Assembly: GCF_022655595.1 (NCBI RefSeq)
Contig: NZ_CP093379.1
Location: forward strand, 1-64,000
Length of the DNA stretch: 64,000 nucleotides
From: Ignatzschineria rhizosphaerae
GTDB lineage: Bacteria; Pseudomonadota; Gammaproteobacteria; Cardiobacteriales; Wohlfahrtiimonadaceae
Reading direction: 5' to 3'
Shown in pieces: positions 1 to 64,000 of this stretch. The notes under the pieces were generated by a model, which worked only from the letters and a program-made list of their open reading frames with translations, did not search any database and had not been told where the DNA came from. Within the stretch, counting starts at the first letter, position 1. The number at the start of each line of letters is the position of its first letter. The position numbers and the translations under genes are program-made.

Positions 1-39
1 GAACCTTTACCGATTTTTAGAATTTAGAGTCTTACATTT

Positions 40-1404
40 ATGATGAAATTTAGTTGGGAAAATTGCCTGGAAATACTTGCTGCTGAGATGTCAGAAGAAG
101 AGTTCAGTATGTGGATTTCGCCGCTTGAGGTGGTCTTTAAAGAAGATCATGTCATGGTTCTGGCGGCAAATGAGATTGTTCTTAGAGGCGTTCAAACTAA
201 GTTTAAGACATTATTAGAAAATACGATTATTGATGAAAGTGGTTTAGATCTTGAGGTTCGCTATGGTTTAGGAACTGAATCAGACTATGAAGATCATCAA
301 GTTAAAAAACAAATCAAGCGTACGAGCCGTAAGACCGGTCGTGCAAGAACGATTACTAAAGATTCAATTCGAGAGCAATCAATTGAAACGAGTAATTTAA
401 ATCCTGATTTTAGCTTTGATAATTTCGTTGAAGGGAAATCAAACCAGTTTGCGTTAGCTGCTTGTGCGCAAGTATCAAAAAATCCAGGGACATCTCATAA
501 TCCACTCTTTATCTACGGAAATACAGGTCTTGGTAAAACGCATTTAATGCACGCAGTGGGTAATGCCATCAAAGAGCAATACCCAGATGCACGCTTAATT
601 TACCAACATTGTGATGGGTTTATTGAAGATATTGTTCGTAGTATGCGTAATAATACAATTAATGAACTGCGACATTTCTATCGCACGCTTGATGCATTGT
701 TGATTGATGATATTCAGTTATTATCAGGTAAAGGCGGATCACAAGAGGTCTTCTTCCATACTTTTAATACGCTTTTAGATGGTGGGCATCAGGTGATTTT
801 AACCTGTGATAGATATCCTAAAGAGCTTGAAGCGATGGAAGAGCGTTTAAAATCACGTTTTGCTTCAGGATTAACGGTAGATATTAAGCCACCTGATTTT
901 GAGCATCGTGTTGCGATTTTGGAGCAAAAAGCAGAGGCTTGGGGAGTTGATCTTCCAAAAGATACAAAATTCTTTATTGGGGAGACTGTCCGCGCGAACG
1001 TTCGTGAGCTTGAAGGGGCTTTAAAGCAGGTTAATGCAATGGCGTCATTTAAAGGATTGCCATTAACATTAGATATTGCGCAAGAAGCACTTCGTCACTT
1101 AGTGGAGATACAAGATCGTCAGATCACTTTAGCGAATATTCAGCGAACGGTGGCAAGTTATTTTGATCTTGATATGAGTGAGATTTTAGGTAAATCCCGT
1201 AAGGCCAATATTGTTAGACCGCGCCAGCTTGCAATGTATATTGCGCGGGTACTGACAGATCATAGCTTACCAGAGATTGGGCGAGAGTTTTCACGAGATC
1301 ACTCAACGGTTATGCATGCATTTGATAAGATCTCTGAAGAGTTAGAGACTAATATCCGTTTAAAACGAGATTTTGAAGCGATCAAAGCTTCCTTATTAGT
1401 TTAG
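40..1404 (+). CDS. dnaA: Chromosomal replication initiator DnaA
   Basis: DnaA binds 9-bp DnaA boxes at oriC and opens the origin in an ATP-dependent way. The 454-aa protein has the usual four-domain layout: an N-terminal DnaB-interaction domain with the SxWI-type motif near residue 24, a variable basic linker around residues 85-120, an AAA+ domain with Walker A GNTGLGKT at 160-167 and Walker B LLIDDIQ near 221, and a C-terminal DNA-binding domain with the signature RDHSTVMHA at 419-427. Length is close to the E. coli protein (467 aa). Two adjacent ATGs open the frame and no strong Shine-Dalgarno is visible in the 39 bases available upstream. dnaN does not follow; a terminator and then the oppositely oriented yraN do. 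I see no cluster of DnaA boxes in the 525 bases downstream, so oriC, if near dnaA, must lie to the left of the window. Confidence 0.97.
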   Translation: MMKFSWENCLEILAAEMSEEEFSMWISPLEVVFKEDHVMVLAANEIVLRGVQTKFKTLLENTIIDESGLDLEVRYGLGTESDYEDHQVKKQIKRTSRKTGRARTITKDSIREQSIETSNLNPDFSFDNFVEGKSNQFALAACAQVSKNPGTSHNPLFIYGNTGLGKTHLMHAVGNAIKEQYPDARLIYQHCDGFIEDIVRSMRNNTINELRHFYRTLDALLIDDIQLLSGKGGSQEVFFHTFNTLLDGGHQVILTCDRYPKELEAMEERLKSRFASGLTVDIKPPDFEHRVAILEQKAEAWGVDLPKDTKFFIGETVRANVRELEGALKQVNAMASFKGLPLTLDIAQEALRHLVEIQDRQITLANIQRTVASYFDLDMSEILGKSRKANIVRPRQLAMYIARVLTDHSLPEIGREFSRDHSTVMHAFDKISEELETNIRLKRDFEAIKASLLV

Positions 1405-1458
1405 TCTGTTTGGGGTTATTGCCAATTAGCTTTAATGGATTAGTAAAAAGAGGATTCA

Positions 1459-1488
1459 AAAAGAGAAACGATCGTTTCTCTTTTTTCT
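1459..1488 (+). terminator. Rho-independent terminator after dnaA
   Basis: A perfect 22-nt palindrome at 1461-1482, with arms reading AAGAGAAACGA and its complement, runs straight into a T-rich tract. It lies about 55 nt after the dnaA stop, implying that dnaA is transcribed without dnaN. Confidence 0.85.
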
Positions 1489-1493
1489 TTTAT

Positions 1494-1860
1494 AGTAAAA
1501 TCGGTTTAAGAAAGGCAAGTTTTAAACAGCTGAAGCAGAATTTTAGAAAGTAGGCGAAACATTCCCTCCCGCTTTGTATCGCTATTTTCAAATAAAATCA
1601 GAGGTCAAAATTTATTAGTGAGTCATTCTCCTAAAAAGGTTGATGAGCAGCTGGGTCGAACGCTTGCATATTTTTTGAAATTACGTGCCAGCAGTTTTAA
1701 ACCTTTTTCGGCTTGTATTGGAATTTAATGCGTAATAGCTATATAAACCTATAAAGGTACGTCTTAAACAGTGTTTGCAGGATGCCGGATAGAGCCTATT
1801 TCTTATTGTTAATAGCGGATGCGCCGGCATTTAAATCACTCTGTTTTGAAACTATTTCAC
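1494..1860. repeat. Intergenic repeat family, copy 1 (interrupted)
   Basis: The left end carries the family terminal motif AAATCGGTTTAAGAAA, and the right part (about 1740-1860) carries the conserved core GGATGCCGGATAGAGC...GCGCCGGCAT. Both ends align with the copy at 35345-35540; the middle (about 1590-1735) is unrelated to the other copies, so this copy looks interrupted or composite. It fills most of the 525-nt gap between dnaA and yraN. I see no convincing gene in that gap. Confidence 0.6.
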
Positions 1861-1929
1861 TCTACAATCTTGTGCTCACAAATTAAATGAAAGGTTTTTC
1901 TCCTCCTTCTATTTCCCTTTATGAGAGAT

Positions 1930-2277
1930 TTAAAAGATATTTTTAATCCATTCAATTTTGTAAGGGCTATTGCCGACTACTGTTACAAGATCAATACGTA
2001 AAGCTTTATTGGTGGGGTGCTTTTGCAGATAGGTTTCAATTGTTAAACGCATTTTTTTTTGCTTTTGTGGGGTGATAGATTCGGCAGCTAGGGCGAAATA
2101 TTCATTTTTACGATATTTCACTTCAATAAAGAGTAAAATATTCTCTTTTTCAGCAATGATATCAATCTCGCCAAAGCGGGAGTAGACGTTTTGTTGAAGG
2201 ATTGTGCATCCTTGCTTTTGAAGATAGTTACAAGCAATTTCTTCCCCAATATTACCGATCATTTTGTGGTTCGTCAT
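1930..2277 (-). CDS. yraN: UPF0102 / YraN family protein (predicted nuclease-fold)
   Basis: This is a 115-aa YraN-family protein with a predicted PD-(D/E)xK nuclease fold; its cellular role is unsettled. Visible family signatures are the N-terminal GNIGEEIACNYL helix, the GEIDII strand and the FIEVKYR motif that carry the acidic and lysine residues of the nuclease core. Length is typical for the family. It is divergent from rsmI with 54 nt between start codons, the arrangement familiar from many gammaproteobacteria, where lpoA usually accompanies yraN; lpoA is absent here. Confidence 0.9.
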   Translation of the reverse strand: MTNHKMIGNIGEEIACNYLQKQGCTILQQNVYSRFGEIDIIAEKENILLFIEVKYRKNEYFALAAESITPQKQKKMRLTIETYLQKHPTNKALRIDLVTVVGNSPYKIEWIKNIF

Positions 2278-2290
2278 TTGAGCATTCTCT

Positions 2291-2299
2291 TGTTATACT
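2291..2299 (+). promoter_or_regulatory. Extended -10 promoter for rsmI
   Basis: TGTTATACT is an extended -10 element (TGn plus TATACT). No good -35 is seen at 17 bp, as is common for extended -10 promoters. Predicted transcription start is near 2306, which favours the ATG at 2332 over the one at 2317 as the rsmI start. Confidence 0.45.
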
Positions 2300-2331
2300 G
2301 ACTCCTTTCAAGATGGATGAAGAGTAGATTG

Positions 2332-3177
2332 ATGTCAACTTGTTACGTTATCGCAACCCCTATAGGAAACCTTCAAGATATGACGCCGCGAGCGGTGGAA
2401 GTCTTAGGATCGGTTAGTGCAATATTTGCTGAAGATACAAGAGTATCTGCTCGGTTATTAGTCCACTTTGGTATTTCATCTCCTTTAATCTCTCTTCATG
2501 AACATAATGAGATGAGCCGTGTAGAAAAGATTAAAGACTTTCTCGCAAAAGGAGAGTCGGTTGCGATTATCTCAGATGCGGGGACGCCTTTAATTTCAGA
2601 TCCCGGATTTACGGTAGTGCGCTCTTTGCGAGAAGAAGGATTTTCTGTGGTTCCTATACCAGGGGTTAGCGCTATTATTACGGCGCTATCTGTGGCCGGT
2701 ATTCCGACTGATCGTTTTACCTTTATTGGGTTTTTACCTTCCAAAAAAGGGCAAAGACGAACAGAGCTATCAAAATTAAGTCATGTGACACATACACAAA
2801 TATTTTATGAGTCTAGCCATCGAATTGTGGCGATGTTAGAGGACTTGCAAGAGATTTTTGGAGAATCTCGAGCGATTTTTGTGGGACGAGAAATGACAAA
2901 ACGGTTTGAAGATTATCGTTACGGCACCGCAAAAGAGTTACACGAACATTATCAAGCGAACGAGGGGGAAGTTCGGGGAGAGTTTGTGGTTGTGACATCG
3001 GGTGTTGAAAAGAGAGAAGAAGAAGATTCATCAGGATTAGACTTTTCACAATTATTACAAGTATTAATAGCAGAAAAATTACCATTAAAGCAGATCTCTT
3101 TGATCCTTCATAAAGTGACGGGCAGAGCTAAGAACGAGCTTTATCAAGAGTTATTAGCGTTAAAAGATGCGGAGTAA
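2332..3177 (+). CDS. rsmI: 16S rRNA (cytidine1402-2'-O)-methyltransferase RsmI
   Basis: RsmI uses S-adenosylmethionine to 2'-O-methylate C1402 of 16S rRNA in the ribosomal P site. The N-terminal strand YVIATPIGNLQDMTPRA is the tetrapyrrole-methylase-fold signature; AEDTR, the SDAGTPLISDPG loop and the PGVSA motif follow in the expected order, and the C-terminal part carries the family extension. I prefer the ATG at 2332 (281 aa) because AAGAG lies 7 nt upstream of it; an in-frame ATG at 2317 lies almost on the predicted transcription start. The downstream transporter begins 5 nt after the stop, so the two are probably co-transcribed. Confidence 0.95.
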   Translation: MSTCYVIATPIGNLQDMTPRAVEVLGSVSAIFAEDTRVSARLLVHFGISSPLISLHEHNEMSRVEKIKDFLAKGESVAIISDAGTPLISDPGFTVVRSLREEGFSVVPIPGVSAIITALSVAGIPTDRFTFIGFLPSKKGQRRTELSKLSHVTHTQIFYESSHRIVAMLEDLQEIFGESRAIFVGREMTKRFEDYRYGTAKELHEHYQANEGEVRGEFVVVTSGVEKREEEDSSGLDFSQLLQVLIAEKLPLKQISLILHKVTGRAKNELYQELLALKDAE

Positions 3178-3182
3178 TCATC

Positions 3183-4514
3183 ATGCAAGAAAGTGTTAAA
3201 CAGTCTCACGAATCCCCCAATGATCTTGGGGATAAAACGATGCAGGATGCGAAAGCGCTGCATAAAATGTCAAAATCAGATTGGGGATTAAGTGCGAGAT
3301 TAGCAGGGCTATTCTCAATTCGGATGCTAGGTATTTTTATTATCTTACCGATCTACTCTCTTTATACTAAAGAATTATTAGGCTCAACACCGATTTTGGC
3401 GGGGCTGTTTATTAGTAGTTATGCATTGACTCAGATTATTCTTCAGCCTCTTTTTGGCTCACTTTCTGACTATTTTGGGCGGAAAATTACCATTACGATA
3501 GGAATGGGGCTTTTTGTAGTTGGAAGTTTAATGATCGCCTTCACCGACAGTATCTATATTGCAATTTTAGGGCGAGTCATTCAAGGCGCTGGCGCCGTTT
3601 CTGCGGTGGTATTAGCCTTTACAAGTGATGTTGTCAGGGAAGAGATTCGTGGGAAAACGATGGCACTTATTGGTGTTAGTATTGGTTTAACCTTTGGTAT
3701 TGCGATCTTTATTTCTCCGGTAATTTTTGGTTTTTTTGGAGGAACTGGAATCTTCTTGCTATGTGCAATTTTGGGTGTCATTGCGATTTATGTGACGTTA
3801 ATGCAGCTTCCTAAGAGTGATCAGCATAAAGCCAATAAAAGTAGCCGTTTACCTTTAAAGGTCGCGATTAAAGAAGCTTGGTCAGATAGCGATATTAATC
3901 GTCTCTATTTAGGGGCTTTTATGTTGCATCTTATTTTAACTTTAGGATTTACAATTTTCCCGTGGATATTAGAAGCGCAAGGATATTTACCGAAAGAGTC
4001 TTGGAAAATTTATGTGCCAAGTTTTCTTCTGGCTATTTTTTTAATGTTTCCAGGGGTGGGGATTGCAGAGCGATTTAGACAATTTAGAATCTTCTTTTTA
4101 GCGGCAATTGCAGCACTAGTAATCGCTTTAATAGCGCTAGTTTTTGTTAATGGTTATTGGGCATTACTACTTTATATGACAATTTTCTTTTGGGGATTTA
4201 ATACCATGGAAGCAATGCAGCCCTCTTTGATGAGCCGCCTTGCGCCTACTCATAATAGAGGAATGGTTATGGGGTTCTTCTCTTCAAGTCAGTTCTTAGG
4301 CGCTTCAATTGGTGGAATGTTGGCTAGTGTGATTTTTGGTTACTTCACTTCAATGCCAGTATTATTACTTGGTGCTGGATTATTAGTTTTATGGTTTATT
4401 ATCGCTTTTCCCATGAAGAACCCTAAAAAACGTGAGGAAAAAAATTCTGAAGAGAATATAGCTGCACCAACAGATCAAAGGGAAGAAGAGCTGTTAGGAT
4501 CGCCAGATCGATAA
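3183..4514 (+). CDS. MFS transporter, YajR-like
   Basis: A 12-helix major facilitator superfamily transporter, 443 aa, in the inner membrane. The loop between helices 2 and 3 has the motif-A form GSLSDYFGRK, helix 4 has GRVIQGAGA (motif B) and the next segment TSDVVREEIRGKTMALIG resembles E. coli YajR. The C-terminal ferredoxin-like YAM domain of YajR is missing; the protein ends in an acidic hydrophilic tail (about residues 410-443). The N-terminal 35 residues are also hydrophilic, and an internal ATG (MSKSDWG) could be the real start. Substrate is unknown; drug/proton antiport is the family norm. It is 5 nt downstream of rsmI. Confidence 0.8.
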   Translation: MQESVKQSHESPNDLGDKTMQDAKALHKMSKSDWGLSARLAGLFSIRMLGIFIILPIYSLYTKELLGSTPILAGLFISSYALTQIILQPLFGSLSDYFGRKITITIGMGLFVVGSLMIAFTDSIYIAILGRVIQGAGAVSAVVLAFTSDVVREEIRGKTMALIGVSIGLTFGIAIFISPVIFGFFGGTGIFLLCAILGVIAIYVTLMQLPKSDQHKANKSSRLPLKVAIKEAWSDSDINRLYLGAFMLHLILTLGFTIFPWILEAQGYLPKESWKIYVPSFLLAIFLMFPGVGIAERFRQFRIFFLAAIAALVIALIALVFVNGYWALLLYMTIFFWGFNTMEAMQPSLMSRLAPTHNRGMVMGFFSSSQFLGASIGGMLASVIFGYFTSMPVLLLGAGLLVLWFIIAFPMKNPKKREEKNSEENIAAPTDQREEELLGSPDR

Positions 4515-4549
4515 ATCTTTATATTTAAGTGATGATATTATATAAAAAT

Positions 4550-4590
4550 GCCCGATTGCTGGGGGTTTTCAGCAATCGGGCGTTTTTCTT
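4550..4590 (+). terminator. Rho-independent terminator after the rsmI-MFS operon
   Basis: An 11-bp GC-rich stem (GCCCGATTGCT with its complement) around a 10-nt loop is followed by TTTTTCTTTT. This is one of the strongest terminators in the window. Confidence 0.92.
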
Positions 4591-4738
4591 TTGAAGAAAA
4601 AATATTTATGCATACGATTTTGAAGGATGATGCGGTACAATATGGTTCTATTTATGCAACGCCGCATCAGGCAATGCCGTTTTTCTGTGGTAGCGATGGA
4701 TCGCTATCCTTATATCTTTAAAAACTGAAGAGAGATTC

Positions 4739-5509
4739 ATGAGTTCATTTACCCAAGTTGCAAAGCAAGTTGCGATCGAGTCTGGTCGTACTATTCGTTC
4801 AATCTATTATCGTTTAGATCGTTTGAGCCCTGAACAGCGTGCCGATGATGATTTGTTTGTGCAGTTTTACGAGAAGATCGAAGGGGAGTTAATCGAAAAC
4901 CTTTTAAAACTCTATCCGGATCATTCTTTTTATGCAAATTACCACTCTGGTTTAGTAAATAGTCAGCGTTTCTCTTGGTTTATAGGTGTTAGTGGTGCTG
5001 AAAACTTCCGTATTGGTAGCCCTCATTTTTCTATCACAATTGCTTTAGAGATGGATGGAGAGCTTCAGTCTGCTGTTATTTATGATGGTGTGGCTGATAA
5101 AATCGTTGCTGAGGCGTCAAAAGGCTTAGGCGTCCTTTCTGAAGATGAGGAGCAGCGTGTTCGTATTGGTAAAAGTGATGGTAAAATCGAAAATGCTTCT
5201 GTTTTAACAGCCGTTACAGCGAAAGAAGATGAGATCACACGTTTTACAAAGATGATTCGTGCGACTAAAGTGCAGCGTATTTTAGGGGATTTTGCTAAAG
5301 ATAGTGCATTAGTAATTAAGGGGCAATACTCGGCTTATTATGCGGCAGGTTTTGATGTTTGCACGCTAAAAGCGGTACAGTTAATCGCGAAAGAAGCGGG
5401 TTTTTTAGTGACTGATTATCGTGGTAGTGAAGATGTGGAATCTAGCGGTAATATTGTGATTGCTCATCCAAAACTTATGAAAGAATTGCTTCGTACGCTT
5501 CAGATTTAG
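4739..5509 (+). CDS. SuhB/inositol monophosphatase-like protein lacking catalytic motifs
   Basis: A 256-aa member of the inositol-monophosphatase fold aligning with SuhB over its length, for example RxxYYRLDRLS at the N-terminus, PHFSITIALEMDGELQSAVIYDGVADKIVAEASKG-type strands mid-protein, and AAGFDVCTLKAVQLIAKEAGF in place of the WDxAAGxLLVREAGG block. The metal-binding motif DPxDGT is replaced by GVSGAENF (residues 83-90), the preceding TEES glutamate region reads YANYHSG (65-71), and the late D(W)DxA aspartate motif is altered. Phosphatase activity is therefore unlikely. In E. coli, SuhB works in rRNA antitermination with Nus factors and its cellular role does not depend on catalysis, so a non-enzymatic role is a reasonable inference. 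A good ribosome-binding site (GAGAGATTC-ATG) fixes the start. Confidence 0.8.
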   Translation: MSSFTQVAKQVAIESGRTIRSIYYRLDRLSPEQRADDDLFVQFYEKIEGELIENLLKLYPDHSFYANYHSGLVNSQRFSWFIGVSGAENFRIGSPHFSITIALEMDGELQSAVIYDGVADKIVAEASKGLGVLSEDEEQRVRIGKSDGKIENASVLTAVTAKEDEITRFTKMIRATKVQRILGDFAKDSALVIKGQYSAYYAAGFDVCTLKAVQLIAKEAGFLVTDYRGSEDVESSGNIVIAHPKLMKELLRTLQI

Positions 5510-5571
5510 ATGAACCTCAACTTTGTCAGTAGTATAATATGATCATTATGAATACTATTGAGATGACATTG

Positions 5572-6444
5572 ATGAAAAGCTGTTTGCAATTTAAAGGCAA
5601 TCAAACGTTAAAAAATCAGAGCACTTGTAGATCGCAAGTGACTCTGATTTTTCTATATTCAATGGTTTTAATCTCTCTTTTACTATCTATCTTAGGGAGC
5701 GCCTCGGCAAAAGAAGTTCATCAAGGATTAGAGCTTATTGAGCGGCGTTATCAGCATCATCGCTATGTGGAAGCTAGGTTGTCTTTAGAGCAGTTAACGC
5801 TTTCACAGCATTGGTTAGATGCTGAAAATAAGGTGCGTTATGGGTCAATTAATAATTTTAATAGCAAGATCCGTCAGCGTGATCAATCACTAATATTTGC
5901 TATTAACTCCGGCATTTATACGAAAGAGTATACGCCGCTAGGTCTTTATATTGAAAATAGAAAAGTATTAAATCCTCTTAATTTGGTGAAGTTTAATAAA
6001 GGGCAGGGAAACTTTGCCTTGTTGCCTAATGGTGTTTTTTATTTAACAACAGACAATCGCGCATATATTGCTGATACCGATACATTTCACCTGCGATATC
6101 AAGGGGATTATCAAACGATTCAGGACGCTGTACAATCAGGCCCTATGCTCTTAATTGATGGGGAGTATAATCCGCATTTTCTTCCAAAATCTGATAGTCT
6201 TCGGATTCGAAGTGGGGTTTGTACCATTGAAAATGGTAAGAAAGTCATCTTTGTTGTCACAGAAGATCGTGTGAACTTTTATGAGTTTGCAAGTTATTTT
6301 AAAGAGCAGTTACAGTGTCAAAATGCGCTCTATTTAGATGGAACGCTCGCTAGAATGTATATCAATGATCAGCTTTATGGAGCTTCATTTTGGCAGGCAA
6401 AGCCTTTAGTCGGGATATGGTCAGTTATTGAGAAAAATCCGTAA
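5572..6444 (+). CDS. Exported phosphodiester glycosidase-family protein (DUF2233)
   Basis: A protein of the NAGPA/DUF2233 family, whose characterised relatives hydrolyse phosphodiester-linked sugars. A hydrophobic segment (VTLIFLYSMVLISLLLSILG, about residues 23-42 from this start) acts as signal peptide or anchor. The mature part shows the family blocks in order: FAINSGIY, PLGLYIENRK, NFALLPNGVF, AVQSGPMLLIDG, SLRIRSGVC and LYLDGT. The frame is open from an ATG at 5539, but TATAAT at 5533-5538 touches that codon, so I place the start at 5572 (290 aa), with GAG 9 nt upstream; this choice is uncertain. It follows the SuhB-like gene in the same direction. Substrate unknown. Confidence 0.8.
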   Translation: MKSCLQFKGNQTLKNQSTCRSQVTLIFLYSMVLISLLLSILGSASAKEVHQGLELIERRYQHHRYVEARLSLEQLTLSQHWLDAENKVRYGSINNFNSKIRQRDQSLIFAINSGIYTKEYTPLGLYIENRKVLNPLNLVKFNKGQGNFALLPNGVFYLTTDNRAYIADTDTFHLRYQGDYQTIQDAVQSGPMLLIDGEYNPHFLPKSDSLRIRSGVCTIENGKKVIFVVTEDRVNFYEFASYFKEQLQCQNALYLDGTLARMYINDQLYGASFWQAKPLVGIWSVIEKNP

Positions 6445-6578
6445 AATAAAGAGAAACACTTATTAATCGAGAGCTAATGCGGGTGACAAAAAGATCTGGT
6501 TCTATTGATTGGATAAAGCTATTTCACTTTCCATTGCTTAGCGAAGATATTGTGGGATGTAGAAGTAATTATGGATTT

Positions 6579-6613
6579 AAAAAGGGACTTCTTATTAAAG
6601 AAGTCCCTTTTTG
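6579..6613. terminator. Bidirectional terminator between convergent genes
   Basis: A 15-bp perfect stem (AAAAAGGGACTTCTT and complement) with a 5-nt loop lies between the convergent DUF2233 gene and cpxA-like gene; the A-tract and T-tract make it usable in both directions. Confidence 0.9.
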
Positions 6614-6658
6614 ATTTAAATGAATGGTGATCAATTAATGTTGACTTAATGCTTTGAC

Positions 6659-8026
6659 TTAGTGGTCTGCGGCATCTAGATGAATTTGCGTGAGAGGGAT
6701 CTCTATCGTGATCGAAAGCCCGTTATCATTTTTGGCGTTAACAGTACCTCGATGAGATTGTACCATTTGACTCACAATGGCGAGCCCAAGGCCTGAACCA
6801 CCATAATCTTGGAAACCTTCAGGGCGATCTCCTCGGTAGAAGGGTTCAAAAATTTGAGGAAGGTCTTTTTCTAATACACCAGGGCCATCATCGTGGACAT
6901 TAATTGAGAGTCTTTGGTTGATGATCTCTGTGCTAACGACAATTTTAGATTTAGCGTAATGAATAGCATTACGAATAATATTTTCTAAGCCACTATGAAA
7001 TAGTTCTGCATTCACCTCAATTGTAACATTTGGGATCGTATCAAAGATCAGTTCTTTGTTATTTTCAATTGCTTCAAAAGCTGCATCGCTCAGTAAAGGG
7101 GAGAGTAGATCGCTTAATTCAAAGGTCTCTACAAGATCTTGATTAAGCATTGTCTGTTTAGAAAGTGCGAGCATAGCTTGAATACGATCTTCAACCAACA
7201 GTAAATTATCATTAATGCGTTTTACTTCATTTTCAACTTCTGAAATATTTTTAATTCGGATCAGGCTATTGGCCAATTGAATACGGGTTAAAGGCGTTCT
7301 TAATTCGTGCGAAAGATTGGCAAAGAGTCGGTTTTTTTCATTACGAGCGGCATTTAATGAGTCAATCATATGATTTAAACTTCTAGCAAGATAGCGATAT
7401 TCGATAGGACCTCTAGACTCTAAATATTTATCCGTACTCCAATCTCCTTTACTAATGCGTTCGGTCGCTTTACGAAGATTTTTCATCGGAATGGAGAGTG
7501 ACCAACTTAAAACTCCTGCAAAAGGGAGGCTAATAAGTAGCATTAAGATAAAAATGAGTGTTGGTGCATCATAAAATCGATTGAGATAGTAGGATTGTGG
7601 CAGTGCTTTGACGCTAAGATAGTAAGCACTCGGGTCAAGATTAAAGCGTACAGGGCCAATAATCTCACGATTATCAAGTTCTTGTTGGTAGACTTTATCT
7701 GAAGGTAACGTGCTAACTATAAAGTTGATGATAGCTTCATCAGAGAGTTGATGAATGGCATTATAGCGCTCAGAGATATCATCGGGAATCACGATAAGCT
7801 CGGTATCATCTTTATAATCTAAATATCGATTAGTCGGCATGCTAAAGAGCATATTGCTGACTTTCGTCGTATAGAATACACGCTCTTTTTCTGGGGTAGG
7901 GAGAATTCTTCTTTGATCAAATCTTGGGATTAAGAGTGTTAAGGAGATCATTAAAGCCATGCTAATCCAAATGGTAATAAAGACTCGAACACTTAATCTG
8001 TTAAATAATTGGATTCGCTTCTTCAT
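6659..8026 (-). CDS. cpxA: CpxA-like envelope stress sensor histidine kinase
   Basis: A 455-aa inner-membrane sensor kinase. Helix 1 spans about residues 14-34, a periplasmic sensor domain about 35-154, helix 2 about 155-178, then a HAMP domain. The dimerisation/phosphoacceptor motif LSHELRTPLTRIQLA has His240 and closely resembles CpxA. The ATPase domain shows an N box (ENIIRNAIHYA), a G1 box (HDDGPGV) and a G2 box (GSGLGLAI). It lies 83 nt downstream of the response-regulator gene on the same strand, as in cpxRA operons. A ribosome-binding site AAGGA sits just upstream of the ATG. The periplasmic domain is divergent, so the stimulus may differ from E. coli. Confidence 0.85.
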   Translation of the reverse strand: MKKRIQLFNRLSVRVFITIWISMALMISLTLLIPRFDQRRILPTPEKERVFYTTKVSNMLFSMPTNRYLDYKDDTELIVIPDDISERYNAIHQLSDEAIINFIVSTLPSDKVYQQELDNREIIGPVRFNLDPSAYYLSVKALPQSYYLNRFYDAPTLIFILMLLISLPFAGVLSWSLSIPMKNLRKATERISKGDWSTDKYLESRGPIEYRYLARSLNHMIDSLNAARNEKNRLFANLSHELRTPLTRIQLANSLIRIKNISEVENEVKRINDNLLLVEDRIQAMLALSKQTMLNQDLVETFELSDLLSPLLSDAAFEAIENNKELIFDTIPNVTIEVNAELFHSGLENIIRNAIHYAKSKIVVSTEIINQRLSINVHDDGPGVLEKDLPQIFEPFYRGDRPEGFQDYGGSGLGLAIVSQMVQSHRGTVNAKNDNGLSITIEIPLTQIHLDAADH

Positions 8027-8109
8027 AGGGTCCTTAGTCTTAGCACTATGATTGATTCATGATATGAGAGTATTATATTAATAGCTCATCATATCATGAA
8101 ATAATAGCA

Positions 8110-8817
8110 TTACTCTAAGAAGAGATAACCTAAGCCATGAACGGTTTTAAACCAAGGCAAGTCATCTTCTCTAGGTGGTAATTTTTTACGAATATTACTA
8201 AGGTGCATGTCTATAACACGGTCAAATGTTTGGTGACGTTTTCCTAAGACATTCTTACTAAGCTCATCACGACTAATGGTTTCTCCACTACGCGCAGCCA
8301 TGTAGTAAAGGATTGCAAACTCAGTACTTGTGAGGTTGATGGGCATACCTTTAAAATTCGCCTGAAATTGTGCCTGATTTAATGATAAACCATGCATTTC
8401 AATTAAGGTCGATTTTTCTTGCTCATCGCCTGTTGATTCTGGAACTTGGTTTTGTAGACGCAAACGAGTGCGGATACGAGCAACTAATTCTCTATCATCA
8501 AAAGGTTTAGAGATATAGTCATCGGCACCTAGTTCTAATCCTAGAACTCGATCAATGCTATCACCTTTTGCTGAGAGCATAATCACAGGGAGGTTTGGGT
8601 GAATTTTACGAATCTCTTTAAGCGTATCCCAACCATTCATTTTAGGCATCATTACATCTAAAATAATGAGGTCTGGTGTTGTATGTTCTAGAAACTCTAA
8701 ACATTCGATTCCATTAGCACCCACACTAATATCAAAACCTTCATATTTTAAAATTTCAGGAATAAGCGTTTGTAATTCCGCATCATCATCAATAAATAGA
8801 ACTTTAGCTGATGTCAT
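8110..8817 (-). CDS. cpxR: CpxR-like response regulator (OmpR/PhoB family)
   Basis: A 235-aa two-domain regulator. The receiver domain has the acidic pocket DDD at 10-12, phosphoacceptor Asp54 in ILDVMMPKMNGWD, the LSAKGD switch region and Lys104 in YISKPF. The C-terminal winged helix includes FAILYYMAARSGETISRDEL and the recognition region RVIDMHLSNIRKKL. Partner kinase is the adjacent cpxA-like gene. The upstream 290 bases contain GTAAA repeats that match the CpxR box (see 9008-9044), which suggests autoregulation. Confidence 0.88.
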   Translation of the reverse strand: MTSAKVLFIDDDAELQTLIPEILKYEGFDISVGANGIECLEFLEHTTPDLIILDVMMPKMNGWDTLKEIRKIHPNLPVIMLSAKGDSIDRVLGLELGADDYISKPFDDRELVARIRTRLRLQNQVPESTGDEQEKSTLIEMHGLSLNQAQFQANFKGMPINLTSTEFAILYYMAARSGETISRDELSKNVLGKRHQTFDRVIDMHLSNIRKKLPPREDDLPWFKTVHGLGYLFLE

Positions 8818-9007
8818 ATTTTAAAGCCTCGTTAATTGTTGTTAGTGAAATCTATCTATGTCATAAAATTCAACTAGTTATCTCTTTAATTAAACAATAA
8901 AGTATTTTACTTATAAAGTATTAATATAATACTTATATATTACTTTATGATTTTAATACTTTTTATATAAATTTGCTTAAGATGTTTAAAATTATATGAC
9001 GTCTATT

Positions 9008-9044
9008 GTAAATGATGAGAAATTTACTGTAAAATAATTGTAAA
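9008..9044. promoter_or_regulatory. Candidate CpxR boxes upstream of cpxR
   Basis: Three GTAAA half-sites occur in direct orientation at 9008, 9029 and 9040, spaced 21 and 11 bp, i.e. two and one helical turns. The last pair, GTAAA-N6-GTAAA, matches the known CpxR consensus (GTAAA, about 5 nt, GTAAA). A fourth GTAAA is at 9091. The surrounding gap (8818-9104) is very AT-rich and has no gene that I can see. Occupancy by CpxR is inferred. Confidence 0.45.
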
Positions 9045-9104
9045 GAAGATTGATTTATATAGCAACCTATAAAAATTGTTAATTTTTTTTGTAAAAAGGG
9101 AGTT

Positions 9105-10562
9105 TTAGTTTCGCCAAAAACTAGGGGTGATTAAGACGAAGAGTGTAAAAATCTCCAATCTGCCTAGGATCATTGTAAACATTAGCATAGAGAGTGCGCC
9201 AGATGGGAGCTCGCCATAGTTACTAGCGACAACGCCAAGCCCAGGACCTGTGATATTTAAGCAAGCTGCAACTGCAGAAAACGCATCTAATGGGGAGAGG
9301 TCAAAGGCCGTCATAATAAGCGTTAAGATTGCTGTGGAAAAGGCATAAATCCCTAAAAATGCCCAAACGCTTCCTAATATATCGTTATGTACAACTCGTT
9401 TATTGAGGCGAATAGGGAACTTGCCATGCGGGTGAATTAATAATTTAACCTCACGCATGGCTTGTTTTGTTAAAAGGATAATTCGGATAACTTTCATCCC
9501 ACCAGCAGTAGATCCCGAGCATCCGCCAATAAAGGTAATAAAGACGATAAGAATAGGGATATAGCTCGGCCATTCACTAAAGTTAGAAATCGTGAGTCCT
9601 GTGGTTGTTATCATCGAAATAACGGCAAAACTAGCCTCTAAAATAATATCTCCGATCGAATCAAATACATTGAAGTGATAAAGTCCGATAGCAACAAGAA
9701 TAATGGCAGAAAGACAAATTGCAAAGAATGCTTTTAGCTCAGTACTTTCAAAGTAGAGCTTGGCATTTTTTTGTCTAAATGCTAGAAAGTGGGTCGTAAA
9801 GTTGATAGAGCTAATGAACATAAAAATAATAGCCGCAATATCTATAAATTTACTATTAAAATGACCAAGGCTATCATCATAATTTGAGAAACCTGCCGTT
9901 GCTACAGTGGTAAATCCGTGAGTAATTGCATCAAATAGATCCATTCCGCCCATATAATAAACGAAGATACATGCCATTAAAAGAAGTAGATAGACAGACC
10001 AGAGATTTCTAGCGGTTTGTGCGATCCGGGGGGTGAGTTTATCCTCTTTAATAGGGCCAGATACTTCTACTTTAAAGAGCGCCATTCCCCCCATTCCTAA
10101 AAGAGGCATGATGGCAACGGCCAAGATAATGATTCCCATCCCACCAAAGAAATGCAGTTGGGTTCGATACCAGAGAATTGATTTAGGAAGATCTTGAAGA
10201 TTTTTTAAAACTGTTGCGCCAGTTGTGGTAAACCCTGATGTTGCTTCAAAAAAAGCATGAATGATAGGGAGCTCAACTGCCGGAGAGATGATGAGGGGTA
10301 AAGAGCTAATGCAACTTAAACTTGTCCAGAATAGAGAGACAATTAAAAAGCCATCTCGAGTTTTAAGATTCCCGTGGGTTTTACGAAAGGGAAGCCAAAG
10401 AGATAGCCCTAGAATAAGGGTAATTAGGAAGGTGATAAAGAAATACTTTGCTTGTCCATCATTATAGATATAAGAGATAACGATGGGAATTAAATAGGTA
10501 AAGCTAAAACTTGTGACAAAAATCCCAATGACCTTGAAAACAAGTGTAAGTTGATTGCGCAT
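9105..10562 (-). CDS. trkH: Trk potassium uptake protein TrkH
   Basis: The membrane-pore subunit of the Trk K+ uptake system, which works with the NAD-binding subunit TrkA (not in this window). Four pore-loop repeats are visible: SGFTTTGATVL, HGFTTVATAGFSN, VISMITTTGLTIS and LNITGPGLGVVA, with the selectivity-filter glycines; the GGMGII and FIGGCSGSTAGGMKVIR blocks are family hallmarks. From the ATG at 10562 it is 485 aa, matching E. coli TrkH (483), and GAGAG lies upstream; the frame is open 20 codons further to 10622 but that start has no ribosome-binding site. It precedes cpxR on the same strand across a 287-nt regulatory gap. Confidence 0.93.
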   Translation of the reverse strand: MRNQLTLVFKVIGIFVTSFSFTYLIPIVISYIYNDGQAKYFFITFLITLILGLSLWLPFRKTHGNLKTRDGFLIVSLFWTSLSCISSLPLIISPAVELPIIHAFFEATSGFTTTGATVLKNLQDLPKSILWYRTQLHFFGGMGIIILAVAIMPLLGMGGMALFKVEVSGPIKEDKLTPRIAQTARNLWSVYLLLLMACIFVYYMGGMDLFDAITHGFTTVATAGFSNYDDSLGHFNSKFIDIAAIIFMFISSINFTTHFLAFRQKNAKLYFESTELKAFFAICLSAIILVAIGLYHFNVFDSIGDIILEASFAVISMITTTGLTISNFSEWPSYIPILIVFITFIGGCSGSTAGGMKVIRIILLTKQAMREVKLLIHPHGKFPIRLNKRVVHNDILGSVWAFLGIYAFSTAILTLIMTAFDLSPLDAFSAVAACLNITGPGLGVVASNYGELPSGALSMLMFTMILGRLEIFTLFVLITPSFWRN

Positions 10563-10755
10563 GGCGCTTAATCTCTCAATGCAAACAAAGAGATAATTAT
10601 AACCATTTTTTGGCATAAGCAATACTAAAATTGCGAACTATTATAAAAATAATTTAAAAACAGTTAGTTGATAATTATTTTATAGGGGATAGAAGATTAA
10701 CTATACTCGTGGAGGGATCTTGCTTTTTGCTGATAAAAAGTACAAAATAAGCGAG

Positions 10756-10781
10756 ACTAACTAATTAATAGGTTAGTTAGT
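10756..10781. promoter_or_regulatory. Inverted repeat upstream of lpp
   Basis: ACTAACTAA and its exact complement TTAGTTAGT are separated by 8 nt in the trkH-lpp divergent region, about 50 nt before the lpp start, immediately followed by TATAAAAAA, a possible -10. It could be an operator or a 5'-UTR hairpin; no T-run follows, so it is not a terminator for lpp-direction transcription. Confidence 0.4.
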
Positions 10782-10828
10782 ATAAAAAAATCTCTAACTA
10801 TTTTAATTTATTTTTAAGGAATAATATA

Positions 10829-11011
10829 ATGAAAAACTTAGTAAAAGTTTCAGCATTAGTTGTGCTTGGTTCAATCGCAGTAGGTTGCTCAACACAAAAT
10901 ATCGAAGCAAAAGCAGATGAAGCATTAAGAACTGCAAATGAAGCAAAAAGCATCGCTCTTGCAACTCAAGCACAATTTGACAAATATTTTACAAAAACAC
11001 GTTATAAATAA
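10829..11011 (+). CDS. lpp: Short Lpp-type murein lipoprotein
   Basis: A 60-aa lipoprotein with signal peptide and lipobox AVGC (Cys20), an alanine/leucine-rich helix with the heptad spacing of the Lpp coiled coil, and the C-terminus TRYK, which parallels the TKYRK end of E. coli Lpp whose last lysine is linked to peptidoglycan. The mature protein is about 41 residues against 58 in E. coli. In E. coli the length of Lpp sets the distance between outer membrane and wall, so the short form is notable. Ribosome-binding site AAGGA is well placed, and the gene has its own terminator, consistent with high monocistronic expression. Confidence 0.8.
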   Translation: MKNLVKVSALVVLGSIAVGCSTQNIEAKADEALRTANEAKSIALATQAQFDKYFTKTRYK

Positions 11012-11056
11012 GGTGTTTTTTAGTGAAGGTATAGATCTCTTCACGGTATAAAAAAT

Positions 11057-11092
11057 AAAAAGCGTGTCTTTAATAAGATACGCTTTTTTTAT
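11057..11092 (+). terminator. Rho-independent terminator after lpp
   Basis: The stem AAAAGCGTGTCTT pairs with AGATACGCTTTT around a short loop and runs into seven T residues; located between the convergent lpp and gpsA. Confidence 0.88.
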
Positions 11093-11123
11093 GGGGCTTT
11101 TTTAGTCTAATGAATATTTTCGT

Positions 11124-12116
11124 TTATTCTATTTTTTGCTCTCGCGATAATAGTTGTCTTAAAGAGGTGTTCGGTAAAACATTTTTATGAAGGATTTTAT
11201 AAACTTGCTGGGCTATAGGGAGATCAATCCCCATCGTTTCTCCAAGCTCATAAATATTTTTGACAATATTTGCGCCTTCTACTACTTGTCCAACTTCTTC
11301 AAAGGCTTCATTAGTTTTAAGACCTTGTCCTAGATAGAGCCCAAAGCGTCTATTACGAGATTGGTTGTCGGTTGCTGTTAAAACAAGATCTCCAAGCCCT
11401 GCAAGCCCCTTAAATGTCTCAGGATCGCCTTGTAAAGCAATTCCAAGGCGAGTCATCTCTGCTAGCCCTCGGGTGATAAGTGCAGCCCGGGCATTAGCAC
11501 CAAATCCTAATCCATCTGAAATCCCTGTCGCTATTGCAATGACATTTTTATAAGCGCCAGCTAACTGAACTCCTTTGATATCAAGATTGCCATAAACTCT
11601 CATATTATCGTGATGAAAATAGGGAATGACCGCTTCTAATTCCAGTTCATTTTTTCCAGCAATTGCGATAGCTGTCGGATAAAGTTTAGCGACCTCTTTG
11701 GCAAAGCTTGGACCTGATAAAACCGTAAAGTTAGCATTAGGGAATGTTTGGTAAAAGGTATCACTTAAGAAACCATTAGTTGAATGATCTAAACCCTTTG
11801 TTGCAGAGACAACTGGTGGAAGTTTAGGGAGTTGAAGTTTTTGGAGCTTTTGCAGCATCTCGTTAAAAGCCGTAGAAGGTGTTGCGATTAAAATAATATC
11901 TGCGTTTATCACCGTTTCATTAAAGTCTTCAAAAAGTGAGATAGAATCAGGAAAGGGGGTCTCCGGTAAAAAGCGTTCGTTTAATCTTAAGGCGCGCATT
12001 TCTGCAACGTGTTCTTTGTTGTGACTCCAAAGATTGACCGAGTGTTTTGCCGCAAGATGAATAGCGAGTGCTGTTCCCCATGATCCGGCACCAATAACAG
12101 CAATTGTTTTGTTCAT
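11124..12116 (-). CDS. gpsA: NAD(P)H-dependent glycerol-3-phosphate dehydrogenase
   Basis: Reduces dihydroxyacetone phosphate to sn-glycerol 3-phosphate for phospholipid synthesis. The 330-aa protein begins with the Rossmann motif AVIGAGSWGTALAIHLA; ATKGLD, the SGPSFAKEVA block, the catalytic-lysine segment GAYKNVIAIATGISDGLGFGANARAALITRGLAEM and GLAGLGDLVLT follow in order. Typical length. Start supported by CAGGAGAG upstream. It stands alone, between lpp and the porin cluster. Confidence 0.97.
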   Translation of the reverse strand: MNKTIAVIGAGSWGTALAIHLAAKHSVNLWSHNKEHVAEMRALRLNERFLPETPFPDSISLFEDFNETVINADIILIATPSTAFNEMLQKLQKLQLPKLPPVVSATKGLDHSTNGFLSDTFYQTFPNANFTVLSGPSFAKEVAKLYPTAIAIAGKNELELEAVIPYFHHDNMRVYGNLDIKGVQLAGAYKNVIAIATGISDGLGFGANARAALITRGLAEMTRLGIALQGDPETFKGLAGLGDLVLTATDNQSRNRRFGLYLGQGLKTNEAFEEVGQVVEGANIVKNIYELGETMGIDLPIAQQVYKILHKNVLPNTSLRQLLSREQKIE

Positions 12117-12322
12117 TCAATCTCTCCTGCATTTAATCTATAGGTATTTAATAGAAGCATTTAATTGTGAAATGGATTTATAAAAAAACTTGAAGTGATA
12201 TTTTTAGTTTTATGAATTATAACATAGGGGTTCTAGGGAGGAATTTCAATATCTTCTTGAGGTAGGAGATTGATATCGCTTATTGATATAGTATTGATTA
12301 TTAGATATCTATTTTACAGGTA

Positions 12323-12359
12323 TAAAAAAAGCTTAGTTAAAATTTAACTAAGCTTTTTA
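12323..12359 (-). terminator. Rho-independent terminator after porin 1
   Basis: The 15-bp stem AAAGCTTAGTTAAAT is followed by a T-rich tract on the minus strand, 43 nt past the porin stop. Its symmetric A and T tracts would also work for plus-strand transcripts. Confidence 0.85.
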
Positions 12360-12401
12360 TTACTTACTAACTTTTAGACTAGATCAAGATCTAGTTTTAA
12401 A

Positions 12402-13673
12402 TTAGAAGTCGTGACGCATACCGATTGAGAATACATCATCTTTCTTCTTGTTGATGTTACGTTGGTTGTAAGTAGTTTCTTCTGAACCATACTCAACCCA
12501 AGCACGTGTACGAGTTGAAAGTTTTTGTTCAAAACCAACTGCCCATGATTTAACTTTATCTTTACCACCTTCGTAGTAGTTACCAGCCCAGTAGTTACCG
12601 CGTGAGTTTTGCTTGATTTCGTTCTGACCATACGCTGCACGGATTGTGCTGAAGTAGTTAGGTCCGAATGAGAAGCTTGCACCGATATCCCAACCGTTGT
12701 ACTTATCTTTGCTATAACCTACAGTTTGGTTCCATGAGCTATTTTGTGGAGTATGGTTACCGTTTGCATATGCAGCAGTTACTTTGAATGCATCAGAGTA
12801 GTAACCTAAAGAAAGACCCCACATTTTTGATGAGTTGTTATCTGCTAATTTACCATTGATGTAACCTGCTTTAGCAATGATTGCACCGTTAGCGCCTAAA
12901 TCATAGTTATAGCTTGCGTTGATTGTCCAAAGGTCGATCGTTTTTTGTTGGTTTTTACCTACTACAAAATTTGAAGAAGTATAGCGATATCCTAAATCAT
13001 TGTAGAGGTTTTTATCCATCATAAGCGCTGCACTTGCTTGGAAGCCCGCAAATTCAGGAGTAATATAAGCAATTACTTTACCAACACGAGTGTGTGCTGC
13101 AGTATTAATTGTCATATCACCTTCTAAGTCATCATAAAGACCTGTTTTAGCATTTACTTTTGTGCTTGCTAATGATAAACCGTTAAGAGCTGAAGTCATT
13201 GCACGTTGTGTCGCAGCTGAAATTACATTTGAACCATTAAAGTCATCAAGTACTGTATGTTCTACTATTGTTTGCCAGAATGGGTTGTCCATACGACCTG
13301 CTGCAAACGTACCCCAATCACCTGTAAGGCCAAGCATTGATTTACGGATATGGTTGCCACCAGTTCCACTTTGTGACATACCATTGAAACCAATTTCAAT
13401 GTTATAGATTACAGCATTATTGTTACCTAAGTCTTCAGAACCTGTGATACCGATACGTGAACCAGCATCTTCTAGGTTTGAAAGACGTTTGCTTCTGAAA
13501 TCATAGCTTGTGTATGCTTTGCCATCATATGTATAGTCATTTCTTACTACATGGCTTGTTTTTGCGTTTTCGTAGTCGTAACGGATAGAACCGTAGAGAA
13601 CTGTTTCAGCTTGCGCTGCACCGAAAGTAAGTGCTGAAGCAACTGCTACTGCAAAAATACTTTTCTTCATCAT
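12402..13673 (-). CDS. Gram-negative porin, paralogue 1
   Basis: A 423-aa outer-membrane general porin. Signal peptide MMKKSIFAVAVASALTFGAAQA is cleaved before ETVLYGSIRYDYE, the first beta strand. Family blocks AGSRIGITGSEDLGN, FAAGRMDNPFW (constriction-loop region), HTRVGKVIAYITPEFAGFQASA and WAVGFEQKLSTRTRAWVEYG are present, and the C-terminus RHDF ends in the phenylalanine needed for BAM assembly. It shares the signal peptide, near-identical C-terminal third and insert pattern with two further porins upstream, so the three are tandem duplicates. AGGAGAAATTATT precedes the ATG. It carries longer surface-loop insertions (for example around residues 180-200 and 340-360) than the other two. 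Confidence 0.92.
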   Translation of the reverse strand: MMKKSIFAVAVASALTFGAAQAETVLYGSIRYDYENAKTSHVVRNDYTYDGKAYTSYDFRSKRLSNLEDAGSRIGITGSEDLGNNNAVIYNIEIGFNGMSQSGTGGNHIRKSMLGLTGDWGTFAAGRMDNPFWQTIVEHTVLDDFNGSNVISAATQRAMTSALNGLSLASTKVNAKTGLYDDLEGDMTINTAAHTRVGKVIAYITPEFAGFQASAALMMDKNLYNDLGYRYTSSNFVVGKNQQKTIDLWTINASYNYDLGANGAIIAKAGYINGKLADNNSSKMWGLSLGYYSDAFKVTAAYANGNHTPQNSSWNQTVGYSKDKYNGWDIGASFSFGPNYFSTIRAAYGQNEIKQNSRGNYWAGNYYEGGKDKVKSWAVGFEQKLSTRTRAWVEYGSEETTYNQRNINKKKDDVFSIGMRHDF

Positions 13674-14110
13674 AATAATTTCTCCTAAGTGTGAATGGTA
13701 TTCACGTGAAATAAAACTTGATATGACAAGGCGTCATTCATGAAGTGTATTAAAGCGAGTTTTTATCATTTCTGCAACTAAGTCTTTGTATTAATGATAC
13801 ATTTTATGTAAATATATTTTTATTTTTATTTTTATTTGATGGCGGTGGTTTTTATTTATTTTTTATAAATTCTTATTGGCTCTCTTTTTGTCGGCTATTA
13901 AGTGAATGTAAAAATTGTCAATTGCAAATCTCTATAAAGAAAAGAGTGTATAAAAAATAATCATCTAAAATGTCTCATTTTTTTGAAAAATGGAAAATTT
14001 CACGAAATTATTTCTAATAAATGTGAATGAAAAAGGAAGTTTTAGTAGAAAAAAGAGGAAAGAATAGAGGGTTGTTGTTTTTTTCATACAAGTTAACCTT
14101 TTAATGTCTA
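13674..14110. other. AT-rich porin 1 upstream region
   Basis: This 437-nt gap holds the promoter and leader of porin 1 and the region past the truncated porin's stop. It is very AT-rich. I looked for continuation of porin coding sequence after the relic's stop and found none; no other gene is visible. Confidence 0.5.
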
Positions 14111-14467
14111 TCATTTTTCATTGCCTAGTTCTAATTGATAAATAATCGCCGTGCCATTACCAATATCTTTTTTACCTTTTATGCCAATATGAGAATCGTT
14201 GTTTTGAATACTTGATTGGGATCTCGATTTTGAAGATGGGGTATCACTACCTTGAGGTGGGGCTTCTATATTAAAAGAAGGAGTGTATGGGGGATTTTGA
14301 GGGGTGTTTTTAGATGATTGTTGATAATTATAATTAATAGACCTATAAATTTCAGATTCCGCATAAACGTGTTGTGGCAGCAGAATCGCTAGGATTAAAC
14401 CCAATATTTTTATTGAGGAAAAAATAAGGAACGCTTTGGATCTTAAGGAATAATAATGATATTTCAT
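14111..14467 (-). pseudogene. Truncated porin relic
   Basis: A 118-codon frame that matches only the start of the neighbouring porins: an exported N-terminus (hydrophobic ILGLILAILLPQHVYA), then SEIYRSINYNYQQ in place of ETVLYGSIRYDYE, and SHIGIKGKKDIGNGTAIIYQLELG in place of SRIGLKGSEDLGNNFAVIYNLEWG, ending at a stop right after the second or third strand. No porin sequence follows the stop. The signal peptide differs from the MMKKSIF type and the loop between the two blocks is Ser/Pro/Gln-rich. No ribosome-binding site is evident. Most likely a decayed fourth tandem porin; a small secreted protein is a less likely reading. Confidence 0.65.
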
Positions 14468-14540
14468 GATAGAGATGATTTTAATAAAGCTGGAATATAA
14501 GAAGGGTAGCGCTCAGTATAGCTTTATTATCCCTATAATA

Positions 14541-14575
14541 AAAAAATCCTATTCAAATTGAATAGGATTTTTATT
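14541..14575 (-). terminator. Rho-independent terminator after porin 2
   Basis: The stem AAAAATCCTATTC with its complement and a 5-nt loop is followed on the minus strand by a T tract; 40 nt beyond the porin stop. Confidence 0.87.
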
Positions 14576-14614
14576 TTTAGACTTTGAATTCTAATTTATG
14601 CCGTAAAGCACTGA

Positions 14615-15751
14615 TTAGAAGTCGTGACGCATACCGATTGAGATAACGTTGTCTTTTTTCTTATCTGAATGGTCTTCTGCGTATTTAGTCTCTTCGTTAC
14701 CATACTCAACCCATGCACGTGTACGAGTAGAGAGTTTTTGCTCAAAACCAACCGCCCATGATTTAACTTTATCTTTGTCGCCATCAACTTTTAACTCACT
14801 TTGACCGTAAGTTGCACGTACTGTGCTGAAGTAGTTAGGACCAAATGAATAGCTAGCACCTAAGTCCCAACCTTTTGATTTTGCTTTAGGACCCGATTGA
14901 CCGTTAATATTCGATTGGTTACCATCAGCGTATGATGCAGATACTTTGATTGAATCAGATAAGTAACCGATATAAAGACCCCATACTTTTGATGATTTCT
15001 TCATTACATGGCCAACTTCAGCGCCAGATACTTTACCTTGGATATAACCAAGTTTCGCAAGAATTTGGTTATCTGCACCTAAGTCATATGCGTATTTCGC
15101 ATTAACAGTCCAAAGGTCATCATTTTTACGGCTGTTTGTTGGATAAAGATCTGCATCCATCATTACAGCTGCATTTGCTTGGAAACCAGCAAACTCAGGA
15201 GTTGTGTAAGCAATTACTTTACCTACTCGATCAAAATCAACGTCATATTTATTACCAAAACCAGGTTTTGCTGATTTTAATGTTGAAGTCATTGCGCGTT
15301 GTGTCGCAGTTGTAATGACGTTTCCACCATTGAAATCATCAGCAATTGTGTCATCAACGATTGTTACTTTGAATGGGTTGTCTTGACGACCCGCTGTGAA
15401 TGTACCGTAGTCACTGGTAATTCCCATATATGCTAAACGTGTTTTGAAGCCTTTTGACTCGTCTTGAGTCATACCATCAAAGCCCCACTCAAGATTATAG
15501 ATAACTGCAAAGTTGTTACCTAAATCTTCAGAGCCTTTAAGACCAATACGTGAACCAGCGTCATTAAGATTAGATACACGGTTGCTATTGAATTTTTTAA
15601 GAGCATTGCCTGAATGATCTTTCTCGATAGCATTGTCTTTTTTGCTTTCGTAGTCATAACGGATAGAACCGTAAAGAACAGTTTCAGCTTGCGCTGCACC
15701 TAAAGTTAACGCAGAAGCTACTGCTACTGCAAAAATGCTTTTCTTCATCAT
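14615..15751 (-). CDS. Gram-negative porin, paralogue 2
   Basis: A 378-aa outer-membrane porin with signal peptide MMKKSIFAVAVASALTLGAAQA, first strand ETVLYGSIRYDYE, blocks AGSRIGLKGSEDLGNNFAVIYNLEWGFDG, FTAGRQDNPF, RVGKVIAYTTPEFAGFQANAAVMMD and WAVGFEQKLSTRTRAWVEYGNEE, and C-terminal RHDF. The frame is open 17 codons further upstream, but GGAG sits 9 nt before the MMKK start and the two sister porins begin there too. It is closer to porin 3 than to porin 1 (shared TQDESKG loop). Different surface loops on a common barrel suggest antigenic or permeability diversification after duplication. Confidence 0.93.
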   Translation of the reverse strand: MMKKSIFAVAVASALTLGAAQAETVLYGSIRYDYESKKDNAIEKDHSGNALKKFNSNRVSNLNDAGSRIGLKGSEDLGNNFAVIYNLEWGFDGMTQDESKGFKTRLAYMGITSDYGTFTAGRQDNPFKVTIVDDTIADDFNGGNVITTATQRAMTSTLKSAKPGFGNKYDVDFDRVGKVIAYTTPEFAGFQANAAVMMDADLYPTNSRKNDDLWTVNAKYAYDLGADNQILAKLGYIQGKVSGAEVGHVMKKSSKVWGLYIGYLSDSIKVSASYADGNQSNINGQSGPKAKSKGWDLGASYSFGPNYFSTVRATYGQSELKVDGDKDKVKSWAVGFEQKLSTRTRAWVEYGNEETKYAEDHSDKKKDNVISIGMRHDF

Positions 15752-16081
15752 AATTAATATCTCCAAATAGTTTGGGGTGATCAAAAAGTTTCTAAACATC
15801 ATAATTTACATATAAACAATATTGTTTATATCAATTTATGAAAACATGATACAGATTTATTATTATTTGTACAACTTTTATTGTCATAAATAATAAAAGC
15901 AAACCATGTTGTTGTTTATATGATACGTGAGCCGGGAATGACTTTATTTTTGGGGAGGTGCTTAGGGGCAGGGAGATCCTAGATTTTTACTGGTTAAATA
16001 GCGTGTTAGCTAATTGATTTAGCGATGTTTTCTATTTATTTAAAACTCCAGATATTTTAGGTATGAGAATTTGAATGTTAT
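15752..16081. other. Porin 2 upstream region
   Basis: AT-rich leader and promoter region of porin 2. An imperfect AT-rich dyad (AAACAATATTGTTT) lies near 15812-15825. No gene is seen. Confidence 0.4.
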
Positions 16082-16117
16082 AAAAAAAGCCTATTCAGAT
16101 AAATGAATAGGCTTTTT
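16082..16117 (-). terminator. Rho-independent terminator after porin 3
   Basis: The stem AAAAAGCCTATTCA with its complement is followed by T residues on the minus strand, 45 nt past the porin stop. It resembles the porin 2 terminator (both contain CCTATTC), so it was probably duplicated with the gene. Confidence 0.87.
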
Positions 16118-16161
16118 AGTAATTTATTTTAGATCACTAATTTTATGCTGTTAAGCATGAA

Positions 16162-17238
16162 TTAGAAATCGTGACGCATACCCACTGAGATAACGTTGTT
16201 TTTTGGTTTGTCAGCGTTGTCATGATATTTCTCTTGACCATACTCAACCCATGCACGTGTACGTGTAGAGAGTTTTTGCTCAAAACCAACCGCCCATGAT
16301 TTAACTTTCTCTTTGTTGCCTTCAAGTTTAACTTGGTTCTCACCATAGTTAGCGCGCACTGTGCTGAAGTAGTTAGGACCAAATGAGAAGCTAGCACCTA
16401 AGTCCCAACCTTTTGATTTTTCTTTATGGTCTGCACCAACATTTTTGTGGTTACCATCAGCGTATGCTGCAGTTACACCAAATGAATCTTGTGAGTAACC
16501 TAAGAAAAGACCCCATGCTTTAGACTTGTTAGTATCAGCAAGTTTACCTTGGATATAACCAGCTTTTGCAGTAAGTGTACCGTTTGCACCGAAGTCATAT
16601 GCATATTTAGCATTGATAGTCCAAAGGTCGAGGTTTTTCTCATCGTTGATTGCATAAAGTGAATCATCCATCATGATTGCTGCGCTTGCTTGGAAGCCTG
16701 CAAATTCTGGAGTGATGTATGCTGCTACTTTACCAACACGTGTGAATGACGCGTCGTATGGATTTGCACCTGGGTTTAAAGTAGTAGTCATTGCACGTTG
16801 TGCTGCTGATTTGATAACGTTAGAACCGTTAAAGTCATCAACTACTGAACCATCAACGAGTGTATCGTAGAATGGGTTGTTTTGACGACCTGCTACGAAT
16901 GTACCCCAGTCACCAGTTAAACCTAACATTGCTTTACGAGTTTTAGCACCTTTGCTCTCGTCTTGAGTCATGCCATCAAAGCCCCACTCAAGGTTATAGA
17001 TAACTGCGTTGCCGTTACCTAAATCTTCAGAACCTTTGATACCGATACGTGAACCAGCATCTGAAAGGTTAGATACGCGTTTTGCTTTACCGTTAGCATC
17101 TAAAGTTGTGTCGCCGAATTCATTTTTCTTGTTTTCGTAGTCGTAACGAATAGAACCGTAAAGAACAGTTTCAGCTTGCGCTGCACCTAAAGTTAAAACA
17201 GAAGCTACTGCTACTGCGAAAATGCTTTTCTTCATCAT
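16162..17238 (-). CDS. Gram-negative porin, paralogue 3
   Basis: A 358-aa porin with signal peptide MMKKSIFAVAVASVLTLGAAQA, strand ETVLYGSIRYDYENKK, RVSNLSDAGSRIGIKGSEDLGNGNAVIYNLEWGFDGMTQDESKG-type region, VAGRQNNPFYD and the shared end WAVGFEQKLSTRTRAWVEYGQE...RHDF. An in-frame ATG five codons earlier contains the ribosome-binding GGAG itself, so MMKK is the start. It is the shortest of the three and the furthest upstream in transcription direction; each porin has its own terminator, so they are separate transcripts. Confidence 0.93.
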   Translation of the reverse strand: MMKKSIFAVAVASVLTLGAAQAETVLYGSIRYDYENKKNEFGDTTLDANGKAKRVSNLSDAGSRIGIKGSEDLGNGNAVIYNLEWGFDGMTQDESKGAKTRKAMLGLTGDWGTFVAGRQNNPFYDTLVDGSVVDDFNGSNVIKSAAQRAMTTTLNPGANPYDASFTRVGKVAAYITPEFAGFQASAAIMMDDSLYAINDEKNLDLWTINAKYAYDFGANGTLTAKAGYIQGKLADTNKSKAWGLFLGYSQDSFGVTAAYADGNHKNVGADHKEKSKGWDLGASFSFGPNYFSTVRANYGENQVKLEGNKEKVKSWAVGFEQKLSTRTRAWVEYGQEKYHDNADKPKNNVISVGMRHDF

Positions 17239-17885
17239 AATGAAAATCTCCATTGAATGGCTTGCGCCACGTTTAAAATAATTTAGATGTCTCCCATCTA
17301 CGCTTCATATTAAAGCTTAGAAAATTACAATAATCAAATTAAATTTACAAAAATAATACAAATAAAGAAAATTCTTATTAAAAATACAACAAAATAGGTA
17401 TTTGTATATCTTGTTTTGTTTAATGGATTGTTTTTATCTCATTGATTCTATTTTTATTTTTTGATATTTCTGTTTGTGATAGAGATTGTCGGTTTTTGAC
17501 GATTAATTCTGTTGTATTTTTAATAATCAAGGTCTTTTTATGCAAAAACTGTTACGGAGGCCCTTATAAAAAGGAATTACAGGGTCATAAATGAGGAGTG
17601 TATGAAAAAAACAACAGAATTTTGGTTCCTTGATGATGTGTTAAGAGAGAGGCTAGAAATCAATAATTTTCTGCAAAAAACGCTATATTTAATATATAAC
17701 TAGAAGGAGCAATATTTTCTATAGAGATTTCATGGCTACACTTTGTTATAAGTAGTTAATGGTGTATCTCTTTTGAAATCAGCTATTTATAGGAATTAGA
17801 GATGATGCTTTTTCTATAATCATGAGTAGTACCACCCATAATAAAAAGAATTGAGTCATTCAATCACACAAAGAGGAATATAATA
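17239..17885. other. 647-nt divergent region, porin 3 / LysR
   Basis: This region holds the porin 3 promoter on the minus strand and the LysR promoter on the plus strand. Very AT-rich. A 33-codon frame opens at 17602 (MKKTTEFWFLDDV...) after AGGAGTGT and stops at 17703; the spacing of its ribosome-binding site is too short and it has no recognisable similarity, so I do not call it a gene. Confidence 0.4.
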
Positions 17886-18794
17886 ATGAGTCGTTTGTAT
17901 TTACCAACGACGCATACGATGCGTTGTTTTCAGATTTCGGCAAAGCATTTGAGTTTTACCTTAGCCGCTGAAGAACTTAATTTAACTCAAAGTGCCATTA
18001 GTAAGCAGGTCGCACTTTTAGAAAATAGCCTACAAGTGCAATTATTTGTCCGGCATCGGCAAAAGTTAGAGTTATCTCCTGCGGGAAGCACTTATTTATC
18101 GCATGTGAATTTAATTTTACGAAAAATAGAAGAGACATCAAAGGAGATGCTCTCTTATGGTGCATTTGAAGAGGTGATAAAAATCGCTTCTCATCCTTCT
18201 TTATGCTCTTCTTGGTTAGTACAAGCGTTAAAAGGTTTTACCGCTCATTATGGAGATATTCAGCTCGCCTTTTATGAACAGATTATGCCGTATGATCCTA
18301 CAGAAGTGGATGTTGATGTCGCTTTTGTCTATGGCTACGGAGGATGGCATGATATGGAGGCTGTAGAACTCTTTGATGAAGAGATGATTCCTGTTTGTCA
18401 TCCTGATATTTTAGCGGAAAATGCTTGTCAGGAAGAGATCGATATCTATTTTACAACAAGGTTAATAGAGTGTCGGTCGAGATTAAATACTTGGGATCAG
18501 TTTTTTGAGCGATTTAATCAAATCTACCCCGATGGGTATCGCTCTTTACTCTTTGAGCGTTGGTCTTCATGTATTAGCGCTGCAAAAACAGGTTGTGGTT
18601 TGGCATTGGTTCCCAAGATTTTAGTAGAGGCTGAACTTGCAAATGGAACTTTAGTGCCTGCATCTAGTCACCGGCTAAATGGGTTAGGATCATATTATAT
18701 GACCTATCTAAAGAGCCATTCAGCAGAGCCAAAAGTAAAAATGGTGCGAGATTGGATTCTCTCATACTTAAACAAAGAGTATGTCGTGAGCTAG
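17886..18794 (+). CDS. LysR-family transcriptional regulator (GcvA-like)
   Basis: A 302-aa LysR regulator. The N-terminal winged helix reads TMRCFQISAKHLSFTLAAEELNLTQSAISKQVALLENSLQVQLFVRH, with the GcvA-type spacing; the effector-binding domain follows from about residue 95. GAGGAATATAATA precedes the ATG. It lies 219 nt upstream of the ThDP enzyme gene on the same strand and is the natural candidate regulator of that gene, and possibly of the porin or the pipecolate genes, but no operator is proven. Confidence 0.88.
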   Translation: MSRLYLPTTHTMRCFQISAKHLSFTLAAEELNLTQSAISKQVALLENSLQVQLFVRHRQKLELSPAGSTYLSHVNLILRKIEETSKEMLSYGAFEEVIKIASHPSLCSSWLVQALKGFTAHYGDIQLAFYEQIMPYDPTEVDVDVAFVYGYGGWHDMEAVELFDEEMIPVCHPDILAENACQEEIDIYFTTRLIECRSRLNTWDQFFERFNQIYPDGYRSLLFERWSSCISAAKTGCGLALVPKILVEAELANGTLVPASSHRLNGLGSYYMTYLKSHSAEPKVKMVRDWILSYLNKEYVVS

Positions 18795-19013
18795 GTTGCT
18801 TTAGATCTCTTTAAGCTTATAAGCGCTTTGCGAAAATAACTCATCAACTCATCGATTAATTTCGTTTTTCTTTCTAAGCCGCTCAATTCATACTGAAATT
18901 GAAGGGATTATCTGTTGTTAGTAAGAAAGTAGAATCATGCACCATCTTTTACTAGAAACATGTAATAAAGAGCGATGATCGCTGTTATCGCAGTGATAAA
19001 TCATGGAGCGTCT

Positions 19014-20678
19014 ATGGTAGATGAGAAAAAAATGAGAACCGGTGGACAAATATTGGTAGATCAGCTTGTTTTGCAGGGAGTTGATCGAGGTTATTGTGTA
19101 CCTGGTGAAAGTTATTTAGCAGTTTTAGATGCACTTTTTGATACAGGTATTGAATTAATTACCTGCAGGCATGAAGGTGGGGCATCTATGATGGCAGAAG
19201 CCTATGGCAAGTTAATGAATAAGCCAGGGATCTGTTTTGTCACAAGAGGCCCAGGTCTTGTCAATGCGATGAGTGGTATTCATATTGCGATGCAAGATTC
19301 TACGCCCTTGATTGTTTTTGTTGGGCAAATTAATACGCAAATGCGAGAGAGAGAAGCATTTCAGGAGATTAATTATAGAGCGTTATTAAGTGATCATGTG
19401 AAATGGGTCACGGAAATTGATAATGCAGAACGTATTCCTGAAATAATAGGGCGAGCATTTCATATCGCCATGTCAGGAAGACCAGGTCCTGTTGTAATAG
19501 CGTTACCTGAGGATATGTTAATTACCAACGCTCAGGTATTGGATGCTAATAAAATTTTACCCGTTGCAATTTCTCCCTCCCTAAATGATATGGTGCGCTT
19601 TGAGCATCTATTAAGTAGTGCTAGTAATCCTATTATGATTTTAGGAGGAGGGAATTGGAGCGCTGAGAGTGTCTCTAGAGTTGAAAAGTTTGCGGCGAAA
19701 AATATGTTGCCAGTAGCCGTTGAGCTCCGCCGGCAAATGCTTTTTTCGACCGAACATGAGACCTTTGTGGGAGATGTTGGGTTAGGAATTAACCCTTACT
19801 TAGAAGATCGCATTAAAAAGGCCGATCTAGTGATCTTATTAGGAGGGCGCTTTTCTGAAACCCCCTCTCAAGGATATCAATTACTGAATGTGCCTGTCTC
19901 TAAGCAAACTTTAATTCATATTCATGCCGATATTAATGAGCTAAATCGCGTTTATCAACCGGATTTAGCCATTAATGCCGATCCTGAGGCATTCACGAAA
20001 GCGCTTTTACTCTTGAAGGTGAAAAATACTTGGCCCTGCATTGTTCAAAAAGATCGAGCGGCCTATTTAGCATGGCGTGATACTCGGGATATTAAGCTTC
20101 CAGGGAAATTACAGCTTGGGGAAGTGATGGCATTTTTAAGTCAATCATTATCATCTGACGCTATTTTAACAAATGGTGCTGGAAACTTTGCAACTTGGGT
20201 ACATCGTTTTTATCATTTTAGAGCGTTTGGCACTCAATTAGCACCGACATCCGGGACGATGGGATATGGCGTTCCGGCGGCAATTGCGGCAAAACAGCTT
20301 TATCCCGATAAAATGGTGATCTGTTTTGCCGGAGATGGTGATTTTATGATGACAGGAGAAGAATTTGCAACAGCGGTGCAATATGAGATTCCGATTATCG
20401 TGATTATCTTAGATAACTCGATGTTTGGAACGATTCGAATGCATCAAGAGATGCATTATCCGAAGCGAGCTATCGGAACTTCCTTAAATAACCCAGATTT
20501 TGCAGCTTATGCAAAAGCCTTTGGCGGTCTTGGTTTTCATGTTGAAACAACAGGTGAGTTTTTTAATGCATGGGAGCAGGCTATAGCTCAAGAAAAACCT
20601 ACCATTATTCATTGTATTTTAGATCCAGAAGCAATGACGCCCAATAAAACCTTAACAGAGATTTCTCAAAAATTGTGA
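19014..20678 (+). CDS. ThDP-dependent enzyme of the acetolactate synthase family
   Basis: A 554-aa thiamine diphosphate enzyme with the three-domain AHAS/pyruvate-oxidase layout: PYR domain with the activating glutamate in CRHEGGASMMAEAYGK, a central domain about residues 190-320 (PIMILGGGNWS), and a PP domain with the Mg-ThDP motif GDGDFMMTGEEFATAVQYEIPIIVIILDN. There is no adjacent ilvN/ilvH-type regulatory subunit or ilvC, so biosynthetic acetolactate synthase is unlikely; related stand-alone proteins are usually annotated only as thiamine pyrophosphate-binding proteins. The frame is open from 18975, but GGAG lies 6 nt before the ATG at 19014. Substrate unknown; preceded by a LysR gene. 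Confidence 0.82.
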   Translation: MVDEKKMRTGGQILVDQLVLQGVDRGYCVPGESYLAVLDALFDTGIELITCRHEGGASMMAEAYGKLMNKPGICFVTRGPGLVNAMSGIHIAMQDSTPLIVFVGQINTQMREREAFQEINYRALLSDHVKWVTEIDNAERIPEIIGRAFHIAMSGRPGPVVIALPEDMLITNAQVLDANKILPVAISPSLNDMVRFEHLLSSASNPIMILGGGNWSAESVSRVEKFAAKNMLPVAVELRRQMLFSTEHETFVGDVGLGINPYLEDRIKKADLVILLGGRFSETPSQGYQLLNVPVSKQTLIHIHADINELNRVYQPDLAINADPEAFTKALLLLKVKNTWPCIVQKDRAAYLAWRDTRDIKLPGKLQLGEVMAFLSQSLSSDAILTNGAGNFATWVHRFYHFRAFGTQLAPTSGTMGYGVPAAIAAKQLYPDKMVICFAGDGDFMMTGEEFATAVQYEIPIIVIILDNSMFGTIRMHQEMHYPKRAIGTSLNNPDFAAYAKAFGGLGFHVETTGEFFNAWEQAIAQEKPTIIHCILDPEAMTPNKTLTEISQKL

Positions 20679-20858
20679 TTAAAGCGTTATTTGCGTCAAT
20701 GATTATAACGAGCAATTTATGATGTGATTCCTAGCAACTTCACAATGTTTTGATCAGATAAAAGGAGGTGATTTATTAGTTGTAACCGGTTGTTTATCAA
20801 TATAGGTTTGGCTCCTAACTTGCCTATGTTGGTTTCTTGTTTTTAAAAGTTGTTATTT

Positions 20859-20896
20859 TGCCGAAGAGATAAAGAGATCTTTTCGGCATTTTTTTA
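20859..20896 (+). terminator. Rho-independent terminator downstream of the ThDP gene
   Basis: The stem TGCCGAAGAG... closes with TCTTTTCGGCA and runs into seven T residues. It is 180 nt past the stop. An 18-codon hydrophobic frame (20917-20973) with AAGGATTTT upstream follows, but it is too short and unsupported to call. Confidence 0.8.
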
Positions 20897-21141
20897 TCTA
20901 GAGGATTAAGGATTTTATGATTCCTTTTTTACCAGATGCTTCTCTTGGATTTTTGCTTATCTTTTCGTTCTAGATATACATATTATTCATAATGACTTAT
21001 ATCATTGTGGCATATAGTAATTTTTTAAATAAAATCATTATAATAATTACATTATAAAACAACTATTTAGTTTATCATTAGAAATGAGTTATCTTAAAGT
21101 GAGTGAGAAGTTTTTATGAAAAATGATTGGAGAAAAATCAA

Positions 21142-21663
21142 ATGATCAAAACATTAAGTATTGCAGCATTATTAGCAACATCTATCGCAACATCTATCGC
21201 AACAGCAAACACTATGGAAATAGAAGTAAATGCGGTTAGTGCTGAAGGAGTAGGAAACTCTTTGGGAGTGATCGAAATTACCGAAAGTACTTATGGGTTA
21301 GTTTTTACCCCTAAATTAACAGGTCTTACACCCGGAATTCATGGCTTTCATGTTCATGAAAATCCTGATTGCGATATGACAGAAAAAGGCGCTGCGATGA
21401 AAGCTGGTGGGCATTTTGATCCTAAGGGCAGTGGTAATCACGGAACACCTTGGAGTGATGATGGGCATTTAGGGGATCTTCCGGCACTTTATGTCGATCA
21501 AGACGGGAATGTCACTCAGCCTGTATTAGCTCCAAAAATTAAGCAACTCGATGAGATTAAAGGTCGTGCTTTAATGATTCATGTTGGAGGCGATAATCAT
21601 TCTGATACCCCAGCAGCGCTTGGGGGCGGTGGTGCTCGAATGGCTTGTGGTATTATTCAATAG
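21142..21663 (+). CDS. sodC: Periplasmic Cu,Zn superoxide dismutase
   Basis: Dismutates superoxide to H2O2 and O2 in the periplasm. The 173-aa precursor has a signal peptide whose hydrophobic core contains a short tandem repeat ([10 protein letters not shown], a 12-nt DNA duplication). The mature enzyme has the copper ligands in [11 protein letters not shown], the bridging/zinc region [28 protein letters not shown] and the final [12 protein letters not shown] with the disulfide cysteine. The frame is open from a TTG at 21127, but GGAGA lies 8 nt upstream of the ATG at 21142. That ATG overlaps the stop of a 9-codon frame (21116-21145), which could couple translation. Monocistronic with its own terminator. 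Confidence 0.95.
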
Positions 21664-21727
21664 CAATATTTTAGGAAGGGACGTTAATCCCTTCACCAAA
21701 AGTTAATAAGTGAATAAATAGAAATAA

Positions 21728-21772
21728 AAAAAGCATCGGTGAATTGAACGGTACCGATGCTTTAATTTTTTT
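21728..21772. terminator. Terminator between sodC and the convergent amaA-like gene
   Basis: The stem AAAAGCATCGGT pairs with ACCGATGCTTT, followed by ATTTTTTT. The symmetric A/T flanks allow use in both directions. Confidence 0.85.
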
Positions 21773-21838
21773 CTTGAAAGAAGATTGCCCACTACTTGTT
21801 AAGAGATGGTTTTCAATGAAGATTATTATCAAATAGGG

Positions 21839-23146
21839 CTAACGAATTACTTTTAAGCATTGCCCTAAATGGTAGAGGGTAAATCCTGTTTCTATAAAGA
21901 GGGATTTTCCTTGGCGATAGTTACATTTCGATGCATCAATGGATGAGAAGAAAGGAATTGGAATTTCAGGTGGCGTGTCTGCTGTAAAATAATCTGCAAA
22001 GAGCTTGCCAATCATTGTTCCTGTCGTGATACCTCTACCATTATAGCCAATTGCGGCAATCAGACCTTCAGCAGGCTCGATGATTTTTGGGGTATGATTA
22101 TCAGTAAAGCCAATTCGCCCACACCAACTATATTCCCACTCGACTTTTTTGCCTAGTTGCGGAAAGTAATGCTGCTGAATGCGATCAGCCCATGATTTTA
22201 GATACCAAGCAGGTTTATTGTGAGCAAATCCCATGCTTCCCAAAACTAAGCGATTTTCTTTATCAAGACGAATACTACTTAAGACCATGCGTGTATCCCA
22301 AGATCCTTGTTTATAAGGGAGAACGGTTTTCCCAGCATCATCTGTTAATGGTTTAGAGGCCACCTGATAATATCCGCCACTATAAACAGATTGGCGATAG
22401 CTCTCTAAATCACCTTCTGCATAAGCATTTGTCGCAATAATAACTTTTTCAGCTTTAATTTTATGCTGTAGTACTGATATTTCCCACTCTCCTTTTTTAA
22501 GACAATTGACTGAGGAGACAGGACTTTTTTCATAAACTTTAACGCCAAGCGTAGCCGCGGCTTTCGCTAAACCTGTTGCATATGCATACGGATTAACAGT
22601 CCCAGCACGATGATCTAGTAGCGCTGCGGGAATCTGTTTACTTCCCGAGTATTCCTCTATTTCCGCCCCCTTGAGGAGCTCAACATTAACGCCTCGTCTT
22701 GTGAGCTGTTCGTAGCGATCTTCTAATTCAGGGATCCCTTTTTCACTATGCGCCATATGGAGTGTGCCTACTTGCATTTGTTGGGCATCTATTTGATATT
22801 TATGAATTAAGGAGAAAACTAGCGCCGGAGCCTCTCCTAATGCAGAGATCAGGCTTTCTCCCATCTCTTTTCCTAAGATATCCACCATAAAGTCAGGCTT
22901 ATTCCAAGTCCCAGCATTAACAAGCCCTACATTTCGGCCACTTCCCCCATAAGCGATATGGTGCGCTTCTAGCAATACTACAGATTTTCCTTGCTCAGCT
23001 AGGTGGATTGCAGCGGATAAACCGGTAAATCCAGCGCCAACTATGCAAACATCACAAATTTGGTCTTGGTCTATTGCTGAAAATTTTACTTTATCAGCAA
23101 CAAGTGAGTGCCAAAGGTTTTCATATTTTAACGTTGTATTGGACAT
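21839..23146 (-). CDS. amaA: FAD-dependent amine oxidoreductase, probable L-pipecolate oxidase (AmaA-like)
   Basis: A 435-aa DAO-fold flavoenzyme. The dinucleotide motif CIVGAGFTGLSAAIHLAEQGKSVVLLEA (about residues 33-60) and SGRNVGLVNAG bind FAD; the C-terminal GYNGRGITTGTMIGKLFADY closes the cofactor site. Known relatives oxidise amines and imino acids such as gamma-glutamylputrescine, glycine betaine and L-pipecolate. The neighbours decide the call: dpkA lies 47 nt upstream on the same strand and amaB beyond it, the set that in Pseudomonas putida converts piperideine-2-carboxylate to L-pipecolate, then piperideine-6-carboxylate, then alpha-aminoadipate. Ribosome-binding site AAGGA is present. 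Context-based; the substrate is not proven by sequence alone. Confidence 0.7.
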   Translation of the reverse strand: MSNTTLKYENLWHSLVADKVKFSAIDQDQICDVCIVGAGFTGLSAAIHLAEQGKSVVLLEAHHIAYGGSGRNVGLVNAGTWNKPDFMVDILGKEMGESLISALGEAPALVFSLIHKYQIDAQQMQVGTLHMAHSEKGIPELEDRYEQLTRRGVNVELLKGAEIEEYSGSKQIPAALLDHRAGTVNPYAYATGLAKAAATLGVKVYEKSPVSSVNCLKKGEWEISVLQHKIKAEKVIIATNAYAEGDLESYRQSVYSGGYYQVASKPLTDDAGKTVLPYKQGSWDTRMVLSSIRLDKENRLVLGSMGFAHNKPAWYLKSWADRIQQHYFPQLGKKVEWEYSWCGRIGFTDNHTPKIIEPAEGLIAAIGYNGRGITTGTMIGKLFADYFTADTPPEIPIPFFSSIDASKCNYRQGKSLFIETGFTLYHLGQCLKVIR

Positions 23147-23193
23147 AATAGAGATCCTTCATCGGGCTATTTTAGGTAATTAAAGGGAAAGTT

Positions 23194-24204
23194 TTATAGA
23201 TCTATTAATGCGTTAAGATCTGCAATGAGAGACTCTGAAATAGTAAGCTCACCATTTTTTAAGTTTTCATCTCTTGCATTAAACCTTCGCTCTGAAGGAA
23301 GTCTGACGCCCATCTTGCTAAATTGATGAAGATAGTTTTCAGCGCGAATCTGCGCTTCATCAAAGCTATCCCCTAAAATCATCTTTGGATCAATGGCAAT
23401 AATCAGTTCTCCACCATAAGGCAACGATGCCCCATCTTTAGCGGCAATTTGGGATTCTTGGCTGGTGAGATCATTGATTAAGGGCCCTGCTAATAGCTCA
23501 ATCATGGTGGAGATAGCCGTACCTTTATAACCACCAAATGTCAGCATTGCGCCTTGTAAGGCTTTTTCAGGATCTGTAGTTGGATTACCTTTTGCATCAA
23601 TGGCTAATCCTTCGGGGAGTATTTTATGCTCACGAGCATGAAGCTGGATCTCCCCGCGAGCGGTTGCGCTTGTCGCAAAGTCAAAAATATAAGGGCGTGA
23701 GGGATCAACTCTTGGCCAAGCAAAGGCAAAAGGATTGGTCCCAAGTAAAGGCGCTTTTCCGCCGCAAGGCGCAACCCATGAATGGCTTGTGGTCATACAT
23801 AAACCTACAAGTCCTTGCTTAACAAGAGTTTCAAGCTCAACCCAAAGTGCTGAGAAATGAATAGAGTGATTAATCGCAAGAAGTGCAATCCCGAGCTCTT
23901 TTGCTTTGTTAATTAGTAGTGGCATGCCAATATCATGACCATATTGTGCGGAGGTCATTTGGCAGTCAAGGCGAATAATCGCACCACGACTTTCTGTAAC
24001 TTTTGGAGTTGCTTTGGGATTGAGCATCCCTTTATCTAAGTTTTTGATCAGTTCTAAAATGCGCCAAATGCCATGTGATTGGCAATCTGCGATTTGGGCT
24101 GTCATCAAGTTTTTAACAACAGCATCCCGATGTGGCTTGCTAAAGCCATAGTGATCTAAAATCTTTTCAATCAGATTTTGTAATTGATCGATTGAGATTT
24201 TCAT
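23194..24204 (-). CDS. dpkA: Delta1-piperideine-2-carboxylate reductase, LDH2/MDH2 family (DpkA-like)
   Basis: A 336-aa NAD(P)H-dependent oxidoreductase of the type-2 malate/lactate dehydrogenase family. Characteristic blocks are QSHGIWR near residue 38, SAQYGHDIGMPLLINKA, HFSALWVELETLVKQGLVGL, the VAPCGGKAPLLGTNPFAFAWPR loop, DFATSATARGEI and GYKGTAISTMIELLAG. The HFxALWxxxE segment resembles the DpkA (Delta1-piperideine/pyrroline-2-carboxylate reductase) subgroup rather than ureidoglycolate or malate enzymes, from memory of the family. It reduces the cyclic imine from D-lysine to L-pipecolate (or from D-proline/hydroxyproline analogues to L-proline). GGAGGGAGAG precedes the ATG. It heads a two-gene unit with the amaA-like gene. 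Confidence 0.75.
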   Translation of the reverse strand: MKISIDQLQNLIEKILDHYGFSKPHRDAVVKNLMTAQIADCQSHGIWRILELIKNLDKGMLNPKATPKVTESRGAIIRLDCQMTSAQYGHDIGMPLLINKAKELGIALLAINHSIHFSALWVELETLVKQGLVGLCMTTSHSWVAPCGGKAPLLGTNPFAFAWPRVDPSRPYIFDFATSATARGEIQLHAREHKILPEGLAIDAKGNPTTDPEKALQGAMLTFGGYKGTAISTMIELLAGPLINDLTSQESQIAAKDGASLPYGGELIIAIDPKMILGDSFDEAQIRAENYLHQFSKMGVRLPSERRFNARDENLKNGELTISESLIADLNALIDL

Positions 24205-24273
24205 CTCTCCCTCCTCATTTGAATGGTCATTTGCCGTTCTTTATTTTTTATATTCGTTACTAGCTTTGAGAAA

Positions 24274-24291
24274 TTCCCAATATATTGGGAA
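24274..24291. promoter_or_regulatory. Perfect 18-bp palindrome upstream of dpkA
   Basis: TTCCCAATATATTGGGAA lies 70 nt before the dpkA start in the amaB-dpkA gap. It is a perfect dyad with no loop and no T-run in the dpkA direction, so an operator is more likely than a terminator. The binding protein is unknown. Confidence 0.5.
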
Positions 24292-24445
24292 ACTTTTTAA
24301 TTTTTATTACAGGTAACGAGGTTTTCTAGTTTGTTAGGTTGATGTTAGTAGAAATCAACCTATCTATTATTGAGTAATTACTATGTGGCAATTTAGCTTT
24401 AGGTATTGACGCATGGCAATAGACAATACTTTTAAGCTTATTCAT

Positions 24446-24486
24446 AAAGAGGAGACAGTAGGCCGTTACGCTCTATCATCTCCTCT
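24446..24486 (-). terminator. Possible terminator after amaB
   Basis: AAGAGGAGA and its complement flank a 23-nt loop just past the amaB stop on the minus strand, followed by a weak T-rich stretch. If it works, amaB and dpkA-amaA are separate transcripts. Confidence 0.35.
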
Positions 24487-24494
24487 TACTTGAT

Positions 24495-26003
24495 TTAATC
24501 GAACTTCACGCCTTGCGCAAGTGGTAATTCACGCGAGTAGTTGATTGTATTGGTTTGACGGCGCATATAACCTTTCCAGGAATCAGATCCAGATTCACGG
24601 CCGCCACCAGTTTCTTTTTCGCCACCAAAGGCACCGCCGATTTCAGCGCCACTTGTACCAATATTGACGTTAGCAATTCCGCAATCACTGCCTGCTGCAC
24701 TTTGGAAAAACTCAGCTTCACGAACATCATTTGTGAAGATGCATGATGATAAACCTTGTGGCACATCGTTATTCATCGCCATTGCATCTGCAAAATCCTC
24801 ATACTCCATGACATAAAGAATAGGTGCAAAGGTTTCATGTTCAACCACTTCATTTTGAACAGGCATCTCAACAATGGCAGGTTTGACGTAATAAGCATTA
24901 GGATTTTTATCTGCAAGGACTCGCTCGCCACCAGTGATGATTCCACCACTTGCTTTTGCGGCATTGAGAGAGGCTTGCATTGCATCAAAGGAATCTTTAT
25001 CAATGAGCGGTCCTACAAGATTATTTGTATCAAGTGGTGAGCCAACAGGGATTGTTTTATAAGAAGCTTTAAGGCGCTCTAAGACTTGCGCTTTGACTGA
25101 TTTATGAATGATTAAGCGGCGAAGAGTGGTGCATCTTTGTCCTGCTGTTCCAACGGCACTAAAGAGAATGGCACGAACAGCAAGTTCAAGATCTGCAGAT
25201 TCAGTAAGAATCATGGCGTTATTTCCGCCTAGTTCAAGGATTGAACGTCCAAAACGGGCAGCGACTTTAGGCCCAACTTCACGGCCCATGCGTGTACTGC
25301 CTGTTGCGCTGATGAGGGGAACTTTACTATTTTCAACTAATGCATTGCCGGCATCCCTCTCCCCAATGACTACTTGTGATAGGTTTTCAGGCGCAGTGTG
25401 AGGATTGTTTTGTGCAAAGCGAACGAGTGCTTTTTCAAAAACAGCCTGGCATGCAAGCGCTGTTAATGGTGTTTTTTCTGAAGGTTTCCAGACAACACTA
25501 TTACCACAGATTAGTGCTAGCGCAGTATTCCATGACCAAACAGCCATTGGGAAGTTAAATGCTGTAATAACACCCACAACCCCAAGAGGATGCCATGTTT
25601 CACGCATATGGTGACCCGGTCGTTCTGATGCGATCGTTAATCCATAAAGTTGACGTGAAAGACCCACCGCGAAATCACAGATATCAATCATCTCTTGGAC
25701 TTCGCCGAGGGCCTCTGATTGGATTTTTCCAGCTTCTAAGGTAATAACCGTTGCAAGATCTTCTTTGTGTTCACGAAGTAATTCTCCTAAAACACGAACA
25801 AGTTCGCCACGAATAGGCGCCGGCACGGTTCTCCAATCTAAAAATGCTTGATGTGCTTTATCTACAATAGCCTTAGTTTCTGCTTCCCCCACAAAGTGAA
25901 GTTTTGCAATAACAGCTCCGTCAATAGGGCTATAGATCTCATTATTGCCAGCTAATAATGTTTCATTAGAGAGTCCTAATTTTTGTAATACAGAAATGCT
26001 CAT
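24495..26003 (-). CDS. amaB: Piperideine-6-carboxylate / alpha-aminoadipate semialdehyde dehydrogenase (AmaB, ALDH7 family)
   Basis: A 502-aa NAD(P)+-dependent aldehyde dehydrogenase that converts alpha-aminoadipate semialdehyde (in equilibrium with piperideine-6-carboxylate) to alpha-aminoadipate. It belongs clearly to the ALDH7/antiquitin subgroup: GLTIASERPGHHMRETWHPLG, VITAFNFPMAVWSWN, catalytic Glu257 in ILELGGNN, nucleophile Cys291 in GTAGQRCTTLRR, and the C-terminal block IGTSGAEIGGAFGGEK with GRESGSDSWKGYMRRQTNTINYS that distinguishes ALDH7. CGAGGATTACGAAG precedes the ATG. It lies upstream of dpkA-amaA on the same strand and divergent from a YkvI-type membrane protein. This is the most secure member of the proposed pipecolate pathway. 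Confidence 0.9.
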   Translation of the reverse strand: MSISVLQKLGLSNETLLAGNNEIYSPIDGAVIAKLHFVGEAETKAIVDKAHQAFLDWRTVPAPIRGELVRVLGELLREHKEDLATVITLEAGKIQSEALGEVQEMIDICDFAVGLSRQLYGLTIASERPGHHMRETWHPLGVVGVITAFNFPMAVWSWNTALALICGNSVVWKPSEKTPLTALACQAVFEKALVRFAQNNPHTAPENLSQVVIGERDAGNALVENSKVPLISATGSTRMGREVGPKVAARFGRSILELGGNNAMILTESADLELAVRAILFSAVGTAGQRCTTLRRLIIHKSVKAQVLERLKASYKTIPVGSPLDTNNLVGPLIDKDSFDAMQASLNAAKASGGIITGGERVLADKNPNAYYVKPAIVEMPVQNEVVEHETFAPILYVMEYEDFADAMAMNNDVPQGLSSCIFTNDVREAEFFQSAAGSDCGIANVNIGTSGAEIGGAFGGEKETGGGRESGSDSWKGYMRRQTNTINYSRELPLAQGVKFD

Positions 26004-26498
26004 CTTCGTAATCCTCGTTAAATAAATTGGGGAGAAGCTAAAGGTATCTAGATTGCTTACTCACGTTGTGATTTTTGTTATTAGAGTTATTAAATGGAAA
26101 CCTTATCGCAATAAGTTTGCTCGGGAGCTTTTATTGCTAAGGGATAATTTGATCCTACATGTTGCATACGTAGTGATACAAACGAACTAAATGCACAGCT
26201 TCATTCCTTTAAGGAATAAGTGTGCTAAGCCTTGATAATGCTTGTTGTCTGCCTGTCACGAAAAAAATTCATCAACTACTGAATTCATATCTTTTGACAC
26301 TTCTTGCTGAAAACAGAGAGTATCGAAAGAACCTCGGATATTTATTTGTCGATAAAAAACATTTCAAACTATCTGTTTTTAAAGGGATTTTGAAATAGAA
26401 AAGATCAATCTAAATAGGCTGTCTATCTCCCTATTTACCAAAATAATAAGAAGTAAGCTTAAAAATATCTGGGAGATTTAATCACTCAGGAGGATTAT
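26004..26498. other. Divergent regulatory region between amaB and the YkvI-like gene
   Basis: A 495-nt gap without a visible gene. It contains an imperfect dyad GGATAATTTGATCC near 26142 and AT-rich stretches that could hold both promoters. The 18-bp palindrome seen before dpkA is not repeated here. Confidence 0.4.
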
Positions 26499-27629
26499 AT
26501 GAAGAAGGTCTTAGAAGTTTTAATTATTGCATTTGCCTATGCCAGCGTCGTTGTTGGTGCCGGCAATGCATCAGGGATGGAACCGTTTTTTTATTACACA
26601 TCATTTGGTATGGATGGCACTATAGGTGTGCTTTTAGCCACAGTACTTTATGGAATAGTAGGTTATTTTGTTACAGGTTTAGGGCAACGTTTAAAATCTA
26701 AAAATTATAAGGAAGCAACCTATCTTGTGGGAGGGAAGGTTGTTGGGCGTTTTATTGATTATCTAATTATCTTTATGATGTTAGGAACAGGCATCATTAT
26801 GCTCTCGGGAAGTGCCGCGCTCTTTAAGCAGCAATATGGTATGCCACTTTGGCAAGGTGGGCTTTTGATGACAGTGCTGGTTGTGATTACGTTGATGCTT
26901 CGTCTTCGTAAAATTATTCTGGTAATTGGGATGATTACCCCTATCTTAATCGGTCTATTATCAATTATGGTGTATCAATCTCTTTCTAATCAGACAGAGA
27001 GTTTTTCTGCAGTAAATGATTATGTGATTGCAGTTGGAAATACGCTTCCTGATACCTTACCTAATTGGTGGGTTGCCGCGCTTAATCATGTTGCGATGAT
27101 GACAGTGGCGGGTGTTGGAATGTCGCTTGTGATTGGAGGTGAAGAGAAGGATCCAAAAGTTGCTAAATGGGGCGGAGCGCTTGGAGGTTTAATTATTGGA
27201 GGCGTTTTATCGATGGGGCACTTTGCACTTTTTGCGCAGATTAAAGTTATTGCGCCAACCGTGGAAACGCTCGCTTCAATGCCATCTTTACAGATTATGA
27301 ATACTTATGCGCCTAGCTTAAGTCCTTTATTAACATTAACAGCATTAGCGATGATTTATAGTACAGCGGTGAGTATGTTCTATGTTTTTATCTCTCGCTA
27401 TGTAGAGATGGAAACGCCGAAATCAAGAATCTATATCTTAATCACTTTAGGGGTTGGTTTTGGCATTAGCTTTATCGGGTTTGTTCAGCTGATGGGATAC
27501 TTTTACCCGATCGCAGGCTATATCGGTATTGTATTGATTGGTATGATTTTCTATGGTCCTTTTAAGATTCGTAAGTTAGAAAAATCAGGGGAACTTGCGC
27601 CAATTCCTGTAGTGCCTAGTTTTCGATAG
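26499..27629 (+). CDS. YkvI/COG3949-family membrane protein, candidate amino-acid transporter
   Basis: A 376-aa integral membrane protein with about ten helices and the start FAYASVVVGAGNASGMEPFFYY, where the glycine-rich unwound helix resembles the first helix of LeuT/APC-fold transporters. Internal features are GVGMSLVIGGEE and the GYFYPIAGYIGI helix near the end. The family has no settled function. AGGAGG lies 5-6 nt before the ATG. Divergent pairing with amaB and the dpkA-amaA unit makes uptake of lysine, pipecolate or a related compound a reasonable inference. Confidence 0.75.
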   Translation: MKKVLEVLIIAFAYASVVVGAGNASGMEPFFYYTSFGMDGTIGVLLATVLYGIVGYFVTGLGQRLKSKNYKEATYLVGGKVVGRFIDYLIIFMMLGTGIIMLSGSAALFKQQYGMPLWQGGLLMTVLVVITLMLRLRKIILVIGMITPILIGLLSIMVYQSLSNQTESFSAVNDYVIAVGNTLPDTLPNWWVAALNHVAMMTVAGVGMSLVIGGEEKDPKVAKWGGALGGLIIGGVLSMGHFALFAQIKVIAPTVETLASMPSLQIMNTYAPSLSPLLTLTALAMIYSTAVSMFYVFISRYVEMETPKSRIYILITLGVGFGISFIGFVQLMGYFYPIAGYIGIVLIGMIFYGPFKIRKLEKSGELAPIPVVPSFR

Positions 27630-27660
27630 AGATTAAAAGATCATAATTATCAGTAAGGGA

Positions 27661-27684
27661 GCCATGATTATTCATGGCTTTTTT
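27661..27684 (+). terminator. Rho-independent terminator after the YkvI-like gene
   Basis: GCCATGA-TTAT-TCATGGC followed by six T residues, 31 nt past the stop. Confidence 0.88.
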
Positions 27685-27830
27685 AATAATAAAGTTTAAA
27701 ACGTCACGACAATGATTCTAGAAATTGAGAGATATTGCTTGACCAGATCATAAGGAGTGGGTCATTATTGACAAAGAGGCTTTTAATTAAAGGCCTTAGA
27801 TAAAAAAGTGGATATTCCTGAGGAGGATAT

Positions 27831-27923
27831 ATGGCCATAAAACTTAACAAGATACTTGTTAAAAAGCTGGCATTATCGCTACTATTTATAGCGTTTACAT
27901 CGATTACATTTCTTTCGGCTTAA
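27831..27923 (+). CDS. 30-aa single-helix membrane peptide (previously unlisted small gene)
   Basis: A 31-codon frame starts at an ATG with a full AGGAGG Shine-Dalgarno 5 nt upstream and ends at TAA. The peptide has a basic, amphipathic N-terminus with five lysines in the first 12 residues (MAIKLNKILVKK), then one hydrophobic segment of about 17 residues (LALSLLFIAFTSITFLS) and a final alanine. A strong rho-independent terminator begins 20 nt after the stop, and the preceding gene is closed by its own terminator, so this is a free-standing transcription unit of about 200 nt. It could be a small inner-membrane regulator or a type I toxin-like peptide; I recognise no family. Confidence 0.6.
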   Translation: MAIKLNKILVKKLALSLLFIAFTSITFLSA

Positions 27924-27942
27924 ATTTTAAATTGCCGGAATA

Positions 27943-27973
27943 AAAAAGAGATACCTAAATGGTATCTCTTTTT
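27943..27973. terminator. Bidirectional terminator between the small gene and lon
   Basis: A 13-bp perfect stem AAAAAGAGATACC with complement around TAAAT, with A and T flanks; it can end both the small-peptide transcript and the convergent lon transcript. Confidence 0.9.
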
Positions 27974-28022
27974 GCTTATGGGGTTATCCCTCTATTACTA
28001 TTAGTGATAGTATTTTTTGAGA

Positions 28023-30410
28023 TTAAAAGAGCAGTTTTGCTACTTCCTTAAAGTCTTCGACAAAGTGCAGTGTTAAGCCATCACGCAGATAATCAGGCAA
28101 TTCATCGGCATCTTTTTTATTGCCTTTAGGGAAGATAATTTCTTTAATTCCCACACGTTTTGCCGCAATTAGCTTCTCTTTAACACCACCGATAGGTAGT
28201 ACTTGTCCAATAAGGGTGAGTTCTCCTGTCATGGCAATATTTTTGGGTGCCTTATTAAGTGCTAGTGACATTAAGCAAGAGGCCAGTGTAATGCCGGCAC
28301 TTGGTCCATCTTTAGGCGTTGCTCCTTCTGGCGCGTGAATATGAATAAAGGCTTTTTCAAAGAAACTCTCTTGTAATCCAAGCGTCGCTGCATTTGCCAT
28401 AATATAGCTATAGGCAATATTGGCAGATTCTTGCATTACTTCTCCAAGCTGCCCTGTAATTTTAATCCCCCGCTGTAGATCATGGATTTTTACAGCTTCC
28501 ACAGGAAGAGTCACGCCGCCGAGCGATGTCCAGGCAAGTCCTGTGATAACGCCAACATTTTTCACAGGTTTATCCCTGTTAAAGTATGGATTACCAAGGA
28601 ATGGCACAATATCATTAACGCCAACAGAGAAGTTTTCTAGCGCTTCTGTTTCAAATTTAACAGCCGCTTTACGAACAATTTTTGCTAGTTGCTTTTCAAG
28701 TTGGCGAACACCTGCTTCTCGCGCATAATCATCAATAATCTTTTCGATCGCTCCCGCTGTGATACGAAGTTCTTTCTTATCAAAACCTGCCTTTTCTAAT
28801 TGACGAGGCCAGAGGTATTGACGGGCAATTTTACTTTTTTCTTCTAAAATATAGCCAGAAAGTCTAATTACATCCATTCGGTCTAAAAGCGCCGGCGGAA
28901 TAGAATCGAGCGTATTTGCGGTACAGATAAAGAGAACATTTGAGAGATCATAGCGAACATCTAAATAGTGATCTAAGAACTCCCCATTTTGCGCGGGATC
29001 TAATACTTCAAGTAAAGCAGATCCTGGGTCTCCTTGGAAGGATTGCCCCATTTTATCGATCTCATCGAGCATGATGACAGGGTTATCTGCCTTTGTCTCT
29101 TTTAGTGCTTGGATCAGTTTACCCGGCATTGCTCCAATATAGGTACGGCGATGCCCTTTAATCTCCGCTTCATCACGAGCGCCACCTAAGCTAAAGCGAT
29201 AAAATTTACGGCCAAGGCTATCGGCAACGGAGCGCCCAATTGATGTTTTACCCACGCCCGGAGGACCTACTAAAAGAATGATCGTACCTTTGATCTCTCC
29301 TTTACGTTTACCCACCGCAAGCGTTTCAATAATACGATCTTTCACATCTTCTAATCCAAAGTGATCTCGATCTAAAATACGGCGGGCATTTTTAAGGTTA
29401 AAGTTATCCTCTGTCTTATTACCCCAAGGAAGATCGGTGATGATATCAAGATAGTTACGAGTAACGCCATATTCAGGAGATCCTGTTTCTAATACTTGGA
29501 GTTTTTCAAACTCATCATCAATACGCTCTTGGGCCGCAATTGGAATGGTTTTATCAAATAAACGCTCTACAAACTTATCAATATCGGCCGCTTTATCATC
29601 TTTCGCAAGCCCAAGCTCTTGTTGAATGACTTTAAGCTGCTCACGCAAGAAGTATTGTCTTTGCTGATCTGATAATTGATCATCAACCTCTTCACGAATA
29701 GAGTTGTGAAGTTTCGCAATTTGAATCTCTTTTTGGACGATCGCAAGGACTTTGCGTAATCTTGGAACGAGCGGAACCGTTGAGAGAACATCTTGCAGTT
29801 CCTCTTTTGAGCCGGTTGTCATACTTGCTGAAAAGTCGGCAAATGGCGATGGATCATTACTATTAAAGCGTGTTAAGAAGTGCTTTAGCTCTTCAGAGAA
29901 AAGAGGATTAAACGGAATAAGCTCTTTAAGCGCATTAACAACCGCCATTGAATAAGCCCGCACTTCTTCTGATTTATCAACCATAGACTCATCAAAATAT
30001 TCAACTTGTGCGACAAAGGGGATCTCTTTAGAGATCCATTTTTTAATACGAAAGCGCTGTGTTCCTTGGGCAATAAATTGCACTTTCCCATCTTCTCTAT
30101 GAGGATGATGAATGTGAACTAGCGTCCCGTATTCATAGAAATCATCAGTTTTTAGATCGCTATGGCGCTCTTTTTTGGTTAAAACAAGCCCAATGACTCG
30201 TGTTCGATTATCCATAATGGAATCGAGGGTTGTCAGCCATGGCTCTTCATTTAAAAGAAGAGGCGCAATTTGTGGTGGAAAAAATGGTCGGTCACTGAGT
30301 GGAAGGATATGGATGATATTTGAAACCGTATCTCCTTCGATAATGACCTCGTTATGCCCTTTAACATCGCTGTCAACGGCTGGCAGTGTCGTTTTTTTAT
30401 TCTCACTCAT
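28023..30410 (-). CDS. lon: ATP-dependent Lon protease, AsrA-like subtype
   Basis: A 795-aa cytoplasmic AAA+ serine protease. The N-terminal substrate domain (about 30-230) begins LPLSDRPFFPPQIAPLLLNEEPW, which resembles the Pseudomonas AsrA-type second Lon rather than the E. coli form. The AAA+ domain has Walker A GPPGVGKT at 382-389 and Walker B IMLDEIDK; the protease domain has the Ser/Lys dyad Ser704 in PKDGPSAG and Lys747 in GGVKEKLIAAKR. AAGGAATCCT precedes the ATG. AsrA in Pseudomonas is linked to the heat-shock response. Clp or cell-division genes, common neighbours of canonical lon, are absent; whether a second lon exists cannot be told from this window. Confidence 0.93.
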   Translation of the reverse strand: MSENKKTTLPAVDSDVKGHNEVIIEGDTVSNIIHILPLSDRPFFPPQIAPLLLNEEPWLTTLDSIMDNRTRVIGLVLTKKERHSDLKTDDFYEYGTLVHIHHPHREDGKVQFIAQGTQRFRIKKWISKEIPFVAQVEYFDESMVDKSEEVRAYSMAVVNALKELIPFNPLFSEELKHFLTRFNSNDPSPFADFSASMTTGSKEELQDVLSTVPLVPRLRKVLAIVQKEIQIAKLHNSIREEVDDQLSDQQRQYFLREQLKVIQQELGLAKDDKAADIDKFVERLFDKTIPIAAQERIDDEFEKLQVLETGSPEYGVTRNYLDIITDLPWGNKTEDNFNLKNARRILDRDHFGLEDVKDRIIETLAVGKRKGEIKGTIILLVGPPGVGKTSIGRSVADSLGRKFYRFSLGGARDEAEIKGHRRTYIGAMPGKLIQALKETKADNPVIMLDEIDKMGQSFQGDPGSALLEVLDPAQNGEFLDHYLDVRYDLSNVLFICTANTLDSIPPALLDRMDVIRLSGYILEEKSKIARQYLWPRQLEKAGFDKKELRITAGAIEKIIDDYAREAGVRQLEKQLAKIVRKAAVKFETEALENFSVGVNDIVPFLGNPYFNRDKPVKNVGVITGLAWTSLGGVTLPVEAVKIHDLQRGIKITGQLGEVMQESANIAYSYIMANAATLGLQESFFEKAFIHIHAPEGATPKDGPSAGITLASCLMSLALNKAPKNIAMTGELTLIGQVLPIGGVKEKLIAAKRVGIKEIIFPKGNKKDADELPDYLRDGLTLHFVEDFKEVAKLLF

Positions 30411-31224
30411 AGGATTCCTTAATCAATTTTATGCAACGCTACAGCGAACTGTAGGTGGCTTTTATCATTTTTTTACTAAGACTTTCTCATGACATTGATG
30501 GAGTATCTTAGGAAACTGATAGGACAATGGGGTTCTTTTTTATAATATCAACCTTTTTAGGGATTTATCTTCAGATTTTGACTAAAAGAAAGCGCGTTAA
30601 AAAACAGAGATAAAAGCGTATAAAAAAGAGAGGGTTTAAAGCGTTCTATCCTGTGGATAACTATGTGTGTAACGATGTTAAAAGTTTGGGATAATTGGGG
30701 GGGGCTATTTTAAAATAGGGCTAGATAATGATGAGGATTGATTATTTTATAGAGAATAGTCGGCACTGAAATTTAAGTTTACTGTTTTTGGGGATGTTAT
30801 GAAAAATGCCGTAAGAATGGGGATTTCTATTGAAATTTTAGCGAAAAAGTGGCATAAAGAACGACAGGGGAATTAATCTACATAATGGATTTAGGATTTA
30901 ATATCTATTTATTAGAAATATCTTAAAAATATTATGTTGTCTGTTGTGGGAAACTATCGGTATCATCCTACAAATAAAATATCATATAATCAGGGGTTTG
31001 ATGGCATATCAGCGATGAAATGATCCTCTTTAATGTCGGAAACCCTCGAATGCGCCATGATTATTGAGGGGCAATTGAGATTTTAGATCAAATTTTGAAG
31101 CGTGATGACCGTATATAAAAAAATAGAAACCAACCCTGATTGGATTTTCAAAGATTAAAAGACAGTGTTAAAGCATTGTCTTATGTGAGCTTGAGCAGAG
31201 CTTGAAACTGGAGAAAGAAGTCAT
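30411..31224. other. 814-nt intergenic region, lon / D-lactate dehydrogenase
   Basis: A long divergent gap. It holds a perfect DnaA box in complement form, TGTGGATAA (30652-30660), and a near match TGTGTGTAA 4 nt further on (30664-30672); a run of eight G at about 30697-30704; and a 25-codon frame at 30799-30876 (MKNAVRMGISIEILAKKWHK...) preceded by GGGGATGTT. Between about 31010 and 31120 broken frames read like gene debris (a stop interrupts NPRMRHDY). None of these is convincing as a functional gene. Confidence 0.4.
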
Positions 31225-34056
31225 ATGAAAGAGATGCCGTTAGATGCTGCGCATCAAAAATTTGCCCAAATAGCAAATGAGATTGTTGGAAAAAAATCAG
31301 TCTATACTGATTATTTTTATAGATTTGCCTATGGTACCGATGCAAGTCTATATCGCTATATTCCTCAGGTCGTTGTTAGGGCAAACTGTGAAGCGGAAGT
31401 GATTTCATTGATTAAAGCTGCCAAAGAGTGCGGTGTTGCGCTGACATTTAGAGCATCAGGAACCTCTCTTTCTGGGCAAACTTCTAGTGAATCGGTACTT
31501 GTGATGTTGGGTCAGAAGTTTTTAAATCTTAAAATTCAAGCACAAGGCGATCAAGTCACCGTTGGGCCAATGGTGATTGGCGCAAGTGTTAATAAAGCCT
31601 TAAAGCCATTTAACCGTAAAATTGGACCCGATCCTGCTTCTATAAGTGTGGCGCGTATTGGCGGAATTGTTGCTAATAATAGTAGCGGCATGTGTTGTGG
31701 GACTAAAAATAATAGCTATCACACCATAGAAGATATTCGCCTTGTTTTAAATGATGGTACCGTTCTAGATACGCGTGATGAAGAGAATGTGATGGCTTTT
31801 CGCCAAAGTCATGCCCAGTTTTTAAAAGAATTGACAGATCTTCGAGAGCGCATTATTTCAAACCCGATTTTAAAAGAGAAGGTTGCTGTAAAGTATCGTC
31901 TTAAAAATACGACCGGTTATGGTGTTAATGCTTTGATTGATTTTGAAGATCCCATTGAGATTTTAAAACATCTCATTGTGGGTTCAGAAGGTACGCTCGG
32001 TTTTGTTAGTGAGGTTGTGTACAAAACGGTCCCAGAATATGAACATAAAGCATCGGCATTTATCTACTTCACCTCATTAGCAGAGTGTTGTGAAACAGTG
32101 AAGGCTCTTCGTAAAGAAGCGCCTGTTGAAGCTGTTGAGTTATTTGATGGTCGTACATTACACTTAGTTGGGGAAGCGATTGCGCATTTGCCGGCATTTT
32201 TCTATCGTCCATTAAATCGTGATAGTGCTTGTTTGCTGATTGAAACAATGGGTGAAACCGCAGAAGAATTACAAGCAAAAATCACCAAGATAGAGAGTGT
32301 TTTTCAGCGTTTTGATATCGTTGAGCAAACTGGATTTCAGACAGATCCTGTGATTACGAAGAGCTATTGGGACACTCGAAAAGGCTTATTGCCCATCGTG
32401 GCAAAAGGGCGAAAAAGTGGTGCGAGTATTATTCCTGAAGATGTGGTTTTCCCAATGGAGCATCTAGTGGAAGGGGTGCAAGCTTTAACGGATCTTTTTG
32501 ATAAACATAAATTTCCGGAAGCTACTATTATGGGGCATGCCTTAGAAGGAAATCTTCACTTCCTATTAGCGCCTGATATGACTTCTAAAAAGAAGGTAAA
32601 GCAGTTTGATAAGTTTATGGATGAACTTGCAGAAGTGGTTGCCGTTAAATATGGTGGGTCTTTAAAAGGTGAGCATGGCACAGGGCGAAATATCGCTCCC
32701 TTTGTAGAAGCTGAGTGGGGCGCTGAGATCTATCAGGTGATGCGAGATATTAAATCGCTATTTGATCCGCATAAGATTTTTAACCCAGATGTCATTATTA
32801 CCGATAATAAAGCCTTACATATTACTTCGTTTAAGAGCATTCCTGTTGCCGACAAATTAATACATGATTGTATTGAGTGTGGCTTTTGTGAGCCTGCTTG
32901 TCCATCGGATGGGCTCTCATTAACACCAAGACAACGAATTGCGGTTTACCGTAATATGCAAGCACTTCCAAGAACAGGGGAGAGTGGTAAGCTTTTCGCT
33001 AAGCTCAATAAAGCGTATCAATATGCCGGGATTGAGACATGTGCTGAGACAGGCATGTGTGCATTGCGTTGTCCTGTAGGGATTAACACGGGGGAATTTA
33101 TTAAGTCTATTCGTCCTGTAAATACTAAATCGATGATGAAGCTTGCCGGCAATCACTTTATTTTTGCAGAAAAAGGGATTAGATTTTCAGTAAATACGGC
33201 GCATAAGCTTGGTATTGAACGAATGAATAAACTCACCCATTCTCTGCATAAAACATTTAAAGGGATTCCTGTCATTCCAACAGCAATGCCGGAGGTTGCA
33301 ACACCGCTTCCTAGTTTGCCGGTGCCAAGTAAGATTGAAAACTCAGTGGTTTATTTCTCAACTTGTGTGAATCGTAATTTACAAGAGCTCAAAAATGGGC
33401 GGGATAAAGCTACTAAAAATACCTTTGACCATGTGATTAGCCTTTTACATAAAGCAGGATTTACGCCATTTTTCCCAGATAAATTAGCCGGCGCTTGTTG
33501 TGGGCAACCCTTTGTTTCGGCAAAAGCGTCGATGGAAGCAGAAAGCACAGCAAAAAATCTTAATGATACGCTGCTTAAAGCCTCTCGTTATGGGGAGATT
33601 CCGATTTATGTTGATAATGCTCCTTGTACATTACAGGTTCATGAGTTACAGAAAAAAGGATTGCTTGATGAGCGCCTTATTCTCTATAACGCTTCTGAAT
33701 TTCTCTTAAATGAAGTAGTTCCTCGTTTAACGATGAAGAGTAAAATTGAGAAGCTTTTACTGCATACTCCTTGTTCTGTTGCCAAAGATGGTGGGGCAGA
33801 GATGCTTTTAAAGCTTGCAGAAAAATGTGCAACCCATGTGGAATCGACAAATATTGAATGTTGTGGTTTTGGTGGGGTAAAAGGATTTACGGTTCCTGAG
33901 ATTAACGAAAATAGTCTTAAAAGATTACCCAAAGATAGTAAGCAACGTTATGAGATGGGCGTTTCAATGAGTAAGACTTGTCAGTTAGGTTTAACAACTC
34001 ACACAGGTCTACAGTTTAAGAGTATTGAAGCATTGTTAGATGAGTGTGCATTATAG
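31225..34056 (+). CDS. Fused FAD / iron-sulfur D-lactate dehydrogenase (D-iLDH type)
   Basis: A 943-aa peripheral flavoprotein that combines a GlcD-like and a GlpC-like part. The FAD_binding_4 domain (about 30-250) has LTFRASGTSLSGQT and GGIVANNSSGMCCGT; the FAD-oxidase C domain (about 270-530) has IIPEDVVFPMEHL, GHALEGNLHFL and GEHGTGRNIAPFVEAEWG. Two 4Fe-4S motifs follow, CIECGFCEPACPS near 552 and CAETGMCALRCPVG near 609, then two CCG modules (ACCGQPF and ECCGFGG). Length and order match Pseudomonas iron-sulfur D-lactate dehydrogenases (about 940 aa); the related YdiJ family (D-2-hydroxyglutarate) is longer. It probably oxidises D-lactate and passes electrons to the quinone pool. No lactate permease adjoins it. 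Confidence 0.85.
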   Translation: MKEMPLDAAHQKFAQIANEIVGKKSVYTDYFYRFAYGTDASLYRYIPQVVVRANCEAEVISLIKAAKECGVALTFRASGTSLSGQTSSESVLVMLGQKFLNLKIQAQGDQVTVGPMVIGASVNKALKPFNRKIGPDPASISVARIGGIVANNSSGMCCGTKNNSYHTIEDIRLVLNDGTVLDTRDEENVMAFRQSHAQFLKELTDLRERIISNPILKEKVAVKYRLKNTTGYGVNALIDFEDPIEILKHLIVGSEGTLGFVSEVVYKTVPEYEHKASAFIYFTSLAECCETVKALRKEAPVEAVELFDGRTLHLVGEAIAHLPAFFYRPLNRDSACLLIETMGETAEELQAKITKIESVFQRFDIVEQTGFQTDPVITKSYWDTRKGLLPIVAKGRKSGASIIPEDVVFPMEHLVEGVQALTDLFDKHKFPEATIMGHALEGNLHFLLAPDMTSKKKVKQFDKFMDELAEVVAVKYGGSLKGEHGTGRNIAPFVEAEWGAEIYQVMRDIKSLFDPHKIFNPDVIITDNKALHITSFKSIPVADKLIHDCIECGFCEPACPSDGLSLTPRQRIAVYRNMQALPRTGESGKLFAKLNKAYQYAGIETCAETGMCALRCPVGINTGEFIKSIRPVNTKSMMKLAGNHFIFAEKGIRFSVNTAHKLGIERMNKLTHSLHKTFKGIPVIPTAMPEVATPLPSLPVPSKIENSVVYFSTCVNRNLQELKNGRDKATKNTFDHVISLLHKAGFTPFFPDKLAGACCGQPFVSAKASMEAESTAKNLNDTLLKASRYGEIPIYVDNAPCTLQVHELQKKGLLDERLILYNASEFLLNEVVPRLTMKSKIEKLLLHTPCSVAKDGGAEMLLKLAEKCATHVESTNIECCGFGGVKGFTVPEINENSLKRLPKDSKQRYEMGVSMSKTCQLGLTTHTGLQFKSIEALLDECAL

Positions 34057-34108
34057 CGCTCGCTAAAGCCTTTTTTGTTAATTACTCCGGCATTATTTAA
34101 TATTGATG

Positions 34109-34138
34109 AAACGCAATTCTTTTGAATTGCGTTTTTTT
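34109..34138 (+). terminator. Rho-independent terminator after D-lactate dehydrogenase
   Basis: AAACGCAATTC-TTTT-GAATTGCG followed by seven T residues. Confidence 0.9.
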
Positions 34139-34220
34139 ATGAGCTAACAGATTTTAAATTATGAAGGATGCTTATAGGATCTTCGGTTTAAAAAGACCTA
34201 TCTTGTATCCCCAATTTATA

Positions 34221-34348
34221 GACGATTTAGTTTGAGAAACGCTATTTTAAAAGTATTTAAGGGTATGGAGTGTGTCAAATTAGCTTGCACGCTGCCGGAT
34301 AGAATTAGGCTTGTGCTTTTCATAATCGATGTGTTGGCAATTAGATTA
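34221..34348 (-). repeat. Intergenic repeat family, copy 2
   Basis: In reverse orientation relative to the copy at 63771, this stretch aligns with it through GATTTAGTTTGAGAAACGCT, the core GCTTGCACGCTGCCGGATAG and GATGTGTTGGCAATTAGATT. More diverged than copies 5 and 6. Confidence 0.65.
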
Positions 34349-34356
34349 TGGCAATT

Positions 34357-34460
34357 AGATTACGGCAATATCAGCTATAAGTAGCGCAAAAGCGTTATTA
34401 TCCTGTGTCATGCAAGCGAGTTTGATGCGCTTGTTGTATTGTGTTTTGTTAAGCTAATTG
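34357..34460 (+). repeat. Intergenic repeat family, copy 3
   Basis: It lies just downstream of copy 2 in the opposite orientation, giving a tail-to-tail pair. Shared core: CATGCAAGCGAGTTTGATGC and TTGTTGTATTGTGTTTTGTT, closely matching the 51886 and 63771 copies; the far terminal repeat is lost or diverged. Confidence 0.6.
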
Positions 34461-34620
34461 TTATTGAACCGCTTTAAGAAATTTAGATAAGGTTTTCAAT
34501 ATGAATAATAAAAAAACAACAAAAATCGAGATGTTAAAAATAAATTTAAAGTGTTAAAAAAAGATCATTTGTTGGTTTTTTAAAAATATTTGAGAAGTTG
34601 TCTTATTTACGGCATTATAA

Positions 34621-34712
34621 CTCTGCGTGATGGGGTATTCACCTGAGAAATCAGGGCTTCCTCTGATCGTTATAAAGCCATCCATGTTGCCTCATGGGTG
34701 GCTTTTCTTTTT
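34621..34712 (+). ncRNA. Candidate small RNA with rho-independent terminator
   Basis: Between the D-lactate dehydrogenase and the convergent repair gene lies an isolated structured unit: a TATAAC -10-like box at 34616-34621, a hairpin CCTGA-GAAA-TCAGG at 34642-34655, and a terminator stem AAAGCCATCCATG / CATGGGTGGCTTTT followed by a long T tract. The predicted RNA is about 90 nt. The previous gene is already terminated at 34138, so this terminator has no other obvious client. No matching known sRNA family is recognised. The -35 is poor (TTGAGA at 34590 with 20-bp spacing), and a 33-codon frame without ribosome-binding site overlaps it by chance. Confidence 0.4.
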
Positions 34713-34785
34713 TTATAAAAGTTATTTGTAGTTTTCTTAATGTTGCTTTTTGTAAGTCATCTTTTTATTGTTAAAAAATGAGATT

Positions 34786-35169
34786 TTAAAGATGCTTGGT
34801 AAACCTTGGATTAACCGGCATTCTCTCATTGATTCTTTCTTGGTTGAGGGCAATATCTTGATCCGTGACATCATAATCATTCCAGAGCTTAGGAAAGTTA
34901 ATCGCATCCTCAGGCCAACGATAACTCACATTAAACCCTCTTTTTAAACATTCTTCATGTAACGCATCGTAACGATTTTTGAGAAACAGGAGCTTATCGC
35001 GAAAAAAAGTCACATGCCCTTGACCGAGTAGATACGCTTTTTCCTTTGAAAGAGGAACATTTCCCTCTCTTTTAACAATATCATTAGGGATTCTAGTTAG
35101 CTCTCGATGTTCTGCTAATAGGTGTTGATCGCAAAGATCGCGAGGGTCAATAATATTGATTCGAGTCAT
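34786..35169 (-). CDS. Pyrimidine-dimer DNA glycosylase, T4 endonuclease V (DenV) family
   Basis: A 127-aa base-excision repair enzyme specific for UV-induced cyclobutane pyrimidine dimers in the T4 family. The N-terminus is almost the T4 sequence: Thr2 (the nucleophilic alpha-amino group after Met removal), Arg3, then DQHLLAEHRELTR with Arg22, the catalytic Glu23 and Arg26 at exactly the T4 positions; GHVTFFRDKLLFL and ECLKRGFNV also match. The C-terminal aromatic WYKYYG tail of T4 endonuclease V is absent; the protein ends PVNPRFTKHL, 11 residues shorter than T4. Ribosome-binding site is weak. A phage-type repair gene standing alone between repeat elements suggests past transfer. Confidence 0.9.
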   Translation of the reverse strand: MTRINIIDPRDLCDQHLLAEHRELTRIPNDIVKREGNVPLSKEKAYLLGQGHVTFFRDKLLFLKNRYDALHEECLKRGFNVSYRWPEDAINFPKLWNDYDVTDQDIALNQERINERMPVNPRFTKHL

Positions 35170-35344
35170 GATCGTAAAATCTTATTAAAAATTAAAAGGT
35201 CCACATCTTTACTCATGATAACAAGACCCATGATAACAATTTTAAGGAGTGTAATCTAAGTGGTCTTTAAGATGGGGAGGATTAGTAATACTTATTACAA
35301 TAGGAGATTTTAGAGCATCTTGGGTTTAACAGAGTCTATCTGAG

Positions 35345-35540
35345 GGAGGGCAAGTCTTAAACAGCTGGCTCGCGGTTTTAGAAAGAATACGAAACATTCC
35401 CTTGAGCCTTGCATAAATCTATAAAGATACGTATTAAACACTGTTTGCAAGATGCTAAATAGAACATCTTTCTTATTATTAATAGCCGATGCGCCGGCAA
35501 TCTGATGGAGTCACTTTTAAACTGATTTTATTATAAGTAT
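35345..35540 (-). repeat. Intergenic repeat family, copy 4
   Basis: The right half carries TTTGCAAGATGC, ATAGAAC, TTCTTATTATTAATAGC and GCGCCGGCAATCTGATGGAG, ending TCACTTTTAAACTGATTTTA, the complement of the family left end. The left half (GGGCAAGTCTTAAACAGCTG...GAAACATTCCC) matches copy 1 at 1510-1566 but not the other copies, so copies 1 and 4 form a longer subtype. Confidence 0.65.
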
Positions 35541-35585
35541 AGGATTCTTCGGGTAAGATCATTTTTTGAGAATATTTTTATAATA

Positions 35586-35619
35586 AAAAAGCTAAAAGTG
35601 ATGATCACTTTTAGCTTTG
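35586..35619 (-). terminator. Rho-independent terminator after the RidA gene
   Basis: A 15-bp stem AAAGCTAAAAGTGAT with complement, followed on the minus strand by TTTTTTATTA; 31 nt past the RidA stop. Confidence 0.87.
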
Positions 35620-35649
35620 ATATCTATTGAATGAAGCCTGACTAAAATA

Positions 35650-36123
35650 TTATTTTTTAGCAGCAATTACTTCAATTTCAATTAACCACTCTGGGAATGC
35701 AAGTCCTTTTACTTCAAATGCTGAGCGAGCAGGTACGATTTTTTCAGCGCCTTCTGCTTCACCGTAAAACTGTGTATAGCCTTTCATGAAGCCTGCAAAG
35801 TCCATTTTACCAAGTTCAGGATCTGCTACTAAGTATACTTGCATTTTCACAACGTCAGCCATTGTAAGACCTTGTGATTCAAGCGTTGCTTTGATGGTAT
35901 TAAGGATTCCAACAGTTTGCTCTTCTGTTGTTTTTGCAAATGTTCCATCTTCTAATGCTGGTGGAACAACACCGCTTAAGTAAACAGTTTTAGCATCGCT
36001 TGGTACTGATACAACAGTTGAGATTGGGAAGCCGTTTCCTGCAGGCGTTCTTTCGATTTCAGCAGCCATAGCGCCACTCATTGAAATACCAGCTGCGAGT
36101 AAGATAGCGGTTAATTTTTTCAT
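35650..36123 (-). CDS. Exported RidA/YjgF-family protein
   Basis: A 157-aa protein whose RidA-type deaminase fold (YLSGVVPP, TVGILNTIKATLESQGLTMADVVKMQVYL, and PARSAFEVKGL with the arginine that binds the substrate carboxylate, then IEIEVIA) follows a clear signal peptide MKKLTAILLAAGISMSGAMAA. Cytosolic RidA hydrolyses reactive enamine/imine intermediates; this one must act in the periplasm. The frame is open 8 codons upstream, but AAGGAAAG lies just before the ATG at 36123. Stand-alone with its own terminator; substrate unknown. Confidence 0.85.
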   Translation of the reverse strand: MKKLTAILLAAGISMSGAMAAEIERTPAGNGFPISTVVSVPSDAKTVYLSGVVPPALEDGTFAKTTEEQTVGILNTIKATLESQGLTMADVVKMQVYLVADPELGKMDFAGFMKGYTQFYGEAEGAEKIVPARSAFEVKGLAFPEWLIEIEVIAAKK

Positions 36124-36404
36124 AAATCTTTCCTTCTGTTTTATCATGATTTAACAAATTGATTTAAGTCATTATATGAGGAAAGAAGCTTTGTTGAAAG
36201 AGATTTTTGTGTTGCGCCTAGAAACTCCTCATCTTCTGCATGAATTATTTTCCTGATCAATTCATAATAAATATCAACGGTTTATGTTTTGAAGTTCTTG
36301 TTTTTCATTTAGTTTTATGGATCTTTTATCTTATTAAAAAGAGGTAGAAGAACTTAATTCTTACGGTTGATTGATAATATTTTATACAGTTTTTCGCTTT
36401 GAAA

Positions 36405-37316
36405 TTATCGTTGAATCGTAGGAAGAATCTCTTTTTGAAAGTACTCTATAAAAAGACGAATCCTAGAAGGAATGTAACGCCCACTTGGGTAGACAAGGTG
36501 CACCGGCATTGGTGGTGGCGCTGTGTTTGGTAATACCTCAATAACACTCCCTTTATCGATTTCTGATTGCATTGTGCAATCAAGCATCCGTGCAATACCA
36601 TAACCTTTTACGGCAAGATCTAAAGCTCCTAGAGAATGGCTATGTACGACTGCAAAATTGAGAGGGATCTCTGTTCTGTTTGGCCCAAATTCCCATGGGC
36701 TTATCATATTTTTATTAGGAAATTTAATCGCGATACATTGGTGATTATGCAGATCCTCTGGCGTTTTTGGCATTCCATGCTCTTTAATATATTGTGGTGA
36801 TGCCACAAGTTTCATATGAACATCGTGTAAGTATTTAGCGACAACACGAGAGTCCTCTAAATCACCGATTCTAATGGCAAGGTCAAAGGCTTCTTTTGTG
36901 AAATTTACAAAATGATTTCCAAGCGCAATTTCTAGTTGTAATGTCTGTTTATGCTGTTCATAAAACTTTTTAAGATGGGGCTGTAAAATAGTCATGCCAT
37001 AGCTATCTGGAGCTGTGATTTTTAAAATACCGCGAGGCTTTTCACTTTTAGTTAGTTGTCTTTCAATATTTTGAATATTCCTAATAGCTTCCTTACAGAC
37101 TTCATAGTAGCTAAGACCATCTTCTGTTAATCTCATCGCGCGAGTGGAGCGGATGAAAAGCTTTAAGGAGAGTTTTTTTTCAAGACGAGCAATGGCTTTA
37201 CTGATTGAAGGTGGCGTTGTGCCTATTAAGATTGCAGCTTCAGTAAAACTTTTACATTCAGCAGTTTTGCAAAAAACATGGATATCTTCTAAATCAACTT
37301 TTTCAAATGGGCTCAT
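36405..37316 (-). CDS. LysR-family transcriptional regulator (CrgA/AaeR-like)
   Basis: A 303-aa LysR protein. The winged helix IHVFCKTAECKSFTEAAILIGTTPPSISKAIARLEKKLSLKLFIRSTRAMRLTEDG is of the CrgA subgroup; the effector domain contains GILKITAPDSYG and FDLAIRIGDL. It is divergent from the DoxX gene with a 206-nt shared region, so DoxX is its likely target, in line with the usual LysR arrangement. Confidence 0.88.
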   Translation of the reverse strand: MSPFEKVDLEDIHVFCKTAECKSFTEAAILIGTTPPSISKAIARLEKKLSLKLFIRSTRAMRLTEDGLSYYEVCKEAIRNIQNIERQLTKSEKPRGILKITAPDSYGMTILQPHLKKFYEQHKQTLQLEIALGNHFVNFTKEAFDLAIRIGDLEDSRVVAKYLHDVHMKLVASPQYIKEHGMPKTPEDLHNHQCIAIKFPNKNMISPWEFGPNRTEIPLNFAVVHSHSLGALDLAVKGYGIARMLDCTMQSEIDKGSVIEVLPNTAPPPMPVHLVYPSGRYIPSRIRLFIEYFQKEILPTIQR

Positions 37317-37522
37317 AATCTACTTCTATTGCTGGGGGAATTTGGGTAATACTTCTGTTTTTGAAAGGCTTATTTCTAATTTGGAAATAAAGATTTTCTT
37401 TCATTCTATATTAACGAGTTAGTGATCTATTTTATACTACTTTTAGATTTTCAAAGCATTTAAAACATGTATGAATTGTTTTTAAGGGCGTTTTTTATTA
37501 TTACAAGTAGGAGTCAGTTATC

Positions 37523-37942
37523 ATGATCAATCCCAATCTTTGGGTTAAAAATATATTTTCACAAGCAGGTTCACAAGCCACTTTCTCCTTAGTAGGAAGA
37601 GCCTTCCTCTCGTATCTCTTTATTATAGCGGGTTGGGGTAAAATTGGGGGATATGCTGGAACTGCTGCTTATATGGAATCTAAAGGATTGCCGGGGAATT
37701 TATTAATCCTCGTTATTTTATTAGAACTCGGGGGCGGACTTGCTATTTTATTAGGTTTTCAAACGCGAGTTGTGGCGCTCTTTTTAGTGTTATTTAATAT
37801 TTTGACAGCCTTTATGTTTCATGGCGCTGCTGATGATGCGACAAATTTTATGAAAAATATCGGTCTTGCTGGCGGATTTATTTATCTCGTTGTTTATGGT
37901 GCTGGGCGCTTGAGTTTAGATCATTTTTTAGAAAAAAAGTAA
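37523..37942 (+). CDS. DoxX-family membrane protein
   Basis: A 139-aa protein with four predicted helices. Family features: ATFSLVGRAFLSYLFIIAGWGKI, a glycine-rich LELGGGLAILLGFQTR segment, FLVLFNILTAFMFH and KNIGLAGGFIYLVVYGAGRLSLD. DoxX-family proteins are associated with quinone or thiol redox and with electrophile response, but this member's function is unknown. TAGGAG precedes the ATG; a terminator follows at 37975. Divergent from a LysR gene, probably its regulator. Confidence 0.87.
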   Translation: MINPNLWVKNIFSQAGSQATFSLVGRAFLSYLFIIAGWGKIGGYAGTAAYMESKGLPGNLLILVILLELGGGLAILLGFQTRVVALFLVLFNILTAFMFHGAADDATNFMKNIGLAGGFIYLVVYGAGRLSLDHFLEKK

Positions 37943-37974
37943 TTTCTAAAATTAACTATTAGCGAATGGTTTTT

Positions 37975-38010
37975 GACCACTTGTCTGTGAAAGATAAGTG
38001 GTCTTTCTTT
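37975..38010 (+). terminator. Rho-independent terminator after DoxX
   Basis: GACCACTT and its complement AAGTGGTC around a 13-nt loop, followed by TTTCTTT. Confidence 0.75.
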
Positions 38011-38114
38011 ATTTAAAAAAATGTCTTTAAAAGTGGTTTACCAAAGGGGTTCAACGTGTTACACACTTATAGTGTGACGCTAAAAATAGCGTAGTATCTA
38101 AAAGAGAGAAGATC

Positions 38115-38945
38115 ATGAAAACCCCACCTTTACGATTAAAAAACTTTAATATTGCTGTTCCTACGGCATTTTATTGGGATGAAAGCCTTAACATTGCTGG
38201 CACTTTAGCGCATATTCATCATTTAATGGGGCAAGCATGTGATTCATTTTTGGTTTGTGGATCCACAGGGGAGCAACATTCTCTCTCTTTAAGTGAAAAG
38301 ATGGAATTGCTCGATGCTTTAGAGGTATTGGACCAGCCTCAAATTCAATTTGGTGTTGCTTCCATTCGCCAAAAAGAAGCCGTTACTTTAGCGGAAAAGG
38401 TTGCAAAGAGCGCTTCAATTAACGGAATCTTATTAGCCTTTTCTCCTTACATTCGCCCATCTCAAGAGGAAGCCTACCGTTACGCCATCGATATTATCGA
38501 AACTGCCGGAAAACCCACGATCCTTTATAACAATCCATTAAGAACGGGATTTGATCTCTCTATTGATAATATTATTGCACTTAGTAAGCATCCTTTAGTT
38601 GAAGGAATTAAAGATGCCGGCGATGAAGCGAAAATGAAGATTCTAACAAGTCAGATTGAGCGACCTTTTCTCTATTTAGCTGGCGGTGAGGTCGATATGT
38701 TACCTAAGTTTAACTGGGGCTATAATGGGCTCTCTTCAGTTCGCGGGAATCTTTTTCCTAAAACAGTGACGGCAATACTAAATGCAGTAATGGCAAAAGA
38801 TCATTCGAGTGCAGAAGCGGAGTACCAAAAGCTTCTAGTCTTAATGGAACCCTTTTCTCAAGGAACACTTTTAGTAGAGATTAAAAAATATTTAAATGAG
38901 CAGGGTATTGATATTGGGATTTGTCGTACGCCTTTAGGAAACTAG
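38115..38945 (+). CDS. Dihydrodipicolinate synthase (DapA) family lyase
   Basis: A 276-aa (beta/alpha)8 Schiff-base lyase. The pyruvate carboxylate-binding loop GSTGE is at 49-53, the proton-relay tyrosine is Tyr138 in ILYNNP, and the Schiff-base lysine is Lys166 in VEGIKDAGD; the GGEVDMLP loop follows. It is slightly shorter than biosynthetic DapA (about 290 aa) and lacks lysine-pathway neighbours, so it may use another aldehyde acceptor: family members include N-acetylneuraminate lyase, KDG aldolases and hydroxyproline-pathway deaminases. A GST gene follows 47 nt later on the same strand. Confidence 0.8.
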   Translation: MKTPPLRLKNFNIAVPTAFYWDESLNIAGTLAHIHHLMGQACDSFLVCGSTGEQHSLSLSEKMELLDALEVLDQPQIQFGVASIRQKEAVTLAEKVAKSASINGILLAFSPYIRPSQEEAYRYAIDIIETAGKPTILYNNPLRTGFDLSIDNIIALSKHPLVEGIKDAGDEAKMKILTSQIERPFLYLAGGEVDMLPKFNWGYNGLSSVRGNLFPKTVTAILNAVMAKDHSSAEAEYQKLLVLMEPFSQGTLLVEIKKYLNEQGIDIGICRTPLGN

Positions 38946-38992
38946 TTTTAGGTATTAATTGACCAGATTATCATTTTAAAAAAGGGATCATT

Positions 38993-39613
38993 ATGTTAAC
39001 GCTCTATATTGCTGATAAAAATCTATCATCTTGGTCACTTCGACCTTGGCTTTTACTCAAAATGCTCAATATTCCTTTTGAGGAGAGGTTAGAGCGCTTC
39101 GAGAAAGATGGGAGTACTTTTAAAAAATTTCAAAAGTTTTCACCCACAGGGTTAGTCCCTTGTTTACAAGATGGGGATATTACGATTTGGGATTCTTTAG
39201 CTATTTGTGAATATATTGCAGAGAGCCATTCCAAAGCGTGGCCTAAAGACAAGGCCGCAAGAGCTTGGGCGCGATCTGCAACTTCTGAAATGCATTCAGG
39301 ATTTTTAGCTTTAAGAAGTCAATGCCCGATGAATTGTGAGATGCAATCACCACTTACAGAGATTGATTCAGCCTTAGCAAAGGATTTAGAGCGTATTAAT
39401 CAATTATGGGAAACAGGCTTTTACAAGTTTTCAGGGCCTTTTTTAGCAGGGGATCAATTTACGATTGTGGATGCCTTTTTTGCGCCTATTGCTATTCGTA
39501 TCAGTCGTTATAGCTTGCCGGTAAATCAAAGATGCCAAGATTGGATTGATTTAATATTATCCTTGCCAGCAATGAAAGAGTGGCTTGTAGGCGCTAAGCT
39601 TGAGATCATATAA
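38993..39613 (+). CDS. Glutathione S-transferase family protein
   Basis: A 206-aa cytosolic GST. The N-terminal thioredoxin-fold domain has NLSSWSLRPWLLLKMLNIPFEE with the catalytic-region serines, FSPTGLVPCLQDGD with the cis-proline, and WDSLAICEYIAE. The helical domain runs from about residue 85, with LAGDQFTIVDAFFAPI including the N-capping motif. GGATCATT precedes the ATG. Substrate unknown; probably co-transcribed with the DapA-family gene. Confidence 0.9.
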   Translation: MLTLYIADKNLSSWSLRPWLLLKMLNIPFEERLERFEKDGSTFKKFQKFSPTGLVPCLQDGDITIWDSLAICEYIAESHSKAWPKDKAARAWARSATSEMHSGFLALRSQCPMNCEMQSPLTEIDSALAKDLERINQLWETGFYKFSGPFLAGDQFTIVDAFFAPIAIRISRYSLPVNQRCQDWIDLILSLPAMKEWLVGAKLEII

Positions 39614-39715
39614 GCCTTAAAAATAGGGAATTGTCTTGTCAAAATTTGTCAGTGGTTTTGCTTTCTGCGAGTAAACACGCTATAACTATCCTCTGATACC
39701 AAAGGTGTCTATTTT

Positions 39716-39807
39716 CACTAGGGGTGCCCAATAGAGTTGGGCTGAGATTAGCATGAATATGCTTAAACCCTCAGGACCTGATCTGGCTAGTACCAGCGTA
39801 GGGAAGT
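39716..39807 (+). promoter_or_regulatory. TPP riboswitch (THI element) controlling thiC
   Basis: The conserved aptamer elements are all present: GGGGTGCCC at the start, GGGCTGAGATTA (the pyrimidine-sensor arm), ACCCTCAGGACCTGATCTGG and CTAGTACCAGCGTAGGGAAG closing P1. A -10-like TATAAC lies near 39681. TPP binding is known to lower thi gene expression; the following terminator (39868-39912) shows the mechanism here is probably transcription attenuation. Confidence 0.96.
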
Positions 39808-39867
39808 AAAAATCTATGTTAAATATCAATTTGATGGATGAATCTTGATATTTATCGTGTCGATTAG

Positions 39868-39912
39868 GCCTGAGTTAAACGTGATATGAATCGCGGATGC
39901 TCGGGCTTTTTT
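39868..39912 (+). terminator. Attenuator terminator of the TPP riboswitch
   Basis: GCCTGAG pairs with CTCGGGC, an inner helix CGTGAT/ATCGCG extends the stem, and six T residues follow. It lies 60 nt after the aptamer and 65 nt before thiC, as expected for an expression platform. Confidence 0.8.
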
Positions 39913-39956
39913 GTACCTATTTACGCCCATGCCAGAATCTCGTCTTTTATTTTTAG

Positions 39957-41765
<1,809 letters not shown>

Positions 41766-41782
41766 TTCTCTATTTTAAAGAG

Positions 41783-41813
41783 CTCTCTTGTCTTATCGAC
41801 AGGAGAGTTTTTA
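41783..41813. terminator. Terminator between thiC and a convergent gene
   Basis: CTCTCTTGTC and complement-like GACAGGAGAG form the stem, followed by TTTTTAT. Confidence 0.8.
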
Positions 41814-41822
41814 TGGGAGATG

Positions 41823-42182
41823 TTAATTGATTTTAACAAAGCAGCCAAAATCAACTTTAGAGACAGGGTTATATAAGGTTAGATGCGGGCCTTCATAGCC
41901 GTTGCACTCCCCTGTTTTAATCTCAAAACCAACAGGTTGATAATCATCGGGGTTATCGATAAAAGAGATCATATCTTTTTTGATAATGTAGCGACCTAAT
42001 GCTTGCGCGTTCGGTGCTTTATTATTGGCTCGGCTAAATGTGCCATCTTGTGCAAAGCTGTAGATAACCCAACTTTGATCCGGAGATACTTTTAACCAGC
42101 TTCCTTCTGGTGAATCTTGTGCAAAGCTTAATCCTGCTGCTAAAAAAATAGTACTAAATAATAGCATTTGTAATTTTTTCAT
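41823..42182 (-). CDS. Small exported protein of unknown function
   Basis: A 119-aa protein with a signal peptide (MKKLQMLLFSTIFLAAGLSFA, cleaved before QD). The mature part reads as a small beta-rich domain (SWLKVSPDQSWVIYSFAQDGTFSR, LGRYIIKKDMISFID) with two cysteines near the C-terminus (GECNGYEG and FGCF) that could form a disulfide. The pattern resembles lipocalin-like or META-type periplasmic domains but I do not recognise a family. GAGGATAAG precedes the ATG. It lies just past the NDH-2 gene on the same strand (45-nt gap), so co-transcription is possible. Confidence 0.75.
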   Translation of the reverse strand: MKKLQMLLFSTIFLAAGLSFAQDSPEGSWLKVSPDQSWVIYSFAQDGTFSRANNKAPNAQALGRYIIKKDMISFIDNPDDYQPVGFEIKTGECNGYEGPHLTLYNPVSKVDFGCFVKIN

Positions 42183-42227
42183 GAACTTATCCTCAGGAGA
42201 GATTATTTTTTGATAGTTGTTGTATTT

Positions 42228-43493
42228 TTATCTAGACCATTTTCTAAAGCGGTCAGAGATCCAGGCAGATAACCCTTTAAAGAAACCTAAGAGTCGCATT
42301 TGATGTTGCCTGTAAAGGGAAATATGTGCGATTTTTGCCGATAGACCTCTAAACTCCAAGCCTCTAAATATAGTGTTGCGACCAAACATACCAAAAGATG
42401 CGTATGTTCCAATACTTACAAGAGATCCTTTGTCTACATATTTAAAGGAGGGGATATTGGTTTGTTGTATCATCATTTTAAAGAAATGATTCCCTAAATA
42501 GATAGCTTGTTGAGATGCTGCTTGTGCTGTTGTTGATAGAGGGGAATCTTGTACATAAGCACAATCACCTATGGCAAAAATTGAAGGGTCATCGATAGCT
42601 TGAAAATGCTCATTGACAATCAATTGAGATGTTGGTGAAAGTGCTAAATCTTTAATTTTGCTCAATACTTCGGGAGCTTTTACTCCCGCCGTCCAAACGA
42701 CTTGATCGGCTTTAAGGGTTTCTCCATTTTCTAGAATAACACTATCTTTAGTGACTTCTGAAACTCGAGTTGAGAGGCGAATCCGTATTCCAATTTTTTC
42801 CATGGCATGTTTTACAGCTTCGCTAATAGAATCTTTAAAAGTAGGAACGACTCGATCATCTGCTTGAATGATAGTGACATCAATGTAATCCATAAAATTA
42901 TCATTGCTATAGTTAGAGGCGGTGAGTATTTGATTGATAATTTCTCCGCTTAATTCAACTCCAGCAGCTCCGGCACCGACAATGACTAGATGATGCTTTT
43001 TTTGTAAAATAGCAGATTGGATGATGCTATCTGTGAATTCACGATTAAACCTCATTGCCGCAGGAAGATCGTCAATCGTATATGAGAACTCTTTTACTCC
43101 TTTGGTATTAAAATCATTACTTTTACTACCAATGGCGACTACTAAGTAATCATAATGTAATGTGCGCTCAGGAAGAATCTCCGTATTTTGTGCATCACGA
43201 TAGGGTGCAAGTGTGATCTTTTTTTCTAATGGATTAATATCATTTACTTCCCCCGGCTGGTAGAGATAGCCGTAGCGTTTAGCTTGTGTAAGTAGAGGAA
43301 TACTCTGTTCTGATGGGAATTGACTACCGGCAGCAAAAGTATGAAGCATCGGCTTCCAAATGTGTAAAGGATTTTTATCTATCAAGATAAAGTTAAACTG
43401 TTTGTTTTTATCTTTACGCGCAGCTCTTGTGATAAATTCAATACCTGCAACCCCTCCACCTAATACAATTACATCTTGTTTATTGAGAGTTAT
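42228..43493 (-). CDS. ndh: Type II NADH:quinone oxidoreductase (NDH-2) with apparent ATA start
   Basis: A peripheral flavoenzyme that transfers electrons from NADH to quinone without proton pumping. The complete Rossmann FAD motif VIVLGGGVAGIEFI lies at the N-terminus only if the frame is read from 43493; the next possible standard start is a TTG at 43385, which would delete that motif. The NADH-binding motif IVGAGAAGVELSGEI, VVWTAGVKAP and FAIGDCAY follow. Between the upstream stop and the motif the codons are ACG ATA ACT CTC AAT AAA CAA GAT, with no ATG, GTG or TTG, yet GGAG lies 7 nt before the ATA. From there the protein is 421 aa, the family norm. Either ATA is used, the start codon is mutated and the gene inactive, or the base is a sequencing error. 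Confidence 0.8.
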   Translation of the reverse strand: MTLNKQDVIVLGGGVAGIEFITRAARKDKNKQFNFILIDKNPLHIWKPMLHTFAAGSQFPSEQSIPLLTQAKRYGYLYQPGEVNDINPLEKKITLAPYRDAQNTEILPERTLHYDYLVVAIGSKSNDFNTKGVKEFSYTIDDLPAAMRFNREFTDSIIQSAILQKKHHLVIVGAGAAGVELSGEIINQILTASNYSNDNFMDYIDVTIIQADDRVVPTFKDSISEAVKHAMEKIGIRIRLSTRVSEVTKDSVILENGETLKADQVVWTAGVKAPEVLSKIKDLALSPTSQLIVNEHFQAIDDPSIFAIGDCAYVQDSPLSTTAQAASQQAIYLGNHFFKMMIQQTNIPSFKYVDKGSLVSIGTYASFGMFGRNTIFRGLEFRGLSAKIAHISLYRQHQMRLLGFFKGLSAWISDRFRKWSR

Positions 43494-43704
43494 CGTTTAT
43501 CTCCTTTTGCGATATTTATTCACTCATTATACTTTATGGTATTTTTAGTAACATATTGAAATAATTTAATTTTTATGATTTGTGAGTGTTCGTATAGGCA
43601 TGAGGAGAGCGAATTGTTGGGATTTGAGCGATTATTCAATTAGGGTAAAAAAAATCAGAAACTTTACCTTTTTAATGAAAAAACATTTTTATAGTGGGGT
43701 AAAT

Positions 43705-43736
43705 AAAAGGCTGCAATCAATTTACTGCAGCCTTTT
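43705..43736 (-). terminator. Rho-independent terminator after brnQ
   Basis: AAAAGGCTGCA and its complement TGCAGCCTTTT around a 10-nt loop, with T residues on the minus strand; 55 nt past brnQ. Confidence 0.82.
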
Positions 43737-43790
43737 GTTGGTTTTGAACTTCTTTTTTGAAGATTAGATTATAAGTAGATATTCATCTTT

Positions 43791-45131
43791 TTATAATGCC
43801 TTTTTTAAGCTCAATGCCCAGCCAATAACTAATCCCATAATTGCCGGCACAATCCAGCCCATATTTACACTTGAGAGCGGTAAGATCTGATCAAAAAAGG
43901 AGGTAATTTGATAGATTACCGGATTTTTACTGACAATATCGGCGCTTGATTTGAAGCCTTCAACAATAGCAATAATGAGCGTAAATCCTGTCGTAAATTG
44001 ATAGACGATTTTTTTGTGATGAAAAAGAGGTGATAAAAACGCTAAGATCACAAGCGTTATAGCTAGCGGATAGAGGAACATTAAGACCGGAATGGAGATC
44101 TGAATAATCGAGGTTAAGCCCACATTCGCAATAAGCATGCTAATTAGGCTAAAGATGTGAACAAAATTTCTGTAAGAGATCTTTGGGAAAAGCTCGTTAA
44201 ACATCTCAGAGCAAGCGCAAATTAAGCCGATTGCTGTTTTTAAGCAGGCAAGCGTGACGATAATAGCTAATAAAATCGATCCAAGTGAGCCAAAGTAGTA
44301 GGTCGAGATCTGCGCTAGCGCGATGCCGCCATTTTCAGAAAGGGGGAATTGATTAAGACTAGTTGCCCCAAGATAAGCAAGGCTACCGTAGATAATACTC
44401 ATTAATATTAAGCTGATAAACCCTGCTTTAAAGGTATCTTTGGCGATATCGGTAGTATTTTTAACACCAAGGCTTTTGATGGTATTGACAACAATAATCC
44501 CAAACGCAAGGGAAGCAAGCACATCCATTGTGTTATAGCCTTCAGTAAACCCCTTAAAGACAGGACCTACTTGATAGCTCTCTTGAATTGCAAGATCGCT
44601 AATCTCGCCCATCGGTTTGATAAAGGCGCTGATGATGAGGAAAGCTAAAAAGAGAAGGAAGAGCGGGTTTAAGACTTTTCCAATCCACACCATAATCTTA
44701 GAAGGATTGAGCGATAAAACCCATGCCAGAAAGAAGAAGAGGAGGGTAAAAGCCAATAAGCTGATGGTGAGATATTCAGCAGTGACAAAAGGCGTTAAAC
44801 CAATTTCAAAAGAGACCGTTGCCGTTCTAGGAAGGGCGAAGAAAGGGCCAATGGTTAAGTAGAGCATCATGGTGAAGATCAGCCCATATTTGGGAGAAAT
44901 TCGGCTCGCTAGATCATATAATCCATTACTTTTAGAGAAACCGATGGCGACAATCCCTAAAAAGGGTAAACCAACGCCGGTAATAATAAAGCCTAAAGTG
45001 GCAAGTGAAACACTGCTTCCTGCTTCTTGCCCCATATGAACCGGAAAAATAAGGTTGCCGGCACCAAAAAATAATCCAAATAACATCGAGCCAATGGTGA
45101 TATAGGCTGATAGAGAGAGCTTGTTGTTCAT
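43791..45131 (-). CDS. brnQ: Branched-chain amino acid transporter BrnQ
   Basis: A 446-aa Na+-coupled importer of leucine, isoleucine and valine (LIVCS family) with about 12 helices. The first helix GSMLFGLFFGAGNLIFPVHMGQEAG is the family signature; PFFALPRTATVSFEIG and the acidic SLGVKNTTDIAKDTFKAGF loop are also typical. The frame extends 13 codons upstream to 45170, but MNNKLSLSAYITIG aligns with the known N-terminus and has GAGAT upstream, so I start at 45131. Single gene with a terminator. Confidence 0.93.
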   Translation of the reverse strand: MNNKLSLSAYITIGSMLFGLFFGAGNLIFPVHMGQEAGSSVSLATLGFIITGVGLPFLGIVAIGFSKSNGLYDLASRISPKYGLIFTMMLYLTIGPFFALPRTATVSFEIGLTPFVTAEYLTISLLAFTLLFFFLAWVLSLNPSKIMVWIGKVLNPLFLLFLAFLIISAFIKPMGEISDLAIQESYQVGPVFKGFTEGYNTMDVLASLAFGIIVVNTIKSLGVKNTTDIAKDTFKAGFISLILMSIIYGSLAYLGATSLNQFPLSENGGIALAQISTYYFGSLGSILLAIIVTLACLKTAIGLICACSEMFNELFPKISYRNFVHIFSLISMLIANVGLTSIIQISIPVLMFLYPLAITLVILAFLSPLFHHKKIVYQFTTGFTLIIAIVEGFKSSADIVSKNPVIYQITSFFDQILPLSSVNMGWIVPAIMGLVIGWALSLKKAL

Positions 45132-45356
45132 TGATATCTCGTAAATTGCTTTAGTCCCTTTTGGGGACAAAAATATACCTGTAGGTATTCACTTAAACGT
45201 TTCTGACTTTACTAGAAATGAGCAGGTTTTGCTGATCTTTTTGTAAAGAGCGTGGGATCAATGGTCTGTCTTTTAATTGTGGAAGAATTAATGTTAGGGT
45301 ATTTTTATTTAAATTCAGTAGCTTAATCTATTTTTGGGATTGCCTTACGAGATATT

Positions 45357-46154
45357 CTATGAGGATTTACCATAAGCGTAATAGTCGCTGATATAGAGAA
45401 TAATTTTCTGACCTTGATATTCATACGGAACAAAGAGGCGATATCGGCTACCCTCTTTTTCATATAAGTTCTGCTGGGTTTGTTGATGAAAGACTTGATC
45501 TAAATATTCACGTTGGTTTTTCGTGGTATCAAAAAGGTAATTGATTTTATTAAGTGCTTTATCGTTCTCATTAAGCTTAGAATAGTTGCTAAATGCAAGA
45601 TAGACATTTTGATCATTAATTGCGTCTTGTAAAATGATCTTTACCGTTGGCATATTTGAATCATATTTCGATAAGATCTGTAATGCATCAGCGGTATTTT
45701 TGATCCATGTTTCATCAAATTGGTATTGCACAAAGTGATTAAATATTTGTTGATTCTTGGCGAGAATTTGTGCTGCGGTTGTTTCTAAGTAATCCCGGCG
45801 TTTTTCTATCGTATAAAAATGCCCAAGACCAAGACCCGCTAGAATAATTGGGAAGCTTGCGATAAATGCAATGAATTTAAGACGCTGCTTTTTAAGGCTT
45901 TGGGTCGTTTTTGAAAATTGATGATCCCGCTCGGCAATGCGCGTGAGGTTAATCATAATATTGAGCATGAGCGCACTTGCCATTAAGACGATAATCGCAC
46001 CAATACTCATAAAGAAGAGATCAGTAATCCCTTGCCTAAAGACTTTCAGATCAAAGGCTGTAATCGCAATAGAGATAAATATCCAGTAGATAAGACAAAA
46101 TACGGCAAATATCCCAATGATATTGGTAAGTTTTACAATTTTCTTATAGTTCAT
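45357..46154 (-). CDS. Membrane protein of unknown function
   Basis: A 265-aa protein with three predicted helices (IIGIFAVFCLIYWIFISIAI, LFFMSIGAIIVLMASALMLNI and FIAFIASFPIILAGLGLG), then a C-terminal hydrophilic domain of about 145 residues with no motif I recognise, rich in Q, N and Y. The frame opens at 46208, but AAAAGG lies just before the ATG at 46154. The topology (helices, then a soluble domain opening after TIEKRRDYLETTAAQIL) resembles a sensor module without an output domain. It is divergent from the CorA-type gene across 250 nt. Confidence 0.65.
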   Translation of the reverse strand: MNYKKIVKLTNIIGIFAVFCLIYWIFISIAITAFDLKVFRQGITDLFFMSIGAIIVLMASALMLNIMINLTRIAERDHQFSKTTQSLKKQRLKFIAFIASFPIILAGLGLGHFYTIEKRRDYLETTAAQILAKNQQIFNHFVQYQFDETWIKNTADALQILSKYDSNMPTVKIILQDAINDQNVYLAFSNYSKLNENDKALNKINYLFDTTKNQREYLDQVFHQQTQQNLYEKEGSRYRLFVPYEYQGQKIILYISDYYAYGKSS

Positions 46155-46407
46155 CAGGCCTTTTATCCGGTTATCATAATAATATTTCATTATTAATAAT
46201 GAAAACAAATATCTCTAGTTAATCATAATGATAGATAGTATATCTGGAGAATAGATTACTTAAAATTTATTCCGCATAAGATCTCTTTATAAGCGAGATA
46301 GATCATTATTTGGGAAGCTCTAAAAGAGGATAGGATTCTTTTAGGTTTTTATTAAAAGGATCAGTACAATTATAGAAGTGCTATTTTGAGCTTGGTAAGA
46401 GGAAGAA

Positions 46408-47391
46408 ATGGCGAGTTACTGTTTTGAAAATAAAAAATTTATCCCATCGACTAAAGAGAAAGCATCTTTGCATTGCCTCTCTTTTTCTGATGTTAGAGCA
46501 TGGAAAAGTCGGTTAAATAACGGTGATTTGATTGCTGAGGATTTGCAAACAGAGCTTTCGCAATATTTTAAAAAAGAGATCCATTTAGCGCTACTTGCCG
46601 ATAAGATTTTAAATTCACAAAATGATCCCTATATCGGACATTACTCAGATTACACGCTTTTAAGTTTAACCCTTATTAATCATGAGGATTCTGCAAAAAA
46701 TGAATCGATCGTAATGATTTTATATCAAGATTATTCATTACTCTTTTATGATGATGCGCGTTCTACCGTAGAAACGCATATCACCAATATTAATACGATT
46801 TTTAGCCAGCTCTCAGAGATATCTCTTCCTAACCTCTTAATTCCTTACGCGCTTATTCGTTATGATCTTTTAACCGATCGGAGTTTCTTACGAACTATTG
46901 AAAATACCACATTAGATTTAGAGATATCTTTTACAACGCAGTTAAAGAATCCTCAAAATACTATTTTAAGCTTACGCAAAACGCTCTCTAACTATAAGCA
47001 TTACTATTCCACCTTGATTGATCTCTTTGAAGATATGACAGAAGATTACGAAGATCTTCTCCCTAAAGATGCAGACCTTAATTACCATCGACTCACCAAT
47101 AAGCTCAATCGGCTCTATAAATATAGTGTGATGCTTAGTGAATATGTCTCGCAAGTGAATGATCGCTACAGGGCTCAGATAGATTTAAACCTCAATAAAA
47201 CGATGAAAACCTTCACCATTCTCTCGGCAATCTTCTTACCGCTCACCTTAATCGTTGGTTGGTACGGCATGAACTTTGAAGGAATGCCGGAGCTTAGCTT
47301 TAAGCACGGTTATCTCTATGTCATAGGCTTATCACTCACGATCTTAATAGGATCTCTGCTCTATATTAAGAAGCGGGGATTTTGGGATTAA
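46408..47391 (+). CDS. CorA-family magnesium/divalent cation transporter
   Basis: A 327-aa protein of the 2-TM-GxN family. The large N-terminal cytoplasmic domain ends in a long helix (about 200-265), then helix 1 (TFTILSAIFLPLTLIVGWYGMNF) carries the GMN selectivity motif at 287-289, followed by the EGMPE loop and helix 2 with a basic KKRGFWD end. This is the diagnostic CorA/ZntB C-terminus; the N-terminal domain is divergent. GAGGAAG precedes the ATG. Mg2+ is the default substrate; Zn2+ or Co2+ cannot be excluded. Confidence 0.88.
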   Translation: MASYCFENKKFIPSTKEKASLHCLSFSDVRAWKSRLNNGDLIAEDLQTELSQYFKKEIHLALLADKILNSQNDPYIGHYSDYTLLSLTLINHEDSAKNESIVMILYQDYSLLFYDDARSTVETHITNINTIFSQLSEISLPNLLIPYALIRYDLLTDRSFLRTIENTTLDLEISFTTQLKNPQNTILSLRKTLSNYKHYYSTLIDLFEDMTEDYEDLLPKDADLNYHRLTNKLNRLYKYSVMLSEYVSQVNDRYRAQIDLNLNKTMKTFTILSAIFLPLTLIVGWYGMNFEGMPELSFKHGYLYVIGLSLTILIGSLLYIKKRGFWD

Positions 47392-47435
47392 GTAGTATTT
47401 AAAGTGAGCAAAATACATTTAGAAATAGCTTATTC

Positions 47436-47454
47436 TCACTATTATTAATAGTGA
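47436..47454. promoter_or_regulatory. 19-nt palindrome before the NucS-like gene
   Basis: TCACTATTATTAATAGTGA is a perfect dyad with one central base, 24 nt before the start codon. No T tract of useful length follows, so it may be an operator rather than the CorA terminator. Confidence 0.4.
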
Positions 47455-47478
47455 TTTGAATATTGAAAAGGATTATTT

Positions 47479-48537
47479 ATGGCGTTATATAAATTACAAT
47501 CAGATCATTCTCTAGAAGAGATTAAAGCAACAGCCTTTTCTAGTAATCAAATTTTAGAGCAGGATTTACAGAAGCTTATTTTGCATAAGCCAGAAATTTT
47601 AGGCGAAGATCTTTTGATTTTTTCAGAAGAGTATTGTGAGTGGAATGAGAGTCGAAAGCGCATAGATCTCTTAGCATTAGATAGGGCAGGGAATCTAGTT
47701 GTTATTGAAATAAAACGTGATCATGGGTTTCACATGGATCTACAAGCAATCCGTTATGCCGCAATGTTATCTCAGATGAGTTATGAAGATGCCGTAGCAA
47801 CTTATCAGGCATTTTTACAAAAAACAGCGCTAGAAAGAGACGCAAGAGATGAGATTAATAAGTTTATTACAGGATTTAATGAAGAAATAACAGAGTTTGC
47901 AAAAGATATTCGGATTATCTTAGTTAGTAATGAGTTTTCTAAGGAAATCACAGCGGTCTCCTTGTGGTTACGGTCAAAGAATATTGATATTAAATGTGTC
48001 AAGTTAGAGCATTATTACGATAAGAATACATCATCAACCTATATAGATAGTGATGTCATTATTCCATTAAAAGAAGCGGAAGATTATTTAATTTCAACGC
48101 AGAAGAAAGAAGATACTCAACAAGACTTCATAAGATCTGTCAATAGCCAGAAAGATTACACTAAGTATGAATTTAAAGGGCAAGAGTACGGAAAAGGAAG
48201 ATTAGTGCTTGAAGTAATGAAAGATTATATTCAACAGCATCCTCATCTTTCTTTAATTGAGTTGCAACAGCTTTTTCCTAGCTCCTTACAAAGCTCTTTA
48301 GATGTCATTGTTGATTTAGATTCTGCTACTGAAATTAATAATAAAGGCTATAAACGTTATTTTAATCAAGAAGATGACCTGATCCATTTAGGTAGTGGTG
48401 AGATAGGATTAGTTTGCAGTCAATGGGGAATAGGAAACATTGATAATTTTATTGATAAAGTCCATGACTTGTATAAGTCTGAAGTTATTACAATCCGTAA
48501 TAAGAGTAAGTCAGGGCTTAACTTAACGAAAGGCTAA
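47479..48537 (+). CDS. NucS/DUF91-like PD-(D/E)xK nuclease-domain protein
   Basis: A 352-aa protein. Residues 50-110 contain the nuclease-core pattern RIDLLALDRAGNLVVIEIKRD, i.e. the D...ExK signature of the NucS C-terminal domain, followed by the helix LQAIRYAAMLSQM. The C-terminal half (from about 215) is a separate domain, KGRLVLEVMKDYIQQHPHLSLIELQQLFPSSLQ, that resembles a winged-helix or SAWADEE-like nucleic-acid-binding module. Such DUF91 proteins often occur as isolated accessory genes and may act in DNA repair or defence. AAGGATTATTT precedes the ATG. Its last 20 nt overlap the convergent GNAT gene. Confidence 0.78.
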   Translation: MALYKLQSDHSLEEIKATAFSSNQILEQDLQKLILHKPEILGEDLLIFSEEYCEWNESRKRIDLLALDRAGNLVVIEIKRDHGFHMDLQAIRYAAMLSQMSYEDAVATYQAFLQKTALERDARDEINKFITGFNEEITEFAKDIRIILVSNEFSKEITAVSLWLRSKNIDIKCVKLEHYYDKNTSSTYIDSDVIIPLKEAEDYLISTQKKEDTQQDFIRSVNSQKDYTKYEFKGQEYGKGRLVLEVMKDYIQQHPHLSLIELQQLFPSSLQSSLDVIVDLDSATEINNKGYKRYFNQEDDLIHLGSGEIGLVCSQWGIGNIDNFIDKVHDLYKSEVITIRNKSKSGLNLTKG

Positions 48538-48976
48538 AAATTCTTTGATAACCTTTCGGGCCTAAATATTTTCTTTTCGTATCTATAAAACCTGCCTTTA
48601 GATAGAGATTAGCGGCAGGTTCATTTCGCTCGTTAACGCCAAGTACAACCTTATCAATATGCGGAAAGTGAACTTTGATGAAGTCAGGTAATAGCTGTAG
48701 GCTTTGAAGCGCATATCCTTTTCTAACTTCTCGTGAATCGGAGGAGAAGGCTCTAAGTAGTAAGCTGTTGGGGGTTTGGGAATAGTACTGCCTATCTTCA
48801 CCTTCATCTAGTATAAAAAAGCAGACGAGCTTTCCCTCAACCATTCCTAGAATTGGATTGTAATGCGCTTGGCGGTTCATAATCACCGTTTCAGGTAAGC
48901 TTGAGAATGTTAAATCATCTAACTGATAATTTTTAATAGCGACTTCATGAGATGGGTTAAATAGTATTAATTTCAT
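48518..48976 (-). CDS. GNAT-family N-acetyltransferase
   Basis: A 152-aa acetyltransferase. The acetyl-CoA-binding region is SDSREVRKGYALQSLQLLPDFI (an R/Q-x-x-G-x-A form), preceded by the LVCFFILDEGED strand and followed by VVLGVNERNEPAANLYLKAGFIDTKRKYLG, the classic motif-B end. Substrate unknown. Its 3' end overlaps the convergent nuclease-domain gene by 20 nt. Confidence 0.88.
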   Translation of the reverse strand: MKLILFNPSHEVAIKNYQLDDLTFSSLPETVIMNRQAHYNPILGMVEGKLVCFFILDEGEDRQYYSQTPNSLLLRAFSSDSREVRKGYALQSLQLLPDFIKVHFPHIDKVVLGVNERNEPAANLYLKAGFIDTKRKYLGPKGYQRIFSLSLS

Positions 48977-49040
48977 CTTCCATATCTTTAAATAGAAACA
49001 ATAAAACCATCATAGAAGAGGCTTAGAAATGGCGCAATGA

Positions 49041-49445
49041 TTAACATTTTTGAATCTCTGTTTCATGTAAGTAGAGCCATTGCCATTTTGTGCCTTCAAC
49101 AATAATGCCGGCAGTTGATAGACGCTGATGTGGAGCGCTTTTTAGATCGCCATTTTCATAGTGATTCTCTTGATAGCGAAGCCAAACGATATTTTCGCAC
49201 TTAGAGATGACCTCAATATCTTGAATCGTGATTTTAAGAGAGGGTCTTGAGTCCTGTTTTTGGGTGAATAGTTGCGCTACATCGGTAAGAGAAACCTTTG
49301 TGCCATTCATCGCAATCATTTTAAAATCGGGATGAAAAGAAGCTATTAGGGATTGTAGCGCTTGAGAGTGATTGGTTGTAAATACTTGTTCGATTAAATC
49401 ATGAATGTCGATCACGCTTTGAATCGCTGTTTGTTTCTGTGTCAT
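49041..49445 (-). CDS. NTF2-like (SnoaL/DUF4440-type) small protein
   Basis: A 134-aa protein with the alpha-beta cone pattern of NTF2-like domains: an N-terminal helix, HPDFKMIAMNGTKVSLTDVAQLF, ITIQDIEVISKCENIVWLRYQENHY and a final strand TKWQWLYLHETEI. Function unknown. GAGGAATTTTT precedes the ATG. It begins 9 nt after the stop of the DHA2 transporter on the same strand, so the two form an operon. Confidence 0.75.
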   Translation of the reverse strand: MTQKQTAIQSVIDIHDLIEQVFTTNHSQALQSLIASFHPDFKMIAMNGTKVSLTDVAQLFTQKQDSRPSLKITIQDIEVISKCENIVWLRYQENHYENGDLKSAPHQRLSTAGIIVEGTKWQWLYLHETEIQKC

Positions 49446-49454
49446 AAAAATTCC

Positions 49455-50855
49455 TCAAGAGATAGTGTGAACGGGTAATTTTTGGATAAAGAAGAGGCTT
49501 AACAGTCCTAATAGAGATGCTGTGATAAAAGTGACTTGATACGCTTGCATTAATGGTAGGAAAGCTTGGTAAAGGGAGAAGATTAACGTTAGCACCGCAA
49601 TTCCGACACAAAAGGTGATTTGGCGGTTAATATTCCAGAGAACGCTGCTTTTTAAAAGAGTTTCATTTTGAAAATCAATCATGGCATTGGTTTGAGCGAC
49701 ATTCGCAGCTAATCCCCCACCAATCCCCATTAAGAGATATGCCGGTATTAAGAGAAGATATGTTAATGATTCATCAACACTATAAAGAAGCGCAATGCCG
49801 AAGCTATGTAGAATAACGCCTAAAAAGAGTAAATATTTAGGGCCAATACGATTATAAAAATAACCACTGACCATCATGGTGATAAATGCACCAAAAGCAT
49901 AGAGCATCATCAGTTGACCCGTTTGGGTTGCGGTGAATCCTAGTATTTTTTGTAGATAAAAGATCATTAAAAAATTAATGCCGGTAAAAATGCCGGGAAC
50001 AGCGTAATAGACAGCAATAGAAGCCCGTAAACGAATATTAGTAAGAAGTGATAGATCAACTAGTACATTACTCTGTTTTTTTGAATAGCGGTAATAGCTG
50101 ACAAAAAGTAGAATACCTATCCCAAAATAGAGATGAGAGAGCCAGATATTTTGATGCGCTTGCCCATATTGAGTAAGGGCAGTTAAGAGTAAGAATAAGC
50201 TGAAGGAAATAAGGGTTAAGCCAATCCAATCAGGTTTTTGTGCGATAGATTTCTGCTTGGAGAAAGAGGCATTTTTAATCCAAGCCCAAGCAAGAAAGCT
50301 GGTGATAAGGGCGAGAGGAATATTGGAGAAATAGATCCACTGCCAAGAGGCATAATCTAAAATAATGCCGCCTAAGCTTGGGGAAAATGCCGGGGCAATA
50401 AGAGCTATGACCATGATCATTGTGGAGATTTTACTGCGCTCTGTTTTGGGGAATTCAGCAAATACAATAGCTTGCCCCACAGGAATCATCAATCCTCCGG
50501 TAATACCTTGAAATAAGCGGGCCATCACTAATGCCGAAAATTGTGTTGAGAATCCACTAAGAAGGCTTGCGAGCGCAAATAAAGCCATGGAAAGGGTTAA
50601 TAACTTGCGAGCGCCTAAAAGCTCCCCAAACCATAAGCTTAGTGGCATGATCAGTGTTAATCCTAAGATATAGGCATGGCTAATCCACGTCGTTTCATTG
50701 GTAGATAATCCCATTTCTAGCGAGATTGCCGGCAATGCCATTGTGGACATAAAGATATTTAAGCAATCTAGAAAAAAGGCTAAAAGAAAAATCGTGGCTA
50801 AGCGATAACGATAAGAGATCATAAATAGATTCGTGCAATGGAGTAAAAGAGGCAT
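49455..50855 (-). CDS. DHA2-type MFS multidrug efflux transporter
   Basis: A 466-aa proton-coupled exporter. ETTWISHAYILGLTLIMPLSLWFGELLGARKLL (motif D and A region), RLFQGITGGLMIPVGQ (motif B) and the motif-C-like GGIILDYASWQWIYFSNIPLAL place it in the EmrB/QacA (DHA2) family, usually with 14 helices. A second ATG 11 codons in (50822, MISYRYRLA) may be the true start; neither has a good ribosome-binding site. It is divergent from a LysR gene and upstream of the NTF2-like gene. Confidence 0.88.
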   Translation of the reverse strand: MPLLLHCTNLFMISYRYRLATIFLLAFFLDCLNIFMSTMALPAISLEMGLSTNETTWISHAYILGLTLIMPLSLWFGELLGARKLLTLSMALFALASLLSGFSTQFSALVMARLFQGITGGLMIPVGQAIVFAEFPKTERSKISTMIMVIALIAPAFSPSLGGIILDYASWQWIYFSNIPLALITSFLAWAWIKNASFSKQKSIAQKPDWIGLTLISFSLFLLLTALTQYGQAHQNIWLSHLYFGIGILLFVSYYRYSKKQSNVLVDLSLLTNIRLRASIAVYYAVPGIFTGINFLMIFYLQKILGFTATQTGQLMMLYAFGAFITMMVSGYFYNRIGPKYLLFLGVILHSFGIALLYSVDESLTYLLLIPAYLLMGIGGGLAANVAQTNAMIDFQNETLLKSSVLWNINRQITFCVGIAVLTLIFSLYQAFLPLMQAYQVTFITASLLGLLSLFFIQKLPVHTIS

Positions 50856-50939
50856 AGCTTAAGGGGAGAAGCTTGTACTGTCGATATAACAGGATTAAAC
50901 TTATTGTTGAATAATATTAAACATAGGTGTGATATTTTG

Positions 50940-51839
50940 ATGGATTTTAAACAGATACAGACTTTTTTGCAGGTAGCAGAAGTTGGTTCTTTTACTAAAG
51001 CTGCGGAGATCCTCTCTTTGAGTCGATCTATGGTGAGTATTCATATTAAGCAGCTTGAAGCACAATTAGGTGTTATTTTATTTAATCGAAATACTCGGCA
51101 AGTGGCATTAACAGATGCCGGCAAGTCCTTTTATCAAGATTGCCGGAAAATCAAACAAAGTTATGAGGAAGCAGTAGAGAAAATTCAGCAAAGTGAAACG
51201 ATGTTAAGTGGGACTTTACGCTTAGGTTTCACTTATGAATTTGGGATGATATTTATCGCCCCTTTAATGATGCCATTTTGTCAACAGCATCCAAACTTAG
51301 TCATGCAATATGACGTAAACTCCTCCATTAATGATCTAATTGCTGATCGCTTAGATCTTGTGATTCGTTTGGGAAATCTACCAGATAGTGCTTTAAAGAG
51401 CCGAAAGCTTGGACAATATGAGATTGGATTAATTGCAGCACCTGCTTTTTTAGCTAAACATCCTATAACTCAACCTAGCGATATTATGAATATTCCATGG
51501 ATTACTCAAAATCAATGGGAGCAAAAGAGCTTTGTTTTGAGTAAGAAAGCGGTGAAGCATCAAAGAGAAGGGCAAGAGTTTCTCTTTTTAGTTCCCCTTG
51601 GTAAATATCAAAGTAATGCTGCAGAATTAACAAGGCAGATGGCATTAGCAGGATTAGGGCTCACGATTTGCCCTTTATGGCTAGTACAAGAAGATTTGAA
51701 GAGAGGACGATTAGTAGAGGTATTGCCGCAGTATCATCTACCGCCGCAAGATATCCATCTCCTTTTTTTAGATCAAAACCCCTTGCCGCAAAAGATTAGA
51801 TTAGCGATAGATTGGTTGAAGGATCATTTTAAGATATAG
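50940..51839 (+). CDS. LysR-family transcriptional regulator
   Basis: A 299-aa LysR regulator of the CrgA-like subgroup: MDFKQIQTFLQVAEVGSFTKAAEILSLSRSMVSIHIKQLEAQLGVILFNRNTRQVALTDAG-type winged helix, then SGTLRLGFTYEFG and LDLVIRLGNLPDS in the effector domain. The frame opens 12 codons earlier at 50904 but this ATG fits the family N-terminus. Divergent from the DHA2 pump with 84 nt between starts, so it probably controls that pump. Confidence 0.88.
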   Translation: MDFKQIQTFLQVAEVGSFTKAAEILSLSRSMVSIHIKQLEAQLGVILFNRNTRQVALTDAGKSFYQDCRKIKQSYEEAVEKIQQSETMLSGTLRLGFTYEFGMIFIAPLMMPFCQQHPNLVMQYDVNSSINDLIADRLDLVIRLGNLPDSALKSRKLGQYEIGLIAAPAFLAKHPITQPSDIMNIPWITQNQWEQKSFVLSKKAVKHQREGQEFLFLVPLGKYQSNAAELTRQMALAGLGLTICPLWLVQEDLKRGRLVEVLPQYHLPPQDIHLLFLDQNPLPQKIRLAIDWLKDHFKI

Positions 51840-51885
51840 CCTTGCTAGACGCTATAAGTTATGAGGGTTTCTACTATCTAATATC

Positions 51886-52035
51886 GTAAAATCGATTTAA
51901 AAGAGACTGAATCAGATTGCCGGCACATCGGTTATGAGAAGCGCAAGAATAGTTCTATTCGGTATTATGCAAGCGGGTTTGATTCACACGCTGCACTATT
52001 TTACTTTTAAAATAGAGTTTCTTAAACCGAATCGG
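51886..52035 (+). repeat. Intergenic repeat family, copy 5 (complete)
   Basis: A 150-bp element bounded by GTAAAATCGATTTAAAAG and TTCTTAAACCGAATCGG, which are inverted relative to each other. The inside matches the 63771 copy at about three positions in four, including CAGATTGCCGGCA, TATGAGAAGC, AAGAAT, GTTCTAT and ATGCAAGC. The right terminal repeat runs into the next gene on the minus strand and supplies its last codons and stop (52022-52035). Confidence 0.85.
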
Positions 52036-52606
52036 CGATATAAGAGGTTGGTAGGTATTTAAGTAAGATGTTATCAATATAATCGATCTCTTTAGTAGAT
52101 AATTGTTCTTTAGGTATTGTGACAAAACGATCCTCTTGAGTCTCTAAGAGGAAAAAGTCATCGGTTTGTAGCACGCGCCCAAAAGTTAGCCAGCTAAGTG
52201 TTGATTCATTACCTAGCGTATCTATTGTGTGAATCCCGTTATTATCCAATGTCATTGTTTTCTTAAGTAAGATGATTTGATTAATGGGAGTTTTAATCCA
52301 TTTTTTCAGAAAGTCACCGGGATATCTATAAGCATTACGAAATAGTGCGGCACTAATAACTGCGAATATCAAAATGGATAATGGAATGAGAAGGTCTTGG
52401 AAAAAATAGTGCCAATAAATGCTAGAAAAAAGCGTTACATTACTGGGTTTTGCTTCAATGAACATAAATATTATGAGAAGTATAAAAATTGTCGCAACAA
52501 TATTATTTAAAAGAATAAATCGCCTACCTCGCTTTGAAAGTTTTCGAGAGACGAAATCCATTGACTTTAAAAGCTGTGTTTCTGTTAGTTGATATTCGAT
52601 TTTCAT
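52022..52606 (-). CDS. YcxB-like membrane protein
   Basis: A 194-aa protein with two helices (FILLNNIVATIFILLIIFMFIEA and LLIPLSILIFAVISAALF) followed by a YcxB-like C-terminal domain: MTLDNNGIHTIDTLGNESTLSWLTFGRVLQTDDFFLL and FVTIPKEQLS. The function of the family is unknown. AGGAAAAGG precedes the ATG. The last residues (ADSV) and the stop codon lie within the terminal repeat of an intergenic repeat element, suggesting that the element's insertion altered the C-terminus. Confidence 0.82.
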   Translation of the reverse strand: MKIEYQLTETQLLKSMDFVSRKLSKRGRRFILLNNIVATIFILLIIFMFIEAKPSNVTLFSSIYWHYFFQDLLIPLSILIFAVISAALFRNAYRYPGDFLKKWIKTPINQIILLKKTMTLDNNGIHTIDTLGNESTLSWLTFGRVLQTDDFFLLETQEDRFVTIPKEQLSTKEIDYIDNILLKYLPTSYIADSV

Positions 52607-52999
52607 TTTAGCCTTTTCCTAATAAACGATATCTATGAGGAAGTTATGCAAAAGTTAGAATACAGTATAGAGGATAATCAAAAGTCATTGTCCGAATTGA
52701 AAGCTTAGCCTATGCCATAATAGCTACATAATAGGCATCAATAAAACCTTTGAGCGGATTTACCAAGCAATCATCATTATTGATTAGTGAGAAGCGTTTG
52801 ATCTTTCAAGTCGTAAAGAGTGATCATGATATCATTATATAGGTTTTGTAATATTAAACGGTTGCTTACGATCATAAATAGGGTCTTAATTCAAAAAGAA
52901 AAGATCAATAAAAAGATCATAGCGATTGATTATAGATTACGATAACTTCTTCAAAATTCGTGTATAGTGCTTCTTTCTTTTGAATAGGTATAGCTTTTG
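52607..52999. other. 393-nt divergent region, YcxB-like gene / rhlE
   Basis: The gap holds the rhlE promoter. It contains an 18-codon frame at about 52645-52701 with GAGGAAGTT before the ATG (MQKLEYSIEDNQKSL...) followed by an imperfect dyad GCCTATG...CATAATAGGC. The pairing of a good ribosome-binding site and a hairpin could be a leader peptide, but I give it little weight. Confidence 0.3.
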
Positions 53000-54526
53000 A
53001 TGTCTTTTAATACTCTTGGTTTGCGTGATGAAATTTTAACGGCGATTAGTGAAGCTGGATATACTGAGCCAACCCCCATTCAGCAGCAAGCGATTCCCGT
53101 TGTATTACAAGGCCGAGATTTAATGGCTTGTGCGCAAACAGGAACGGGGAAAACGGCTGGTTTTACCTTGCCGCTTTTACAACTTTTAAGTCAAAAACAA
53201 AGTAGTAAAAAAACAGGTCGCCGACCAGTAAGAGCCTTAATCCTCTCACCAACAAGAGAATTAGCTGCGCAAATTCATGAGAATTTAGTGGCTTACAATA
53301 AATATCTAAAGCTTCGTACCTTAGTCATTTTTGGTGGCGTCAGTATTAACCCACAAATGATGAAGCTTCGTGGAGGCGTTGATATTTTAGTGGCAACGCC
53401 TGGTCGATTACTCGATTTAGAGAAGCAAAATGCGGTAGATCTTTCACAAGTGGAGTATCTTGTCTTAGATGAAGCAGATCGCATGTTAGACATGGGCTTT
53501 ATTCATGATATTCGCCGCGTGATTGCCAAAATTCCGGCAAAACGTCAAAATCTTCTATTCTCAGCAACTTTTTCTAAAGAGATTACAGAGCTTGCAACAA
53601 AGCTCCTTCATAATCCTGCAAGTGTGGAGATTGAAAGACATCAAACCTCATCGGCACAAGTGACGCAAGCGCTCTATTTTGTTGATAAAAATCGTAAGCG
53701 TGAATTGCTATCGCATCTGATTGAAGGCGAGAATTGGCAACAGGTATTAGTCTTTTGTCGGACAAAACATGGGGCAAACCGTTTAACGGAATATTTAAAT
53801 GAGCGAGGGATTAGCGCCTCTGCCATTCATGGCAATAAAAGTCAAGGGGCAAGAACTCGCGCCTTAGCGGATTTTAAAACAGGGGATATCCGTGTTTTAG
53901 TGGCGACCGATATCGCTGCGCGTGGGATTGATATTGCGGAATTACCTTTTGTGGTGAACTTTGATCTTCCAAGTGTTCCTGAAGATTATGTTCATAGAAT
54001 TGGGCGAACAGGACGAGCTGAATCAACAGGAAAGGCGGTTTCACTTGTCTGTGTTGATGAGCACAAGCTCTTAAAAGATATCGAGCGCTTATTGAAAACG
54101 GAGATTCCAAGGGTTGAGATGGCAGGATTTGAACCTGATCCATCGATCAAAGCAGAGCCGATTGAAAATGGCCGTAATAGTCGAGGTAGAGGCAATAGTC
54201 GTAATAGCCGTAATAGTCATAGTCGTGGGCAATCGTCCCCTCGAAATAGTGAAGGAGCCGGCAATAGTAGCAACAGAAGCAGAAGAAGTTCTCGCGCTGG
54301 TAATAATACAGATGCCGGAAAATCGCCAGAAGGATCTAGCCATAAAAAACCAAGAAATTCGCAGTCTAAAAATGATCAATCTGCAAGTAATAAACCTAAA
54401 CGTCATGAGGGCAAAGGTGGACAAGTAAAAGCTACCGGCAATCAAACAACTAATCGACCAAGTAATGAAGGCGCTTCAGAAAAGCCAAAGCGTCGCCGTC
54501 AAAGAGCGCCACGTGATCGTGGATAA
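53000..54526 (+). CDS. rhlE: DEAD-box RNA helicase RhlE
   Basis: A 508-aa ATP-dependent RNA helicase involved in ribosome assembly or RNA turnover. Motifs in order: Q motif ([14 protein letters not shown]), I AQTGTGKT, Ia PTREL, Ib [39 protein letters not shown] and [10 protein letters not shown]. The C-terminal 125 residues are a low-complexity tail rich in N, S, R and G (repeated NSR and SRG units) then basic KPKRR; such tails bind RNA and promote condensates. A TTG three bases earlier opens the frame, but ATG at 53000 is preferred. Confidence 0.95.
54169..54225 (+). repeat. Short degenerate tandem repeat in the rhlE tail
   Basis: Units of roughly 9-12 nt of the type CGTAATAGT / AATAGTCGT encode the NSR repeats of the RhlE tail; likely length-variable between strains. 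Confidence 0.55.
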
Positions 54527-54559
54527 TGGATCTTCATAAGAGCATGATTGGCGCTAATG

Positions 54560-55657
54560 TTAACGAACCAAGTCCGAAATATGGGTGCTTTTTGTATTAG
54601 CGATAGCGTGAGAAAGTGCATCGGGCTTGAGATAGTAACGATGATTCCAGCGAAGCCTTTTCATGGGCCAATCACATTCAGATTGATATCGGTGTAAAGC
54701 CGTTACTTGCTCTTTAATCAGCTCGGCATTAGATTGCCAATAGGCATAACCTAATAGATAGTTATTAAAGAAATCCTGCTCACTTTGGAAGATCTCATAA
54801 GCTTTATCTTTAGCTCTTAAGATATAGTGCCACGCTTCTTCCTCTGTTAAATATTGTGCCATATAGCCATGTCTAGCCACGGAGACTGCTCGTGATAGAT
54901 CAAATCCCCATAGAAGCTCTGGCGGGTAATCTCCTTGAGGTTGTAAGGTTTGCTCAATGCCTGTTAGTGAAAAACCCGTTTGATTTGCAAGCCCTTGTAA
55001 TAGATAAGGATAGTGATGGGCACTATTGGCAAATTCAGGTGCGTGTAAGCCTTTAAGGAGTTTTTCGAGCGTAAATTTAAGCGAACTGGCATTGGTAACA
55101 TCCCACCACTCTTTTAGATGATTGATATACGTCTCTGTCTTTGCAAGTTTTAAGACTTTAAAGTGTGAGAGCGCTTTAGGATCTATCGCTTCAATGCGAG
55201 ATTTAAGGGGAAAATATTCTAAGGTTTCACTCCAAAAGGCATCATCATAGATCGGGAAAAGATCAAGGCGAAGACCTTCGCGTTTCTCTCTAGGAAGCCA
55301 CGTGGTATTGGTGAGCTTATAATATCGCTTCTGCTCTTTCACGGCTTGATCTGGGCTTATTGCAACTTGAATAAATAGTAAAATAAAGGAGATGAGAGCG
55401 GCCCACCAGATGGGTTTTGCAATGGTATAAAAGCTGAGTATCTCCCATTCTAAAAGATCTGTGAATTTTAATATCCCCCAAAAGATCAGCATGATGATCG
55501 AAGCAATCACGGTGATGAGAAAAGCGCCGACTAAAAGCATTGAGAGTGGACTAGTGGTTTTATAATCCTCTTGGGTATTGAGCTTTTTAATCGGGAATTC
55601 TAGTTGTTTGGGATGATTTTGGAGAAAAACGGGATTACCATATCGTTGTTTATGCAT
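54560..55657 (-). CDS. DUF1266-domain membrane-associated protein
   Basis: A 365-aa protein. Two hydrophobic segments lie near the N-terminus (SMLLVGAFLITVIASIIMLIFWGI and PIWWAALISFILLFIQVAI). The C-terminal domain from about 225 reads LLWGFDLSRAVSVARHGYMAQYLTEEEAWHYILRAKDKAYEIFQSEQDFFNNYLLGYAYW, the DUF1266 pattern (W-D-R, GY-EEAW, LG-W). Function unknown in the family. I start at the ATG 55657, which overlaps the stop of the upstream gene by 8 nt and has AAGGA upstream, rather than at 55687. Translationally coupled with the 55650-56735 gene. Confidence 0.75.
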   Translation of the reverse strand: MHKQRYGNPVFLQNHPKQLEFPIKKLNTQEDYKTTSPLSMLLVGAFLITVIASIIMLIFWGILKFTDLLEWEILSFYTIAKPIWWAALISFILLFIQVAISPDQAVKEQKRYYKLTNTTWLPREKREGLRLDLFPIYDDAFWSETLEYFPLKSRIEAIDPKALSHFKVLKLAKTETYINHLKEWWDVTNASSLKFTLEKLLKGLHAPEFANSAHHYPYLLQGLANQTGFSLTGIEQTLQPQGDYPPELLWGFDLSRAVSVARHGYMAQYLTEEEAWHYILRAKDKAYEIFQSEQDFFNNYLLGYAYWQSNAELIKEQVTALHRYQSECDWPMKRLRWNHRYYLKPDALSHAIANTKSTHISDLVR

Positions 55658-56735
55658 AGTAGTGATCCTTTTTCTCAGATTTTTCATATTCTGCTTTGCG
55701 AGTTTTTAAGGCTTGCCAAACGGCTTCTGGGTTTTTGGCATGGCGTAAGTGTTGCTTGCTTTTTTGCCGCTCAATATAGGGATATTCCCTTTGTAGATGA
55801 GCCATGATTTTTTGAATGCTCTTTGCCGGCAATTTTACAAAGTAAGCGCGTTCCTCTTCATAAACATTAATTCCTGTTTTAGGAATAAACCAAAGTAGGC
55901 TATAGAATACAAATTTACGAGTAGGGTAGAGCATGCAAAGAGATTGTAAGGGGATAAGATAAAAACGAAAGGCTTCCTCAACCACAATAAAATCTTGAAA
56001 AATCACAGCGTTTTTGAGCTTAATCGCCATTTTGTGCGCAATCTCAAAATCAAAATCTTGTGATAGCGCTCTGATATCCTCATAGTAATGCTTTCGCTGA
56101 TAACGAAGTTCTCGTGCTCGATCCGGCATTAAAAAGAGTTTACCGCCATGAAGGAGTAATAGGAGTGGGATTAGGGCAAGGATAAGCACAAAAATGGCAA
56201 AGCCAAAAGCATCAGATTGATTTTCAGTGATGATAATCCAGTTGGGGTTAAATGGTATTGCTTGTTGTGTTAATTGCTTGGTAAGTTCTGTCAGTGATTG
56301 TTCTTCGTTACTTGTTATCAGCATGAAATCTTTAGGCTGAATATAGCCAATAAATGGCGTGTTTTGATGCAATGTTTCTGAGAGATCTGCCTGAATAATA
56401 ATCGCGCTTGAGGCGTTTGCCTTAAGATCTTGATTGGGTGAAGTCTCTATTTCTCCCAGCCAATATTGAATTGCTAGCGCTTCGTTTTTCCCGATCGGTT
56501 GAATGTTTGAAAATTGAAGCTGATAGGGGCGATTGCTATTTTGGCTATCGAAGTTGAGCTGGTATTTTTCATCTATTTTAAGATCACTAAGACTTATCTC
56601 AGGCACCTTGAAAAACTTTGCAATAATAGCAGGGCTTACATAAATAGCTACAGCACCAAATAAGAGCAAACAGATAGCGCCAAGGATGATAAAGCGAATA
56701 CTCTGTAATCGAATAATTTTATAGAGATAACTCAA
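55650..56735 (-). CDS. Two-helix membrane protein of unknown function
   Basis: A 361-aa protein with an N-terminal helix (FIILGAICLLLFGAVAIYV), an extracytoplasmic domain of about 160 residues, a second helix (FGFAIFVLILALIPLLLLLHGG) and a C-terminal cytoplasmic part with a PH-like pattern, AVIFQDFIVVEEAFRFYLIPLQSLCMLYPTRK. The start is a TTG preceded by GGGGGC; no ATG occurs nearby. It overlaps the DUF1266 gene by 8 nt, so the two products probably work together. No family recognised. Confidence 0.65.
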   Translation of the reverse strand: MSYLYKIIRLQSIRFIILGAICLLLFGAVAIYVSPAIIAKFFKVPEISLSDLKIDEKYQLNFDSQNSNRPYQLQFSNIQPIGKNEALAIQYWLGEIETSPNQDLKANASSAIIIQADLSETLHQNTPFIGYIQPKDFMLITSNEEQSLTELTKQLTQQAIPFNPNWIIITENQSDAFGFAIFVLILALIPLLLLLHGGKLFLMPDRARELRYQRKHYYEDIRALSQDFDFEIAHKMAIKLKNAVIFQDFIVVEEAFRFYLIPLQSLCMLYPTRKFVFYSLLWFIPKTGINVYEEERAYFVKLPAKSIQKIMAHLQREYPYIERQKSKQHLRHAKNPEAVWQALKTRKAEYEKSEKKDHYYA

Positions 56736-56892
56736 GAAAGCCCCCGTAGCTATAAATATATGACTGATAAAATGGCGGCATTATAGCCTTTAAAAGTGTC
56801 AATATTATTGAATAAATTATCCCATAATGATTATGGTCAAGATGTTTTAGGAGCCTGTTGCGTTAATCTTTTTCGATAGGTTTTTTTAACCA

Positions 56893-57306
56893 TTACAGGC
56901 AGATCTGTTCGACATAATCCTCTGTATTAGGACCTCGATAGCATTTAATATAGATCTCTTTGCTATGAATGACCCAGCCTTCTGGCATTAATTTCAATTG
57001 GTAGATCTCTTTAGTTCCTTCAATAGAGTCATCTAGAAAACCAGATTGGATAAGGGTAATTGTGGCTTCATCTGGGCTTTCAACACGGTTTAATATTTGT
57101 GAAAGAGAGATCGTTGCAAGCTCTAGGTGCTCGGCAAAGGCATTTTCTGTTAATACCGCTTGTAGGGGCGTTTCATAATAATTAATTAACAGCACTTCTT
57201 CTGTTTCAGCTTTTATTAGTTGAGCTATAGATCCTATTAAGAGGATTAAAAAGAGCAAAGGACGTATAAAGCGATCTGTTATCTGATATTTTTGTGTAGA
57301 ATTCAT
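56893..57306 (-). CDS. Exported or anchored small protein, unknown function
   Basis: A 137-aa protein with one hydrophobic segment (PLLFLILLIGSIAQLIKA, about residues 16-33) likely to be a signal peptide, and a mature part of about 100 residues ending with two cysteines (KCYRG and EQICL) that may pair. AGGAGGAAATT precedes the ATG. It follows the EamA gene on the same strand by 24 nt and is probably co-transcribed with it. Confidence 0.65.
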   Translation of the reverse strand: MNSTQKYQITDRFIRPLLFLILLIGSIAQLIKAETEEVLLINYYETPLQAVLTENAFAEHLELATISLSQILNRVESPDEATITLIQSGFLDDSIEGTKEIYQLKLMPEGWVIHSKEIYIKCYRGPNTEDYVEQICL

Positions 57307-57329
57307 GAATTAATTTCCTCCTTGAAATA

Positions 57330-58178
57330 TTACTTTTTCACAATTAAGAAAAGACCCGCACCGATGACTAAGGCTGCTCCAAACCATCCCCAAATACCGA
57401 GTGTTTCATTCCAGAAGAAATGAGAGAGAATGGCGCCAAAGACAGCATTAAGATAGTAAAAAGGCGCAAGTACGGAAGCATCGGTGAGTTGATTGGCTTT
57501 GGTAATCCAAACCTGGCCAATAGAGCCAAATAATCCCATTAACAGTACCACACCCCAAATGGTGAGATCACTTGGAAGTGAAAAACCGGTAAAAGGCGCC
57601 ATCCCAAATGAGAAGATAATTCCTGTGATAGAGAAATAAAATACAATTTCAGCGCCACCAGCGACTCTACTGACTCTTTTGATGGCAACCATCGCCATTG
57701 CCACAAAAATACCGGCAAGAATAGGGAGAAATGAGAGCGTAGAGAAATGGGGTTTATCCATGCCAGAGAGCATCCAAACACCGATAAAGGCAAGAATAAA
57801 GCTAGGTACAAGTGCCCAGGTTAAACGTTCTTTAAGCCATATTGCCGCAAGAATAGGGACAAATAGTGGGGTTAATGAGCGTAAAATCGTTGCATCTGAA
57901 AGGGGGAGCACTTTTAGTGAGATAAAGATTAACACCATTCCAATTTGCCCAGAGAGCGAGCGGATGGCATGAAGCGGCAATCGGTGCACAGAGCTTTTAA
58001 TAGCACCTGAGAGATAAAATGCCGGAAATATCCAAAGCATCATAATAAGGTTACGAAAGAAGATAATCGTCGCCATAGGAAGATCGCCACTAAGCCACTT
58101 AATAGAGCTATCCATGAGTGCAAAGGCTACTTGTGAGAGAACTACAAACATAATGCCAAGCAGGAGATTTTGGCGCAT
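57330..58178 (-). CDS. EamA-family (DMT) transporter
   Basis: A 282-aa ten-helix drug/metabolite transporter with two EamA repeats: LGIMFVVLSQVAFALMDSSIKWL... in the first and IFVAMAMVAIKRVSR...WFGAALVIGAGLFLI in the second. The frame opens at 58250, but GAGGT lies 4-5 nt before the ATG at 58178 and the family N-terminus MRQNLLLGI fits there. Such proteins export amino acids or nucleosides, or import metabolites; the substrate is unknown. Confidence 0.87.
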   Translation of the reverse strand: MRQNLLLGIMFVVLSQVAFALMDSSIKWLSGDLPMATIIFFRNLIMMLWIFPAFYLSGAIKSSVHRLPLHAIRSLSGQIGMVLIFISLKVLPLSDATILRSLTPLFVPILAAIWLKERLTWALVPSFILAFIGVWMLSGMDKPHFSTLSFLPILAGIFVAMAMVAIKRVSRVAGGAEIVFYFSITGIIFSFGMAPFTGFSLPSDLTIWGVVLLMGLFGSIGQVWITKANQLTDASVLAPFYYLNAVFGAILSHFFWNETLGIWGWFGAALVIGAGLFLIVKK

Positions 58179-58250
58179 GGGGACCTCAAATGAAGAGAAA
58201 TAACGAACAATTAACAGTATTAGGGTGCAATATTGCCAGAAATTAGGCAA

Positions 58251-58607
58251 CTTTTATTCAAAGATTGTGTCAAATTTTCCTTAAAAAAACAGCAAGAAAA
58301 AAAGGAATGAACTCTCCACGGTATCAATTGTTTACGTCATTTTTTTTAATCACATTAAGAAAAAAAAGAAGGCGTAAAAAAGTATAAAAACCTGAGAAGC
58401 TAGGTTAAATGGTACTAGACATTCTTTTCCGGGAATGATTATATATTCCGATCATTAAAATTTATGAATAACTGTGAACCTTAGATAGAAAACGATATCG
58501 GGTTTATTTTTCAACCAAATAGGTATTGCATGTAACATTTTATAACACATTTCAATGGGAAGAAGATGATATAAAGTGAAGCTGTCAATATCGGAGGATT
58601 AGGTAAG
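58251..58607. other. 357-nt upstream region of the aromatic permease
   Basis: No gene seen. An imperfect dyad TGTAACATTTTATAACA at about 58530 somewhat resembles a TyrR-type box but does not match the consensus spacing. GGAGG at about 58593 is the ribosome-binding site of the permease. Confidence 0.3.
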
Positions 58608-59915
58608 ATGTCAACTGTTACTACAGCTGAAAATATTGAAGTAGAAGAACAGCGCTCAGAAGGTGGGCTTGTTACAAAGAATTTAACACTTTGGGAAGGT
58701 GTTGCGATGATCGTGGGGACCAATATTGGTGCTGGCGTTTTAGCAATTCCTTATGCCTCACGAAATGCGGGATTTTTCCCCCTTCTTTTATGGTTAATCG
58801 TGATTGGAATTTTAACAACCATTACGATGCTTTATGTAGCAGAAACAACTTTAAGAACTCGTCGCCATCATCAATTAAGTGGGTTAGCGGCGCGTTATGT
58901 CGGTAAAATTGGGGCTTGGTTAATCTTTATTTCTGTCTGTGCCAATAGTACCGGTGCTTTAATTGCTTATATGGCAGGAAGCGGTAGATTAATTAACGAG
59001 CTCTTTGGCATTCCTAATCAAATTGGCAGTATCTTATTTGCAATCCCTGCGGTAGGGATTCTCTATATCGGCTTAAAAGCAATTGGAAAGGGTGAGAAGT
59101 TTATCAGTATGGCAATGGTTGCCTTGATTGTGATTCTTTCAGTTTCAACCTTTTTTAATGATAATACAGACATAATGTTCTTAACCGAAGCGCATTGGTC
59201 TTATATGATTCCAATTATCTATTTAGTCGTTTTTAGTTATTCCGCACAATATATCGTGCCGGAGATCGCTCGTGGTTTAGCGCATACACCAAAGCTCTTG
59301 TCAAAGGCGATTATTATTGGGATGATCTGTACCTTTATTTTACTCTCAACCGTTGCATTTTCAGTGATTTCACTTGCCGGGATTGATAATGTTGATGAGA
59401 TCGCAACGATTACATGGGGCCGATTCTTAGGGCATTGGGCAGCCATTGTTGCTAACCTTTTTGCACTTTGTGCCATGATGACCTCTTATTGGGGACTTGG
59501 GGGCAGTTACTTCACCAATATCTTCGACAAATTTAACTTAGGTTCAGAAACAAATGTGACGAGAAGAACGATTGTTTTAGCGATTGTGGCAATTCCGCCA
59601 TTTATTTTAGCGTATCGTGAGTTAGTCTCTTTTGGTCGAGCGCTTGAATTCGCCGGCGCTGTGGGCGGAGTGATCTTAGCCATTGTTCCCTTATTAATGC
59701 TTCGCGCGGCTCGTAAAACAGGAGATATTATCCCTGAATGGCAATGTAATAAGCTCATTACCTCATTGCCGGTTAAAACCATTATTGTTTTGCTCTATAC
59801 TTTTACGGCACTCTATGCGATTACAGAGCTTCTCTATAATACGAATATGTTAACGCAAGGGATGGATGACCTCTTAATTCAGATGAATGTATTTGTCCCG
59901 AAAACCGGTGCTTAA
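58608..59915 (+). CDS. Aromatic amino acid permease (HAAAP family, TyrP/Mtr-like)
   Basis: A 435-aa, 11-helix proton symporter. TLWEGVAMIVGTNIGAGVLAIPYASRNAGF is the conserved first helix with the GTxIGAGxLA motif; SAQYIVPEIARGL and MMTSYWGLGGSYF follow. TyrP, Mtr and TnaB import tyrosine or tryptophan; which amino acid is used here cannot be read off. It has an N-terminal hydrophilic extension of about 25 residues. GGAGGATTAGG precedes the ATG, and a terminator follows. Monocistronic. Confidence 0.88.
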   Translation: MSTVTTAENIEVEEQRSEGGLVTKNLTLWEGVAMIVGTNIGAGVLAIPYASRNAGFFPLLLWLIVIGILTTITMLYVAETTLRTRRHHQLSGLAARYVGKIGAWLIFISVCANSTGALIAYMAGSGRLINELFGIPNQIGSILFAIPAVGILYIGLKAIGKGEKFISMAMVALIVILSVSTFFNDNTDIMFLTEAHWSYMIPIIYLVVFSYSAQYIVPEIARGLAHTPKLLSKAIIIGMICTFILLSTVAFSVISLAGIDNVDEIATITWGRFLGHWAAIVANLFALCAMMTSYWGLGGSYFTNIFDKFNLGSETNVTRRTIVLAIVAIPPFILAYRELVSFGRALEFAGAVGGVILAIVPLLMLRAARKTGDIIPEWQCNKLITSLPVKTIIVLLYTFTALYAITELLYNTNMLTQGMDDLLIQMNVFVPKTGA

Positions 59916-59953
59916 AAGAATATTTTTATTCTTGATGGATACAAATAGATTAC

Positions 59954-59982
59954 AAGAAAGCCTGTATTAACAGGCTTTTTTT
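59954..59982 (+). terminator. Rho-independent terminator after the aromatic permease
   Basis: AAAGCCTGT-ATTA-ACAGGCTTT followed by T residues. Confidence 0.9.
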
Positions 59983-60000
59983 ACGTCTATTGATAATATA

Positions 60001-60020
60001 GTCAATTCGGTTTAAGAAAA
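60001..60020. repeat. Lone terminal repeat of the intergenic family
   Basis: TCAATTCGGTTTAAGAAAAG matches the outer end of the repeat family (compare AAATCGGTTTAAGAAA at 1496), but the rest of the element is missing. Probably a remnant. Confidence 0.4.
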
Positions 60021-60043
60021 GCCTAGATTTAAATTTTCAACTT

Positions 60044-60415
60044 CTAATTTTTAGCTTTTTGAACTTTAAAGATATCTTCAATATCATAGCATTCAGAATA
60101 TTGATTAATGACCTGAATGAGGCTTGAGATATTTGGATATATCGGTGTTAAGTCCATTTCATCATGGCTCAAGTAAGCAACTTGAAAGCGATGATATCCT
60201 GTGAAATAAACGCAAAGATAGTTTGAGTTATTATCTGTCATGATCGGTAATAGTTCGGCAAAGTTTTCAGGATAATCTTTGAAGAATGCCATCATATTAT
60301 TAAACTCTGCTTCCTTGAGGACAACAAACCCATCACGAGATTGAAAATCCTCAATGCTCATAATGTCTTTAGAGGGAAAGTTGTTTTGTATTAATAAGGA
60401 GGGGATAAAAAACAT
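60044..60415 (-). CDS. SMI1/KNR4 (SUKH)-like small protein
   Basis: A 123-aa protein whose middle and end resemble SUKH domains: FKDYPENFAELLPIMTDNNSNYLCVYFTGYHRFQVAYLSHDE, followed by ISSLIQVINQY. SUKH proteins are often immunity proteins for contact-dependent or polymorphic toxins, but no toxin gene lies nearby. The ATG at 60415 has AAGG 9 nt upstream. Assignment is tentative. Confidence 0.5.
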   Translation of the reverse strand: MFFIPSLLIQNNFPSKDIMSIEDFQSRDGFVVLKEAEFNNMMAFFKDYPENFAELLPIMTDNNSNYLCVYFTGYHRFQVAYLSHDEMDLTPIYPNISSLIQVINQYSECYDIEDIFKVQKAKN

Positions 60416-60540
60416 GGGCAATGACCTTAAGGAATAATGTTATTAATGATATCTGAATAAGTATTGATTCTTGTAAAATTTCGCAGATAAAGCGAATAGG
60501 GGGAATTGCACTAGTTATGGTAATTGATTAAGATGGTGAT

Positions 60541-60843
60541 ATGAATATTATAGAAATCTTTAAAGCCTTATCGAATGATAAGCGTGTCGAAATCCTGCAA
60601 TGGCTTAAAGAGCCAGAGAAGCACTTTGATACCACTAATGAAAATGTGGCAATCAAGGGCGGTGTTTGTGTGGGCGATATTCATGAAAAGTCAGGGTTAT
60701 CTCAATCTACCATTTCGCAATATTTAGCGATGATGCAAAAGGCAGAATTATTAGAATCTGTGCGTCATGGAAAATGGACCTATTATCGCCGTAATGAAGA
60801 GACTTTATCGCAGCTTGCAGGATTTATTAATCAAAAGCTCTGA
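60541..60843 (+). CDS. ArsR-family transcriptional regulator
   Basis: A 100-aa winged-helix repressor: IFKALSNDKRVEILQWLKEP at the start, VCVGDIHEKSGLSQSTISQYLAMMQKAELLESVRHGKWTYYRRN as the helix-turn-helix and wing. It lacks the ELCVCDL metal-binding cysteine pair of ArsR; a single cysteine (GGVCVGD) sits at that place, so metal sensing is doubtful. It lies 108 nt upstream of two small YdcZ-family genes, and two palindromes lie between (60880-60924), so it is the likely regulator of that pair. Confidence 0.88.
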   Translation: MNIIEIFKALSNDKRVEILQWLKEPEKHFDTTNENVAIKGGVCVGDIHEKSGLSQSTISQYLAMMQKAELLESVRHGKWTYYRRNEETLSQLAGFINQKL

Positions 60844-60879
60844 CATTTTTTACTTCGATTTTCATATTGACTATTTGCG

Positions 60880-60924
60880 ATATAACGATTTGATGTTATA
60901 TTCATATCGTAATTTATCGATATG
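60880..60924. promoter_or_regulatory. Tandem palindromic operators before the YdcZ pair
   Basis: Two perfect inverted repeats with the same geometry stand side by side: ATATAAC-N8-GTTATAT (60880-60901) and CATATCG-N8-CGATATG (60903-60924). Centres are 23 bp apart, about two helical turns. They begin 36 nt after the arsR stop and end 27 nt before the first YdcZ-type start, the expected place for an ArsR operator. Confidence 0.6.
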
Positions 60925-60951
60925 TTTTAACTTGAAAAGATCGAGGAGAAT

Positions 60952-61380
60952 ATGAAAATAGTGATGTATCTATTAGCGCTTATTGCTGGCACGGCTCTAA
61001 GCGTGGAAGGGGCAATTTATGCAGAGCTTGGGAAGAATATAGGGCAGCTTGAAAGTAGCCTTTATAATTTTGTGGTAGGTTCTGTCATTTTAGGCTTGCT
61101 TGTTTTGTTTGCTGGTAAAGGAAATATTGGCAAAATCACGAAGCTTCCTAAGTGGATGCTAATGGGCGGTGTTTTAGGCACGATCTATCTGACGATTATC
61201 ATCATTTTAGCACCCAGACTTGGGCTTGCGATTACGATGATCGGTGTTGTTGCAGGGCAATTATTAGCAAGTATGCTTATTGAACATCATGGCTGGCTTG
61301 GCTCAAGCATTGTTCGGGTTAATCGTTATCACGTGATTGCGCTTACGGCATTAGCTGCGGCACTTTTATTACTAATATAA
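60952..61380 (+). CDS. YdcZ/DUF606-family transporter subunit 1
   Basis: A 142-aa membrane protein with five predicted helices: YLLALIAGTALSVEGAIYAELGKNIGQLESSLYNFVVGSVIL, WMLMGGVLGTIYLTIIIILAPRLGLAITMIGVVAGQLLASMLIEHHGWLG and a final helix. The two halves of DMT-type transporters are often encoded as a DUF606 pair with opposite topology, and a second copy follows 14 nt downstream. GAGGAGAAT precedes the ATG. Substrate unknown. Confidence 0.85.
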   Translation: MKIVMYLLALIAGTALSVEGAIYAELGKNIGQLESSLYNFVVGSVILGLLVLFAGKGNIGKITKLPKWMLMGGVLGTIYLTIIIILAPRLGLAITMIGVVAGQLLASMLIEHHGWLGSSIVRVNRYHVIALTALAAALLLLI

Positions 61381-61394
61381 GCGGGAGAATAGAG

Positions 61395-61877
61395 ATGTTT
61401 ATTATTTTATTAGCCGTCATTATGCTTGCCGGCGCTTCTCTTGGGACGCAATCTGCGAGTAATGGACGGTTAGCAAAAGAGATCGGCGTATTAGAAACAG
61501 CGCTTCTCTCTTTTGTCTCAGGAAGTGCTATTCTCTTTTTATTAGTTCTATTTTTTGGTACCGGTTCTTTTAGTGCGATTTTTACAGTCCCTAAATGGCA
61601 ATTGAGTGCTGTATTTTTAGGCGTACTTTTTTTATCGCTTTTAGTCTTAACCGTTCCTAAAATTGGCATTGTGGGTGCTAGCGTGGCAACTATCTCAGGG
61701 CAACTGTTAAGTGGGATTTTAATCGATCATGTTGGTGTTATTGGTAAACACATCCCTCTTGATGCCCCTCGCTATATTGCTATTGTATTATTGATTATTG
61801 CCGTAGTAGCGATTATGAGAAGTTATCAGAAAGTGCCAGAAAAGCCCTCTGCTAGGCAGAATTTAGAGTTGGTTTAA
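61395..61877 (+). CDS. YdcZ/DUF606-family transporter subunit 2
   Basis: A 160-aa membrane protein homologous to its upstream neighbour: LAVIMLAGASLGTQSASNGRLAKEIGVLETALLSFVSGSAIL, WQLSAVFLGVLFLSLLVLTVPKIGIVGASVATISGQLLSGILIDHVGVIG. It probably pairs with the first subunit to make one transporter. It ends in a short basic tail. GGGAG precedes the ATG. Confidence 0.85.
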   Translation: MFIILLAVIMLAGASLGTQSASNGRLAKEIGVLETALLSFVSGSAILFLLVLFFGTGSFSAIFTVPKWQLSAVFLGVLFLSLLVLTVPKIGIVGASVATISGQLLSGILIDHVGVIGKHIPLDAPRYIAIVLLIIAVVAIMRSYQKVPEKPSARQNLELV

Positions 61878-62040
61878 TATATTACTAAGTATTTTTAAGG
61901 ATGAAACTCTAAAATAAAGGCTTAAAACGTTTTTGGAAAAACCATTAGGTAAAATTTATGGGTAAGCTTTAAGAAAGATCACAGCAAAGTGAGAGACGTA
62001 TTTTGCTGTGGCTTTATAAAAGGTCTGAAAAGATAAATCT

Positions 62041-62397
62041 CTATTTTTTACCAAACAGTTTTTGGGTATATTCCGTAGAAACGGCGCTTCGTTTTCCATC
62101 TGCTTCAAAGAAACGATCAATGTGGCAAAGCTTTGTTTTTACATCACAGAAGACACCATTTGCAAAGGTTAATGCGGTGATATCAAAATCCCCAAATGCT
62201 CCAAGTGTTTCTGCTGCGCTTTCCCCTAAATATTTTTGAGTAAGCGTTGGGGAAATTCCTTTTGCATCTACACAAACATATTGATCACAAAGTACGCCTG
62301 TTTCTGGGTTGAGAAGGGCGTTAGGATCTTTCTCAGTAGTTGCACATGCCGTTAAAACTGAAAGTCCAAGGGCCGTTAGGATGATTTTTGTTTTCAT
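62041..62397 (-). CDS. YcgJ-family lipoprotein
   Basis: A 118-aa lipoprotein with lipobox LTAC (Cys18). The mature domain matches the YcgJ pattern: GVLCDQYVCVDAKGISPTLTQKYLG, FDITALTFANGVFCDVKTKLCHIDRFF and ADGKRSAVSTEYTQKLFG, with four cysteines likely forming two disulfides. Family function is unknown. AAAAGGAG precedes the ATG. Convergent with the YdcZ pair. Confidence 0.85.
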   Translation of the reverse strand: MKTKIILTALGLSVLTACATTEKDPNALLNPETGVLCDQYVCVDAKGISPTLTQKYLGESAAETLGAFGDFDITALTFANGVFCDVKTKLCHIDRFFEADGKRSAVSTEYTQKLFGKK

Positions 62398-62647
62398 AGA
62401 AAACTCCTTTTCCGCTTTTAAGATTGGAAATCTATCTTAATATAAATAAGCCTGCATCAAAAGGGATGATAAAACTCAAAAGACCTCGATATTGGAGGAA
62501 TTTAAAAGGTTTGTGAGATAACTTTTCTTTCATTATAAGGAATAAAAGTTTGATTTCTCTCAACAACTTTAGGGAAAGTCGCCTGATTCCCATAAACTAT
62601 GATATTCTATATCTATTGTTGTAGTTACTTAGAAATGGATTGAATTG

Positions 62648-63001
62648 ATGCGTTATTTTCGAAGATCTCTCACCATCATCATGATGCTCTTAATGAGCTG
62701 GATGTTCGTGATGTCTAGCATGGCTGTAGCCGATGTTAGTGGTCTTTTGATGCATCAACAAACTCAATCTGAGCAAGTCAAACATGAATTCTCCTTTTGC
62801 GAAGATGGTGCTTGTGCTATGAGCGCATCAAGTGCGATGAGCTGCTTACAACATTGCGATCACCATAGCATTCTTCCTTTTTATATGAGTGAAATGCCGG
62901 CAGTTGATCAGGTCGTGGGGACTCATCCTCGCTATCATCGCCTGATTCCTGAGCCTATTTTACCAATTGAGCCTAAGCCTCCCAAAATCTCTCTCTCTTA
63001 G
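62648..63001 (+). CDS. Cys/His-rich exported protein beside CopG
   Basis: A 117-aa protein with an N-terminal hydrophobic segment rich in methionine (LTIIMMLLMSWMFVMSSMAVA). The centre is Cys/His-rich: FCEDGACAMS, SCLQHCDHH, a pattern able to bind Cu(I) or another metal. The end is proline-rich (PEPILPIEPKPPKISLS). It lies 200 nt upstream of the CopG/DUF411 gene on the same strand, and similar small Cys/His proteins accompany copper genes elsewhere (CopL-like). A TTG three bases earlier also opens the frame. Copper role is inferred from context. Confidence 0.6.
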   Translation: MRYFRRSLTIIMMLLMSWMFVMSSMAVADVSGLLMHQQTQSEQVKHEFSFCEDGACAMSASSAMSCLQHCDHHSILPFYMSEMPAVDQVVGTHPRYHRLIPEPILPIEPKPPKISLS

Positions 63002-63203
63002 AGAATTGCTAATGATCAATGAGGGGCTTTTCTATTTTAGAAAAGTTTGTGATCATTGCAATGTCTCTTGGTTTGTTACATCTGCCAGATGGTTTATGCC
63101 ATTTAAGTATTTTGTAATGATCCGTTTATCGTGAAATTTTATTCGAAATAGAGAAAACGTATCGATGGATACGCCCCATGATTTAATGAAAGAGAGATTT
63201 ATT

Positions 63204-63653
63204 ATGAAAAAGAAACCATTATTATTGATTGCCGCAGGATTATTATCCTTATCGATGAGTCATGCTTTTGCAGAAAATAGTGATTTACCAGAAATGACGT
63301 TATATAAAGATCCTTATTGCGGATGTTGCACAGCGCATGCCGATTATTTAAAAGAGCAGGGCATTGAGGTGAAGATGGTCGATCACCCTAATATCGCACA
63401 AATAAAAATGGATTACGGCACTTATAAAGGGGCAAGCTGCCATACGATTGTGATGGGGGATTATGTGATTGAAGGGCATGTGCCGATTGCTTCGATCCGT
63501 AAACTCTGGGATGAAAAGCCAGATATTAAAGGTATTGCACTACCTGGAATGCCGCTTAACTCACCAGGAATGGGACCTGAAAAGAAAGGTTCTTTGCAGA
63601 TCATGCAAATTGAGCATAACAGTGATGTGACCACTGTTTTTAATGTAGAGTAG
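63204..63653 (+). CDS. copG: Periplasmic copper protein CopG (DUF411)
   Basis: A 149-aa exported DUF411 protein. Signal peptide MKKKPLLLIAAGLLSLSMSHAFA, then MTLYKDPYCGCCTAHADYLKEQGIEVKMVDHPNIA, with the CGCC metal-binding motif of CopG, and GTYKGASCHTIVMGDYVIEGHVPIASI with the second cysteine/histidine group. The family is thought to handle copper redox in the periplasm. The frame is open from 63165, but AGAGAG lies before the ATG at 63204. A terminator follows. No copper ATPase or multicopper oxidase is within the window. Confidence 0.88.
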   Translation: MKKKPLLLIAAGLLSLSMSHAFAENSDLPEMTLYKDPYCGCCTAHADYLKEQGIEVKMVDHPNIAQIKMDYGTYKGASCHTIVMGDYVIEGHVPIASIRKLWDEKPDIKGIALPGMPLNSPGMGPEKKGSLQIMQIEHNSDVTTVFNVE

Positions 63654-63691
63654 TTCATCTTCTGTAGCTAATATCTAATATCATTCATCAT

Positions 63692-63730
63692 AAAAGCCAC
63701 TATTATTAACAATACAATAGTGGCTTTTTT
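63692..63730 (+). terminator. Rho-independent terminator after copG
   Basis: AAAAGCCACTATT and its complement AATAGTGGCTTTT around a 10-nt loop, then T residues. Confidence 0.88.
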
Positions 63731-63770
63731 CTTGATACAGCAAACGTTCTTAAAACCATCTTTGTGAATA

Positions 63771-63923
63771 GTAAAATCGGTTTAAAAGTGACTAGATCAG
63801 ATTGCCGGCATATCGTTATGAGAAGCATAAGAATCGTTCTATCCGGCATCATGCAAGCTGGTTTTATTCATACGTTGTATTGTGTTTACTGTTTAAAACA
63901 GTTTTTCTTAAACCAAATCGATT
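63771..63923 (+). repeat. Intergenic repeat family, copy 6 (complete)
   Basis: A 153-bp element with ends GTAAAATCGGTTTAAAAG and TTCTTAAACCAAATCGATT in inverted orientation. The inside contains CAGATTGCCGGCATATC, TTATGAGAAGC, AAGAATCGTTCTATCCGGC and CATGCAAGC, and a small local dyad TGTTTAAAACA before the right end. The best-preserved copy; use it as reference. Confidence 0.85.
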
Positions 63924-64000
63924 ATAAAAAGAGGTCATGAGAGGAGTTTGATTGATTATTTTGGCGAGATAATTGTCAGCACTGAAGATTCTAATTACAC

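What the first reader, a model, noticed from the sequence alone, without database searches (positions are those of the whole stretch)
27831..27923. Free-standing gene for a 30-aa membrane peptide between ykvI-like and lon
A 31-codon frame has a full AGGAGG ribosome-binding site 5 nt before its ATG, encodes a lysine-rich N-terminus plus one hydrophobic helix, and is followed within 20 nt by a perfect 13-bp terminator. The gene before it is already terminated at 27684, so this is an independent unit. The combination is far from random expectation, and short length would hide it from normal gene callers. It might be a small membrane regulator or a toxin-like peptide.
Basis: partly seen in the sequence, partly recalled or inferred. 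Interest (0 to 1): 0.7.

Follow-up and report, generated by a model that had tools for sequence, protein, structure and literature searches.

The report
Conserved 30-residue membrane-peptide gene beside lon
Between two ordinary genes of an Ignatzschineria bacterium lies a very short gene that a distinct second species also keeps; it would make a 30-residue membrane peptide from a messenger RNA that seems to fold over its own start site, so it is probably a real but overlooked regulated (perhaps toxin-like) small protein.

Summary
The 13-bp terminator is symmetric and lies between convergent genes, so it can also end lon. The SD-ATG-ORF combination alone is not rare: about 0.4 ATG cases of 25-60 codons are expected per 64 kb of random sequence.

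Comparison makes the case. Among nine genomes of the genus (Ignatzschineria), only G008 has the peptide. It is also 30 residues there, 53% identical, and also faces lon. DNA identity is 75% over an ungapped 118-bp block running from just before the SD to exactly the stop codon, while lon silent sites are near saturation and the flanks do not align. The upstream gene differs (ykvI here, lysR in G008), so the unit is self-contained. A sigma-70-like promoter scores highest on the + strand at about the same place in both.

Silent sites are also unusually conserved. The sense RNA has a conserved hairpin covering the SD and start codon, with one compensatory G-C to A-U change (whole-block P=0.034).

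Most likely this is a real, lineage-restricted gene for a positively charged single-helix membrane peptide with structure-gated translation, TimP- or type-I-toxin-like in design. No conserved antisense promoter was found, so type I toxin-antitoxin membership is not claimed. Toxicity versus regulation is undetermined.

The parts
27739..27768 (+). Predicted sigma-70-like promoter TTGACC-N18-CATTAT, start of transcription about 27775
   Evidence: Best + strand score in 27701-28010 (8.8). The best + strand hit in G008 is TTGACG-N18-CATGAT (8.5), 102 nt before its ATG against 92 here. Prediction only.
27808..27838 (+). Conserved RNA hairpin pairing 27816-27819 with 27824-27827 (in the SD), 27813-27815 with the AUG 27831-27833, and 27808-27811 with 27835-27838
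   Evidence: RNAalifold on two sequences: all 11 pairs kept, one compensatory G-C to A-U (27811/27835) and one C-G to U-G.
27821..27826 (+). Shine-Dalgarno AGGAGG, 4 nt before the ATG
   Evidence: Sequence; identical in G008.
27831..27923 (+). Small ORF, 30 aa: K-rich N-terminus (K4, K7, K11, K12) and one hydrophobic segment, residues 13-30
   Evidence: Homologue in G008, L002:1498-1590 (-), 30 aa, 53% identity; DNA block 27806-27923 75% identical, ungapped.
27943..27973 (.). Bidirectional intrinsic terminator shared with convergent lon
   Evidence: 13-bp perfect stem with A-tract and T-tract, folds on both strands; an analogous terminator lies in G008.
27660..27684 (+). Terminator of the upstream ykvI-like gene, which separates it from the small gene
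   Evidence: Sequence: AGCCATGA-TTAT-TCATGGCT followed by T5.

Best explanation
A real, lineage-restricted small-protein gene with its own promoter and a terminator shared with lon. Its roughly 200-nt mRNA (about 27775-27975) encodes a 30-residue peptide with a positively charged N-terminus and one hydrophobic helix, predicted to insert in the inner membrane like an uncleaved signal anchor (N-in). The mRNA's own hairpin covers the SD and AUG, so the peptide is made only when something opens the hairpin (inferred). The most likely role is a tightly held membrane-active peptide that perturbs the inner membrane when released, like TimP or membrane-associated type I toxins. Shown here: the ORF, its conserved length and SD, selective constraint on the block, unit independence, and a conserved sense-strand structure (modest statistics). 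Inferred: transcription, translation, membrane insertion, and the toxin-like action.
For: A lon-linked homologue in G008 has identical length and no indels. Conservation covers 27806-27923 and stops at the stop codon; no other significant match exists in the intergenic region. lon between the same two genomes has pS=0.64 and pN=0.02, so neutral sites are near saturation, yet the ORF differs at only 26% of nonsynonymous and 34% of synonymous sites (binomial P about 3e-10 and 0.002-0.007). Substitutions are hydropathy-conserving (P=0.02), and no charged, amide, Gly or Pro residue enters the hydrophobic segment. The upstream gene differs, ykvI versus lysR, so the unit stands alone. The top + strand promoter hit lies at about the same place in both. 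The SD/AUG hairpin is conserved in the sense strand (whole block P=0.034, first 56 nt P=0.019, antisense P=0.57) with a compensatory change. TimP (PMC7667032) is a toxic inner-membrane peptide with an uncleaved signal sequence, Ala at -1 and Leu at -3; this peptide ends L-S-A (L-A-A in G008). RBS-sequestering mRNA elements in type I toxin mRNAs are described in PMC8309996.
Against: Only two sequences carry it. Within the ORF pN/pS is about 0.75, and differences by codon position are 11/6/8, so there is no classical coding signature on its own. Seven of nine congeners lack it. There is no family match. No antisense promoter is conserved beyond chance (P=0.31). In the full-length G008 fold the SD pairs elsewhere than in the consensus hairpin. 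The tighter hairpin P value (0.006) was computed on a stretch chosen after seeing the fold. There are no expression data.
Confidence: 0.45

Rival explanations
1. A non-toxic small membrane regulator that binds and modulates one larger membrane protein, as MgtS, KdpF or MgrB do (known from general knowledge), made on demand through the same gated mRNA.
For: Same anatomy and the same evidence of selection. A stand-alone unit is usual for such proteins. Restriction to two species could follow a lineage-specific partner.
Against: No partner gene is linked: the upstream neighbour differs between the two species, and the convergent gene is lon, a cytosolic protease. Nearly half of the residues change without indels, which suits a generic membrane helix better than a specific interface.
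Confidence: 0.33
2. A small non-coding RNA of about 200 nt; the ORF is incidental and the constraint is on RNA sequence or structure.
For: Silent sites are conserved beyond lon's, pN/pS is about 0.75, and sense-strand structure is conserved.
Against: The conserved block ends exactly at the stop codon, the frame and 30-codon length are kept with no indel, the SD-ATG is kept, and changes conserve hydropathy. Random change of the same amount breaks the frame in 43-55% of trials. Rfam gave no match at gathering scores; all weak hits are far below them.
Confidence: 0.13
3. A relic of a secreted protein's gene (a signal peptide left without its mature part), or a chance ORF.
For: The peptide resembles a signal sequence; the weak order-wide hit in G018 (E 0.019) is the signal peptide of a 91-aa protein.
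Against: Two species share the same stop position and much more identity than neutral DNA at this divergence. No longer homologue was found in 57 relatives, the order's 32 genomes, plasmids or viral contigs.
Confidence: 0.07

Closest known systems
TimP/TimR (Salmonella; PMC7667032)
   Same: Small hydrophobic peptide from a stand-alone gene with an uncleaved signal-sequence-like segment (Ala -1, Leu -3); translation held down post-transcriptionally.
   Different: TimP is 38 aa with the hydrophobic part N-terminal and is repressed by an sRNA encoded at its flank. No such RNA is shown here, and there is no evidence of shared ancestry.
Membrane-associated type I toxins (TisB, AapA1, Fst, ZorO, Ldr; review PMC8309996)
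   Same: Under 60 aa, hydrophobic, single predicted helix, positively charged; RBS masked by mRNA structure; short transcript ending in a terminator.
   Different: Most have positive residues near the C-terminus, predicted cytosolic; here all positive residues are N-terminal and the C-terminus should face the periplasm. No antisense antitoxin found; no family match.
Small regulatory membrane proteins (MgtS, KdpF, MgrB; general knowledge)
   Same: About 30-50 aa, one transmembrane helix, often stand-alone units missed by gene callers.
   Different: No linked or inferable partner and no sequence match.

Membership tests
Type I toxin-antitoxin system (membrane type) | Small hydrophobic peptide under 60 aa with one predicted transmembrane helix | tested here: met
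   30 aa, mean Kyte-Doolittle 2.11 (1.86 in G008) over residues 13-30; feature list from PMC8309996.
Type I toxin-antitoxin system (membrane type) | Antisense RNA antitoxin, cis or trans | tested here: inconclusive
   Best aligned antisense promoter pair inside the block is no better than chance (P=0.31); a divergent candidate RNA shows no special pairing in either genome (P about 0.8). A trans RNA elsewhere was not sought.
Type I toxin-antitoxin system (membrane type) | Toxic when over-expressed, relieved by the RNA | not testable with these tools
   Needs an expression experiment.
Type I toxin-antitoxin system (membrane type) | mRNA structure masking the ribosome-binding site (frequent, not universal) | tested here: met
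   Consensus hairpin over SD and AUG, 11 of 11 pairs kept in both sequences with one compensatory change; modest significance, two sequences only.
Known small-protein or toxin families (Pfam, NCBIfam, PHROGs) | Profile match | tested here: not met
   No family for the window peptide in any of the three libraries; only two weak unknown PHROGs (E 0.26 and 0.49) for the G008 peptide.
Leader peptide of an attenuator | Downstream gene on the same strand behind the terminator | tested here: not met
   The next gene, lon, is convergent.

The most novel reading that the evidence does not exclude
A new family of membrane-active, toxin-like peptides in Ignatzschineria, with selection acting on both the peptide and the mRNA that hides its start site, controlled by a still unknown RNA or signal.
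Probability: 0.25. Interest if true: 0.45.

Novelty: new member of a known kind. Interest (0 to 1): 0.33.

Why it matters
It is an example of a short gene with no match in the libraries searched, recognisable only by comparing genomes. It gives a concrete, testable candidate for a structure-gated membrane peptide in a genus for which a search of the held papers found none on small proteins. It also shows a useful pattern: conservation that begins at the SD and ends at the stop codon, with unusually conserved silent sites.

Tried and rejected
Chance: rejected by conservation in G008, not by the SD/ORF alone. A second copy in G008 (C92:21857) turned out to be the same place: contigs C92 and C150 share a 131-base end. 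Leader peptide or attenuator: rejected, lon is convergent. Antisense promoter inside the ORF: aligned candidates at the same position and spacing in both species, but no better than shuffles. Divergent sRNA from the strong minus-strand promoter-like site 27774-27747: no pairing signal. Rfam hits (Esr41, aspC, MicX, MicC and others): all far below gathering scores, several overlapping the terminator. Other short DNA matches in the genome (G000 281762 and 559004, G007 C2:89095) were read and carry no similar ORF. The plasmid and viral-contig searches were empty.

Full report
Observation. The ORF 27831-27923 is present as described: ATG, 30 codons, TAA, product MAIKLNKILVKKLALSLLFIAFTSITFLSA. AGGAGG is at 27821-27826, 4 nt before the ATG. 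A perfect 13-bp stem (27943-27955/27961-27973) follows the stop codon by 19 nt. Since lon (28023-30410, minus) converges on it and the stem is flanked by A and T tracts that fold on both strands, the terminator can serve lon as well and is not evidence specific to the ORF. By itself the SD-ATG-ORF arrangement is not rare: 0.37 ATG cases of 25-60 codons are expected per 64 kb of first-order Markov sequence.

Relatives. The window belongs to a 3.07-Mb chromosome. The nearest named lon is Ignatzschineria cameli's (91%). That contig's length (23,756) matches contig C6 of G004, a same-genus genome, so the genus is Ignatzschineria. Of nine genus genomes and 57 relatives, only G008 encodes the peptide (E 0.003, 53% identity over all 30 residues). 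A pattern search for the SD-start region gives the same two genomes only. In G008 it is also 30 aa and also convergent with lon. In G001, lon and ykvI are convergent with nothing but a terminator between them. In G007 the space is filled with about 160-nt tandem repeats. In G002-G006, porin genes follow lon. In G008 the sequence upstream, read through contig C92 which overlaps C150 by 131 bases, is a lysR-type gene in place of ykvI, with porin genes beyond. The unit thus has two different upstream neighbours and the same lon partner.

Selection. blastn between the two intergenic regions gives one significant match, 118 bp, 75% identical, ungapped (E 4e-19), from 27806 to 27923, i.e. from 15 nt before the SD to the last base of the stop codon. 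The lon coding sequence between the same genomes has pS 0.64 and pN 0.02, so neutral sites are near saturation. In the ORF, pN is 0.26 and pS 0.34. Both are well below the neutral level (binomial P about 3e-10 for nonsynonymous and 0.002-0.007 for synonymous sites). Nonsynonymous changes conserve hydropathy (P 0.02), and no charged, amide, Gly or Pro residue appears in residues 13-30. The combined criterion (BLOSUM score, no such residue in the segment, N-terminal charge) is met by 0.2-0.7% of simulated open frames, though that criterion was chosen after seeing the data. The ratio pN/pS of about 0.75 is not a coding signature; the picture is constraint on peptide properties plus constraint on the RNA. 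A shared caveat is that lon's silent sites are taken as the neutral yardstick and only two sequences exist.

RNA. RNAalifold on the block gives 23 pairs, all kept in both species, two with changes on both sides. The 5' hairpin pairs UCCU (27816-27819) with the SD (27824-27827), UAU (27813-27815) with the start codon (27831-27833), and GUGG (27808-27811) with CCAU (27835-27838). In G008 the pair 27811/27835 is A-U instead of G-C; the change at 27835 alters codon 2 (Ala to Val), so the amino-acid change may be explained by the RNA. Column-shuffle tests: whole block P 0.034, first 56 nt P 0.019, hairpin alone 0.006 (stretch picked afterwards), antisense strand P 0.57. In the full-length G008 fold the SD is paired elsewhere than in the consensus hairpin, but part of it is masked in both genomes.

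Promoter and antitoxin search. The highest-scoring + strand sigma-70-like site is TTGACC-N18-CATTAT at 27739-27768 here and TTGACG-N18-CATGAT in G008, 92 and 102 nt before the ATG, giving 5' leaders of about 56 and 66 nt. This is suggestive, not proof. No antisense promoter inside the block is conserved beyond chance, and a hypothetical divergent RNA shows no pairing signal.

Mechanism and comparison. The best reading is a tightly gated mRNA for a signal-anchor-like membrane peptide. TimP of Salmonella is the closest functional analogue: an uncleaved signal-sequence peptide with Ala at -1 and Leu at -3, toxic to the inner membrane, poorly translated from an abundant mRNA (PMC7667032). The two peptides here end L-S-A and L-A-A. 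Membrane type I toxins are small, hydrophobic and helical, and some need RBS-sequestering mRNA elements in addition to the antitoxin (PMC8309996), but most have C-terminal positive residues, which this peptide lacks. A non-toxic regulator remains nearly as likely. No family library matches the window peptide.

Verdict. A real small gene with probability about 0.85. Coding with RNA-gated translation is likely. A toxin-like role is somewhat favoured over a regulator but unproven. It is a new member of a known kind (lineage-specific small membrane proteins), of moderate interest.

Noticed in passing
L120:3860-4530 (G007): The space between lon and ykvI in one congener is filled with roughly 160-nt tandem repeats carrying inverted repeats (GCTTGCACATTGCCGGCAATC...).
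   Followed up: no
window 27747-27774 (-): The strongest sigma-70-like promoter match in the interval points away from the small gene, overlapping its own promoter, with no minus-strand gene of note before ykvI's terminator; it could start a short RNA.
   Followed up: partly
window 27959-28051 (+): A second hydrophobic 30-codon frame (MVSLFAYGVIPLLLLVIVFFEIKRAVLLLP) starts inside the terminator stem and overlaps the lon 3' end; it has no SD and no counterpart was seen in the G008 sequence, so probably chance.
   Followed up: partly
G000 C1:1876639-1877886 (L024) and congeners L016-L023: Every genus member carries a second lon-type gene, 47-49% identical to the first over the region searched.
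   Followed up: no
L148-L152: A ykvI paralogue (38-39% identity) shows one or two in-frame stop codons in the matched stretch in five genomes but none in G005 and G008; possible decay or edge effects of the alignment.
   Followed up: no
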